The position numbers and the translations under genes are program-made. Below the pieces are notes generated by a model. The model searched no databases, had not been told where the DNA came from, and saw only the letters and a program-made list of their open reading frames with translations. Positions 1 through 38,578 of a stretch of DNA of 38,578 nucleotides are shown piece after piece. The stretch covers positions 1-38,578 of IMG/VR virus record IMGVR_UViG_3300046005_001481. One strand, 5' to 3'. Source of the DNA: a virus. The stretch's first letter is position 1. The number at the start of each line of letters is the position of its first letter.

Positions 1-197
1 GAGATATCCCCCCTAAACTGACATTATGACACTATATAAGGGGGGATACGGGGGGAGGGGCCCCCTATATGGGGGGTATACCCCATGCCAGGAGGGTCCC
101 ATGTCATAATAAAGTTATTAACATTATACCCCGCCCCCCATATAAGTTATCAACAATTTAATGTGGATAACTTATGGTATGACAAGTAGTCAGGTTA
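1..197. other. G-rich palindromic non-coding left edge
   Basis: No gene is seen here. The stretch is built of nested inverted repeats. TATCCCCCCT (5-14) pairs with AGGGGGGATA (39-48). TATATGGGGGG (66-76) pairs with CCCCCCATATA (134-144). GGGGTATACCCC (73-84) is a perfect palindrome. Four G-runs between 40 and 76 (G6, G6, G4, G6) could form a G-quadruplex on the plus strand. TTATCAACA (147-155) is one base off a DnaA box and the complement of TTATCCACA lies at 162-170. TGACATTATGACA (19-31) recurs inverted at 1815-1827. Together this suggests part of an origin or control region. That role is inferred. Confidence 0.5.
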
Positions 198-632
198 TTA
201 GTATTCGGGTCCATCGGGGTTAACGATGAATGATGATGGTTTAAATGAACGTCCTGATGGAAGCTTCAGTTCATCAGGTAAGGCGGGGGAGTCATGTATC
301 TTATCCATTAGGTCTTCCATGTGGTCGGTGATAGTATTTTTCCCCTCGGTGTATGACATGTTAAATATTAGTGATGGGTATAATCCTTTATAGTAATACC
401 CCTTCTCAATTCTACCAACAGCATAGTCAGGAAAGGAAAAGTCAGTTAATTCTTTTACCTTATCTCGGTCAACAACAAAGTCCAAGAAGATAATGTTATA
501 CTCATTAATCTCATCCTCATTAAATGTAACATCTACAATCCATGGAAACTCTTTCATGATGGCACGTCTAACAACTTTGTATTCATAGTTGTTTCTTAAC
601 TGCTCGGGGGTCATTGGTGTTCTTGCGCTCAT
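198..632 (-). CDS. Unknown protein, 144 aa, under a TATTTAT-type promoter
   Basis: I do not recognise a family. The protein is 144 residues, acidic, soluble-looking, with no signal peptide or membrane segment. It starts MSARTPMTPEQLRNN and has a mixed alpha/beta look, with a helix around residues 8-30, then alternating hydrophobic strands. The start is supported by TATTTAT (637-643 on the complement) 4 nt upstream, the arrangement shared by many genes in this window. It is the leftmost gene, reading towards the G-rich edge, and no terminator hairpin with a T-tract is seen after it. Being in the same promoter class as the tagged proteins suggests expression in the same phase. It lacks the N-terminal tag itself. 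Confidence 0.75.
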   Translation of the reverse strand: MSARTPMTPEQLRNNYEYKVVRRAIMKEFPWIVDVTFNEDEINEYNIIFLDFVVDRDKVKELTDFSFPDYAVGRIEKGYYYKGLYPSLIFNMSYTEGKNTITDHMEDLMDKIHDSPALPDELKLPSGRSFKPSSFIVNPDGPEY

Positions 633-636
633 AACA

Positions 637-643
637 ATAAATA
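637..643 (-). promoter_or_regulatory. TATTTAT motif upstream of the 198-632 gene
   Basis: TATATTTATTGTT directly precedes the ATG on the minus strand. It is one of nineteen matches to [AG]TATTTAT placed just before start codons in this window. A promoter giving an almost leaderless mRNA is the favoured reading. Confidence 0.5.
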
Positions 644-656
644 TATCATTTTTTAT

Positions 657-700
657 TTGGGGAAGTCAATATTAATCCGTACCTTTGATGTGTCATCAAA
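657..700 (+). promoter_or_regulatory. Host-type promoter TTG-N20-TACCTTTG with overlapping hairpin
   Basis: TTG (657-659) lies exactly 20 nt before TACCTTTG (680-687), matching the Bacteroidota -33/-7 pattern. A perfect hairpin, TTTGATG-TGT-CATCAAA (684-700), overlaps the -7 box and the expected start of transcription, so it could be an operator or a 5' mRNA hairpin. It reads towards the metallopeptidase-like gene, which also has its own promoter at 791-821. Confidence 0.55.
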
Positions 701-790
701 AAGGGGTGACGGGCGCGACCTTTAATTCGGGTGGGGGAGAGTGTACTCCAACCTGCTTTATATTTTTTTATAAAGATATTCCCCGCCCAT

Positions 791-821
791 TTGGTGGTCT
801 CAGATATTATTCATATCTTTG
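791..821 (+). promoter_or_regulatory. Host-type promoter TTG-N20-TATCTTTG
   Basis: TTG (791-793) and TATCTTTG (814-821) are separated by exactly 20 nt. The ATG at 827 is only 5 nt after the -7 box, so the mRNA would be leaderless or nearly so. This decided the start of the gene at 827-1222. Confidence 0.65.
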
Positions 822-826
822 TATTC

Positions 827-1222
827 ATGAAGACCACCTTAAATACCCCCATCAAAACTATGACCACCCCATATCTTAGGAAGATTGTTGGGGAGACCAT
901 TAAGTGGTGCAATAAGAACCTTGGCAAGAAGAGGTATAAGATAACTTATAGGGTTAGGACCCTTGGGAATGTTAAGTGCCCCCAACATGCCAGATATAAC
1001 TATCATATTAGGACCATGACCATATTCAGGGACCATTGCCCCACCGTTAAGATGGTTATATGTTCCGTTCTTCATGAATATACTCATTACCTTCAGAATC
1101 TACGTTGGTATAATAATGTTCTATATAAGGTTGGATATGAACACCACCCTCAGGAGATTGAAGCTCGAGAGATGGAGAATAGGTATAATGAATGTTGGAA
1201 ACAAATTAAAAATATAATATGA
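827..1222 (+). CDS. Small HExxH zinc metallopeptidase-like protein
   Basis: This 131-residue protein carries HEYTH at residues 83-87, the zincin signature, followed by HPQEIEARE at 107-115, where a glutamate probably gives the third zinc ligand, as in M78/SprT-like minimal metallopeptidases. The region before the motif is basic. No signal peptide is present, so it should act in the cytoplasm or in the virion. The start at 827 was chosen because a TTG-N20-TATCTTTG promoter ends 5 nt upstream. The ATG at 860 is an alternative, and a GTG at 731 lies upstream of that promoter. The gene overlaps the next micro-ORF by ATGA, so the two are translationally coupled. Its substrate is unknown. Confidence 0.7.
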   Translation: MKTTLNTPIKTMTTPYLRKIVGETIKWCNKNLGKKRYKITYRVRTLGNVKCPQHARYNYHIRTMTIFRDHCPTVKMVICSVLHEYTHYLQNLRWYNNVLYKVGYEHHPQEIEAREMENRYNECWKQIKNII

Positions 1223-1299
1223 GAAACTTTTTGAAAGCAATATTCCTTGGTTACTTGGTGATGTGGATATATGATATCTTCTTTGGACCAAAGAAGTAA
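1219..1299 (+). CDS. 26-aa hydrophobic membrane peptide
   Basis: A 26-codon ORF starts at the ATG inside the ATGA that ends the metallopeptidase-like gene, and encodes MRNFLKAIFLGYLVMWIYDI followed by FFGPKK. Residues 4-22 form one hydrophobic segment flanked by basic residues, so a single-pass membrane peptide is likely. The stop overlaps the ACCCCGCC motif at 1301-1308 by almost nothing. Coupling to a protease gene suggests an anchor or accessory partner, but this is inference. A chance ORF cannot be excluded at this length. Confidence 0.45.
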   Translation: MRNFLKAIFLGYLVMWIYDIFFGPKK

Positions 1300-1424
1300 T
1301 ACCCCGCCACTTATTATTATAATAATAAACAATTAGTTAATTCATTACAAACTTCATAACAGAACCTTATACACTTCTGAAAAATATTTATAATAAACCC
1401 CTCCATTTATTATTAGTCTCATAA

Positions 1425-1676
1425 TTAGTACCCCGCCAATCTTATTAATTCTTGACACTTATTCATCACCTCGGTTGGGGTGATGTCACTATGTTCATAT
1501 AACCCATCTATCTTAGCATCCACACATCCCCACGCATTCATCCCGATTGGTTTTCTTTGGAAGGTCTTCTTGGCCCTCTCATAATACAGTGACCCGAGTT
1601 CTGTATTGTCTTCTCTAATGATTATCCTTAATCTGTCAGGTTCTATCTCCGTTAAATTAAATGTCAGTATGTTCAT
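1425..1676 (-). CDS. Unknown small protein, 83 aa
   Basis: I do not recognise a family. The protein begins MNILTFNLTEIEPDRLRIII, giving two short beta strands, and ends in an amphipathic helix (ITPTEVMNKCQELIRLAG). The start is supported by TATTTAT (1681-1687, complement) 4 nt upstream. The same bases form TTATCCACA (complement of 1676-1684), a perfect DnaA-box 9-mer, so the start region could bind DnaA as well as RNA polymerase. It stands alone between the micro-ORF and the origin-like stretch. Confidence 0.65.
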   Translation of the reverse strand: MNILTFNLTEIEPDRLRIIIREDNTELGSLYYERAKKTFQRKPIGMNAWGCVDAKIDGLYEHSDITPTEVMNKCQELIRLAGY

Positions 1677-2051
1677 GTGGATAAATATAGGTTAAGGAAC
1701 ATAAAAAATAAAGTTACTAACAGGCGGGGTGTTGATAACTTTTGGTCCTGACACTATGACAGGGGGAAAAATAAATGTTAATTGTGGATAACTTTAGGGG
1801 TAAAAATTTGGATTTGTCATAATGTCAGGTCGAGGGTTCGCGTGGGGATAATCCCCTCGACACATATTCACCCCTATTTATACTAACACTTCTTACCACT
1901 TTCCCCCACCGTTATGGTTATGTGGATAGTGTAATGACCACTTTTTTCCCCCTGACGACCCCTACAGAACCAGTTTTTTACTATGTATGTTTATTGGCTA
2001 AAAAAGGAGTAGTAAGTGAGAGACGCGGGGAAACGACTGTAAGGAGTGTTT

Positions 2052-2069
2052 CATGACTACTCAGTCATG
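2052..2069. repeat. Perfect hairpin CATGACT-ACTC-AGTCATG
   Basis: A 7-bp stem with a 4-nt loop sits inside the origin-like region. It has no T-tract, so it is not a terminator. It may be a protein-binding palindrome or a single-strand structure used in replication. Confidence 0.5.
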
Positions 2070-2309
2070 GTTTAAACTTACTTCAACGAACCGTCAGGTG
2101 GTTTTATGGTCACCTCATATCACACAAAATAGGTCCCCTCGTATAGACATTTCATTAATGGTGGGAGAATGTGGGAACTAATTAATGACTATATGTTTTT
2201 ACATATCATTTACACCGAAGGTCTTATTTTATATGTAAATGCGTATAGTCCTGTCGTATAAAAATTATAAATTCATGTCGTATGGATATTATAATATCGT
2301 GTTATTAAA

Positions 2310-2328
2310 CGATAATCTACGATTATCG
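2310..2328. repeat. Inverted repeat CGATAATC-TAC-GATTATCG
   Basis: An 8-bp perfect inverted repeat with a 3-bp centre, embedded in the AT-richest part of the non-coding stretch and next to repeated GTCGTAT words at about 2252 and 2277. Likely a binding site for a replication or partition protein. This role is inferred. Confidence 0.5.
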
Positions 2329-2513
2329 CATCTTTAGACGATATTTCATTATCCCCTAATAGATGAACACTATATCACCATCTCATTTGATGTCTTATAG
2401 TTTGGTGGGGACCCCAATATAGGCGGGGGAATATTTTGTGAATAATACTTATTCGTTATGAATTATAGTTATTATAGGTTAATTTTGTGAAATATAGTTA
2501 TATGGGATTATGG

Positions 2514-2584
2514 AATAAGGGTATGAGTGAAGTGTCGGGAACACGGATGTGTTCTTAATCCGACACGTAATGAATACCCTTATT
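2514..2584 (-). repeat. Structured 3' hairpin element, copy 1
   Basis: The outer stem AATAAGGGTAT (2514-2524) pairs with ATACCCTTATT (2574-2584) over 11 bp. The middle stem GTGTCGG (2532-2538) pairs with CCGACAC (2560-2566). The inner stem GAACAC (2539-2544) pairs with GTGTTC (2549-2554) around a GGAT loop, and a 5-nt one-sided bulge TTAAT separates the inner and middle stems. It lies just after the stop codon of the methyltransferase gene, with no T-tract following, so it is not an ordinary terminator. The other copies are at 3575-3645 and 4192-4269. Confidence 0.7.
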
Positions 2585-2591
2585 ATATAAT

Positions 2592-3446
2592 CTATTTAGA
2601 ATTAATAATATTAGTGAGTCTTTCTTCTGTTTGTTTGTAATACTCTTCATTAAGTTCTATACCTATGGAGTTTCTACCTAACTCTAATGCAACCTTACAA
2701 GTTGTACCACTACCTAAGAATGGGTCTAATACAATATCCCCTTCTTGTGTGAATAGTTTAATGAACCATTCAGGTAATCCTTCAGGGTATGCAGCTGAGT
2801 GACTCTTATTTCCTGACTCTGTTGCAATATACAATACATTATCAGGTAGTACCATTTCTTTACCCACCCAATTCTCAATCTTCTTACCAAATCCGCTACC
2901 CACTTTAGATTCATCTCTTGTTCTATCTGTATCACTTAAGTTCTTTAGTCTTGTCTTTGACCAATCACCAATAGGTACTTTAACCTCATCTTGATACATG
3001 TTAAACTTCTTATCCTTATTGAAGTGTAATAATCTTTCCCATGCATCTCTTAATCTATTTGGCCATTTACCAGGGAATGAGTTTCTCTTATGCCACATAT
3101 ACTCTTCAGTCCACAACCATCCTTGTTTTCTCATGGCTAAAATTAACTCTAACACATATGTATGTCTTTCTCCGTTATACACCTTTTCCTTGATGTTTAA
3201 TATGAATGAACCTGTTGGTTTTAACACTCTTAATAACTCCGCACTAATAGGTAAAAACCATTCCACATATCCATCAGGATGTATTCCTCCGTAAGTTGAT
3301 TTTCTTTGGTCTGAGTATGGCGGTGATGTTACAATCAAATCAATTGAATTATCCTCCATCTGTTTTAATATCTCTAAGGAGTCTCCTTGATATAGTTCTA
3401 TTGTTTTACCACTTTGTGACTGTAATGTTATTCCTGCCGCTGACAT
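2592..3446 (-). CDS. DNA methyltransferase (TSPPY class, N4-cytosine or N6-adenine)
   Basis: This 284-residue protein transfers a methyl group from S-adenosylmethionine to an exocyclic amine of a DNA base. Motif IV is TSPPY at residues 40-44, a form common in N4-cytosine enzymes, and the AdoMet-binding motif I is DPFLGSGTT at 241-249. Motif IV comes before motif I, as in the beta class. A target-recognition region fits between them. No restriction partner is adjacent, so it is an orphan enzyme, as is usual in phages, probably for protection from host restriction. A host-type promoter lies at 3505-3535, and the structured hairpin copy 1 follows the stop. A second methyltransferase lies at 27374-28222. 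Confidence 0.92.
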   Translation of the reverse strand: MSAAGITLQSQSGKTIELYQGDSLEILKQMEDNSIDLIVTSPPYSDQRKSTYGGIHPDGYVEWFLPISAELLRVLKPTGSFILNIKEKVYNGERHTYVLELILAMRKQGWLWTEEYMWHKRNSFPGKWPNRLRDAWERLLHFNKDKKFNMYQDEVKVPIGDWSKTRLKNLSDTDRTRDESKVGSGFGKKIENWVGKEMVLPDNVLYIATESGNKSHSAAYPEGLPEWFIKLFTQEGDIVLDPFLGSGTTCKVALELGRNSIGIELNEEYYKQTEERLTNIINSK

Positions 3447-3504
3447 AATTATTTATCTTAATGAAATTTATTGTATTATCTTCGTTTGTGAAGTTTGTTA
3501 AGAG

Positions 3505-3535
3505 CAAAGATAATGAATATATTTTATGCCCCCAA
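3505..3535 (-). promoter_or_regulatory. Host-type promoter for the methyltransferase
   Basis: On the minus strand TTG (3533-3535) and TATCTTTG (3505-3512) are 20 nt apart. The ATG is about 58 nt downstream, giving an ordinary leader. The promoter reads straight into the methyltransferase gene. Confidence 0.65.
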
Positions 3536-3574
3536 CTAATATCATAATGTATTTTGGTAAGACAGGAATGTGGA

Positions 3575-3645
3575 ATTAATGAACGAATAAAATGGTCGGG
3601 AACACGGGAGTGTTCCTAATCCGACCATGGAGTGAGTGAATTAAT
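3575..3645 (-). repeat. Structured 3' hairpin element, copy 2
   Basis: The middle stem ATGGTCGG (3592-3599) pairs with CCGACCAT (3621-3628). The inner stem GAACAC (3600-3605) pairs with GTGTTC (3610-3615) around GGGA. The outer arms ATTAAT (3575-3580 and 3640-3645) also pair. Relative to copy 1 the middle stem has changed on both sides, which is compensatory. It sits 10 nt after the stop codon of the SHOCT-type membrane protein gene. Confidence 0.7.
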
Positions 3646-3655
3646 AACAGATTCC

Positions 3656-4096
3656 CTATAACTTATTAATTTTCATCATAAGAACTTCATACTCTCGTTT
3701 AGTAATTTTTTCACTAACATAAAGTTCTTCGGTTTGTTTAGTTAAACGTTCTTTTTCCTTTATTGTCTTATTATATGTGTTTACTCTGTCTATAACTCTC
3801 TTGTTATCGTCATAATAACCCTTTCCGATAACAAAAGTAAACAACAAGGTCAGGATAAGAAATGGAATATAAACGTTTTTTTCGTCTACCGCTTCCATAG
3901 CAAAAAGAAATGAGGTAATAAAAATCGCCAAAATCATTGACATAAATGACCACAGGATTGTTTTGAAAATTTGTTTTCCTGATAAAGAAGGAGAACTCTT
4001 GTATTCTCCTGAAGATTGAGATAAGTTATCAATCATGTTGTCTGCCGCTCTGCGGCCAATTGTGAGTCCGAAACCTCTTACGATGGAATTTAACAT
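3656..4096 (-). CDS. Two-pass membrane protein with C-terminal SHOCT-like domain
   Basis: The 146-residue protein has a polar N-terminus (about 1-45) and two hydrophobic segments, at about residues 46-68 and 76-94. A coiled, charged stretch follows, then a C-terminal piece (about 119-146, LYVSEKITKREYEVLMMKIN) that matches the SHOCT pattern of a short helix pair with I-T-x-x-E-[FY]-E. SHOCT domains are small oligomerisation or interaction modules on the cytoplasmic face of membrane proteins. A host-type promoter (4121-4150) drives it, and hairpin copy 2 follows the stop. In a phage it could act in superinfection exclusion or membrane takeover, but nothing in the sequence decides this. Confidence 0.75.
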   Translation of the reverse strand: MLNSIVRGFGLTIGRRAADNMIDNLSQSSGEYKSSPSLSGKQIFKTILWSFMSMILAIFITSFLFAMEAVDEKNVYIPFLILTLLFTFVIGKGYYDDNKRVIDRVNTYNKTIKEKERLTKQTEELYVSEKITKREYEVLMMKINKL

Positions 4097-4120
4097 AGTT
4101 TATTTTTTAATGGTGAACTA

Positions 4121-4150
4121 CAAAGATACTACTATTTCTTATATCTCCAA
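4121..4150 (-). promoter_or_regulatory. Host-type promoter for the SHOCT membrane protein
   Basis: TTG (4148-4150) and TATCTTTG (4121-4128) on the minus strand are 19 nt apart. The leader to the ATG at 4096 is about 20 nt. Confidence 0.65.
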
Positions 4151-4191
4151 ACTTTTTTTAATTTACCGTAATAAAGATTATTACTATTTAT

Positions 4192-4269
4192 ATGTAATGA
4201 ACGAATGAAATGGTCGGGAACACGGGAGTGTTCTTAGTCCGACCATGGAGTGAGTGAGTTAATTATACA
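4192..4269 (-). repeat. Structured 3' hairpin element, copy 3
   Basis: The middle stem ATGGTCGG (4210-4217) pairs with CCGACCAT (4239-4246). The inner stem GAACAC (4218-4223) pairs with GTGTTC (4228-4233) around GGGA, with the one-sided bulge TTAGT. Outer arms ATGTA and TACAT can pair, and the 3' arm abuts the stop codon of the gene at 4270-4707. The flanks GAACGAATGAA and GGAGTGAGTGA are shared almost exactly with copy 2. Confidence 0.7.
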
Positions 4270-4707
4270 TTACTCATGTCTGTTATGTAGTTTTGTAATA
4301 AAGTCTTTAAACTGTGGTTGTGATATGAAATCTTTAATATCTTTCTTTACTGTATCTCTCTTACAGAATCTATTAAAGAAGTGCTCAGGTATATTCTCAC
4401 TTTCTTCTTGGTATGAATCAAAAGAATAATCCTCAGGTGTTAGTGTTTCTTCTATGTCTACCCACTCTTGTTCTCTTTTATTTACATCATCTATAGTGTG
4501 GAAACCTTCTGAGTCTAAATAATAATCCCCTATCTTTATATAGACATGAACTAAAACATCATCTATTACTTCCCCCTCGTCATCGAGTCTCTCTGCAAGG
4601 ATTAAGTAATAATTAATAGGGAAGTTCTTTGGTACTAATTTTCTTATTTCATCTATAATGATATTCGCGAAATAGTGACAATACCCATGTTGATAATCGT
4701 AGTTCAT
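4270..4707 (-). CDS. Putative Cys-His hydrolase-like protein, 145 aa
   Basis: No family is firmly recognised. An N-terminal GYCHYFA (residues 8-14) and a later VHVYIKIGDYYLDSEGF segment (about 52-68) put a Cys at the start of a helix and His and Asp on following strands. That order is used by papain/transglutaminase-fold cysteine peptidases and amidases. The C-terminal half is acidic and helical. The start at 4707 rather than 4713 was chosen because TATTTAT (4712-4718, complement) then lies 4 nt upstream, as for the gene at 18765. It diverges from the tagged gene at 4741, with only 33 bp between the starts. Confidence 0.6.
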   Translation of the reverse strand: MNYDYQHGYCHYFANIIIDEIRKLVPKNFPINYYLILAERLDDEGEVIDDVLVHVYIKIGDYYLDSEGFHTIDDVNKREQEWVDIEETLTPEDYSFDSYQEESENIPEHFFNRFCKRDTVKKDIKDFISQPQFKDFITKLHNRHE

Positions 4708-4740
4708 ATTCATAAATACATCTTATTCATATTTATCCAT
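4708..4740. promoter_or_regulatory. Divergent pair of TATTTAT motifs
   Basis: Two motifs face away from each other in 33 bp: TATTTAT on the minus strand (4712-4718) for the gene starting at 4707, and on the plus strand (4730-4736) for the gene starting at 4741. Each is 4 nt from its ATG. There is no room for a conventional leader on either side, which favours leaderless transcripts. Confidence 0.55.
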
Positions 4741-5181
4741 ATGGAAGTAATAATATCAGAATCTAAACTTACTAAAATCCTTCACAAATATCTTAATATG
4801 TCTTATGAAGGATTTGATGACTGTTACCATGATTGGGCAGAATTTAATTGTGGTATGGGTGTTTGTTGTGACCCTTATGCCGTTGTGTTTGTTCTACCTC
4901 AGAGCGAATACGATGATTATCTATTTAAATTAGTTAATGGTAACTACTACGATGATGATGGTGATTACCCTTCGGAAATTTCAGATGAGTTACCTGAGGT
5001 TTGTGAGAATAGACCTGATATAAGTGATAGTGAGTTTGAGACCATACTTATGTCGGAAGATATGTACGAGAGAATTACTAACTTATTTGGTAGTATTAAT
5101 ATTTGGAGAGGTCCTTTATTATCCATTATGAATAAGACGTTTCATACTAACGCTCGTAGTCTAATATACATATACGAATAA
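4741..5181 (+). CDS. Tagged unknown protein, 146 aa (N-terminus MEVIISESKLTKIL)
   Basis: The first residues, MEVIISE-SKLTKIL, match the shared tag described in the findings, with an I-S-E site after residue 7. The rest is acidic and rich in Tyr and Asp, with a Cys cluster near the start of the body (DDCYHDWAEFNCGMGVCC, about residues 26-43) that may bind metal or form disulfides. No family is recognised. The ATG at 4741 is preferred over one at 4675 because it places TATTTAT (4730-4736) 4 nt upstream and exposes the tag at the terminus. A 3' element shared with the gene ending at 6078 follows. Likely a late, possibly head-packaged protein by inference. Confidence 0.7.
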   Translation: MEVIISESKLTKILHKYLNMSYEGFDDCYHDWAEFNCGMGVCCDPYAVVFVLPQSEYDDYLFKLVNGNYYDDDGDYPSEISDELPEVCENRPDISDSEFETILMSEDMYERITNLFGSINIWRGPLLSIMNKTFHTNARSLIYIYE

Positions 5182-5189
5182 CTCTGTCG

Positions 5190-5224
5190 TTGTTCGGCTG
5201 GCATTAATCCCCCAACCCCTTTTT
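5190..5224 (+). terminator. 3' element GGCTGGCATT...CCCCCAACCCC-T run, copy 1
   Basis: GGCTGG and CCAACC can form a stem with one mismatch, followed by a run of five T. The element is repeated almost exactly at 6081-6118 after another plus-strand gene, so a terminator role is likely, though the stem is weak. Confidence 0.45.
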
Positions 5225-5259
5225 ATGGTTTTTGTACATAATATATCATTTTAATTTCT

Positions 5260-5267
5260 TACCTTTG
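5260..5267 (+). promoter_or_regulatory. Probable -7 box TACCTTTG
   Basis: TACCTTTG fits the Bacteroidota -7 consensus and lies 21 nt before the ATG at 5289. The nearest TTG is 25 nt upstream rather than 20, so this promoter is less certain than the others. Confidence 0.4.
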
Positions 5268-5288
5268 TTATATTATTAATATACACAT

Positions 5289-5798
5289 ATGAAACTTGAT
5301 ATTACAAACTACACCATCGAAGAACTTGTTGAACTTAAAAACGATATAGTTAACCGTATTAAGAATTACTCTGACGGCTATGTCTATCTATGTAATGTCC
5401 GTTCGTATGGTCGTATTTGGAAGGAACATGTTTATAATACTCACACTCTTCAGGAACTATGTTATCGTTATTTCGGTGATGATGGTATTGTTGATGTTTA
5501 TTCTACTAACCCCGACCTTTCTCATATAGAGAACTACGGCGATGTTATGTACGTTAAATCCGTTGATGACTATGATAAGTGGAAACACCACGAATACCTT
5601 AAACGTATGGTTGTTGATACTGAGAAGGAATTGAACGAGTGGGATAAACGTGATGATGTTCCGTTTAATCAAAGACCTAAGTTTTCTCCCATCTATTCCC
5701 GTGAGGATTTGGATGGTTTGAGAATTGAATTATCGGAATATGATATGTCTTTTGTTCCACCTGTTAGATATGAAGGCAATGTCGAACGAAACGATTGA
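5289..5798 (+). CDS. Unknown protein, 169 aa
   Basis: I do not recognise a family. The protein starts with an amphipathic helix (MKLDITNYTIEELVELKNDI) and is rich in Tyr, Asp and Arg, with no membrane segment or signal peptide. The C-terminal part (about 125-165) is proline-containing and acidic. Its codon choice (many CGT Arg codons) differs from the AGA-rich neighbours, which may mean high expression or a different origin. It overlaps the start of the next gene by about 20 nt, so the two probably share one mRNA from the TACCTTTG box at 5260. Confidence 0.7.
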   Translation: MKLDITNYTIEELVELKNDIVNRIKNYSDGYVYLCNVRSYGRIWKEHVYNTHTLQELCYRYFGDDGIVDVYSTNPDLSHIENYGDVMYVKSVDDYDKWKHHEYLKRMVVDTEKELNEWDKRDDVPFNQRPKFSPIYSREDLDGLRIELSEYDMSFVPPVRYEGNVERND

Positions 5799-6078
5799 TA
5801 AGATGTTAGAACATTATTGGGCTCACAAATTTGATTCCGCTCATTTCTTTGACGGCATCATTTTTAAAGATAAATGGGAGGGATTTTTTAAAGTGAACCA
5901 TTTATACGAAAAACATATGATTTTGGGTCAACCTATTAATGATGTGATGTGGTATTGCTCTAATGGATATTTTAGTGGCGGTTGCGATATGTTTAATTTA
6001 TCCATAGGTTCGTTTAATGATAGTATGTCCCGATATGTTAAAAAGACTTATGGTATTGATACAGGATTAATTATTTAG
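5779..6078 (+). CDS. Unknown protein, 99 aa
   Basis: A small soluble protein of unknown function starting MSNETIDKMLEHYWAHKF, rich in aromatic residues, with YCSNGYFSGGCDMF near the middle, where two Cys could bind a metal. The start at 5779 was chosen to keep the overlap with the upstream gene short. ATGs at 5770 and 5725 are in frame. Co-transcribed with the 169-aa gene and followed by the second copy of the 3' element. Confidence 0.6.
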   Translation: MSNETIDKMLEHYWAHKFDSAHFFDGIIFKDKWEGFFKVNHLYEKHMILGQPINDVMWYCSNGYFSGGCDMFNLSIGSFNDSMSRYVKKTYGIDTGLII

Positions 6079-6080
6079 CG

Positions 6081-6118
6081 TTGTGTGGCTGGCATTCAAT
6101 CCCCCAACCCCCTTTTTT
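6081..6118 (+). terminator. 3' element GGCTGGCATT...CCCCCAACCCCC-T run, copy 2
   Basis: Nearly identical to 5190-5224, with six T after the C-run. It lies between convergent genes ending at 6078 (plus) and 6127 (minus), so it would stop the plus-strand transcript. Confidence 0.45.
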
Positions 6119-6126
6119 CTTTACTA

Positions 6127-6840
6127 CTATGGTTTTATCTTAATGTGAAATTCTTCGAAGAACTCAGGGTAACTTTCCAAGTATCCTTGTAAAGTTTCAT
6201 AATCGTAATCGATGTCTTCCGCTTTCCAAAACCAATACAAATCTTTATCGGCATCAAATCCGTAATATTTATGATTGTTATATTGAAGTTCACAAATTTG
6301 TTCAGCGTAACTATGTTGCCCAACACAGATAAAACCTGATTTTGTATTTTTGATTATGTTTGATTCACCATATGGTATGTATCTGTTGTTAATCCAATTT
6401 AATCTCTCTATTAGTTTTTGATAAAACATATTTGCCGCACCCCATCTAACAGAAGAGAAGAATATAACACAATCAGACTCAAATAGTTCTTTACTTATCT
6501 TCCAAAGTTCATCATCAGGATTGTGTATTGACGCCCAACATCTATGATATCCTGTTGGATTCTTTTCTTCATCTTTTAACTGAGCCTCCATGATACCACA
6601 AACATTACCTTCCATTCTTGAGACATTACCTTCACATGGATAAATCTTTAGTTGAGTGACATCAATTAATACTGAGTTTTCAACTTTGTTGTTGATGATT
6701 TGAGCAAGTATTGAAGATTTTGGTGTTTGGGTTTTCATTACCTCTACACCTCTATTTGAACATGTTAAAAGTAACACGCGTTTGAACTTTTTTAGTTCTT
6801 CAATAGTGTGTCTCAGTATTTTAAAATTACCTTCAATCAT
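6127..6840 (-). CDS. Flavodoxin-like NAD(P)H-dependent FMN reductase family protein
   Basis: The 237-residue protein has the order of an NADPH-dependent FMN reductase: a first beta strand and phosphate-binding loop (RVLLLTCSNRG, about residues 21-31), then DVTQLKIYPCEG. The second flavin loop is SDCVIFFSSVRWGAANMFYQKLIERL, about residues 125-150, corresponding to the conserved region where the sheet edge contacts flavin. Such enzymes use NAD(P)H to reduce flavin or quinone-type substrates. The start at 6840 gives an 8-nt overlap with the upstream gene. It is last in the seven-gene operon beginning at 11228, so it may do a redox step in the same pathway. Confidence 0.65.
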   Translation of the reverse strand: MIEGNFKILRHTIEELKKFKRVLLLTCSNRGVEVMKTQTPKSSILAQIINNKVENSVLIDVTQLKIYPCEGNVSRMEGNVCGIMEAQLKDEEKNPTGYHRCWASIHNPDDELWKISKELFESDCVIFFSSVRWGAANMFYQKLIERLNWINNRYIPYGESNIIKNTKSGFICVGQHSYAEQICELQYNNHKYYGFDADKDLYWFWKAEDIDYDYETLQGYLESYPEFFEEFHIKIKP

Positions 6841-7471
6841 GATTATAAATAGTCGGGTCAATCCATTTTTCCCCTTCCCAAAATTCAGCACCAGTAATTT
6901 CTAATTTGTAAGGAAAGTAATCCTGATATGATTCGTAAATGTATAAATAATTCTTATCTTGTGTCTTCCCGTAATTACTTAGTAGTAGTATAGAATCCTT
7001 CCCAAAAGAAAATTTTAATTCAGTATGAATAAATGCGGTTTCTAATCCCAACAACACATTTTCAAATTCTTTAAACCTCGTGTATGCCACGACAACATTA
7101 TCCAATTTGACTTTCATGATTTTTAAATCACTATGATTTGAATTATTATTATAATATTCCATAATATCAAATTTTTTCCATTTAAAATAATCCTGAAAGA
7201 ACAAATCAACATCTTCTTTGTTATCCACGTAAGGAATGATTTCTATCTCAAGTTGAGATAATAGTTTTTTTCTCTTATAGGATAAAACAACTTTTTCATT
7301 GTTGATTCTACAACTTTTAGCCTGATACCAATAAATAGGTGGTTGAATATTTGGTAGGAACCCTAATCCCAAAAGTTCTTCTTCTGTTTCTCCTTCAGGG
7401 ATTACAAACGCCTCGCAAAAAACTCTATCATCCTTAACGTGTCCGTGTAAATGGTCAAATATTATTTTCAT
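6833..7471 (-). CDS. Unknown protein, possibly GNAT-fold acyltransferase-like, 212 aa
   Basis: Not firmly recognised. After an N-terminal strand with two His (MKIIFDHLHGHV), residues 31-75 read GLGFLPNIQPPIYWYQAKSCRI followed by basic strands. That resembles the front part of arginyl/leucyl-transferase-like and GNAT proteins in which an aromatic-Arg motif precedes the acyl domain. The C-terminal part has alternating strands and an amphipathic helix. Catalytic residues cannot be named. It overlaps its neighbours by 17 and 8 nt inside the sugar-type operon, which suggests a transfer step in that pathway. Other folds remain possible. Confidence 0.55.
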   Translation of the reverse strand: MKIIFDHLHGHVKDDRVFCEAFVIPEGETEEELLGLGFLPNIQPPIYWYQAKSCRINNEKVVLSYKRKKLLSQLEIEIIPYVDNKEDVDLFFQDYFKWKKFDIMEYYNNNSNHSDLKIMKVKLDNVVVAYTRFKEFENVLLGLETAFIHTELKFSFGKDSILLLSNYGKTQDKNYLYIYESYQDYFPYKLEITGAEFWEGEKWIDPTIYNHD

Positions 7472-8168
7472 TCTTGTATTTTTCGTCTAACTTGTCGTAT
7501 TCCTCAGACCTATCTTTATTAGATTCACCTGATTCTAAGTCTGTGTGGTCATAATTAAATACATCGGTGTCAGGTGTAACCCATCTACCATTTCTTTCCG
7601 CCGTCCAAAGAGTGGTGTTGTATTTTCTATTGATTACAATTTCTTCTTTCACCGTAAAAGATGGGTCGTGCATTATTAAACGATTATTTGGTTGGATTGC
7701 GAAGTTTCCATTATCCATCTGAATGAAGTGTCCGCACTTATGTTGAGACGGGAATTCACTAAGTCCGAAGTCTGTATCACTCATATCATCAGAACTACCC
7801 CAATCTAAAGTGAACAAGTAACGTCCTGAATATTGTACTCTTCTTCTTGAAGTAAACTTGCAAGTTTTGTTTTTTAAAATCGGGAACGCTGTTACTCCAA
7901 CGTGATAAGTAAAGGAGTCCCATAAGACAAGCTCGTCTAATTCTTGTTGTGGAGCGTCTTCTTTCCAACAGAAAGCGTGTATGGGCATTCTCCACCAAAT
8001 TCCACCATCTTCCATCATAAAATGGAATAGTGGTGCCTGAGCAGGTATGGAAGACACACCAAAAATATAACATGGGAACTTTTTATCAAATGAATCTTCT
8101 TGATTTCTGAGGAAATTACCTCTGATGAAAGCTTCAACGATAGGTGTGGGCGTGTTTAAATAAGACAT
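7455..8168 (-). CDS. Unknown protein, 237 aa, in the sugar-type operon
   Basis: No family is recognised. The N-terminus (MSYLNTPTPIVEAFIRGNF) is helical. The middle is rich in aromatic residues and beta strands (FHFMMEDGGIWWRMPIHAFCW, about 48-68), suggesting a beta-sandwich or jelly-roll. The last 40 residues are highly charged and probably disordered. The start at 8168 was preferred over one at 8204, which would add an unlike hydrophobic stretch. It overlaps the next gene by 17 nt and lies 69 nt after the DegT-like gene. A cupin-type epimerase or binding protein is possible, but no metal ligands are obvious. Confidence 0.55.
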   Translation of the reverse strand: MSYLNTPTPIVEAFIRGNFLRNQEDSFDKKFPCYIFGVSSIPAQAPLFHFMMEDGGIWWRMPIHAFCWKEDAPQQELDELVLWDSFTYHVGVTAFPILKNKTCKFTSRRRVQYSGRYLFTLDWGSSDDMSDTDFGLSEFPSQHKCGHFIQMDNGNFAIQPNNRLIMHDPSFTVKEEIVINRKYNTTLWTAERNGRWVTPDTDVFNYDHTDLESGESNKDRSEEYDKLDEKYKNENNI

Positions 8169-8237
8169 AGTTTGGTTTTTTTGTTTAAATAAAATATAAA
8201 ACAAATTATCTGTTTTGTAAATTACCTAACCTTTTTT

Positions 8238-8849
8238 TTATTCACCTTTACACAGTATATCCTTATATAAATCGTTTCTTCTTAAGTCAGGATAATCTTC
8301 TATTGTATCTTCATTGTGTTTCGGCATAGATGTCATCATCCATAGTCCTTCCGCAGCATCAGGCGGTGTCATATACATATTCCACCCCATGAATGTGATG
8401 TTGTCTTGTGTATATGGTATTTCATCTCTACCTTCGTGTCTTGCTTTCTTGAACCAATCGTAAGCATCTTTGTCATCAGTTAGAATCATTCCACCTTTTC
8501 TCATTTTTAATATTTTTTTGGGATGGAACGATAGACACATAAATGTATTTGGAATATACATCCCTGAAGTAAATCTTCTTGCTGAATCATATATTGGATA
8601 TGGTATTAATTGGTATAGTCCTTTCCATTCCGTGTCGTCAAATAATACTTTACCCCCTGACGCCATTACAGCTTGTGGGACCGACAAATAAGTTTTCTTT
8701 GGTATTGTGACATCCTGTACTTTTAAGTAAGTACAACACAAGAATAATGCATCAGTACAGTTGTCTAATGCAACTGCATATGGAGCTCCCGTATATTCGG
8801 CAATCTCCTCTTCAAACATCTCCACTATTTTATATGGATTATGCTTCAT
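8238..8849 (-). CDS. Miniature DegT/DnrJ/EryC1-type aminotransferase-like protein
   Basis: The family forms amino-sugars by PLP-dependent transamination of nucleotide-linked keto-sugars. Seen here: ALDNCTDALFLC (residues 28-39), matching the family's N-terminal nucleotide/PLP phosphate loop; IYDSARRF (86-93), matching the E-D-A-A-Q region whose Asp contacts the PLP ring; and SFHPKKIL (107-114), where a Lys should form the Schiff base, followed by GGMILTDD. At 203 residues it is about half the usual 370-400, lacking most of the middle and the C-terminal small domain, yet the catalytic order is kept. The start at 8849 overlaps the acyltransferase gene by 11 nt. Activity is uncertain. Confidence 0.75.
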   Translation of the reverse strand: MKHNPYKIVEMFEEEIAEYTGAPYAVALDNCTDALFLCCTYLKVQDVTIPKKTYLSVPQAVMASGGKVLFDDTEWKGLYQLIPYPIYDSARRFTSGMYIPNTFMCLSFHPKKILKMRKGGMILTDDKDAYDWFKKARHEGRDEIPYTQDNITFMGWNMYMTPPDAAEGLWMMTSMPKHNEDTIEDYPDLRRNDLYKDILCKGE

Positions 8850-9480
8850 TGTCTCTAATGATTTTACAAGGTGAACCGTATGCAACCACGTTATCAGGAA
8901 TGTCCCTCGTTACTACAGAACCCGCACCTATTATGGTATTCTTACCTACCTTTATACCATCTATTATGTTTACCCCCATACCTATGGTTGTTCCTTCACC
9001 TATTATTACGTTTCCTGCGATGTTGGTACCAGGGTTAATGGAACAATAGTTACCGATGGTTGTGTGATGACCTATGGAAACATGTCTGTTGATTGTTACA
9101 AAATCACCTATCTTTGTATGTGCAGCTATTGAAACCTTTGAGTTAATTAACACTCCTCCACCGATGGTACTCATCTTAGATATGTCTAACCCATCATGGA
9201 TTACATTGATGAATTTGTTTTTAGTAAGTCCAAGTTCTTTAATCAGTTTAATTTTAAATTTGGGTTGGTAAACTCCGAGCATGAATATATCATACTCAAA
9301 TAGGTTAACCTCAGATAAAATTTCCACTTTAAAATCGTCATGATGAAATGAGTTGACTATTGGTAAATTTAAGTTGTTATGAACCGTGACTTTTGGTTTA
9401 AGATTATTTGAATACAGATTATCCAATATCATTGTTATGATATTATCTCCCTTACCTATTATTAATAATTTTATTTCCAT
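8839..9480 (-). CDS. NeuD/PglD-type sugar acetyl(acyl)transferase
   Basis: The 213-residue protein has the two-part plan of this family. An N-terminal Rossmann-like nucleotide-sugar domain (IKLLIIGKGDNII, residues 3-15) is followed from about residue 105 by a left-handed beta-helix of hexapeptide repeats, ending AYGSPCKII. A His pair (SIGHHTTIG, about 134-142) supplies the general base for acetyl-CoA-dependent N- or O-acylation. With the DegT-like gene next to it, the expected substrate is an amino-sugar on a nucleotide or lipid carrier. It overlaps the BKACE gene by 29 nt and the DegT gene by 11 nt, so stoichiometric expression is likely. Confidence 0.85.
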   Translation of the reverse strand: MEIKLLIIGKGDNIITMILDNLYSNNLKPKVTVHNNLNLPIVNSFHHDDFKVEILSEVNLFEYDIFMLGVYQPKFKIKLIKELGLTKNKFINVIHDGLDISKMSTIGGGVLINSKVSIAAHTKIGDFVTINRHVSIGHHTTIGNYCSINPGTNIAGNVIIGEGTTIGMGVNIIDGIKVGKNTIIGAGSVVTRDIPDNVVAYGSPCKIIRDNEA

Positions 9481-10279
9481 ATCCTTTTTGTCTTAATTCG
9501 TTTGAATTATAGTGAATAATCTCCAATTCTTCCATTATTCTATGAGCTCGTTTTAATAATTTTATATTTGTTGTCTTTTCCTTATCTTTGTAGTATAGGT
9601 TGTCTTCTAATCCGATTCTGATTCCATCAAAATCTAACAAGCCATATGTGGTACTCTTGAGTTGTTGGGAACCTATCCCACCCAAACAAGTATATGAGTT
9701 TGTTGGTAGATTAGATTTGATGGTTGATAAGGTGCTAAAATCACATTGTCCGTTGTACATGTTCCCTAATATGACATTAATGTGGTGTGGTGATTTTAAT
9801 ATTTTCTTTGAAATAAGGTAATTTGTATAGTTTAACATTCCCGTATCGAAACATTCTATTTCAGGTTGGACCCCGTACTTATCCATCTCTTGAATTAAAG
9901 AAAGTATCATATCAGGTTGATTGATGGATGCCCCTGATGGGAAGTTTAATGATGACATGGTTAGTGAACCCATATCAGGATGTAACTGTAATACCTCAGC
10001 TCTTTTCTCTAACTCAGGGAAGTTTCTTCCTGTTAGTGAAACACAAATCAATAGCTCAGGACAATATTTTTTTATCCCTTCTATAATCTTTTGATACACT
10101 TCTTTCTTGTAGGTGTTTTGTAATGTTTCCTCATCTTTCGCGTGTAAGTGCACAATTGAAATCCCCACTTCATTTGCATGATGAACTTCCTCTATTATTT
10201 CATTCGGTAATAATGGAGCAAACGAATTGTCCCTTGTGGTTTGTGTCCCCGTAGGTGTGAAATTAATTATTTTTTTCAT
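9452..10279 (-). CDS. BKACE family (DUF849) beta-keto acid cleavage enzyme
   Basis: The 275-residue protein matches the beta-keto acid cleavage enzyme family, which swaps acetyl-CoA with a beta-keto acid to give acetoacetate and a new acyl-CoA. Visible signatures are NFTPTGTQTTR near the N-terminus, SIVHLHAKDE (41-50) with the two His that bind the catalytic zinc, PEIECFDTGM (139-148), and LGGIGSQQ further on. The length fits the family (about 270-310). It is the second gene of the operon, between the glycosyltransferase and the acyltransferase genes. That suggests it supplies an unusual acyl-CoA for sugar acylation. This role is inferred; the family is rarely seen in phages as far as I know. 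Confidence 0.85.
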   Translation of the reverse strand: MKKIINFTPTGTQTTRDNSFAPLLPNEIIEEVHHANEVGISIVHLHAKDEETLQNTYKKEVYQKIIEGIKKYCPELLICVSLTGRNFPELEKRAEVLQLHPDMGSLTMSSLNFPSGASINQPDMILSLIQEMDKYGVQPEIECFDTGMLNYTNYLISKKILKSPHHINVILGNMYNGQCDFSTLSTIKSNLPTNSYTCLGGIGSQQLKSTTYGLLDFDGIRIGLEDNLYYKDKEKTTNIKLLKRAHRIMEELEIIHYNSNELRQKGYGNKIINNR

Positions 10280-11228
10280 AGTAAGTGATGTACGATTTAT
10301 TTATGAATGCTCTTTTGAATTCGTCATCAAAGGATTTCTCATATAGACATTTATCGGAATTATCTATCCTAACATAATTCACATCATCTAATAACCCTAA
10401 AGGTTGTATACGCCATTGGTTTGGTAACGCTTTAAAACGAACTACTTTATCATTCACTATCACAACAATATTCTCATTATAAGATTTTTTTGAGAGATAA
10501 AAAATGTTTATTGTATTGTCAATTGAATTATAATACAAAGTATAGTGTACACCTATATCATAGAACTTTGGTCCCTTACTGAATCTTTGTTTAGATAAAT
10601 CTTTTTCGCTTTTAAATAAGACATTCCCTGAATCAATAAACAGTTTTTTTGTTAAATACTCTAAATGATTAGGTTCAATTTTTTTTATTTCACCCTCTAT
10701 ATAATCTCTGTTATATGTTTTAAACATTTCAGGTAAAGAAGTAACTTTAAAAGATTTTAATGAACCAAAAAGAAATCCTTCAGGTGTTCCGTCATTAGTA
10801 TATAATACTGAATTATATGTTTCTAAAAGTGAACTATGTTCATCGATAATGGTTTTGTCCAATAGTTCGCAATCATACTCTATATGATGTAGTTTATCAT
10901 ATCCAAAGTTTATTGCTATTTGGCTTGCCATTGAAAACATTCTATAAATTGCGAATCCATAAAACTTTTTCATGAAAAACCTTGATTGAATAATGAAATC
11001 ACTTGTGGCATAATTATTATAACCTAATAAATCATAATCATCTGACGTTTCATTTAGATAATCATAAAAGTAATACTGACATTTTTTTTGAATGTGAATT
11101 GGGATATGAGTATGTGACACCAATAAAATGTGACATCCAGTTTTTTTAACTGATTCTAAACACTTTTCTAATGCACCAACTTGTTCATCTGTTGGGCAAT
11201 AAGCGGTTACAATTATTAAATCTTTCAT
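10263..11228 (-). CDS. Glycosyltransferase-like protein (GT-A type), 321 aa
   Basis: The N-terminus (DLIIVTAYCPTDEQVGALEKCLESV) has the first strand and helix of GT-A glycosyltransferases acting on sugar nucleotides. At about 110-120, YDKLHHIEYDCELLD supplies an acidic pair (E-Y-D) in the position of the metal-binding D-x-D. The C-terminal part (about 240-321) is beta-rich, perhaps a separate binding domain. It is the first gene of a seven-gene operon and overlaps the BKACE gene by 17 nt. The promoter at 11236-11266 is a near match to the host type. It probably transfers the sugar made by the rest of the operon onto a glycan, protein or DNA. Confidence 0.65.
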   Translation of the reverse strand: MKDLIIVTAYCPTDEQVGALEKCLESVKKTGCHILLVSHTHIPIHIQKKCQYYFYDYLNETSDDYDLLGYNNYATSDFIIQSRFFMKKFYGFAIYRMFSMASQIAINFGYDKLHHIEYDCELLDKTIIDEHSSLLETYNSVLYTNDGTPEGFLFGSLKSFKVTSLPEMFKTYNRDYIEGEIKKIEPNHLEYLTKKLFIDSGNVLFKSEKDLSKQRFSKGPKFYDIGVHYTLYYNSIDNTINIFYLSKKSYNENIVVIVNDKVVRFKALPNQWRIQPLGLLDDVNYVRIDNSDKCLYEKSFDDEFKRAFINKSYITYYEKNN

Positions 11229-11235
11229 ATTTTTT

Positions 11236-11266
11236 TAAATATAAAAACCCAATGAGTTTTAATCAA
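11236..11266 (-). promoter_or_regulatory. Promoter of the sugar-type operon (TTG-N20-TATATTTA)
   Basis: On the minus strand TTG (11264-11266) is 20 nt before TATATTTA (11236-11243), one base off the TAnnTTTG box. The ATG at 11228 is 7 nt downstream. No other promoter is seen inside the operon. Confidence 0.5.
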
Positions 11267-11300
11267 TAAAAAACTCTAACTATTCATCTATTTATAAACT

Positions 11301-12029
11301 ATGAAGTATATTATCACAGAGTCACAATATAAAACACTACAGGAAGTGGGTATAAAAAAAGGAACGTTTAAACTCTCTCCCGTTAAATTCTTTTGGACAT
11401 TCATTAATGGTTTTAGTGAGAGAAAAAGGGTGAACGCGTTTAGGAACTATTATACCAAAGTTGTGGGAGCTAATGTCAGTGACCTGTCCGATGATAATAT
11501 ATTGGAGTTTTATGATGAACTTGATGAACTAGGAACTTCCGCTCTACCTAAGAACCTTAAGTCAAGAAATATCTTATCAGGATTTGCATTCTATCTTGCA
11601 ACCAAATTAACCAAGTTAAAGAATGGTCGTGGTCTTGTTTACTTTATTGATGAATCTGAATCTCGTAACTATTATTTCTTTGACCCCTCGTCTAAATTGT
11701 TTGTAGGTAGAATTGGTACCGACCGCAGCGATATAATCTCAGGTGATTCTTATAAGGTTAAAGTAACCGCAGCAGATAAATCATTAATCGGAATGGGATA
11801 TGGTACAAAGATGTATCTTACCATCCTTGATGATGTTGATTATTTAATCTCTGACGCCACGTTGTATCCAGCATCTTTGAGGGTTTGGACAAGTGCTCTT
11901 CCGAAGTATTCCAATGTGTGGATAATGAATAATGATTCGGAGTTTATTCCTTTTAATTCAGGTGACGACTATGAACCCGAGAAGGTTAAGTACTTTATTG
12001 CTTCTATTAGGAATAGTGAGATTGGTTAA
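11301..12029 (+). CDS. Tagged protein with GNAT-like C-terminal part, 242 aa
   Basis: It begins MKYIITE-SQYKTLQE, the clearest form of the shared tag, with I-T-E at residues 5-7. A helical domain follows (about 30-100). The C-terminal half contains DKSLIGMGYGTKMYLTIL (about 160-177), which resembles the GNAT acetyl-CoA loop R/Q-x-x-G-x-G/A plus the following helix, then SDATLYPASLRVWTSALPKY. A transferase role is possible but the family is not certain. TATTTAT (11289-11295) lies 5 nt before the ATG. It diverges from the sugar-type operon and converges on the 12061-12951 gene. By its tag it is a candidate for packaging in the head. Confidence 0.7.
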   Translation: MKYIITESQYKTLQEVGIKKGTFKLSPVKFFWTFINGFSERKRVNAFRNYYTKVVGANVSDLSDDNILEFYDELDELGTSALPKNLKSRNILSGFAFYLATKLTKLKNGRGLVYFIDESESRNYYFFDPSSKLFVGRIGTDRSDIISGDSYKVKVTAADKSLIGMGYGTKMYLTILDDVDYLISDATLYPASLRVWTSALPKYSNVWIMNNDSEFIPFNSGDDYEPEKVKYFIASIRNSEIG

Positions 12030-12054
12030 TAAAAAACCCCACCGTTAAGTGAGG
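12029..12054 (-). terminator. Terminator of the 12061-12951 gene
   Basis: On the minus strand CCTCAC-TTAACG-GTGGGG forms a 6-bp stem with one G.T pair, followed by a run of T. It begins right after the stop codon of the minus-strand gene. Confidence 0.7.
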
Positions 12055-12060
12055 ACTTCA

Positions 12061-12951
12061 TTATTTTGTTTTCTTAACACAGTTGGGATATCTCTTACCA
12101 AACATTGTCTTCATTCCTTTTTGTGTATAACCTTTCCAACATCTTTCAGTAATCTCACCCTCTCTCATTTCCTCTGTTTTCTTTTTAGACTTTTCTTTAC
12201 GAGTTTCGATATATTCAAAAGCGGTTCTTAACCTATTTTTAACTTCAGGGTCTTTTGCCCTTTCTAAAGCAACTCTCAATCTTTGATGTATTAAATTAAT
12301 AATTTGAGATTGTCTGGCGTGTGGTTTAGATTTAAAACTATCTTTACTCAAGGTATCAATGATATCTTGTTTGGTTCTGAACTTTACAGATACCGTATCA
12401 TTTGGGTTTTCATCTGTATACAACCTTCGGTCAGAGTCCTTAGGTTTTTTCCCTGTTCCTACTTTGGGGTCGGATTCAATCATTTCTTCGGTCATTTCCT
12501 CTTTTTTGTCGTCCAATACGTTTGTCATTACTTTAAAGACTCTGTCTATCACATCTTCAGGCATATGGGTATATAACATATTTCCACTATCATCATATGT
12601 TTCATTTATATATACATTAAGCTTCGCACCGTTTCCATACATGGTAGTAATAACTCTAATCCTATTTTTGTATTCATCATACCAAATAGGTTTAATTCCT
12701 AAATCAAATGTAGATATATTATTTCTTCCACTTATCTCAGGTCCTTTTGATGTCACAACATCTCGAATAAATTTAATCTTATCCGATTCAGTAATATCTT
12801 CAGGGTTAATATAATTTAATAAACTTTCATAACCCCCGACCATTTTAACGGTATTGTATAGTCCGATGTCGTCAATCATTTTCATAATCTTATTAGGACG
12901 ATTGTCTTGGCCTGTTTGTTCTTTAAGTATCTTTCTAATTAGTTGTCTCAC
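12061..12951 (-). CDS. Tagged unknown protein, 296 aa (MRQLIRKILKEQ), GTG start
   Basis: The N-terminus MRQLIRKILKE-Q is a basic amphipathic helix ending in L-K-E, a variant of the shared tag. The body has a globular part (about 15-150), a long charged, probably coiled stretch (about 150-265) and a C-terminal motif, ERCWKGYTQKGMKTMFGKRY then PNC, with two Cys. That motif resembles a C-terminal module I believe recurs in large marine phages. The start is GTG at 12951; TATTTATTAAT directly precedes it. It diverges from the 12980 gene, whose own promoter overlaps. Function is unknown; a structural or head-internal protein is possible. Confidence 0.7.
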   Translation of the reverse strand: MRQLIRKILKEQTGQDNRPNKIMKMIDDIGLYNTVKMVGGYESLLNYINPEDITESDKIKFIRDVVTSKGPEISGRNNISTFDLGIKPIWYDEYKNRIRVITTMYGNGAKLNVYINETYDDSGNMLYTHMPEDVIDRVFKVMTNVLDDKKEEMTEEMIESDPKVGTGKKPKDSDRRLYTDENPNDTVSVKFRTKQDIIDTLSKDSFKSKPHARQSQIINLIHQRLRVALERAKDPEVKNRLRTAFEYIETRKEKSKKKTEEMREGEITERCWKGYTQKGMKTMFGKRYPNCVKKTK

Positions 12952-12973
12952 ATTAATAAATATCGTATATTTG
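12943..12973. promoter_or_regulatory. Overlapping divergent promoters of two classes
   Basis: On the plus strand TTG (12943-12945) and TATATTTG (12966-12973) are 20 nt apart and lead to the ATG at 12980. On the minus strand TATTTAT (12956-12962) leads to the GTG at 12951. The two elements overlap, so use of one should block the other, a possible early-late switch. Confidence 0.55.
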
Positions 12974-12979
12974 ATTAAT

Positions 12980-13243
12980 ATGACAAGTATAGAAAAGTTA
13001 GTAGTTAAGTTTATTGATGATAATTTTAGTTTCCCATACCTTTATTACGATAAGGTAGAACAGACTTGGACAAATGAATTCTTCCTGTTTGATATTAAGA
13101 CGGGAACGATGTATGTTAGTGATGAGGTGAAAGAAACTCTTAATAAGAAGTTCGGTAAAGGTTATATTGAACAAGTATTCGTGACCGTGATTAATTATTG
13201 GTTCTTAAAAGGATATAAGTTGAAAGTTATTTCTGTTGAGTAG
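12980..13243 (+). CDS. Unknown small protein, 87 aa
   Basis: The protein starts MTSIEKLVVKFIDDNFSFPYL and has an alpha/beta pattern ending in strands (YLKVISVE-like C-terminus, WFLKGYKLKVISVE). No family is recognised. The start at 12980 is favoured over one at 12854 because a TTG-N20-TATATTTG promoter ends 6 nt upstream and because the longer form would overlap the divergent gene. It ends 12 nt before the next gene, whose TATTTAT motif begins immediately after the stop codon. Confidence 0.65.
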   Translation: MTSIEKLVVKFIDDNFSFPYLYYDKVEQTWTNEFFLFDIKTGTMYVSDEVKETLNKKFGKGYIEQVFVTVINYWFLKGYKLKVISVE

Positions 13244-13250
13244 TATTTAT
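13244..13250 (+). promoter_or_regulatory. TATTTAT motif upstream of the 13256 gene
   Basis: AGTATTTATTACAT precedes the ATG at 13256, with 5 nt between motif and start. The motif begins at the first base after the stop codon of the preceding gene. Confidence 0.5.
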
Positions 13251-13255
13251 TACAT

Positions 13256-14575
13256 ATGAACCAACACGAAAAGACCGTAAAGATATTAGAATCGTTCCTT
13301 AAGGACTACACCATGGAAGGTGTTTGTAGTTTTTTTGTTGACTCTGAAGAAGGAGCCAAATATGAGGAAGACAGAATTGCTGTTTATATAGTTTTGGATT
13401 TAGATTGGGTAAACAAGGAAATCACAAAGCCAGGATTTGTTGCAAATAGAATGAGAACGGGTCTTAAAGAAGAGATTAAGAAATACACAGGACTTGATGT
13501 TTATGTTGGTTCCACCGCTCGTAAATATAACGAAAGCAAAGAAATGAACGAATCTGTCGTTTACAATTATAAAAAAGGTAGAAATACAATACCTGAAAGA
13601 TTACCATTTGATGTTAATAAATTAATTGATGCAGGAGCAATCTTTATCACACCATCAATTGATGGTAAACCCACTTCTAAAAACTATAAGAAGTTTCTTA
13701 AATCTAAACATACTCACCTCATAACCCTTTATAATTTAAAACATTCAAGCCCTGATAGTTGGGTTCACACCGCAGTAACACGTTTCGCACCCCCAAAACA
13801 TTGGGAGGGCGAAGACTTTTCAAAGAATTTATATGATGGAAAGTATAATCAAATATTGTGGAGTTTGAATGAACTTGGTATTCCTTATGAATCAATGTTA
13901 ATTGATGAAGTTGATGAGAATATTAATGAATCTATTTCAACATATCTTCGTAGAAGATTGTCTTTTGAACATATGAAAGAAGATATTGATAATCTTGTTG
14001 ATTATGAACTAAATCCATGCGAATTTAATGATATTGGTGATTTCGTTGCCGAAGCCTGTGATATTTTGGCCCACAACTATCTTGAAGACCTTCAAGTATC
14101 ATTTAAAGATAAAGATGTGTTCTATATTAATCTTGTAGATTTATTTGGAAAACATCTTGTAAATGTATACAAAGAAAGATGTATGAAAGGTCTGAAAGAA
14201 TCAAAGAAAACTTATATGGTAACCGAATCACAATACAGTAAACTCTTGAATGAACAAACTGAAGAGATTTCAAAAGAAAATGCGATAAAGTTTTATAAAC
14301 TATTCAAAAAAATAGTGGATGGTAAGTTTTCAGAATTAACATATAATGAATCCCCTTATTGGTCAACTCATGAAGATGATGTTGCTTGGAGTAATTCCGA
14401 TAATGATGTTATAAGATATAATGATTATACGTTTCTTGTTGACAGAGACTTCTATTGGACTTTCATGAACTACCTTCCGATATCTCACACCACACTTAAA
14501 TTAATGTTTGCTAGATACTTTAGAGAAAAATTCCCTAACAAATTCTTTTTATCCGTCCAAGAGTTTGATTCATAA
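13256..14575 (+). CDS. Multimodular protein with an internal copy of the tag, 439 aa
   Basis: No enzyme family is recognised. Residues 1-90 form an alpha/beta module ending KKYTGLDVYVGST, a pattern echoed in the 14603 gene (RKSTGMPFILNYEST). Residues about 100-230 form a second module with a W-rich end. At residue 321 the sequence reads MVTESQYSKLLNEQ, an almost perfect copy of the N-terminal tag, so the last 119 residues look like a separate tagged protein fused behind the first. The ATG at 14216 could also start a shorter product. TATTTAT (13244-13250) drives the gene. Fusion or an internal cleavage site is inferred. Confidence 0.7.
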   Translation: MNQHEKTVKILESFLKDYTMEGVCSFFVDSEEGAKYEEDRIAVYIVLDLDWVNKEITKPGFVANRMRTGLKEEIKKYTGLDVYVGSTARKYNESKEMNESVVYNYKKGRNTIPERLPFDVNKLIDAGAIFITPSIDGKPTSKNYKKFLKSKHTHLITLYNLKHSSPDSWVHTAVTRFAPPKHWEGEDFSKNLYDGKYNQILWSLNELGIPYESMLIDEVDENINESISTYLRRRLSFEHMKEDIDNLVDYELNPCEFNDIGDFVAEACDILAHNYLEDLQVSFKDKDVFYINLVDLFGKHLVNVYKERCMKGLKESKKTYMVTESQYSKLLNEQTEEISKENAIKFYKLFKKIVDGKFSELTYNESPYWSTHEDDVAWSNSDNDVIRYNDYTFLVDRDFYWTFMNYLPISHTTLKLMFARYFREKFPNKFFLSVQEFDS

Positions 14576-14590
14576 CATATTAATTTGTAG

Positions 14591-14597
14591 TATTTAT
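14591..14597 (+). promoter_or_regulatory. TATTTAT motif upstream of the 14603 gene
   Basis: AGTATTTATATCAT precedes the ATG at 14603 with 5 nt between motif and start. Confidence 0.5.
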
Positions 14598-14602
14598 ATC
14601 AT

Positions 14603-15016
14603 ATGAAATATATCCTAACAGAATCACAATATAATCTTGTAGTAGAATCACAAAAGCGTATCCAACTTTTTCAAGAACTTATTGATGATAGAATGGATTA
14701 TATTCGTAAAGATTGCGATAATGGTGCTGATGATTATAGAGGAGATGTTGGCGCAGGAACTTGTAGACAAATCGAAGAACTTGAGAAAGTTAAGGTTACA
14801 GAGGCAGATTGGGTTACTATAAAACATAGTAATAGAGAAACAGAAGAGAAATATATGAGTGTAAAAATCATGGTATATTATTCTTCAATAAGACGAGGTG
14901 ATTTTGATGCAGATGACTTAACTTACGATTTGGAAAAAATAATACGTAAATCAACAGGAATGCCGTTCATCTTGAACTATGAATCAACAAATACAAACAC
15001 ATCTTTTGAGTGGTAA
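14603..15016 (+). CDS. Tagged unknown protein, 137 aa (MKYILTESQYNLVVES)
   Basis: The N-terminus MKYILTE-SQYNLVV matches the tag (L-T-E at 5-7). The body is acidic, with a helix containing Cys (DYIRKDCDNGADDY) and a C-terminal alpha/beta stretch (VKIMVYYSSIRRG to ILNYESTN). That stretch resembles the first module of the preceding 439-aa protein and the 104-aa protein at 15536, so these may be paralogues that arose by local duplication. It converges directly on the 60-aa gene at 15017, with no gap between stop codons. No known function. Confidence 0.7.
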   Translation: MKYILTESQYNLVVESQKRIQLFQELIDDRMDYIRKDCDNGADDYRGDVGAGTCRQIEELEKVKVTEADWVTIKHSNRETEEKYMSVKIMVYYSSIRRGDFDADDLTYDLEKIIRKSTGMPFILNYESTNTNTSFEW

Positions 15017-15199
15017 TTATTTTTCTTTTGAAATAATTCTAAATGTCGCCACTCGTTTACCATTAATGGTAGGCATACCATATTCATCTTTACCTATTGT
15101 TTTTACAGTTGTTTTCTTATTTTTGAATCTTCCTGTGTAGATAGTGTCTCCAATCTTTAACGGAATATATATTCCGTCTATTCTATTTTCTTTACTCAT
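15017..15199 (-). CDS. Unknown small protein, 60 aa
   Basis: The protein MSKENRIDGIYIPLKIGDTI continues as a basic beta-rich domain (TGRFKNKKTTVKTIGKDEYG and GKRVATFRII). The GDTI-x-GRFKNKK-x-x-VK pattern looks like a small SH3-like barrel or KOW-like fold of the type found in many phage genomes, with no assigned function. The start at 15199 replaces longer versions that would run over the divergent promoter. A TATTTAT motif (15205-15211, complement) lies 5 nt upstream. Confidence 0.65.
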   Translation of the reverse strand: MSKENRIDGIYIPLKIGDTIYTGRFKNKKTTVKTIGKDEYGMPTINGKRVATFRIISKEK

Positions 15200-15203
15200 A
15201 ATT

Positions 15204-15218
15204 AATAAATATTTATAA
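15204..15218. promoter_or_regulatory. Palindromic bidirectional promoter AATAAATATTTATAA
   Basis: TATTTAT is present on both strands in one near-palindrome (minus 15205-15211, plus 15210-15216). It serves the genes starting at 15199 (minus, 5 nt away) and 15231 (plus, 14 nt away). It is the most compact divergent arrangement in the window. Confidence 0.55.
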
Positions 15219-15230
15219 AAAACCATTACT

Positions 15231-15509
15231 ATGTTAATTGACGATTCTTTAGTCGGTAAAACTTTTAAAATAAAAGATGTACCTCCACCCGAACAATGTG
15301 AGAATTGTGATAGTTGTGTTCGATTACGTATAATGGAACTTGGAATGTATACAGGCGAATTAATCGAAATATCTGAACACCGACTAGGTCTTTGGATTGT
15401 AAACATCTTAAGTGATAATGGTACCGTATTATCACGGGTAATGATGAGAGATGATGCAATTAATAAAATTGTTTTAGAAGATGAAGAATGTAGGGTTAAA
15501 ATATATTAG
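15231..15509 (+). CDS. FeoA-like SH3 domain protein with CxxCxxC, 92 aa
   Basis: Residues 34-85 follow the FeoA pattern: a helix-ending RIMELGMYTGELIEI, the equivalent of L-x-x-x-G-x-x-x-G-x-x-[IV], then strands and a C-terminal DDAINKIVLED. FeoA domains are SH3-like barrels that bind partners or metals in iron uptake and in metal-dependent regulators. In front lies CENCDSC (about 23-29), a compact metal-binding site. The whole could be a small metal-sensing adaptor. It uses the plus-strand TATTTAT at 15210-15216. The family link is by pattern only. Confidence 0.55.
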   Translation: MLIDDSLVGKTFKIKDVPPPEQCENCDSCVRLRIMELGMYTGELIEISEHRLGLWIVNILSDNGTVLSRVMMRDDAINKIVLEDEECRVKIY

Positions 15510-15512
15510 ATA

Positions 15513-15519
15513 TATTTAT
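15513..15519 (+). promoter_or_regulatory. TATTTAT motif upstream of the 15536 gene
   Basis: ATATTTATAAATATAA lies 16 nt before the ATG at 15536, farther than the usual 4-8 nt. Confidence 0.45.
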
Positions 15520-15535
15520 AAATATAAAATTACTA

Positions 15536-15850
15536 ATGAAATCATATATTGTAACAGAAAAACAGTTTAGTAGAATTGTGGAATCAGAGACTTCATTTGA
15601 AGATGGTTCTATGGTTAAATTAATTCAAAGGTACTTAGATGATGTTGTTGTTCCTGAATCAAACCTTATTTGTGACGCAAAAGTATATCGACTTGAGAAG
15701 TCAGGTGATTATATGATTAGAATTTGGGTGAACCAAAAAGAACCTCATACACAAGATGATTCAGATGAACTAGTAGATTCAACGTGGGAAAGTATATACA
15801 ACATGTTTGATGTTATCACCTCAATTCACAGAGTTAAAAGTAATTGTTAA
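15536..15850 (+). CDS. Tagged unknown protein, 104 aa (MKSYIVTEKQFSRIVES)
   Basis: The N-terminus MKSYIVTE-KQFSRIVE is a tag variant (V-T-E with Ile before it). The rest is an alpha/beta domain (IQRYLDDVVVPESNLICDAK, then YMIRIWVNQ, then a helix) like the bodies of neighbouring tagged proteins. No family is recognised. It overlaps the convergent metallopeptidase-ParB gene by 4 nt at the stop codons, so the two transcripts are antisense to each other at their ends. Confidence 0.7.
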   Translation: MKSYIVTEKQFSRIVESETSFEDGSMVKLIQRYLDDVVVPESNLICDAKVYRLEKSGDYMIRIWVNQKEPHTQDDSDELVDSTWESIYNMFDVITSIHRVKSNC

Positions 15851-16839
15851 ACCTCAGCAAGTAATACTTTAGGTGTCATCCCTAACGCCGCAGCAGTACA
15901 AAGTCTTGTGTTACCAGCAACCAAATGATATCTATTACCAAACTTTAATATCATAGGACGACCGTAGTCTCCTTTAATTAAGGATTTCTTTAATATGTGA
16001 GGTGATGTCTTATTGTATTTTTTTGCAATTTCAACAACTTTTTTCATTTCCCCCTTCTTAACTTGAGTAGATTCTGTGTTTTCAAGTTTGGACCAAATAT
16101 CTTTAGTTAAGTCAATCTCTTTGGCTTTATTAAATGCGGATGTAACATCCTGAACTGTCGTTTCAAGGTCACCATCTCTACTTAAGTCTTGGACTGCTCT
16201 CTCGATTTCATCCATTTCACCATCGATATAATCGCTTTTATTTTTAATCAACTCATTTAATTCGTTTAATAATTCGGAGAATTCTTCGTAAGTACCAGTA
16301 TAAACATAATCCTCTAATCTGTCGTGGTTTCTAAAACCCATTTTTACGATATATTCAGGGTTGTTTCTCATAAATTCCAAAAATTTATTAATCCCTGTTG
16401 ATTCAGGAGATATTTCAGATATTACTTCTTCATTGACGGTCTCTCCGTAAGTAACTTCACTAAACTCAGGGTATTTCTTTTCAAACTTCTTGATGAATAT
16501 CCCTGATAATACATTACACATATTTTCTTCAGGACCTCCAATATCTTGAATCTTAACATCATCTCTAACTCCCATTTTTTGGTATTGGAATTCGTGAACC
16601 CATTCATGTGATACGGTTCTTAATATATCAATTAATAATCTTCCTTTGGCCAATACCACAATTTCATTATCAGGCATTCTAACACCTGTGGTCATTGGAA
16701 TCTCACGGGAGTCAGTGAACGTAATACGAACTTCTTGATTTAATGGTGATTGGGATTGTAAAAACTGAAGAAACTTCTTAATAACAAGAACTTCATTCTT
16801 CTTTGGAAACTCACCCAATTTTTTTAAACATACTTTCAT
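15847..16839 (-). CDS. Fusion of HExxH metallopeptidase domain and ParB-like domain, 330 aa
   Basis: The N-terminal domain has VSHEWVHEFQYQ with HEWVH at residues 78-82 and a downstream PEEN (103-106) that can supply the third zinc ligand, so it should be a zinc-dependent peptidase. A helical, acidic linker covers about 140-245. The C-terminal 38 residues, with GRPMILKFGNRYHLVAGNTR (293-312) and then AA, match the core of ParB/sulfiredoxin-type domains, whose G-x-T-R motif binds nucleotide (CTP in ParB). The combination suggests nucleotide-controlled proteolysis. TATTTAT (16845-16851, complement) lies 5 nt before the ATG. It could also be a virion enzyme, given its promoter class. Confidence 0.75.
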   Translation of the reverse strand: MKVCLKKLGEFPKKNEVLVIKKFLQFLQSQSPLNQEVRITFTDSREIPMTTGVRMPDNEIVVLAKGRLLIDILRTVSHEWVHEFQYQKMGVRDDVKIQDIGGPEENMCNVLSGIFIKKFEKKYPEFSEVTYGETVNEEVISEISPESTGINKFLEFMRNNPEYIVKMGFRNHDRLEDYVYTGTYEEFSELLNELNELIKNKSDYIDGEMDEIERAVQDLSRDGDLETTVQDVTSAFNKAKEIDLTKDIWSKLENTESTQVKKGEMKKVVEIAKKYNKTSPHILKKSLIKGDYGRPMILKFGNRYHLVAGNTRLCTAAALGMTPKVLLAEV

Positions 16840-16844
16840 TACGA

Positions 16845-16851
16845 ATAAATA
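16845..16851 (-). promoter_or_regulatory. TATTTAT motif upstream of the peptidase-ParB gene
   Basis: GATATTTATTCGTA precedes the ATG at 16839 on the minus strand. Confidence 0.5.
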
Positions 16852-16895
16852 TCAGGGATAGAAATAATGAACGAGTAAATGTCTAAAAGTTTAAT

Positions 16896-17237
16896 TTAAT
16901 AATCTCCATCTGAGTCCCATTCTTCAAGAACGAACTCTAACTTTATCCCAATCACGTGGCCGTAACGGTTCTTCCATGCAGTTCCTTTAAGTCCTCCACT
17001 TGAAGCGGAGTAATGCTCATTCACAGAAAGTTTATTCTCTTTATCTTTAACTCCTTCCATCGCAGAATGGAGTCTGTCTATTGCGGCATCTTTTAACATT
17101 TCAACAGTTGGAACCCCCGTACTAAACCATTCCCAATTAAGAGTATTCATCGCAAGATAACATCGTTCGAAATTAAATTCCTGTATGATTTCATCAATCA
17201 TTTTTTCTTCTAACATGTGTTGAGTTAATCTTCCCAT
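16896..17237 (-). CDS. Unknown phage-type protein, 113 aa
   Basis: An N-terminal helix (MIDEIIQEFNFERCYLAMNT) is followed by LNWEWFSTGVPTVEMLKDAA (33-52), a Trp-rich turn plus helix that I associate with a conserved small phage protein of unknown function, and by a basic Gly/Ser-rich loop and an acidic C-terminus. It is driven by TATCTTTG (17242-17249), only 4 nt before the ATG, so the mRNA should be leaderless. The 57-nt gap to the peptidase-ParB start at 16839 holds the latter's promoter. Transcribed early by promoter type. Confidence 0.65.
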   Translation of the reverse strand: MGRLTQHMLEEKMIDEIIQEFNFERCYLAMNTLNWEWFSTGVPTVEMLKDAAIDRLHSAMEGVKDKENKLSVNEHYSASSGGLKGTAWKNRYGHVIGIKLEFVLEEWDSDGDY

Positions 17238-17241
17238 ATTA

Positions 17242-17249
17242 CAAAGATA
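17242..17249 (-). promoter_or_regulatory. -7 box TATCTTTG directly before the 17237 start
   Basis: The box is 4 nt from the ATG. The nearest TTG is 26 nt upstream, so the -33 element is poor, but the box itself is exact. Confidence 0.5.
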
Positions 17250-17264
17250 GTAAAAATAGTTTAA

Positions 17265-17290
17265 TAAAAAAACCCCAACTTTCGTTGAGG
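17265..17290 (-). terminator. Terminator CCTCAAC-GAAA-GTTGGGG-T run, copy 1
   Basis: A 7-bp stem with a GAAA tetraloop and a T-tract on the minus strand, directly after the SpeD-like gene. The same terminator sequence recurs at 18786-18811. Confidence 0.8.
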
Positions 17291-17298
17291 TTTATAAC

Positions 17299-17691
17299 TT
17301 AGTTCCAATTTCCTTGTGAGGTTATTGTTGGTGTGCTGTTTCGGTCAATCATTACCCATTCTGCTTTGATAAGTCCCCAAGGGTTAAAACATTTCATTAC
17401 CTGTTCAAGAGTAAACTCCTTACAACTGTAGATATCAAACTGAACCATAGGTGGTTCTGCGTTGTCCCAAATGTGGATTGATGCGTGTGACGTTGCGAGT
17501 GTAACTGTTCCCGTCAGTCCTTCATTACCAGGGTCTGACACATAAACGCTAGTTGGACCAGCAACAACTTTCATCCCTACCGTCTCAACCAAATACGTAA
17601 ACCATTTATTTAATAATTCCTCTTTCTTTGGAGGATTTGTGACCCAACATTTAACTAATAAGTGTTGATGATAAGGATTAAATTTTTCCAT
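17299..17691 (-). CDS. speD: S-adenosylmethionine decarboxylase-like protein (SpeD family), 130 aa
   Basis: SpeD enzymes self-cleave at a Ser to make a pyruvoyl group and then decarboxylate AdoMet to the aminopropyl donor for spermidine. Here TSHASIHIW (67-75) matches the family core x-S-H-x-S-I-H-x-[YW], with Ser68 as the expected cleavage residue. FDIYSC (85-90) gives the conserved D-x-[YF]-x-C, whose Cys is the usual proton donor. The length fits the short prokaryotic type. The residue before the Ser is Thr rather than the usual Glu, so processing may differ. It may adjust polyamines that neutralise packaged DNA, which is inference. A strong terminator follows. Confidence 0.75.
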   Translation of the reverse strand: MEKFNPYHQHLLVKCWVTNPPKKEELLNKWFTYLVETVGMKVVAGPTSVYVSDPGNEGLTGTVTLATSHASIHIWDNAEPPMVQFDIYSCKEFTLEQVMKCFNPWGLIKAEWVMIDRNSTPTITSQGNWN

Positions 17692-17778
17692 TAAAAATAT
17701 GTGTTTTAATACATATATATCACGATTTTAAGAAATTTTAATTGATTGGTATAAACTTCCACCACCCTATGTATTTCA

Positions 17779-18765
17779 TTATTTTTTTAGATGGTTAAAT
17801 TTAAATTCTACTTGTGTATTTGGAGAGTCTTCACCCGTATATCTAAAACGAGTTCCAATGTAGTCTTTTAATTCACCTTTAAGTTTGGACTTAATATTAT
17901 CTTCAATAATTTTTGGAGTAATGTTTGGAATTTCACCTTTTAAATAATTTTGAGTTGTCGGAACTTCTATACCACCTTCTCTTTTTAAAACATCATAAAT
18001 GTCAACGGTAACAATTGCCTTATCGTCTTCAATATCAATGGATTTAACTTTGAATTTAATATTCACTTGAGGCGTGCCATAACCCCAAGTCTTAGATGTT
18101 TTTTTTCTCTTCGAAAGTTCAGATTCAACGTTTTTTAATTTTTTTAGTTTGGCTTGCATTATTTCTTCATGACTTTTCCCTTGTTCCAACATTCTCATTT
18201 CATCATTAGTTAATGTATAAACTTCATTGTCCAAATAGTCATTCCATGATACAGGGTCTGCGTTACCCATTTGTTTCGATGTTGAAGATGAGTATTTTTC
18301 AGTGGCCTCATACCATTTATCATCCTTATAAATGTAAATTGGGTACCATCCATAGGAAACAACCTTATAATATGGTTTTCCATTTCTGTCTTCACTCCAA
18401 TACCCTTCTAAGTTTGAACCTTTAAATGGTAATTGAGCTATTGTGTATTGACTAGCTTTAGGGTTTGAAGTCCCTTTACCTTTCATTTTTCTTGGGTCGA
18501 CAAAATTATCTTTAGTTAAATTAGAATAATCACCGTCTTTTCTATAGTTTAAAAGATATAATTCTAAGAGATATAATGAATATTGTTCAGGAATACTTAA
18601 ATAAGGTAAATAACCTTTAATTACCTCAATAAGAGCGGCTCTTGTTTTGTGTTTTTTCTTTTCGTTATTTAACATTTTAAATAACTTAGTAATAATGGCC
18701 ATAGATGGTGCATTAGACTGCTCAAGTATTTTTTTAAGTTGCGACTCTGAGATAATATATTCCAT
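17779..18765 (-). CDS. Tagged unknown protein, 328 aa (MEYIISESQLKKILEQ)
   Basis: The tag MEYIISE-SQLKKILEQ is perfect. A helical domain follows (about 20-85), then a beta-rich middle with many Tyr and Trp (YTIAQLPFKGSNLEGYWSED onward), a charged helical stretch (about 195-225) and a C-terminal alpha/beta part. No family is recognised. The start at 18765 rather than 18771 is chosen because TATTTAT (18770-18776, complement) then lies 4 nt upstream, as at 4707, where the same GAAT spacer occurs. No terminator follows before the SpeD-like gene 87 nt downstream. Candidate head-internal protein. Confidence 0.7.
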   Translation of the reverse strand: MEYIISESQLKKILEQSNAPSMAIITKLFKMLNNEKKKHKTRAALIEVIKGYLPYLSIPEQYSLYLLELYLLNYRKDGDYSNLTKDNFVDPRKMKGKGTSNPKASQYTIAQLPFKGSNLEGYWSEDRNGKPYYKVVSYGWYPIYIYKDDKWYEATEKYSSSTSKQMGNADPVSWNDYLDNEVYTLTNDEMRMLEQGKSHEEIMQAKLKKLKNVESELSKRKKTSKTWGYGTPQVNIKFKVKSIDIEDDKAIVTVDIYDVLKREGGIEVPTTQNYLKGEIPNITPKIIEDNIKSKLKGELKDYIGTRFRYTGEDSPNTQVEFKFNHLKK

Positions 18766-18769
18766 ATTC

Positions 18770-18776
18770 ATAAATA
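18770..18776 (-). promoter_or_regulatory. TATTTAT motif upstream of the 18765 gene
   Basis: GGTATTTATGAAT precedes the ATG at 18765 on the minus strand, with a spacer identical to that of the gene starting at 4707. Confidence 0.5.
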
Positions 18777-18785
18777 CCTTAAGAA

Positions 18786-18811
18786 TAAAAAAACCCCAAC
18801 TTTCGTTGAGG
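18786..18811 (-). terminator. Terminator CCTCAAC-GAAA-GTTGGGG-T run, copy 2
   Basis: Same sequence as 17265-17290. It follows the zinc-motif protein gene at 18820-19560 and insulates it from the tagged gene downstream. Confidence 0.8.
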
Positions 18812-18819
18812 TTTATGTT

Positions 18820-19560
18820 CTACATGGTTCTCATGATAGCTTCGGTCATTCCTGTCCACTTTTTGATTTGGTTTTTTGGAATCCAAAACTCCATCTCCCC
18901 AATCTCCTCAACTCTCTTCAAGTAGTCCTCACGGAAACGAGCTGTCTCAGACGCATCTTTGATGTAAGGGATTTTCAAGTGTCCCGCACATATCTTACCC
19001 ATTCCTGTTAACATTGAGAACTCATCTGTCAAGTCTCTCATACAAGAGGTACAGATTTTACCACGTTTGATGGTCATTTTACCCGCGAATCTTACCGCTT
19101 TAGGACTAACACCTAACAAACGAGTGATGTCAATCAATGTAGGGTTGAACTCCAATCCATAAGTCTCTTTCAACTGTTGACCAATCTTACGACCGATTAC
19201 GATTGTCTCACCTGGAGTCGGCCAGTTCATACGGATGGTCTTCTCTTTGTCTTCCTCTTTTTGAATCTGAGACAAAGCGGCTGACTTTTGTTTCTCAGTT
19301 AAGGTACCATACTTTTGGAACTTAGATGCGATGTCCTTAACGAACGTGTTCTCACCTTTGTACTCAACGATGCGTTTCATGTCTTCAGTCATTTCTTCAG
19401 TTTTAACGGTTGCAACCGCGTTAAGACATTTTTCAACAGCGGCTAACTGTTTAGGAGTTAGACCTCCGTATTTTGATATGGTATCTTTCATCTTGATGAC
19501 GAAAGAATTTTGACCTTGATAGTTACGTACTTTTTCGATTGTGGAGATTGTAGGAGTCAT
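18820..19560 (-). CDS. Two-repeat helical protein with C-terminal zinc motif (DUF6011-like), 246 aa
   Basis: Residues 18-46 (NSFVIKMKDTISKYGGLTPK to AAVEKCL) and 71-99 (NTFVKDIASKFQKYGTLTEK to ALSQI) are repeats of one helical unit, known from many phage proteins. The C-terminal third has Cys170, Cys173, Cys191 and His194 (CTSCMRDL and GMGKICAGH), a treble-clef-like zinc site as in DUF6011 proteins. Nucleic-acid binding is likely but unproven. It is driven by a TTG-N19-TATATTTG promoter. Its codons are richer in G and C than those of neighbours, which suggests high early expression. A related zinc pattern (CVMC...GMGQIC) is in the 20417-20734 gene. Confidence 0.75.
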   Translation of the reverse strand: MTPTISTIEKVRNYQGQNSFVIKMKDTISKYGGLTPKQLAAVEKCLNAVATVKTEEMTEDMKRIVEYKGENTFVKDIASKFQKYGTLTEKQKSAALSQIQKEEDKEKTIRMNWPTPGETIVIGRKIGQQLKETYGLEFNPTLIDITRLLGVSPKAVRFAGKMTIKRGKICTSCMRDLTDEFSMLTGMGKICAGHLKIPYIKDASETARFREDYLKRVEEIGEMEFWIPKNQIKKWTGMTEAIMRTM

Positions 19561-19583
19561 ATGTCTTATTGTTTTTGTGAATA

Positions 19584-19613
19584 CAAATATAGTGAATACC
19601 TACGATATTACAA
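19584..19613 (-). promoter_or_regulatory. Host-type promoter TTG-N19-TATATTTG
   Basis: TTG (19611-19613) and TATATTTG (19584-19591) on the minus strand drive the 18820-19560 gene. The -33 part overlaps the end of the next upstream gene. Confidence 0.65.
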
Positions 19614-19615
19614 AA

Positions 19616-19804
19616 CTATTTCTTCACAATAAATTCTACATTATTATCTTCAAAACGAATCCCAACAATCTCGCCACCGTTTCCATTCTCATTGGCCTCC
19701 ACCAATTCCATAAACTTCTTCAAGTCTACCGCTCTGTAGAAGATACCTCCTTGAGCTTTCTCACCATCAAAGGTGTCTTTCCAAAATATCTTATTCTCAA
19801 ACAT
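19616..19804 (-). CDS. Unknown small protein, 62 aa
   Basis: The protein MFENKIFWKDTFDGEKAQGG continues to an alpha/beta C-terminus (FYRAVDLKKFMELVEANEN, then IVGIRFEDNNVEFIVKK). The layout of strand-helix-strand-strand suggests a tiny ferredoxin-like fold. No family is recognised. It ends 2 nt from the -33 box of the downstream gene's promoter. Its own promoter is not clear, and a terminator region (19847-19878) separates it from the gene upstream. Confidence 0.65.
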   Translation of the reverse strand: MFENKIFWKDTFDGEKAQGGIFYRAVDLKKFMELVEANENGNGGEIVGIRFEDNNVEFIVKK

Positions 19805-19846
19805 TGTCTTATCTTTTAATTGTCAACCCAAATTAAATATATTATT

Positions 19847-19878
19847 AAAAAAATCCCCATGAGGGGATTTATTTTTTA
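19847..19878 (-). terminator. Hairpin terminator AAATCCCC-ATGA-GGGGATTT
   Basis: An 8-bp stem flanked by A- and T-tracts on both sides, so it can work in both directions. It follows the 19879-20334 gene on the minus strand. Confidence 0.75.
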
Positions 19879-20334
19879 TTAGTTTTGAGTGAAAGCTTTG
19901 TCAGCCCAAGTTTTGGCTCCGAATCGACCCCATAATTCCATGTCACACATGTCAGAGAACGATTGTCTCATGGTTCCTACAGTCATTACTTCTAAGAAAC
20001 CTTTGTCGATTGAGTACCACTTACCACCTTTGGTTGTGTATACGTTCATCCAGTGACCGAACTCATTCTTTACTTGGATGTTAACCAAAGAGTTTTTGGT
20101 CCATCCTCTCATCATCTCAGATGCTGTACCTTTACTGTCGTGGATGTTAATGAATCCCGCCTGACATTTGTTTGCGATACGGAACTCGTACTCTTTGTTT
20201 ACATCTTTGATGTGGTTGGAAACCATTACAGAGACTCTCTTGTTCTTTACTGTGGTGTCAAAAGAACCGTAGAATACGTCTCCTGCTAATGTTCCTTCTG
20301 TTACTTTGATTAGGGTGTTGGTGTTGGTTGTCAT
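19879..20334 (-). CDS. Unknown early-type protein, 151 aa
   Basis: The N-terminal half is beta-rich (TEGTLAGDVFYGSFDTTVKN then RVSVMVSNHI) and the C-terminal half has Trp-rich turns (GHWMNVYTTKGGKWYSIDKG) and an amphipathic helix ending MCDMELWGRF. No family is recognised. A perfect TTG-N20-TATATTTG promoter (20357-20387) precedes it and a strong terminator follows, so it is a single-gene early unit. Its codons are as G/C-ending as those of the 18820-19560 gene, again pointing to strong expression. It may be a small takeover protein by this reasoning. Confidence 0.7.
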   Translation of the reverse strand: MTTNTNTLIKVTEGTLAGDVFYGSFDTTVKNKRVSVMVSNHIKDVNKEYEFRIANKCQAGFINIHDSKGTASEMMRGWTKNSLVNIQVKNEFGHWMNVYTTKGGKWYSIDKGFLEVMTVGTMRQSFSDMCDMELWGRFGAKTWADKAFTQN

Positions 20335-20356
20335 ATCTTTCTTGTTTTTGGTTAAA

Positions 20357-20387
20357 CAAATATAAGGAATAATACATTACCCACCAA
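20357..20387 (-). promoter_or_regulatory. Host-type promoter TTG-N20-TATATTTG
   Basis: TTG (20385-20387) and TATATTTG (20357-20364) on the minus strand, spacing exactly 20 nt, with a leader of about 20 nt before the ATG at 20334. Confidence 0.7.
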
Positions 20388-20416
20388 ATTTATTTTTCAT
20401 ATCCACATAAATTAAA

Positions 20417-20734
20417 TTATTTTCCACAGGTTGATTCGTCAACGCAAATTTGACCCATACCTTGAATATAATTAAATCTTAAATCAATATGAGTACTTCT
20501 AAGATACGGTGTTTTCTTACCACACATAACACAAGTATCGTACTCGTCAGGACGATTTACAGACGTTACAAGACCGTCTTCACCTATGGTGAGTCCGAAG
20601 TGTTCATCATCGTATTGAGGTCCTTCTTGGTCCCTCCTGGCTTGCCAAAATTTATTTCTAACTAACTCACCCAACTCAGAATCATTTGGGGTACTAAGGA
20701 TTTCTTCTTCAGTTAATGTTACTTTAATAGTCAT
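20417..20734 (-). CDS. Small zinc-motif protein, 105 aa
   Basis: The N-terminal part has a helix (TEEEILSTPNDSELGELVRN) and an acidic loop. The C-terminal part has Cys68, Cys71, Cys97 and Cys103 (CVMCGKKTPY and GMGQICVDES), a four-Cys zinc site. The spacing and the GMGxIC motif match the C-terminal zinc site of the 18820-19560 protein, so the two are likely related modules. No catalytic residues are visible; nucleic-acid binding is the usual role of such sites. No clear promoter box was found. The start is the only good ATG, at 20734. Confidence 0.65.
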   Translation of the reverse strand: MTIKVTLTEEEILSTPNDSELGELVRNKFWQARRDQEGPQYDDEHFGLTIGEDGLVTSVNRPDEYDTCVMCGKKTPYLRSTHIDLRFNYIQGMGQICVDESTCGK

Positions 20735-20786
20735 GTTCTTAAATTTATATCATATATAATAACTAACCGAAATACGAAAATAAAGG

Positions 20787-20793
20787 TATTTAT
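20787..20793 (+). promoter_or_regulatory. TATTTAT motif upstream of the 20798 operon
   Basis: GGTATTTATTAAT precedes the ATG at 20798 with a 4-nt spacer. It heads a three-gene plus-strand operon. Confidence 0.5.
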
Positions 20794-20797
20794 TAAT

Positions 20798-21184
20798 ATG
20801 ATTAATGAAGAAATTTTATCGGAAAAACTTAAATATCTCATCTCCTCTGATTTAGCAACATATTTTAATGTTATGGAGTTCTATTTACATATTGATTATG
20901 TAAACAATAAAGAATCGATTGAAAGGTATGAGATTAACATTAAGTTTGATTATTTGGGTGCGATTGATATTGACGCCGATTTTTTTTGTAGGGATATTAA
21001 GAATATGGTAAATAAATTACGTGACTCCATCACTAAATACATACTATCGCCTAAAGGTAAAATAATTTCAGGCTCGGATAATAATTTCGCAGCAGATGCA
21101 GGTCTAATTATTGATATGAAATTTGTTGCAGACAGTGAACACATAGTTACCATGATATTTACAGTATCACCAGAACCTGAATAA
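20798..21184 (+). CDS. Tag-like unknown protein, 128 aa (MINEEILSEKLKYL)
   Basis: The N-terminus MINEEILSE-KLKYLI is a longer variant of the tag with L-S-E at residues 7-9. The body is alpha/beta (VMEFYLHIDYVNNKESIERY, INIKFDYLG) with a C-terminal beta pair (IIDMKFVADSEH, TMIFTVSPEPE), similar in layout to other tagged proteins. No known family. First gene of an operon with the CxxC-repeat protein (1-nt gap between stop and ATG) and the 160-aa protein, from a TATTTAT motif. Confidence 0.65.
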   Translation: MINEEILSEKLKYLISSDLATYFNVMEFYLHIDYVNNKESIERYEINIKFDYLGAIDIDADFFCRDIKNMVNKLRDSITKYILSPKGKIISGSDNNFAADAGLIIDMKFVADSEHIVTMIFTVSPEPE

Positions 21185-21185
21185 T

Positions 21186-22010
21186 ATGAATGAAAAAATA
21201 AAAAAATTAGCGGCAAATTTATCAGAATTAATACCTAAGTCAGACACACCTCAAGAAGTTTATGACTTTTTAATTCCTGTAATGCAAAAACAAAGCGACT
21301 ACTTCAACTATTTGGGTCCTGATAATATTGTCAAGTTAATAATATATATTTATTCGTATAATCAAGGTAAAGGGTTTAATCTTGGAGATAAAATGATTAA
21401 TTCATTAGGTTTCGCGAACTTGTTTACAACGGAAGGTAAAGAATTTAATACAACATGTTCATCTTGTGATGGTTCTGGGGAGGTTAGTTGTAGAGATTGT
21501 AGAGGAGGAGGCCACGTCAGTTGCGAGAAATGTGATGGTTCTGGGGTAATACCTTGTGAAGAATGTGATGGTGAAGGTTGTGAAGAATGTGATGGTGATT
21601 ACACGACTTGCCCCGAATGTGATGGTGATGGAGAGTTTAAGTGTACTAGTTGTGATGGAGATGGAAAAGAAGAATGCCATGATTGTTATGGTGAAGGAGA
21701 AGTAAGTTCCGATGAATTAGTATATGATTTTTCCTTAATCGCCACTTGGAACCAACAAATAAAAGATTCGTGTGAACTTAATATGAATACCGATAAACCT
21801 GCAATGTCTGAATACGATTTCGATAGACTACGGGACGAATATATTGTATTGTATTACACGTATGATTTACACGAAGAATTTAGAAGTGAGGTGGAGATTA
21901 ATGAGATTTATTGTACCTTCTATTCTGACGAACCAACCCTTAAATTAACCAAACCGATGAGGATATTCAACGATTCAGACGATATCGAACCTTATTTTTA
22001 TATGTTATAG
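21186..22010 (+). CDS. DnaJ-type zinc-finger protein with eight CxxC motifs and no J domain, 274 aa
   Basis: Residues 91-172 hold CxxC-x-G-x-G-like units with CxxC at 91, 102, 113, 124, 132, 142, 153 and 164. DnaJ has four such units binding two zinc ions, so this is a doubled or extended array able to bind about four. No HPD-containing J domain is present, so it cannot stimulate DnaK by the usual route. The N-terminal helices (1-85) and the C-terminal acidic alpha/beta part (173-274) are unfamiliar. The gene starts 1 nt after the preceding stop. Binding of unfolded proteins or thiol-disulfide chemistry is possible. Confidence 0.8.
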   Translation: MNEKIKKLAANLSELIPKSDTPQEVYDFLIPVMQKQSDYFNYLGPDNIVKLIIYIYSYNQGKGFNLGDKMINSLGFANLFTTEGKEFNTTCSSCDGSGEVSCRDCRGGGHVSCEKCDGSGVIPCEECDGEGCEECDGDYTTCPECDGDGEFKCTSCDGDGKEECHDCYGEGEVSSDELVYDFSLIATWNQQIKDSCELNMNTDKPAMSEYDFDRLRDEYIVLYYTYDLHEEFRSEVEINEIYCTFYSDEPTLKLTKPMRIFNDSDDIEPYFYML

Positions 22011-22011
22011 T

Positions 22012-22494
22012 ATGAGTGAGTTAAATAGATTTTTAAAGGTATTGAATAAGGTTGGATATCCGAATCCTGATACCGCAACCATCGCCAAAATGATTGGTTA
22101 TAATTTAGATAATTTCTTAACAGAATTAGTTGGTGAAATAGGTGAAGAACAATCTGACGATTTTGTGTCAAAAACAATAAAGAAACTTAGCAGTGAAAAA
22201 GGTGTTAGAATTAATATTAGTAATGACGAATACGTTTACTTTATATTCCACAATCCCCATATTGACTTGGAGAATGACATCACTTCAGTAATTGCCAGAT
22301 GGAGTTGGGGTGACTCAAATGTTCTTCATCAAGACGATGAGGGTAATGAAGTTTATAGAACAATAGATGAAATATATGAAGATATTGGTATGGGTGAGTG
22401 GGGTGAGTTTGAAAATATGCTTGAGGAATTTAAAGAAGACTGTAATAAGTATATTTACGATAATTGCGGATTCTTTATATGGTGGGAACAATAA
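22012..22494 (+). CDS. Unknown acidic protein, 160 aa
   Basis: The protein starts MSELNRFLKVLNKVGYPNPD, with two helices, then KGVRINISNDEYVYFIFHNP (strand pair) and a long acidic helical part ending CGFFIWWEQ. It is the third gene of the operon starting at 20798, with a 1-nt gap from the CxxC-repeat gene, so probably made together with it. No family is recognised. The hairpin at 22493-22516 follows its stop and could end the transcript, though its T-tract is on the other strand. Confidence 0.7.
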   Translation: MSELNRFLKVLNKVGYPNPDTATIAKMIGYNLDNFLTELVGEIGEEQSDDFVSKTIKKLSSEKGVRINISNDEYVYFIFHNPHIDLENDITSVIARWSWGDSNVLHQDDEGNEVYRTIDEIYEDIGMGEWGEFENMLEEFKEDCNKYIYDNCGFFIWWEQ

Positions 22495-22516
22495 AAAAGA
22501 GAGACCGAAGTCTCTC
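22493..22516 (-). terminator. Terminator GAGAGAC-TTCG-GTCTCTC-T6
   Basis: On the minus strand a 7-bp stem is capped by a UUCG tetraloop and followed by six T. It ends the two-gene minus-strand unit at 22559-23136. On the plus strand the hairpin is followed only by CTTTAG. Confidence 0.85.
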
Positions 22517-22558
22517 CTTTAGGGCCGTACTGGTTTGTACAGGTTCCACCACCAAGTT

Positions 22559-22858
22559 TTATCTAACTTGGAAATCATTACTTCTCAATACCTTATTAAT
22601 TAAGACTTCCAAATCTTCCTTTGACATATAAGCAATTACATCATCTAATATATCAGGGTAAAAGAATTTTGTGATAAACTCATTATTTTCTTTATCAAAA
22701 ATTGCCACCTCAAAATTATTAATAAAATCACCGTATAACCCGCTAGTACCTCCAACAATAGAAAATTCTACGTTATTGTTTCCAATTCGTGTAACCCTAC
22801 CATTTCTAAGTGAAGGGTGTTCTTTAGAAAATTCTATAATATTTTGAATGGTTATCAT
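22559..22858 (-). CDS. Unknown protein, 99 aa
   Basis: The protein MITIQNIIEFSKEHPSLRNG continues through a beta-rich middle (TRIGNNNVEFSIVGGTSGLY, FEVAIFDKENNEFITKF) to a C-terminal helix (DDVIAYMSKEDLEVLINKVL). Helix-sheet-helix layout, no recognised family. It overlaps the upstream gene by ATGA, so the two are translationally coupled under the 23158 promoter. The 40 nt between its stop and the terminator can fold into a small GTAC-based hairpin of unknown meaning. Confidence 0.7.
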   Translation of the reverse strand: MITIQNIIEFSKEHPSLRNGRVTRIGNNNVEFSIVGGTSGLYGDFINNFEVAIFDKENNEFITKFFYPDILDDVIAYMSKEDLEVLINKVLRSNDFQVR

Positions 22859-23136
22859 TTTGTTTCTAACGCCTCCATTTTAGATTTATTAATAAGGTGT
22901 TCAGCTAATGTATATGTATTAACATTAGTAGTAATCATTGAACTAACCAAATGTTTGTGTGGTACGTGGATAAAGAAATCAGTACCGTTGAAAAACGTTA
23001 AGTCGTTCTTGAGTTCAATACAACCCTGAACCATCTTCAAAAACAATTTGAATTGAGTTGAGTTGACGAAGTTTTCGCTTAACAATACTCCGAAGGTCTC
23101 GTGTTGAATCTTGATGTTGTGCTGAGGTATGTTCAT
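22855..23136 (-). CDS. Unknown protein, 93 aa
   Basis: The protein starts MNIPQHNIKIQHETFGVLLS and has alternating strands and helices, with a His-rich stretch (FIHVPHKHLVSSMI) near the middle. No family is recognised. It is the first gene of a two-gene unit with a TTG-N20-TATCTTTG promoter and a leader of about 20 nt. Codon use is mixed, like that of the other early-type genes. Confidence 0.7.
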   Translation of the reverse strand: MNIPQHNIKIQHETFGVLLSENFVNSTQFKLFLKMVQGCIELKNDLTFFNGTDFFIHVPHKHLVSSMITTNVNTYTLAEHLINKSKMEALETK

Positions 23137-23157
23137 ATCTTTATCGTTTTGTGATTA

Positions 23158-23188
23158 CAAAGATAGTAAATTCAAATTATATATACAA
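23158..23188 (-). promoter_or_regulatory. Host-type promoter TTG-N20-TATCTTTG
   Basis: TTG (23186-23188) and TATCTTTG (23158-23165) on the minus strand. It directly abuts the terminator of the large RNA unit, so transcription restarts right after it ends. Confidence 0.65.
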
Positions 23189-23224
23189 ATAAAAAAACCC
23201 TAACTGTAAAAACAATTAGGGTTT
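23188..23224 (-). terminator. Terminator of the large non-coding RNA
   Basis: AAACCCTAA (23216-23224, complement) pairs with TTAGGGTTT (23195-23203, complement) over 9 bp, followed by a T-tract on the minus strand. No plus-strand T-tract exists, so it ends a minus-strand transcript. The only minus-strand unit upstream is the RNA island. Confidence 0.8.
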
Positions 23225-24285
23225 AGTGGCATTCAGGTTGAGAATACACCTTTCAATGAGAGACTTTACAGGAGATTATTTGTGTTCCTCCGATTTCCAC
23301 TTCCTTTTGAGAAGTACCTCTCAGTCACGGTCAATTAGATTAACCAATCCTTAAGTCGTAATATACTCTATTCTTACTTATCACTCTTCGAGGTTGCCAC
23401 CCCAATTAATCCTTGCGGGACTAGAGAACTTTCAAAACAATCGTATCGGGCTTGGGACCCTTTACGGCCATGAACAACTCATGACTAAGTAGTGACCTGT
23501 CTATCACGACTGACGAACACTTTTCCTTTTAGATTTTTAGTTTTCACATGAAAGTAAAAGTTTGATTTGTGGATGATAGATGTAGCGGTCCGTCAAACCA
23601 GCTGTCCCATCTTTTGAACGAGACAATACTGAACTACACCTTGAAGTCTCCCGACCTCCATATTTTAAGTCTACTTCATAACTCCTACCTTGGTAGGTCA
23701 AGAGTAAGGAGAACAACAGCACCACCTGTACGAACTCTTACCTTTCGGTTTTAAGTCTACTTTTATATTGAACTCCGCAATAGTATGGTCGGATAACCAT
23801 ATGTCTCACAACAGTTCTACGAGTTATTCTTATTGGAGTTCCCCCCTCAACCAAACGACCCACATCGCTTGGTTACCAAACCACTTTCTCTACAGTGTTA
23901 CCCTCGATACTAAAGGTTTGATAATATCCCGCTTGTCTACTCGAGCTCCCTTTCGGAAACCGCAACCCACTTCAATCAAGATGAGTCACTTTATACTGCT
24001 TTCACAGTTTATTTCATGGACTATAGACCGCCCAATTTCTTTCTATAAGTATGACGTTTGCTCGTATTCCCCGAAGGTTCAACTCACGGTTCTCTTATAG
24101 AAAAAATATTTTAATTCAAAGAACGCTTTCACTAAAGGGGGTTGATGTTACGATTGTTATCCCCGACAATCATGTTCACCTTTTAATTTCAAACCGTTGT
24201 GAACAAACACAGTTTTGAAATAAGAACTTGGAATTTCACAACCTTAACTTATCCGAAGATTAATCAGGTCAACCCTTCTCATTTG
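23225..24285 (-). ncRNA. Large structured non-coding RNA candidate (GOLLD/ROOL-like context)
   Basis: About 1.06 kb with no convincing ORF on either strand and more G+C than the flanking genes. It runs from a TTG-N20-TACCTTTG promoter (24291-24321) to an intrinsic terminator (23188-23224), both minus-strand. Helices visible on the minus strand include a 10-bp stem (23849-23858 with 23865-23874), which needs a G.U pair and would be A.C on the plus strand. Others are GAACTCC/GGAGTTC (23835-23841 with 23770-23776) closing a domain around TATGGT/ACCATA (23784-23801), GGTGTAG/CTACATC with a G.U (23634-23640 with 23579-23585), and GATTGT/ACAATC. GAAA tetraloops cap ACC/GGT near 23741 and TCC/GGGA near 23953, and a UUCG loop lies near 24257. 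The 12-mer GTAGACTTAAAA occurs twice. Family unassigned. Confidence 0.6.
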
Positions 24286-24290
24286 TTTCA

Positions 24291-24321
24291 CAAAGGTAGA
24301 TGAAAGTTTTGATACTATCAA
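24291..24321 (-). promoter_or_regulatory. Tandem host-type promoter 1 (TTG-N20-TACCTTTG)
   Basis: TTG (24319-24321) and TACCTTTG (24291-24298) on the minus strand. The box is followed by TGAAACAAAT, as at 24730. It is the promoter closest to the large RNA. Confidence 0.7.
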
Positions 24322-24427
24322 ATTTTTGTGAAGTTTTTTTTTAACAATCTTACTCTATTTTATACCGATAGTGAGATTTGTTTTCGGTGATTGTTAAAAA
24401 ACCTCTCGGTGTTACCCGTTTGGTTTA

Positions 24428-24458
24428 CAAAGATACAACTAATATTTTAATTAGTCAA
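24428..24458 (-). promoter_or_regulatory. Tandem host-type promoter 2 (TTG-N20-TATCTTTG)
   Basis: TTG (24456-24458) and TATCTTTG (24428-24435) on the minus strand, spacing 20 nt. It lies between the tRNA and promoter 1, so it adds to transcription of the large RNA. Confidence 0.7.
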
Positions 24459-24573
24459 ATCTTTTTTTTTAAATCCATCACTATGGGTTTGGGTTGTACC
24501 CTTTTCAGTCTGCTTTCACACCCATCACCCCTAAAGAGCTGTCAGTATCAGACACCATTTTGGTGGATTTTAG
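24459..24573 (-). other. Structured spacer between tRNA and large RNA
   Basis: No gene. On the minus strand CACCA-AAA-TGGTG (24553-24565) and TGTC-TGATACT-GACA (about 24538-24552) form small hairpins, followed by a G-rich stretch. It may be the tRNA trailer or a further small RNA. No T-RNA-type T-arm was found in it. Confidence 0.35.
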
Positions 24574-24645
24574 TTGCGAGGGACAGAATTGAACTGCCGT
24601 GGACCTGGCTTATGAGACCGGTGGGTAACCAACAACCTCCTCGCG
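24574..24645 (-). tRNA. tRNA with CAT anticodon and C1xA72, initiator type (fMet)
   Basis: Reading the minus strand: acceptor CGCGAGG (24645-24639) pairs with CCTCGCA except for C1 x A72, the hallmark of bacterial initiator tRNA. The D-arm is short (GGT/ACC with TGTTGGTT loop). The anticodon loop is CTCATAA with anticodon CAT. The T-arm is GGCAG-TTCAATT-CTGTC, with the conserved G-T-T-C-A-A. The discriminator is A and no CCA is encoded. The anticodon stem (CCGGT with GCCAG) has one C.A mismatch and only two of the three G-C pairs typical of initiators. An elongator Met or lysidine Ile tRNA is the alternative, but C1 x A72 argues against both. Confidence 0.8.
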
Positions 24646-24673
24646 ATATATTTTAATGTTAAAGAACTTAGTT

Positions 24674-24719
24674 AAAAAACCCCATAAGGTTTGAATTCTC
24701 TCGAAAACTTTCTTATGGG
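24674..24719 (-). terminator. Hairpin with T-tract between promoter 3 and the tRNA
   Basis: CCCATAAG (24719-24712, complement) pairs with CTTATGGG (24688-24681, complement), followed by TTTTTT on the minus strand. It begins only about 5 nt after the expected start of transcription from promoter 3. It could be an attenuator for the tRNA, or the whole of a tiny RNA of about 50 nt. Confidence 0.55.
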
Positions 24720-24729
24720 ATTTGTTTCA

Positions 24730-24760
24730 CAAAGATAGGAAAAAATTCTCATTCTATCAA
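24730..24760 (-). promoter_or_regulatory. Tandem host-type promoter 3 (TTG-N20-TATCTTTG)
   Basis: TTG (24758-24760) and TATCTTTG (24730-24737) on the minus strand, spacing 20 nt, followed by TGAAACAAAT. It is the promoter for the initiator tRNA. A further TATATTTG box without a good -33 element lies at 24891-24898. Confidence 0.7.
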
Positions 24761-24934
24761 ATCTTTTTTATTGTGAATTTTGGAGGTGTTTGTCCTTTCG
24801 GACATGAACATATAAATATATCCAATGTTTTCAAAGTATAATAAAAATTACACTTTTGTCAAGTTTTCACCCCTTTTTTGTTTTGTGAATACAAATATAC
24901 GATAAAAATTCAAATACTATTATGTTTTCTAAAG
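24761..24934. other. Intergenic stretch upstream of the RNA island
   Basis: No gene. It contains a minus-strand GAAA-capped hairpin TGTCC-GAAA-GGACA (24791-24804) and a TATATTTG box at about 24891-24898 reading towards the tRNA. It also holds a possible sigma70-like pair TTGACA/TATACT on the minus strand near 24838-24862. A minor RNA could be made here, but nothing firm is seen. Confidence 0.3.
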
Positions 24935-24941
24935 TATTTAT
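24935..24941 (+). promoter_or_regulatory. TATTTAT motif upstream of the DUF192 gene
   Basis: AGTATTTATTAATT precedes the ATG at 24947, which decided this start over one at 24878. Confidence 0.5.
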
Positions 24942-24946
24942 TAATT

Positions 24947-25300
24947 ATGAAGGTAAAAATTAATGACAATACTTTTAATGTTAAAACATTAGTTGATAGG
25001 GAGTCTCAATCAATTGGGATGATGGGTAAAACCTTTGACAACGACTTTAATGGTTTGTTGTTTTTAATGGGTGGAGATAAACAATGTTTTTGGATGAAAA
25101 ATTGTCTAATACCGTTAGACATAATTATTATAAAGAACAACGTGATTGTTAATATACATCACAATTGTCCTCCGTGTAATGACGAATTTGATTGTCCTTC
25201 TTATTGTGGGAACGGTAATATTGTGTTAGAGATTGAGGGTGGTTCTTGTGAAATCCTTAATATTGAAGCTGGCGATAGTATTACTTATGACCTATCTTAA
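24947..25300 (+). CDS. DUF192 family protein, 117 aa
   Basis: The family signature is present as FWMKNCLIPLDIIII (48-62), preceded by GMMGKTFDNDFNGLLFL (24-40), equivalent to the R-G-L-M-x-R and G-M-L-F-x-F parts of DUF192. The fold is a small beta-barrel; its biochemical role is not established. Unusually, a Cys-rich insertion (HHNCPPCNDEFDCPSYCGNG, 71-90) replaces the usual loop and could bind a metal. The usual N-terminal signal peptide of cellular DUF192 proteins is missing, so it stays in the cytoplasm or virion. It converges on the DHH gene with a 4-nt overlap. Confidence 0.8.
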   Translation: MKVKINDNTFNVKTLVDRESQSIGMMGKTFDNDFNGLLFLMGGDKQCFWMKNCLIPLDIIIIKNNVIVNIHHNCPPCNDEFDCPSYCGNGNIVLEIEGGSCEILNIEAGDSITYDLS

Positions 25301-26709
25301 TCTTCTGTTGAATTTTTAGACTCCGCAATTTTTTCCTTTAATACTTTTTGAAATTGGTTTGCAATCATCTTGGTAAACTTAACTGATGGCGAATCATCTC
25401 TCTCAGAATCATATCTAATACCTCCTTGTGGTGGTCTTTTACCTCTACCTAAATAATTAAGTCCTGAAATATTGGTAATACATTTATGCCCACCTGAGTT
25501 AGATTGAATAAGGTCCCAAGCATTGATTCCAATTTTATCCATCAATGAAATTTCTTCTTCAGACAAATCACTGAATGGTTTTTCCATCATTTCTTCAATC
25601 TTATTTAACATCTCTTCTCCTCCGTCCATGAACATGAATTTACCACCGTAAAGAGCGTCAAAATCTTTAAAAGTGAACCCAACACTTTCAGGTCCTGCGC
25701 TCGTTTCGCTAACCCACTTCATAGTCGATAACGGTATCTTTTTCTCCTTTAGTTGGTCTTCCCATTTGGCAAGTACTTCTTGAGCAATTTCCCCAAGATT
25801 AACACCTTTAAGTTCTCTTTCTTTCTTAAATGGATTACAAGAAGCTTGAACAAGTCCCATCGGCCACGCCATGATGAGAAAGTCTGCCTCAGGATTATTT
25901 CTAAATGGTGTATATCGGTCGTAAGACCCAGGTTTAAACATACTCCCCCCACCGTACTGAAAAATAATGTTATCAGATACAGTTGGGTAGCCCTTCATTT
26001 TGTCCGCATAATCTTGTGCATTTTTTTGTAAGTCTTCAGGTTTTGCTGCGTTTGTTCTTGTCATCCAATCTTTAATGTTATTTAATATCGACATTAAAGA
26101 TGGTTCAGAATCCATAACCAAAGACTCTAAGAATCCTGGTTTGTTTTTAAACGCTAAAAGTAATTTGTTAATTACTAATCCTAATAACATTTTATTTCTT
26201 TGGAGTGAAGAATCTTTATCTATCCTGTAAACATAATTAACCACTTCCTGTGGTGTTACATTAAACTTTGCATAATCCGCAGAATCTACAGTATTAATTA
26301 ATAATATATCGGCCGAAGGAAATAAATCGGTTGGAGATACAACTTGTGAGATTGTTTCGACATTTGAACGAGCCCCTCTAAACTGTTTTGAGGTTCCCTT
26401 TTCAACACCAACTTGCTTATCGTGGTGGTCAGTATGAATTACAAACATCGGTTTACCGTGAGCAAAATCAACAAGAACTGGCATTACATCTCCTTGAGCG
26501 TCATTTTTTTTAACAGAGAATTCTTTATCACCGTATTGAATAATGTGAGTGCCTATGACATTAATACCATTATCTTCAAGGTATTTTTTCATCGCAATTG
26601 CGGTTGTTACACCATCCAAATCTTGATGAAAATAAATCTCAGCTTTTTGATACCTTTTTTTTAGAGCATTAATGTTTCTAAGCCCTGTTTCCGATATTAT
26701 TCTTTTCAT
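25297..26709 (-). CDS. Tagged DHH-family phosphoesterase-like protein, 470 aa
   Basis: The N-terminus MKRIISE-TGLRNI carries the tag (I-S-E). After it comes HQDLDGVTTAIAM (28-40), equal to motif I D-x-D-G-x-x-[SA] of DHH enzymes, a strand LVDFAHGK (79-86), and HTDHHD (92-97), the DHH motif. Near the C-terminus SGGHKC (405-410) matches the G-G-[GH] substrate-binding loop of DHHA1. DHH enzymes use two metal ions to cut phosphodiesters (RecJ, NrnA) or cyclic dinucleotides. The length is larger than NrnA (about 320) because of a helical insertion. It is last in an operon from the TATTTAT at 27329. Start is the ATG at 26709, not the TTG before it. Confidence 0.8.
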   Translation of the reverse strand: MKRIISETGLRNINALKKRYQKAEIYFHQDLDGVTTAIAMKKYLEDNGINVIGTHIIQYGDKEFSVKKNDAQGDVMPVLVDFAHGKPMFVIHTDHHDKQVGVEKGTSKQFRGARSNVETISQVVSPTDLFPSADILLINTVDSADYAKFNVTPQEVVNYVYRIDKDSSLQRNKMLLGLVINKLLLAFKNKPGFLESLVMDSEPSLMSILNNIKDWMTRTNAAKPEDLQKNAQDYADKMKGYPTVSDNIIFQYGGGSMFKPGSYDRYTPFRNNPEADFLIMAWPMGLVQASCNPFKKERELKGVNLGEIAQEVLAKWEDQLKEKKIPLSTMKWVSETSAGPESVGFTFKDFDALYGGKFMFMDGGEEMLNKIEEMMEKPFSDLSEEEISLMDKIGINAWDLIQSNSGGHKCITNISGLNYLGRGKRPPQGGIRYDSERDDSPSVKFTKMIANQFQKVLKEKIAESKNSTED

Positions 26710-26734
26710 CAATTAACTAAGTTTTTTACCATTA

Positions 26735-27106
26735 TTATGATTTTAACGTAAGTAAGTATTTTAATTTGTTAACCGAAGCCAACATTTCATCTCTTAGATT
26801 TAATAAATCAGTATCATATTTAGTATCTAACTGTTCAGTCATTGACACTAAAAATTCAGTAATTCCATCTATAAAGTTTTGAACACTTAATGATTTTAAA
26901 TCTTGAAACATTATTGAAAATTCCGACTCAAATTCTGGTCTACCATATTTACCCATCATTGATTCTACAAAACTATCAATAAGGTCTCCTAAAGTGTCGT
27001 ATATTTCACCATAAGCTCTATGTTTAGCATCGCCCATTGTTTGCCAATGCATAAATTTAAACTGAGTTTGTATTTGTATTAGTTTTAAAATTAATTCTTC
27101 TTTCAT
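26735..27106 (-). CDS. Dps/ferritin-like protein (DUF5856 type), 123 aa
   Basis: A four-helix protein. Helix 1 has QTQFKFMHWQTMGDAKHRAY (14-32), with His20 and His29, and continues GEIYDTLGDLIDSFVESMMG, with Asp and Glu at heptad positions. This matches Dps-like H-W-x-T...H...Y...D...D-x-[FL]-x-E, where the dinuclear iron centre forms. It is the small phage-type relative DUF5856. Iron storage or DNA protection is the known role of the wider family; whether this one binds iron is not shown. It lies between a tagged peptide and the DHH gene in one operon. Confidence 0.75.
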   Translation of the reverse strand: MKEELILKLIQIQTQFKFMHWQTMGDAKHRAYGEIYDTLGDLIDSFVESMMGKYGRPEFESEFSIMFQDLKSLSVQNFIDGITEFLVSMTEQLDTKYDTDLLNLRDEMLASVNKLKYLLTLKS

Positions 27107-27116
27107 AGTTATTTTT

Positions 27117-27314
27117 TTACACTTCAGACATTTGGTTTAATTGTCCTGTAAACAATCCTCTTAAAAATTTAGCAAATGGGTCTATTTCTATTGAAGTACT
27201 TGTATTTGAGGAATCAATATTACTTTCACTAAATTGACCCTTATAGTTTTTATCAATCCTAAGGTTTTCTTTAATTAATTTTAATTGTTCTTCTGTGATT
27301 ATGATTTGAACCAT
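27117..27314 (-). CDS. Tagged small protein, 65 aa (MVQIIITEEQLKLIKE)
   Basis: The N-terminus MVQIIITE-EQLKLIKENL is the tag (I-T-E). The remaining 48 residues are Ser/Asn-rich and flexible, ending in a short helix (DPFAKFLRGLFTGQLNQ). With most of its length given to the tag and a tail it could be a small head-internal or scaffold-type peptide. The start at 27314 replaces one at 27362, which would lie within the terminator hairpin at 27350-27372. TATTTAT (27329-27335, complement) lies 14 nt upstream. First gene of an operon with the Dps-like and DHH genes. Confidence 0.7.
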   Translation of the reverse strand: MVQIIITEEQLKLIKENLRIDKNYKGQFSESNIDSSNTSTSIEIDPFAKFLRGLFTGQLNQMSEV

Positions 27315-27328
27315 TTGTACTTTTCTTA

Positions 27329-27335
27329 ATAAATA
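27329..27335 (-). promoter_or_regulatory. TATTTAT motif upstream of the 27314 operon
   Basis: AGTATTTATTAAG on the minus strand, 14 nt before the ATG. It heads the operon ending with the tagged DHH gene. Confidence 0.45.
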
Positions 27336-27349
27336 CTCGTATAAACAAA

Positions 27350-27372
27350 AAAAAGGTCTCAAGGACCTTTTT
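27350..27372 (-). terminator. Bidirectional hairpin AAAAAGGTC-TCAAG-GACCTTTTT
   Basis: A 9-bp stem flanked by A- and T-tracts lies directly after the stop codon of the methyltransferase at 27374. It ends the long minus-strand operon that begins at 29926 or further right. Confidence 0.75.
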
Positions 27373-27373
27373 A

Positions 27374-28222
27374 TTATAAACCTAATTCTATTTGTCGATT
27401 CTTATCTATAAAGTGTTGAACTCTTTCTTTAGCCACTTTAGTATAGCTCTCACTTAATTCAATCCCAATCCATCGTCTACCACTAATTTCCGCAGCAACC
27501 AAACTAGTCCCACTACCTGCAAATGGGTCAAGTACCACATCGTTTCTATAGGTTAGTATCTTAATCGCCTTCATTGGAATATCCATTGAGAATGTTGCTT
27601 TAGTTTGTTGTTTGGTGTCAGCAAAATATTCCCATTGTCCATATACAAGACTCATAAATTCTTTTTTATCTTCGTCTTGATACATCATTTTTTGTTTTAT
27701 AGTACCATCTTCTTGTTCCAAGTCAACCAACTCTCCTTTCCATTGTGGTTCACCTTTAACTTTTTTAATCCTGTCTTTTTTGTATGCTAAAACAACACAC
27801 TCTTTAGGATTATATATATAAGGACTACTTGGTGACATCCATGAACCCCAAGCCGTAGTCTTACTTCTATGTGGCGAGTTTTCGTCAAGGTCAACAAGTC
27901 CGTAGAATTGAAACCCAACTTTTTTCATAACATTCCAAAACTCAGCCATAAATAAAACCCTACCACCTCTGTCTTGTACATTTACTTCATAAGGTACGTT
28001 TATAGCGACTCTACCATCATCTTTTAATAAACGATAAGCTTGTGTTAGCCATTGTTCGGTCCATCCCCAATAATCCTCCATAAACATTCTGTCGTTATGA
28101 CTATCGTAATCTATTCCCACGTTATATGGTGGTGATGTAACCATTAAGTCAACCGTAGCCTCAGGGAGTTTTCCCATCTCAACAACACAGTCTCCTTGAA
28201 TAATTCTATTTGTTTCTAACAT
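27374..28222 (-). CDS. DNA methyltransferase 2 (TSPPY class)
   Basis: The 282-residue protein has motif IV TSPPY at 29-33 and AdoMet motif I DPFAGSGTS at 232-240, in beta-class order, and should methylate an exocyclic amine of cytosine (N4) or adenine (N6). It differs from the first methyltransferase in its target region (WMSPSSPYIYNPKECVVLAY and GQWEYFADTKQQTK), so it probably recognises another site. Start and preceding stop overlap as TAATG, so it is coupled to the nucleotidyltransferase gene. No cognate nuclease is seen. Confidence 0.92.
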   Translation of the reverse strand: MLETNRIIQGDCVVEMGKLPEATVDLMVTSPPYNVGIDYDSHNDRMFMEDYWGWTEQWLTQAYRLLKDDGRVAINVPYEVNVQDRGGRVLFMAEFWNVMKKVGFQFYGLVDLDENSPHRSKTTAWGSWMSPSSPYIYNPKECVVLAYKKDRIKKVKGEPQWKGELVDLEQEDGTIKQKMMYQDEDKKEFMSLVYGQWEYFADTKQQTKATFSMDIPMKAIKILTYRNDVVLDPFAGSGTSLVAAEISGRRWIGIELSESYTKVAKERVQHFIDKNRQIELGL

Positions 28223-28623
28223 TATAATTTACTTTCTTGTTTTAATTGTTCTCTTATTTTAGTGGCTGAGATATCACTCACCTCTTGTGGTGGTAAATAT
28301 TCTATGATATCGTATCCAACTCCTCTTCCGAAGTTTACAGATTCAATGTTTGGGATTACCATTACTTTAACTCTACCTTCCATAATTAAATCAAGAAGTT
28401 GTCCATTAAGATTATTCTCAACTTCTTTAGCAGTGAATGGGTTATTTGTATCAGGTTCAATGTCTCTGATACAAATAAGAACATTCTTACCTTCATTCAA
28501 CATTTCATCAAGAACCCATCTATGTCCATCATGAAATGGTTGGAATCTACCTACAAACATTGAATATTGTTTACCCCCCGTATTTTTTAATTTTGGGTCG
28601 CCCTCAACATGTATTTTTTTCAT
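28222..28623 (-). CDS. Cytidylyltransferase-type nucleotidyltransferase, 133 aa
   Basis: The protein has GRFQPFHDGH at 25-34, the G-x-F-x-P-x-H-x-G-H motif that binds the nucleotide phosphates, and SATKIR at 119-124, equal to the I-S-S-T-x-[IV]-R motif. These define the cytidylyltransferase/NMN-adenylyltransferase superfamily, which joins a nucleotide to a phosphorylated small molecule. It is short for NadM-type enzymes (about 170). It is flanked by a kinase and a DNA methyltransferase, each joined by TAATG. The kinase could phosphorylate the substrate that this enzyme activates. The substrate cannot be told from sequence. Confidence 0.82.
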   Translation of the reverse strand: MKKIHVEGDPKLKNTGGKQYSMFVGRFQPFHDGHRWVLDEMLNEGKNVLICIRDIEPDTNNPFTAKEVENNLNGQLLDLIMEGRVKVMVIPNIESVNFGRGVGYDIIEYLPPQEVSDISATKIREQLKQESKL

Positions 28624-29060
28624 TAGATAATTTTTTTAAAGATTATTTCAACACATTCGTCTACCAAAATATTATCAGTGCAAATGTCTGTATAGTTTTC
28701 TGTAGGTTGTTCGTAGTCTCCAACAAAGAAGTTTTCTCTACCTCTAACTTCAGAGGTATGGACATAAACTTCCTTTAACATATCACCCATTTTTTCTTTA
28801 AATAACTCTCTCTGTTCTTTATATGGTGACACTAAAGACACTATCACATCTTTACCCTTATAGTGGAGGTATTGAGCTAGTTGTTGTGTCAATAATACGT
28901 TCTTCATTCTACCTTCTTTTGAATAGTCTTTATTGTCAAATAACTCTCTAATATCATCACCATCAATGTGAAACCAATCTCGGAAGAATCTTTCTTTAAT
29001 GATTGCTTTCGCTAATGTAGTTTTACCTGAACCAGGTTGTCCTGTTAACCAATAAATCAT
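28623..29060 (-). CDS. APS kinase (CysC)-like P-loop kinase, 145 aa
   Basis: GQPGSGKT (7-14) is the P-loop and HIDGDDIR (31-38) matches the D-G-D-[ND]-[IV]-R motif of adenylylsulfate kinases. SKEGRMKNV and VSLVSPYKEQRELF correspond to the R-x-x-N and V-[SA]-x-[IV]-S-P-[FY] motifs that follow in CysC. It is a little short (CysC about 180-200) and lacks the late D-P-K-G-L-Y loop in its usual form, so the substrate may be something other than adenylylsulfate. It overlaps DUF3310 by ATGA and the nucleotidyltransferase by TAATG. Confidence 0.8.
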   Translation of the reverse strand: MIYWLTGQPGSGKTTLAKAIIKERFFRDWFHIDGDDIRELFDNKDYSKEGRMKNVLLTQQLAQYLHYKGKDVIVSLVSPYKEQRELFKEKMGDMLKEVYVHTSEVRGRENFFVGDYEQPTENYTDICTDNILVDECVEIIFKKII

Positions 29061-29287
29061 TTTTCTAAGTTTTTAATTTTACGGTTTAAATAGAAAGACG
29101 CCTTCTTAAGGTCTTCCAATTCTTTTGCTTGGTCTTTCTTGCCTGCTCTTGCAACATACTTAACTACGTTGAAGAGATAAGCGTCTTTATCTAATTCCCA
29201 AGCCTCACATACTTTTATTACTTCGTATGTGTTATCCTCACCTCCATAGTGATTTGGATGGTTTACCATCTCATTTGATTGTGTCAT
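29057..29287 (-). CDS. DUF3310 phage protein, 76 aa
   Basis: The pattern VNHPNHYG...YEVIKVCEAW...FNVVKYVARAGKK...EDLKKASFYLNR covers the whole protein and matches DUF3310, a small phage family often annotated as a nucleotide-kinase-like or SaV-like protein, without proven activity. The conserved N-H-P-x-H-Y near the start and the R-A-x-K-K helix are intact. It overlaps the membrane protein gene upstream by 17 nt and the kinase gene downstream by 4 nt. Its presence is a good phage marker. Confidence 0.85.
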   Translation of the reverse strand: MTQSNEMVNHPNHYGGEDNTYEVIKVCEAWELDKDAYLFNVVKYVARAGKKDQAKELEDLKKASFYLNRKIKNLEK

Positions 29288-29489
29288 CTGTCGGTATTTT
29301 ACTGTGGTCGTATGGGTACGACTCTAATTGTTTTTTATAATATTCCATCTCAAGACTATCCCTAAGATTTTTAATCTTATCATGTTCTAATCTTTTACGT
29401 GTAGGTGGCCCGTCAGTTAACAGTACTACACCTGTAATAAATAATAACATCATTATACTCATCACTGCAAGGAAAGTCCTATTTGTCAT
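29271..29489 (-). CDS. Single-pass membrane protein, 72 aa
   Basis: After MTNR a hydrophobic segment (TFLAVMSIMMLLFITGVVLL, residues 5-24) is followed by a charged, helical cytoplasmic or periplasmic domain (KRLEHDKIKNLRDSLEMEYY). The size and plan are those of small phage membrane proteins such as spanin-like or holin-accessory proteins. No Cys for lipidation is present, so an o-spanin is excluded. The ATG at 29489 is chosen over a GTG six bases upstream. It overlaps genes on both sides (11 and 17 nt). Confidence 0.65.
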   Translation of the reverse strand: MTNRTFLAVMSIMMLLFITGVVLLTDGPPTRKRLEHDKIKNLRDSLEMEYYKKQLESYPYDHSKIPTDDTIK

Positions 29490-29721
29490 TAACACTTCTC
29501 TTCCCCCTTCTTGCCTTTACTTGACCCACTGATTGGTCAGTCACTTCTTCGGTTACTTGTTCGGTCTTTTTAGATTTACCTTTATAGTCTTTCCACTCTG
29601 ATTTTGGTGCGTAACCCCAGTTACCACCTTTTACTCTTAATTCTGCGTCTGAATCGCTCGTACGCATGATTTCTCCTAACTCTCTACCTTTAGATTGTCT
29701 AATTAATTTAATGCACTTCAT
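29479..29721 (-). CDS. Unknown basic small protein, 80 aa
   Basis: Residues 1-45 (MKCIKLIRQSKGRELGEIMR then GGNWGYAPKSEWKDYKG) form a small domain that I recognise only as a type found in many phage genomes. In it a modified residue-like loop G-x-W-x-Y-A-P-K-S-E-W is conserved. The C-terminal part is highly charged and probably disordered, ending RRGKRSVNDK. It overlaps the upstream gene by 14 nt. It may bind nucleic acid, but no motif proves this. Confidence 0.65.
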   Translation of the reverse strand: MKCIKLIRQSKGRELGEIMRTSDSDAELRVKGGNWGYAPKSEWKDYKGKSKKTEQVTEEVTDQSVGQVKARRGKRSVNDK

Positions 29722-29926
29722 TGGTTTTTTCCTCCGTGTTTAATTGGTTAATAATTATAAGGATTTCTTCATCCGATTTACCTTGACAATATAAGTCATG
29801 AATTCGAGAACTCACTTCATCTTCGAAATAAAACATATCACTCTTACCGTAATATTCTTTTAATTTACCTTGTTTTAAGGCGTCGATACATCTGTCAAGT
29901 ACGACCCATCGTTTGTTGAAACCCAT
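29708..29926 (-). CDS. Unknown helical small protein, 72 aa
   Basis: The protein MGFNKRWVVLDRCIDALKQG continues as two or three helices (KSDMFYFEDEVSSRIHDLYC, GKSDEEILIIINQL). The aromatic-rich N-terminus and helix-turn-helix-like spacing might suit DNA binding, but no recognisable motif is present. It begins the run of overlapping genes leading to the methyltransferase. A TATATTTTG box, one base too long for the -7 consensus, lies 4 nt before the ATG. Confidence 0.65.
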   Translation of the reverse strand: MGFNKRWVVLDRCIDALKQGKLKEYYGKSDMFYFEDEVSSRIHDLYCQGKSDEEILIIINQLNTEEKTNEVH

Positions 29927-29943
29927 GACAAAATATAAGAAAC

Positions 29944-30726
29944 TTATATTTCAGAGTCAAAGTTATTACCAATTTTTTCGAAATTTACTACTTGAAAAAC
30001 GTACGCCATAATTTTTCTTTTCATGATTGGAATCATGGTTTGTTCCATTGGAAAGACTTGGGAGGTCTTAATTTCAAAAATTGGAAGTTTTTTATAAAAA
30101 TCTGTGGTATTCCATGTTGAGAATGTGTTAAGAATATTAGTCATTGTAAGTTCATCAACAGGTCCATCATAAATTAAGTTAAGATAAGTCTTATTGTTTT
30201 GATTATCCGTTTTTGACTTTTTAATTTGATATTCCCAAACAAAAAGTGTTTCGGTTTCTTTTTGATAAAAGAAAACATATCCTGAACCAGACACTAATCC
30301 TGTTTTGTTTTTCTTTAAACTTATCTCAATACTGTCGTAAGCAATATTCCATATGGCTTTGGCCATATTGAAAGCGTCGAATAATTTACTACCTGAAAAT
30401 TTAATAGTCTGTTCTAATTCGTGTTCTTCGTTTTTAGATAATTCTCTTGGTTTTTTTGTGATAAGTTCTTTAACCAATATTTCATCATCACACGACTCGA
30501 ATTTTTTATTTGTAAGCAATAATGTATTTTCCTTAACAATTGATTGTAAATTAGCCAAATGAAGTGATAATTCAACGAAATCAGGATAGACCTCCATATT
30601 ATTAAAACCTTTTTCACATTTTTGTATATAATCCAATAAAGTATATTTATTGTATTCAAAATCCAAAGGTTCTTTGAACATCCACTCGGGATTTAATTTA
30701 AATGATATCTTTTTCTTTCTACCCAT
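29944..30726 (-). CDS. Unknown protein, 260 aa
   Basis: A basic N-terminus (MGRKKKISFKLNPEWMFKEP) is followed by a long helical region (about 25-130) and a C-terminal alpha/beta part (GYVFFYQKETETLFVWEYQI onward). I do not recognise a family, although the N-terminal sequence has the look of proteins conserved in large T4-like phages. It starts 27 nt after the stop codon of the WCT-domain protein gene, so it is probably in the same transcript from the TATTTAT at 32523. Its size and lack of motifs fit a structural or assembly role as well as an enzyme. Confidence 0.65.
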   Translation of the reverse strand: MGRKKKISFKLNPEWMFKEPLDFEYNKYTLLDYIQKCEKGFNNMEVYPDFVELSLHLANLQSIVKENTLLLTNKKFESCDDEILVKELITKKPRELSKNEEHELEQTIKFSGSKLFDAFNMAKAIWNIAYDSIEISLKKNKTGLVSGSGYVFFYQKETETLFVWEYQIKKSKTDNQNNKTYLNLIYDGPVDELTMTNILNTFSTWNTTDFYKKLPIFEIKTSQVFPMEQTMIPIMKRKIMAYVFQVVNFEKIGNNFDSEI

Positions 30727-30753
30727 ATTCCAATTATAAAGTTAATAAAATTA

Positions 30754-32508
30754 TTAATCAATTCTCATTACATAAAATAACTTGTCTCCAACATAAATCT
30801 CATCCGCATTTCCATCATAACTATTAAGGGTGGCCCCATATCCATCAGCATCAATTACCCCCTCAATAAATTCATCCTTATCAACATAATCCGACCAAGA
30901 TAAACCAAACTCTTCCATAAATCCTTCAGGGTCACGTTTAGTGTCACTTACTAATTCATCAACCTTGTCTTCAATTAAGTCTTCAGGGAAATCCCCTTCA
31001 GGGTCCTCCTCAATTTCTTCTATTTCTGTTGAATATTCTTCTGAAACCTCATTTAATTCGTCAATCTTTTCTTGAATCATATCATCATTTTCACCATCCA
31101 TTTGTTCTTCCAAATGTTCAATAGTCCTTTCAATATTTTCAATTCGTTTTTTTAATATTTCAATTTTTTCTTCTTGTTCATTTGATAACATTCTTTCACT
31201 ATCTTCAAAATAAGAACCAGGCTCATCTCTAACCAAATCTGCCCACACATCTTCAGCATAACTAACGATTGCATCTGTGTCCAAGTATTGGTTTGCAAAT
31301 CCTTTGTTAAACCCTTCATATCCTATATCGTCAATCAATTGTTCAACATATTCATAACAACTACTTTGCATTTCACCATCGTCACCAACAGCATATTTGT
31401 TATTACTCACTGAACTATCAATAACTTCAAATTCAGTAGTATCATAGAACTGTCCTGACGGTATTATGTGATAAACGTCAATATAGTCTGAATAATTATC
31501 TAATTCATCCTCAAGCGATTCGATTTGATTAAGAATGTCAACATTAGGGTCTTCACTTGCATTGTATTCCGCGTTAAGGGTTTCTATTTCATCTTTAATT
31601 CTTTGAATATCTGCTCGGTCATTATTATCTAAAACACTTATTCCCTCATTATCCACAAGATATTTGAGTAATGCATACGCTTTCAATCCTTCTTCAGGTG
31701 TATTACCATCAAGAGCCCACTCATTTTCATTTCTTCTCTCTTGAGCGTCGTTTCTTAGTGATTGAACTCTTTGCTGTTCTCTTAACCTTTCAAGTCTTTC
31801 TTTTTCTTTTCTTGCCGACTCTTTGTCTGAGAAAATTTTAACTTGTTCGGTAAACTCTTGTTGGAGGTATCCAGTTATGTTATTTAGAATCTTATCTAAT
31901 GTTTCGGTCCCAAGAATCCAACCATTCTTAACATATTCGTCTTTTGAGTCATAATATATTTTATCCCCATCAAACTTTCTTAATAAAGCAACTTTATAAT
32001 ATGGGTCGTTAGTTGGTTTGGTTTTATCTATAATATAGAATAACTTACCATCTTCATTATATTTTTTAAAGTGAGTATCCGTCTCAGCCGCGGTACACCA
32101 TTTGGTACCTTTACCATAATAACAGGATGCCTCGTGATTCAATGGGTTAACAACAAAATACTTTCCGTCATCATATACCACATTACCACCTTGAACTTTT
32201 TTAATATTTCTTCTTGATTTTCCTTCATAATTGGTGATGGCGGTAATCAATTCTTCTAAAGTCTGATATTGATTAATATCTGTTTTAGGTAAATTAGTTG
32301 AAATCTTTTCAAATCTCTTAAGGGCTTCATTTAATTTTATAAAATTATCATCAAAGTTAACTCCGTCCATCACTTTACCCACCCATTGAAGGAACTTAGG
32401 AGTAATTTCAGAAGTTATTTTACTAATCATTGCAGGTGAGAACTTTCGTACGTACTTATCTATAAAGTCGTCAACTTTACTTTCTTTTATTAATTTTAAT
32501 AAATCCAT
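30754..32508 (-). CDS. Tagged protein with a WCT domain and long acidic coiled part, 584 aa
   Basis: The N-terminus MDLLKLIKE-SKVDDF carries the tag (I-K-E). Residues 105-162 hold a domain with EASCYYGKGTKWCTAAETDT and DGKLFYIID. The same plan, E-A-x-C-[YF]-Y-G...W-C-[TS]-A, occurs in the partial protein at 37726. From about 215 to 285 the chain is a charged coiled coil, then acidic alpha/beta segments, a second coil (about 440-490) and a C-terminal strand pair. Overall very acidic. The WCT domain is known to me only as a recurrent phage module without proven function. TATTTAT lies 14 nt upstream. Confidence 0.75.
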   Translation of the reverse strand: MDLLKLIKESKVDDFIDKYVRKFSPAMISKITSEITPKFLQWVGKVMDGVNFDDNFIKLNEALKRFEKISTNLPKTDINQYQTLEELITAITNYEGKSRRNIKKVQGGNVVYDDGKYFVVNPLNHEASCYYGKGTKWCTAAETDTHFKKYNEDGKLFYIIDKTKPTNDPYYKVALLRKFDGDKIYYDSKDEYVKNGWILGTETLDKILNNITGYLQQEFTEQVKIFSDKESARKEKERLERLREQQRVQSLRNDAQERRNENEWALDGNTPEEGLKAYALLKYLVDNEGISVLDNNDRADIQRIKDEIETLNAEYNASEDPNVDILNQIESLEDELDNYSDYIDVYHIIPSGQFYDTTEFEVIDSSVSNNKYAVGDDGEMQSSCYEYVEQLIDDIGYEGFNKGFANQYLDTDAIVSYAEDVWADLVRDEPGSYFEDSERMLSNEQEEKIEILKKRIENIERTIEHLEEQMDGENDDMIQEKIDELNEVSEEYSTEIEEIEEDPEGDFPEDLIEDKVDELVSDTKRDPEGFMEEFGLSWSDYVDKDEFIEGVIDADGYGATLNSYDGNADEIYVGDKLFYVMRID

Positions 32509-32522
32509 TAATCTTTTATTTA

Positions 32523-32529
32523 ATAAATA
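32523..32529 (-). promoter_or_regulatory. TATTTAT motif upstream of the 32508 gene
   Basis: GATATTTATTAAATAA on the minus strand, 14 nt before the ATG at 32508. Confidence 0.45.
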
Positions 32530-32560
32530 TCTTTCCTATACTATTATTGTCCTGAAGAAC

Positions 32561-32567
32561 TATTTAT
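32561..32567 (+). promoter_or_regulatory. TATTTAT motif upstream of the 32598 gene
   Basis: CTATTTATAATAATAA lies 30 nt before the ATG, the longest spacing of the class, giving this gene a true leader. Confidence 0.4.
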
Positions 32568-32597
32568 AATAATAAACAATTTAAAAAACATAATCAC

Positions 32598-32756
32598 ATG
32601 GGATGCGGATGTAAAAACAACAATCAAGCTCAGCCACAAACACAACAGCAAGTTCAAGCTGCTCAAGTTGTTAAACAACAACAATCTGAGAGTATTAAAC
32701 AAGCAATTAAAAAGACGGTTGAGAAATATTACAACGTCAATAAAACCACTAAGTAA
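32598..32756 (+). CDS. Small Cys- and Gln-rich protein, 52 aa
   Basis: The protein begins MGCGCKNNNQAQPQTQQQVQ, with Cys at residues 3 and 5 and eleven Gln in the first 30 or so, then a helical C-terminus (ESIKQAIKKTVEKYYNVNKT). No known family, but short MGCxC-starting proteins may be lipid- or metal-bound, and the helix could bind a larger partner. The intrinsic terminator at 32779-32806 follows at once, so it has its own short, probably abundant mRNA, which is how small head or decoration proteins are often arranged. That role is a guess. Confidence 0.6.
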   Translation: MGCGCKNNNQAQPQTQQQVQAAQVVKQQQSESIKQAIKKTVEKYYNVNKTTK

Positions 32757-32778
32757 TATATTATTGACGAACTTAAGT

Positions 32779-32806
32779 AGGGACGATGAGAATTGTCCCT
32801 TTTTTT
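32779..32806 (+). terminator. Terminator AGGGAC-N10-GTCCCT-T7
   Basis: A 6-bp stem and a run of seven T on the plus strand. The TATTTAT motif of the next gene begins 2 nt after the T-tract, so transcription stops and restarts within 10 bp. Confidence 0.85.
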
Positions 32807-32807
32807 G

Positions 32808-32814
32808 TATTTAT
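32808..32814 (+). promoter_or_regulatory. TATTTAT motif upstream of the 32819 gene
   Basis: TGTATTTATTATT precedes the ATG at 32819 with a 4-nt spacer, which decided this start over an in-frame ATG at 32786 inside the terminator. Confidence 0.55.
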
Positions 32815-32818
32815 TATT

Positions 32819-33817
32819 ATGGATTATAATGATTTAGTAGAAAAGTTCAATAATGGTGATTTAGACGTTAAGTTATATTTCAACGACTACGAAACTTTTT
32901 TCTCTATATTGAAGAGAAGAGGTCTTATGGGTGAAATAGACCCAAAAAACGCAGTCGATGGTGACCAATGGCAAAACGAATATTTAATATGGTTATATTA
33001 TAATGATAAAGAATCATTTACCAAATGGACTTTATCCTTATTAACCGATGTTGTGTTTAAAGATGGTGTTTATTATTTGGACACTGACGATAGAAGTGAT
33101 TTGGCAAAATTATTTTGTGATGGAAATAGAAACGATATCTCAAGAGATACTATCGAAAATATTCTTAGTGGAGAGAGTTATTGGGAACCTTATTATGACA
33201 CAACCGACAATGTTTATAGGGATGTTATTGAAGAACTAAATGAAGATAATTTAAAACGTCTTGGCGAATATATTGTTGATTCCCTAAAAGACGTGGGAAT
33301 TAAACCTGAAACTGAAATCTTAGATGAAATTGCAGAAGAACAAGGTAATCCTGAAGAAGCCCGTATAACATATGATAATGTTGGTAGAGTTATTGGTAGT
33401 GAGGAGACAATGGAATTTTTGTTTAATAATGGCTTAGAAGACCTCAAATCTGAACTTTATTCAATTCATAGTAACTCTTATAACTCCGCATACGAAGATG
33501 AAGTTTGGAAAAGTGTTATGAATGAACTTGGAACTTATTTTGTAGGATATGGTGAATTCGTTATGAGACCCCACAGATATAAGAAAGACACTCAAGTTCA
33601 AAACTTCATAATACCAATTGCCAATTTTGAATCTGATGTTGTAGGATTTTTACAAGACCATAAAGGTTATGGTAATAGTGGTACTTTGGAATATTGGGGA
33701 AGTTATTTAAGTATGATGGGAGACTGGTCAGATTGCCTAAGTGTTCACTCGCCTGATTATCCTGATAGTAGCGAAGTCGACAAAAATATAAATGAAATGT
33801 TTAGAGATTATATTTAA
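32819..33817 (+). CDS. Unknown acidic protein, 332 aa
   Basis: The protein starts MDYNDLVEKFNNGDLDVKLY and is very acidic and Tyr-rich throughout, with helical segments (YRDVIEELNEDNLKRLGEYI) and a C-terminal part with Gly/Ser loops (GYGNSGTLEYWGSYLSMMGD). The acidic composition resembles that of the second half of the 584-aa protein across the divergent region, but no clear homology is visible. It has no tag, although it uses the same promoter class with a 4-nt spacer. No family or function can be given. Confidence 0.7.
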   Translation: MDYNDLVEKFNNGDLDVKLYFNDYETFFSILKRRGLMGEIDPKNAVDGDQWQNEYLIWLYYNDKESFTKWTLSLLTDVVFKDGVYYLDTDDRSDLAKLFCDGNRNDISRDTIENILSGESYWEPYYDTTDNVYRDVIEELNEDNLKRLGEYIVDSLKDVGIKPETEILDEIAEEQGNPEEARITYDNVGRVIGSEETMEFLFNNGLEDLKSELYSIHSNSYNSAYEDEVWKSVMNELGTYFVGYGEFVMRPHRYKKDTQVQNFIIPIANFESDVVGFLQDHKGYGNSGTLEYWGSYLSMMGDWSDCLSVHSPDYPDSSEVDKNINEMFRDYI

Positions 33818-33914
33818 AACATAATAAAATTGTCGTTCATTAATAAATTGTATTCGTTTTATTTTTAAAATTTACTATAATTCAAACAACAATAAACAAT
33901 TATTCGTTTTATTA

Positions 33915-34670
33915 ATGAACTTAAAAAAAATAGGAAGTAGGTTATTCACGACAAACTTATTTGCAGACTTTATATTATCTAAAATTCCCAATACCGAAGA
34001 ATCAATAATTAAAGTTGTTGATTGTAAAAATTTTCTAATTATTAAGGGTAAAACCAGTTATAATAATGTATTAGATTTATCAACATTAACCTCAGAATTT
34101 GAACAAAAATATTCAAAAGTGATTGGTGATATGAAAATAACTCACACAATCGACCTTATCGAATATTCATGTAATATCCCGTACCAAAAGGAAATAACAT
34201 ATACTTACCATTTTAGTAATAATTGTTCTTACACTCAAAAACAAATAGATTTATTCAATTTGGAAAATGTTTCTTATGGTTTTGATTATGTTCCTAAAAA
34301 AATTGAAGATGATGAATTAATTTTGGTTTCCGAATTTCCGCACGGATATTCGTTGAATCAGGGAAGATTATTATATTATTATGGTAAACATTTATTCTAT
34401 AGTGTACCATCAACATATCCATCTCATTCTTTAACATTTAATTTAACCACACAAAAAAACAATGAAGGTGAGAATTTATTTTCAGTCTTTAATCATTACT
34501 TAAATAGTGACGATGAAAGACTTCAATCCGCAATATTAGATGTCTTTGATTTTGATATGTCTTGGTTAAACGTGGAGATGAAAAAAGTGGATTGGAGTGT
34601 TGAACTCACAAATCCACTTGAAGAATATTCTTTCATTAAAGAAAAGAATAATGACTTAATTCTATTTTAA
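33915..34670 (+). CDS. Unknown protein, 251 aa
   Basis: The start MNLKKIGSRLFTTNLFADFI is basic. The rest is beta-rich with repeated Tyr/Asn/Ser positions (EITYTYHFSNNCSYTQKQID), and the C-terminus is acidic. This is compatible with a virion or adhesion protein. No family is recognised. The 12-mer ATTCGTTTTATT occurs at 33852-33863 and again at 33902-33913, directly before the ATG, and may be a promoter element of another kind. The stop codon overlaps that of the convergent glutaredoxin gene by 4 nt. Confidence 0.65.
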   Translation: MNLKKIGSRLFTTNLFADFILSKIPNTEESIIKVVDCKNFLIIKGKTSYNNVLDLSTLTSEFEQKYSKVIGDMKITHTIDLIEYSCNIPYQKEITYTYHFSNNCSYTQKQIDLFNLENVSYGFDYVPKKIEDDELILVSEFPHGYSLNQGRLLYYYGKHLFYSVPSTYPSHSLTFNLTTQKNNEGENLFSVFNHYLNSDDERLQSAILDVFDFDMSWLNVEMKKVDWSVELTNPLEEYSFIKEKNNDLILF

Positions 34671-34966
34671 AGAATACCTACGTTTTTTCTATGTTGTTTG
34701 ATTATATCAACAGCTTCTGTAAGTTCATCATAGTTTCTTTCAGGTGCGTATAGGAAAGATTTGTGGTCTTTCCCATCCCCTTCAATAATTAATAATGCTG
34801 GAATCATATCGTTTTCGGTAATTTGGACGAATGTGTCATACTCGTCACTATAGGTATCAATATCCCTATCAAAAAATTCAATACCTTCTTTGGTTAACAT
34901 CTCTTTGAAGTCGACACAAAATGGACAACCTTGCATTGTATAGACGATAACGTTTAAATCTTTCAT
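34667..34966 (-). CDS. Glutaredoxin-like protein, 99 aa
   Basis: A small thioredoxin-fold protein with the CPFC active site at residues 14-17 after the first strand (LNVIVYTMQG), followed by EGIEFFDRDID and the cis-Pro region DMIPALLII. Such proteins reduce disulfides with glutathione or another thiol and often serve ribonucleotide reductase in phages. It sits 5 nt after the thioredoxin gene in the same operon. It has the extended C-terminus of phage glutaredoxins. No ribonucleotide reductase lies in the window, so the partner is unknown. Confidence 0.85.
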   Translation of the reverse strand: MKDLNVIVYTMQGCPFCVDFKEMLTKEGIEFFDRDIDTYSDEYDTFVQITENDMIPALLIIEGDGKDHKSFLYAPERNYDELTEAVDIIKQHRKNVGIL

Positions 34967-34971
34967 TTTGA

Positions 34972-35292
34972 TTAATTTAACAATACAAGTACTTGGTCTG
35001 GTCGCATTACTCCCGATTGAGAAAACACTTCAGTTCCTTCCTTGAATATTTTTATTGTTGGTACACTTCTAATACCCAACTCTCCCATGTATTCCATATC
35101 GTTCTCGATATCGAATTTGTACACATTATACTTTGGTTTTCCTCCCGATTCTTTAATCAATGATTCGTTAACCTTTTCAAGGTTTCCTAACATTACTTTA
35201 CATGGTCCACACCATGTGGCGAATAAGTCGAGAACAAAATTTTCTCCACTATTAATTTTTTGTTTTAATTCTTCAGACGTTAACTGTTGCAT
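34972..35292 (-). CDS. trxA: Thioredoxin, 106 aa
   Basis: Canonical thioredoxin with the WCGPC active site at 27-31 after the FVLDLFAT strand, the long second helix with NLEKVNESLIKE, the NVYKFDIEND strand-turn and the cis-Pro SVPTIKIFKEG. It reduces protein disulfides in the cytoplasm. Length and motifs are normal. It overlaps the upstream gene by 20 nt and precedes the glutaredoxin gene, so the two redox proteins are made together. In some phages thioredoxin is also a polymerase processivity factor, but nothing here shows that. Confidence 0.92.
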   Translation of the reverse strand: MQQLTSEELKQKINSGENFVLDLFATWCGPCKVMLGNLEKVNESLIKESGGKPKYNVYKFDIENDMEYMGELGIRSVPTIKIFKEGTEVFSQSGVMRPDQVLVLLN

Positions 35293-35608
35293 TTTTAAAT
35301 TGTTTTAATAATTGTCCAACGAAAAGGGTCATTTCGTTTAATTGCTCTTGTTTATAATAAATGGTAATCACTGGAGTACCATCCTCTCTAATTGATAAAT
35401 ATATAAAAAACCCTTGTACTGTTCTATATATTTTCTCAGTATATTTTATTTCAATATTAGGATAGGTTAAATCTGCAATACTGTAAATTATCGTACTTTT
35501 AATCTTATTTAAATATTGTTCAATTTCTTTTGGAACTGACAATATATTAACCATGGAAAATACAACCCCACCTTCTTCAAGTTTTTTAATATATTCTATT
35601 TTTTCCAT
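35273..35608 (-). CDS. Unknown protein, 111 aa
   Basis: The protein starts MEKIEYIKKLEEGGVVFSMV, with a helix, then strands and a long helix (SVPKEIEQYLNKIKSTIIYS), then YTEKIYRTVQGFFIYLSIRE (two strands) and a final helix. It is an alpha/beta protein of unknown function. The ATG at 35608 gives TAGTATG with the PcfJ-like gene's stop codon, so the two are coupled; a start at 35647 would overlap the upstream gene by 38 nt. The next gene, thioredoxin, starts 20 nt inside it. Confidence 0.65.
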   Translation of the reverse strand: MEKIEYIKKLEEGGVVFSMVNILSVPKEIEQYLNKIKSTIIYSIADLTYPNIEIKYTEKIYRTVQGFFIYLSIREDGTPVITIYYKQEQLNEMTLFVGQLLKQFKNATVNV

Positions 35609-35609
35609 A

Positions 35610-37283
35610 CTATAAAACTTCCCAAACATGTATTGGGCCTGATTCAATATTTTTATGTGTCCATCTTAATCTACCACCGTGGTCAAAATAAGAATCAGAA
35701 TTAAGCACCACCCCATTCTTACATTCTTTAGTTATCTGTACGGTTTCAAACTTTTTGTCTTTTACAGAAGATAGGACAACCTCATCTAATTTAAATAGAA
35801 CATCATTCCATTCTTCTTCAAGTTTATAATTGAATCGACCCAAACTCTGTATCCTTTTAACCTCAACTTTATCACCTGTTTTAAATAATTGATATTCTAT
35901 AGTTGCTCTCTCACCATAAAGACCTTTACGAAGAGATATAATGAACGATGATGGTTTTCCGATGTATGTCTTCACACAATTGGATTGAGTAGAACTCTCC
36001 TCATTATATTGACTACTATTGATTAATAAAACAGGAACGTATTCTCCAATTTTATTTTGTATCATATCAACAAAATACTGAGGGTAGAATCTCTTATAAA
36101 ACCCCTGTCTGTAAAATTGAATCTTGTCCGTCCAGTCTAAGTGTTCTTGCCTAAATTCATCTTTATTATTTTCAGACAACCACCTTAAATCAGTTTCACC
36201 ATACAATCTAAGTTCGGTATACATCCGCATGTGGTCAATAAAAGTCCATGAATCTAACGTATTATCAATATAAACTCTTTTAAATATTGAGTATACTCTC
36301 TTTAATTCTTCATTACTGATAATGTTTTTAAATTCAGGTAGTCGTTGCGAATAAACACTGTTATTTGAATTTAGTAAATTAACTATCGTACCTTCATCTT
36401 GGTTTAACCAATCATCTCCAAACAAATCTCTCGCATGTTGATATAATGGGATGTTCAATCCGTAGCAATTATGGATAGCTTTTTTTAACTTCCGACCAGA
36501 AATTTTCTGTACCTCCATAAAAGCATCGACTAGCTTATTTCCGTTTTTCTTGAGTATCTTTCTAATCTCAGGTCCAACCAAATGTTGAGTAAACACTTGA
36601 AAATTGTTTGGATATCTTATTTGTCTTTTATTTAAATAAAATCTAAATAATCTTTGACTAAAATCTAACTGACCAAAATCGTCTTGATTGTCTATCTCAA
36701 ACATAAATTTGGAAATTGCCTCTGTAACAACATTCAACGACTCATTCTTATCCGAAACATAACTGTTAACCACATTCTTAATCATTGACTTTATTGAACT
36801 AACTGGGTCGTTAGCAAAAAAGTTTCGTGTAATTTTCTTTATACATTTTCTTTTCTTTTGATACTCTCTTATGTATCCCGTGTAAACGTCACCAGTCTTT
36901 GTGTTCACACTAATGTATTCAACATTCCAAGACACTTTGAACCAAGTGTTACCCGCTCTTCTATTCCTAAATCCATGAAATAATTTTATCGCGACTTTAT
37001 CTCCCGTTCTTTCAACCACAACCATAACATGAGTCTTGGTAACCGTACACATTGGATTACCATAATTTTTAAGATAAGTCTCCTCATCCGTATCTGTTTT
37101 CTTAATAAGAAATAGAGGATGTCTTTTTGTTGGGGTTTCAGTTTTATGAATTATTACCCCATCACCGAATAAATCATCTAAATCCATTAACGGGTTTAAA
37201 TGTCTACCTCCAATAGGATTGTGTTCATGGTGTGAAACGCAGTTAAATTTTTCAAAGGTTTGTTTGAATATTTCTACTTTCAT
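35610..37283 (-). CDS. PcfJ-like protein, 557 aa
   Basis: The C-terminal third (about 420-510) matches the PcfJ-like pattern: SSTQSNCVKTYIGKPSSFII, then SLRKG, then ERATIEYQ and VKRIQSLGRFNY, i.e. N-C-V-x-x-Y...S-[IV]-R...T-[IL]-E...Q-x-x-G-x-x-N. PcfJ was named from conjugative plasmids and is common in phages; its function is not established. The N-terminal two thirds contain HHEHNPIGGRHLNPLMDLDD and basic, helical regions. The start MKVEIFKQTFEKF at 37283 has TATATTTAATAA directly upstream, a near match to the TATTTAT class. First gene of the operon leading to thioredoxin and glutaredoxin. Confidence 0.7.
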   Translation of the reverse strand: MKVEIFKQTFEKFNCVSHHEHNPIGGRHLNPLMDLDDLFGDGVIIHKTETPTKRHPLFLIKKTDTDEETYLKNYGNPMCTVTKTHVMVVVERTGDKVAIKLFHGFRNRRAGNTWFKVSWNVEYISVNTKTGDVYTGYIREYQKKRKCIKKITRNFFANDPVSSIKSMIKNVVNSYVSDKNESLNVVTEAISKFMFEIDNQDDFGQLDFSQRLFRFYLNKRQIRYPNNFQVFTQHLVGPEIRKILKKNGNKLVDAFMEVQKISGRKLKKAIHNCYGLNIPLYQHARDLFGDDWLNQDEGTIVNLLNSNNSVYSQRLPEFKNIISNEELKRVYSIFKRVYIDNTLDSWTFIDHMRMYTELRLYGETDLRWLSENNKDEFRQEHLDWTDKIQFYRQGFYKRFYPQYFVDMIQNKIGEYVPVLLINSSQYNEESSTQSNCVKTYIGKPSSFIISLRKGLYGERATIEYQLFKTGDKVEVKRIQSLGRFNYKLEEEWNDVLFKLDEVVLSSVKDKKFETVQITKECKNGVVLNSDSYFDHGGRLRWTHKNIESGPIHVWEVL

Positions 37284-37299
37284 TTATTAAATATAGTTT

Positions 37300-37327
37300 A
37301 AAAAAAAATGGAGGACAATGTCCTCCA
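37300..37327 (-). terminator. Terminator TGGAGGAC-ATT-GTCCTCCA-T8
   Basis: An 8-bp stem and T-tract on the minus strand, after the 37359-37700 gene and 17 nt before the PcfJ-like start. Confidence 0.85.
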
Positions 37328-37358
37328 CAAATATACGAATAGAATTCGAACTATAATA

Positions 37359-37700
37359 TTAATTTAATGAATAATTTCCGAAAGGTGTGTTAATAATTAA
37401 CTTTTCAATGGTTAGTTCTTGATACCTTGAATCGTTTAACATTTCATCTATAGTTTTAGGTTTAGGAGTTTCATCCTTAACCTTTTTAGTTTTACCATGT
37501 ATCTCAGCACAGATAATAACTATTTGATTTTTAGTGAGATTTACTTCTTCACCTTTTTCATAGTTTTGGTTTGAAACTTCACGAAGTTTAGAGTAGAACT
37601 CCTCCTCCTTGGTTTTTGGTACCAAGTTTAGGAGGTCGTTCGGGTTCTCTTTAAAAAACTTAATGATGTTATTCATGTATATTTCAACATCAACATTCAT
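37359..37700 (-). CDS. Unknown protein, 113 aa
   Basis: The protein starts MNVDVEIYMNNIIKFFKENP and is helical, basic in the C-terminal half (KKVKDETPKPKTIDEMLNDS), and ends in NTPFGNYSLN. No family is recognised. The start at 37700 is chosen because it begins just after the LRR protein's stop codon at 37726; a longer version to 37802 would overlap that gene by 77 nt in another frame. A strong terminator follows. It may be co-transcribed with the LRR protein. Confidence 0.65.
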   Translation of the reverse strand: MNVDVEIYMNNIIKFFKENPNDLLNLVPKTKEEEFYSKLREVSNQNYEKGEEVNLTKNQIVIICAEIHGKTKKVKDETPKPKTIDEMLNDSRYQELTIEKLIINTPFGNYSLN

Positions 37701-37725
37701 AGTATATAAGTTAGTTGTTAAACAA

Positions 37726-38578
37726 TTAGTCTTCTTGAAGGTCCCACATACCTCCACCCATGTCAGTTCCTTTCGCCTTAATAGATTCAGGTACTTCAAC
37801 ATTATTACTTCCTTTTAAGTTCAAGAAGTATAGATTAGGTAAATCAGCAACACATTCAGGGATTGAGGTTAAGCCAGGGTTATTAATTAACGCCAAAAAT
37901 CTTAATTTAGGTAAATCACAAACCGAATTAGGGATAGATGTTATACAATTATCTAATAAAATCATATGCAAATCTTTAAATCTACCAATCTCCTCAGGAA
38001 TTGTAACAACAATTTTATCATTACTTCTGTTTTGGATTTGAAATTCTTTCAATGTCACAGGTAAATTTCCAATTAAATCATCTAATCCATAAAGTGCAAT
38101 AAATTTACCGATAGCTCCCTGACTGAAACTATCAATTACCAATTTTTCACCACCTACTGTAAGACCCTTAGCAAACTCAGGTTTGAAGAATGATTTTAAC
38201 TCCTCCATTGGACCATTCAATAATTGGACTAGGTCTTGCTGACGGTCGTCTTTATCCATGAATTGGTTTGATGGGAAGTGGAACTGATAACGATTCTTTG
38301 GTAATCCCGTTGTAGGACTCACATCAGCATCATCAGGATTATAGATAACATATAAAGGACCATCTTTGATATATCTTTCAAAATACGAAAGACCAGGCGC
38401 TGACGTACACCATCTTGTTTCAACGTTGTTACCACCATAGAAACATGCCGCTTCTTTACCTATAACACCTTTGTCTTTAATCTCAATAACTCTCCAATTA
38501 TCACCATCATAAATTAGTTTACTACCAGGGTGAACTTCAGCTTGTTTTCTTTCCGCTTTAGTTGTCGTTGCCTTTCTT
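37726..38578 (-). CDS. WCT-domain protein with leucine-rich repeats, partial (N-terminus beyond the window)
   Basis: The frame stays open to the right edge, so the start is missing and at least 283 residues are present. First comes a domain with YDGDNWRVIEIKDK, EAACFYGGNNVETRWCTSAP and DGPLYVIYNPDD. It follows the plan seen at residues 105-162 of the 584-aa protein, so the two share one module. The C-terminal part has leucine-rich repeats: ITSIPNSVCDLPKLRFLALI, LTSIPECVADLPNLYFLNL and so on, about four to five units of 22-24 residues, a protein-binding surface. The linker is acidic (DKDDRQQDLVQLLNG). Role unknown; recognition of a protein partner is likely. Confidence 0.8.
   Translation of the reverse strand, partial: RKATTTKAERKQAEVHPGSKLIYDGDNWRVIEIKDKGVIGKEAACFYGGNNVETRWCTSAPGLSYFERYIKDGPLYVIYNPDDADVSPTTGLPKNRYQFHFPSNQFMDKDDRQQDLVQLLNGPMEELKSFFKPEFAKGLTVGGEKLVIDSFSQGAIGKFIALYGLDDLIGNLPVTLKEFQIQNRSNDKIVVTIPEEIGRFKDLHMILLDNCITSIPNSVCDLPKLRFLALINNPGLTSIPECVADLPNLYFLNLKGSNNVEVPESIKAKGTDMGGGMWDLQED

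Follow-up and report, generated by a model that had tools for sequence, protein, structure and literature searches.

We identified a GOLLD gene with a ribosomal RNA-like leader in a 38,578-base IMG/VR virus record, referred to here as the window, whose host is probably a member of the Bacteroidota. Most likely, this is a complete GOLLD gene of a Bacteroidota phage that is transcribed like rRNA with Nus-factor antitermination, its product probably being a cage. What is new here is the presence of boxA in the GOLLD leader of this virus and of nearly all of its relatives; a full-text literature search, which left subscription papers mostly outside its reach, found no published link between GOLLD and boxA. 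The boxA, together with the initiator character of the tRNA-Met that neighbors GOLLD in relatives, was overlooked in the original prediction for this locus, which had been made from the window sequence.

Analysis of the window by cmscan against Rfam revealed a match to GOLLD (RF02032) at 23641-23235 on the minus strand (332.2 bits, E = 1.1e-94). The match spans the full model (positions 1-416), includes a variable linker at ~23580-23515 and scores more than twice the RF02032 gathering score of 150 bits. Since RF02032 models the 3′ domain only, these positions correspond to the 3′ half of the RNA. The original prediction had read a large structured non-coding RNA on the minus strand, of the GOLLD/ROOL class or possibly of a new one, and had named a covariance-model search as its check; the reading as a GOLLD/ROOL-class RNA is supported because that search returned GOLLD. 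The ROOL model (RF03087) was absent among the gathering-threshold matches of the window; ROOL, like GOLLD, is a large phage or plasmid RNA, and it forms an RNA cage (PMC12286853). The GAAA and UUCG sequences described for the minus strand are indeed present there. The unit had also been described as free of open reading frames, and no convincing one was found: the longest is a 110-amino acid plus-strand frame (23768-24100, TTG start) that stays open in only 4/58 relatives, and we rejected it as a coding sequence.

Relatives were collected by five pattern scans of IMG/VR; in 260 loci the conserved RNA is seen up to its 5′ end, and both GOLLD domains are kept in ~260 loci at 65-100% identity. 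Six matches of the GOLLD pattern in genome contigs were discarded, as RF02032 had no match in those genomes and the sequences look like chance. In most loci the similarity to relatives starts at about window position 24042 and ends at about 23239, and thus the conserved RNA extends over ~24045-23235 on the minus strand (~810 nt), preceded by a variable leader upstream of 24046. The unit originally proposed, 23188-24321, therefore needs to be divided; its portion from 24045 to 23235 is the conserved RNA, whereas 24046-24321 is the variable leader, which holds the promoter and boxA.

The 5′ domain (23642-24045, minus strand, ~404 nt) lies outside the Rfam model, and its structure was examined using an alignment of the 5′ domains of 59 diverse loci (alignment A1). 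This analysis yielded 101 pairs in 21 helices, with 97.2% of cells paired. Changes on both sides were found in 80 pairs, compared with 54.0 ± 2.9 in shuffled alignments, and the covariation score was 0.554 compared with 0.226; 0/500 shuffles reached the observed compensatory-pair count or covariation score, a result that is not to be read as a probability because the aligned sequences are related. When partners were slid, pairing fell to 34-41%, a control that leans towards the 5′ domain structure because the structure came from the same alignment. Despite these caveats the covariation effect is large, and the window RNA has the separate structured domain of ~400 nt ahead of the 3′ domain that is characteristic of GOLLD. 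The structured RNA predicted for the minus strand is thus confirmed both by the GOLLD match (E = 1e-94) and by covariation far above that of shuffled alignments.

The window RNA shares its 3′ domain with GOLLD RF02032 across the whole model and is, like it, a phage gene. Compared with GOLLD env-38 (PMC12286853), it shows the same two-domain layout (~400 + 407 nt here, 420 + 413 nt in env-38) and a similar length (~810 nt and 833 nt, respectively), a likeness judged on layout and size only. Both RNAs lie downstream of a tRNA-Met-like gene. In contrast to env-38, the window RNA has a Bacteroidota-type promoter and a boxA in its leader, and its linker is without a tRNA.

The predicted transcription unit begins at a Bacteroidota-type promoter (TTTG-N20-TACCTTTG, 24291-24322, minus strand) and ends at an intrinsic terminator (23195-23224, minus strand) with a 13-bp stem, a 4-nt loop and a T-run, in agreement with the host-type promoter and terminator originally proposed. 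TAnnTTTG is the Bacteroidota promoter box. It is also found upstream of many of the Bacteroidia rrn leaders read, and of the distinct relative leaders that have a boxA, 156/166 carry it in the 140 nt preceding that element. Terminator-like hairpins are likewise conserved: 212/241 relatives have one no more than 140 nt from the RNA 3′ end, compared with 38/434 random stretches. A second candidate promoter box, TATCTTTG, was recognized by pattern between the tRNA-like gene and GOLLD (24428-24435, minus strand) and aligns in relatives; the same pattern is present upstream of the tRNA-like gene (24730-24737, minus strand). Between this last box and the tRNA-like gene is a hairpin followed by a T-run (CCCATAAG ... 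CTTATGGGG TTTTTT, 24729-24680, minus strand), which looks like an attenuator.

The boxA GTTCTTTGA is located in the predicted transcribed leader at 24116-24124 and is the sole minus-strand copy in the window. It is the most frequent 9-mer in 136 distinct 200-nt leaders, being present in 123/136 against a background of 0.0045 per 200 nt. In a larger set, GTTCTTT with G, A or T as the next base was found in 172/174 distinct relative leaders; 152/174 have the exact GTTCTTTGA, and the remainder have mostly GTTCTTTAA. GOLLD loci counted in this way are not mutually independent; after thinning, GTTCTTT[GA] was the majority form in 36/39 divergent GOLLD clusters. The positions flanking boxA carry ~0.3 bits on average, compared with 1.6 bits for two positions (G/A and A) that were not used in finding it. 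We also examined Bacteroidia rrn leaders, where GTTCTTTGA lies 81-155 nt before 16S in 23/26 cases when Mucilaginibacter, whose rrn leaders have GTTCTTTTAAG or similar in its place, is excluded. As in an rRNA-type unit, therefore, a host-type boxA follows the promoter within the leader, and the window shares with the Bacteroidia rrn leader the order of promoter, GTTCTTTGA and long untranslated structured RNA. It differs from a bacterial rRNA operon in that it is phage-borne and that the RNA is immediately followed by an intrinsic terminator. As a pattern in sequence, the link between boxA and GOLLD is well supported.

GOLLD loci of other hosts were examined for the corresponding element. The gamma-proteobacterial boxA consensus is GYTCTTTAANA (PMC5725501), and this form was identified upstream of GOLLD in three jumbo phages. 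In Xanthomonas phage X1, whose GOLLD sits in a tRNA array, GTTCTTTAAAA precedes the leading tRNA of that array by 18 nt; the genome has one further match. In Xanthomonas phage XacN1, GTTCTTTAACA heads a tmRNA-GOLLD-tRNA stretch, and the only other match is in the repeated copy of this region; at this locus (L356 7178-7597) the tmRNA (permuted tmRNA model, 123 bits) is situated between boxA and GOLLD. In Stenotrophomonas phage RAS14, GTTCTTTAACA is one of six genome matches and lies inside the tRNA/GOLLD region, at a distance of 3.5 kb upstream of GOLLD. The view that boxA follows the host type is supported but not proven by these data, because the phages are few, and two of them, RAS14 and XacN1, are related.

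The element is not a universal GOLLD trait. No boxA was found at four GOLLD loci, namely the two divergent loci L141 and L151, the locus of phage G147 and that of the Pseudomonas sp. FeN3W plasmid, nor was one found in the region scanned at the single ROOL locus examined, that of L. salivarius pMP118. Just upstream of the L151 GOLLD is a Pistol ribozyme (RF02679, 69.4 bits; 912-837, minus strand), which may set the 5′ end of that RNA. The FeN3W plasmid (CP136011, a 910-kb replicon) has two tandem GOLLD RNAs (L360 3999-4404 and 4860-5321), the linker of the latter holding a tRNA; the G147 GOLLD (L349 2441-2914) contains a tRNA-Gln within its linker and is followed by a tRNA gene array. Cellulophaga phage phi14:2 was considered on the basis of a 50-nt match to the L141 query stretch, and was rejected as no GOLLD above the cut-off was present in the stretch read.

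Like other GOLLD genes, which are encoded by phages or prophages and often lie near tRNA genes, the gene in this virus record has relatives with tRNA neighbors. In the 700 nt upstream of GOLLD, a tRNA-Met was detected in 66/228 loci, and any other tRNA in at most three. Among close relatives (80-95% GOLLD identity), 35/43 have an initiator-type tRNA-Met in the same orientation, no further than 700 nt upstream, the type being assigned by a C1/A72 non-pair rule, with D-stem GAGC/GCTC in the sequences listed. The adjacent tRNA claimed for the window itself stands only in part: ARAGORN called no tRNA in the window, whereas a tRNA-Met(CAU)-like stretch with a C1/A72 non-pair is present at 24574-24645 (minus strand), scoring 21.1 bits with the Rfam tRNA model, below the cut-off of 29. 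This divergent gene is initiator-like and possibly degenerate. A Met-tRNA neighborhood was already known, since GOLLD env-38 is also described as downstream of one (PMC12286853); new in this clade is the initiator character of the neighboring tRNA-Met.

Three other explanations were weighed against these data. That GTTCTTTGA is kept for RNA structure and not as boxA, either as a site of processing or as the opening paired segment of the GOLLD fold, would fit an almost invariant sequence close to the RNA 5′ end, merely 12-19 nt from the conserved start in some loci. We consider this unlikely: the distance from GTTCTTTGA to the RNA falls into a short class (-16 to -21) and a long one (-56 to -119), the sequence between GTTCTTTGA and the RNA is without conservation, the identical 9-mer precedes 16S rRNA, and the Xanthomonas and Stenotrophomonas phages have the gamma-proteobacterial form instead. 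The upstream same-strand tRNA of close relatives (35/43) raises the further thought that the initiator-type tRNA-Met is under selection, with GOLLD carried along as a passenger in a phage tRNA locus. This is very improbable, as no tRNA could be detected over 700 nt upstream in 162/228 loci, many loci that lack a tRNA altogether still keep GOLLD under constraint at the level of covariation, and both GOLLD domains and boxA persist in the window although its own tRNA is divergent.

The explanation we give the least credence, to the point of practically discounting it, is that the RNA is a new structured class apart from GOLLD and ROOL. The 5′ domain is without an Rfam match and the originally proposed unit exceeds the Rfam model in length, but the GOLLD match covers the full model and exceeds the gathering score more than twofold, contradicting the suggestion of a new class, and the size and two-domain layout match those published for GOLLD env-38 (residues 1-420 and 421-833; PMC12286853). 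It is near certain that the window RNA is a full-length GOLLD, a known giant phage RNA class.

Other genes in the window include metabolic or stress genes, namely those for a BKACE enzyme (9452-10279, minus strand; Pfam E = 2e-59), a ferredoxin-family PHROG (7455-8204, minus strand) and a PHROG annotated as a starvation-inducible transcriptional regulator (26735-27106, minus strand). A DUF192 protein is encoded divergently upstream of the tRNA/GOLLD unit (24878-25300, plus strand).

In rRNA operons, boxA recruits the Nus complex, which suppresses Rho termination and aids rRNA biogenesis (PMC10250234, PMC5725501), and the phage giant RNA is therefore most likely transcribed as if it were rRNA. 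In the mechanism we propose, host RNA polymerase would start at the Bacteroidota-type promoter (24322-24291) and produce a precursor of ~1.1 kb ending at the terminator (23195). The leader boxA would recruit NusB-NusE(S10) and partners, rendering RNA polymerase Rho-resistant and helping the long untranslated RNA to fold. The conserved 810-nt RNA would adopt the two-domain GOLLD fold, probably assembling into a multimeric GOLLD-type cage with a role in lytic infection, probably touching ribosomes or tRNAs. Cage assembly and function are extrapolated from another GOLLD, env-38, which forms an RNA-only 14-mer cage by cryo-EM; GOLLD has also been reported to bind ribosomes (PMC12286853). One GOLLD, in a Lactobacillus brevis prophage, was reported to be dispensable for phage production, as cited in PMC7567579. 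For Bacteroidota phages, and separately for Xanthomonadales jumbo phages, it is likely that GOLLD is made as an rRNA mimic, with a host-type boxA recruiting the host rRNA antitermination complex and thereby coupling the cage RNA to ribosome synthesis or diverting factors from it.

To our knowledge, GOLLD is a class for which cryo-EM structures exist but no function is known. The covarying 5′ domain alignment could extend the Rfam model, which now represents the 3′ half alone. A conserved host-type boxA indicates how cells could make such long untranslated RNAs, and it predicts which host factors would meet GOLLD: NusB, S10 and NusA/NusG. GOLLD expression and function therefore become testable by point mutations. 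Taken together, boxA and the adjoining initiator-type tRNA-Met point towards the host translation machinery.
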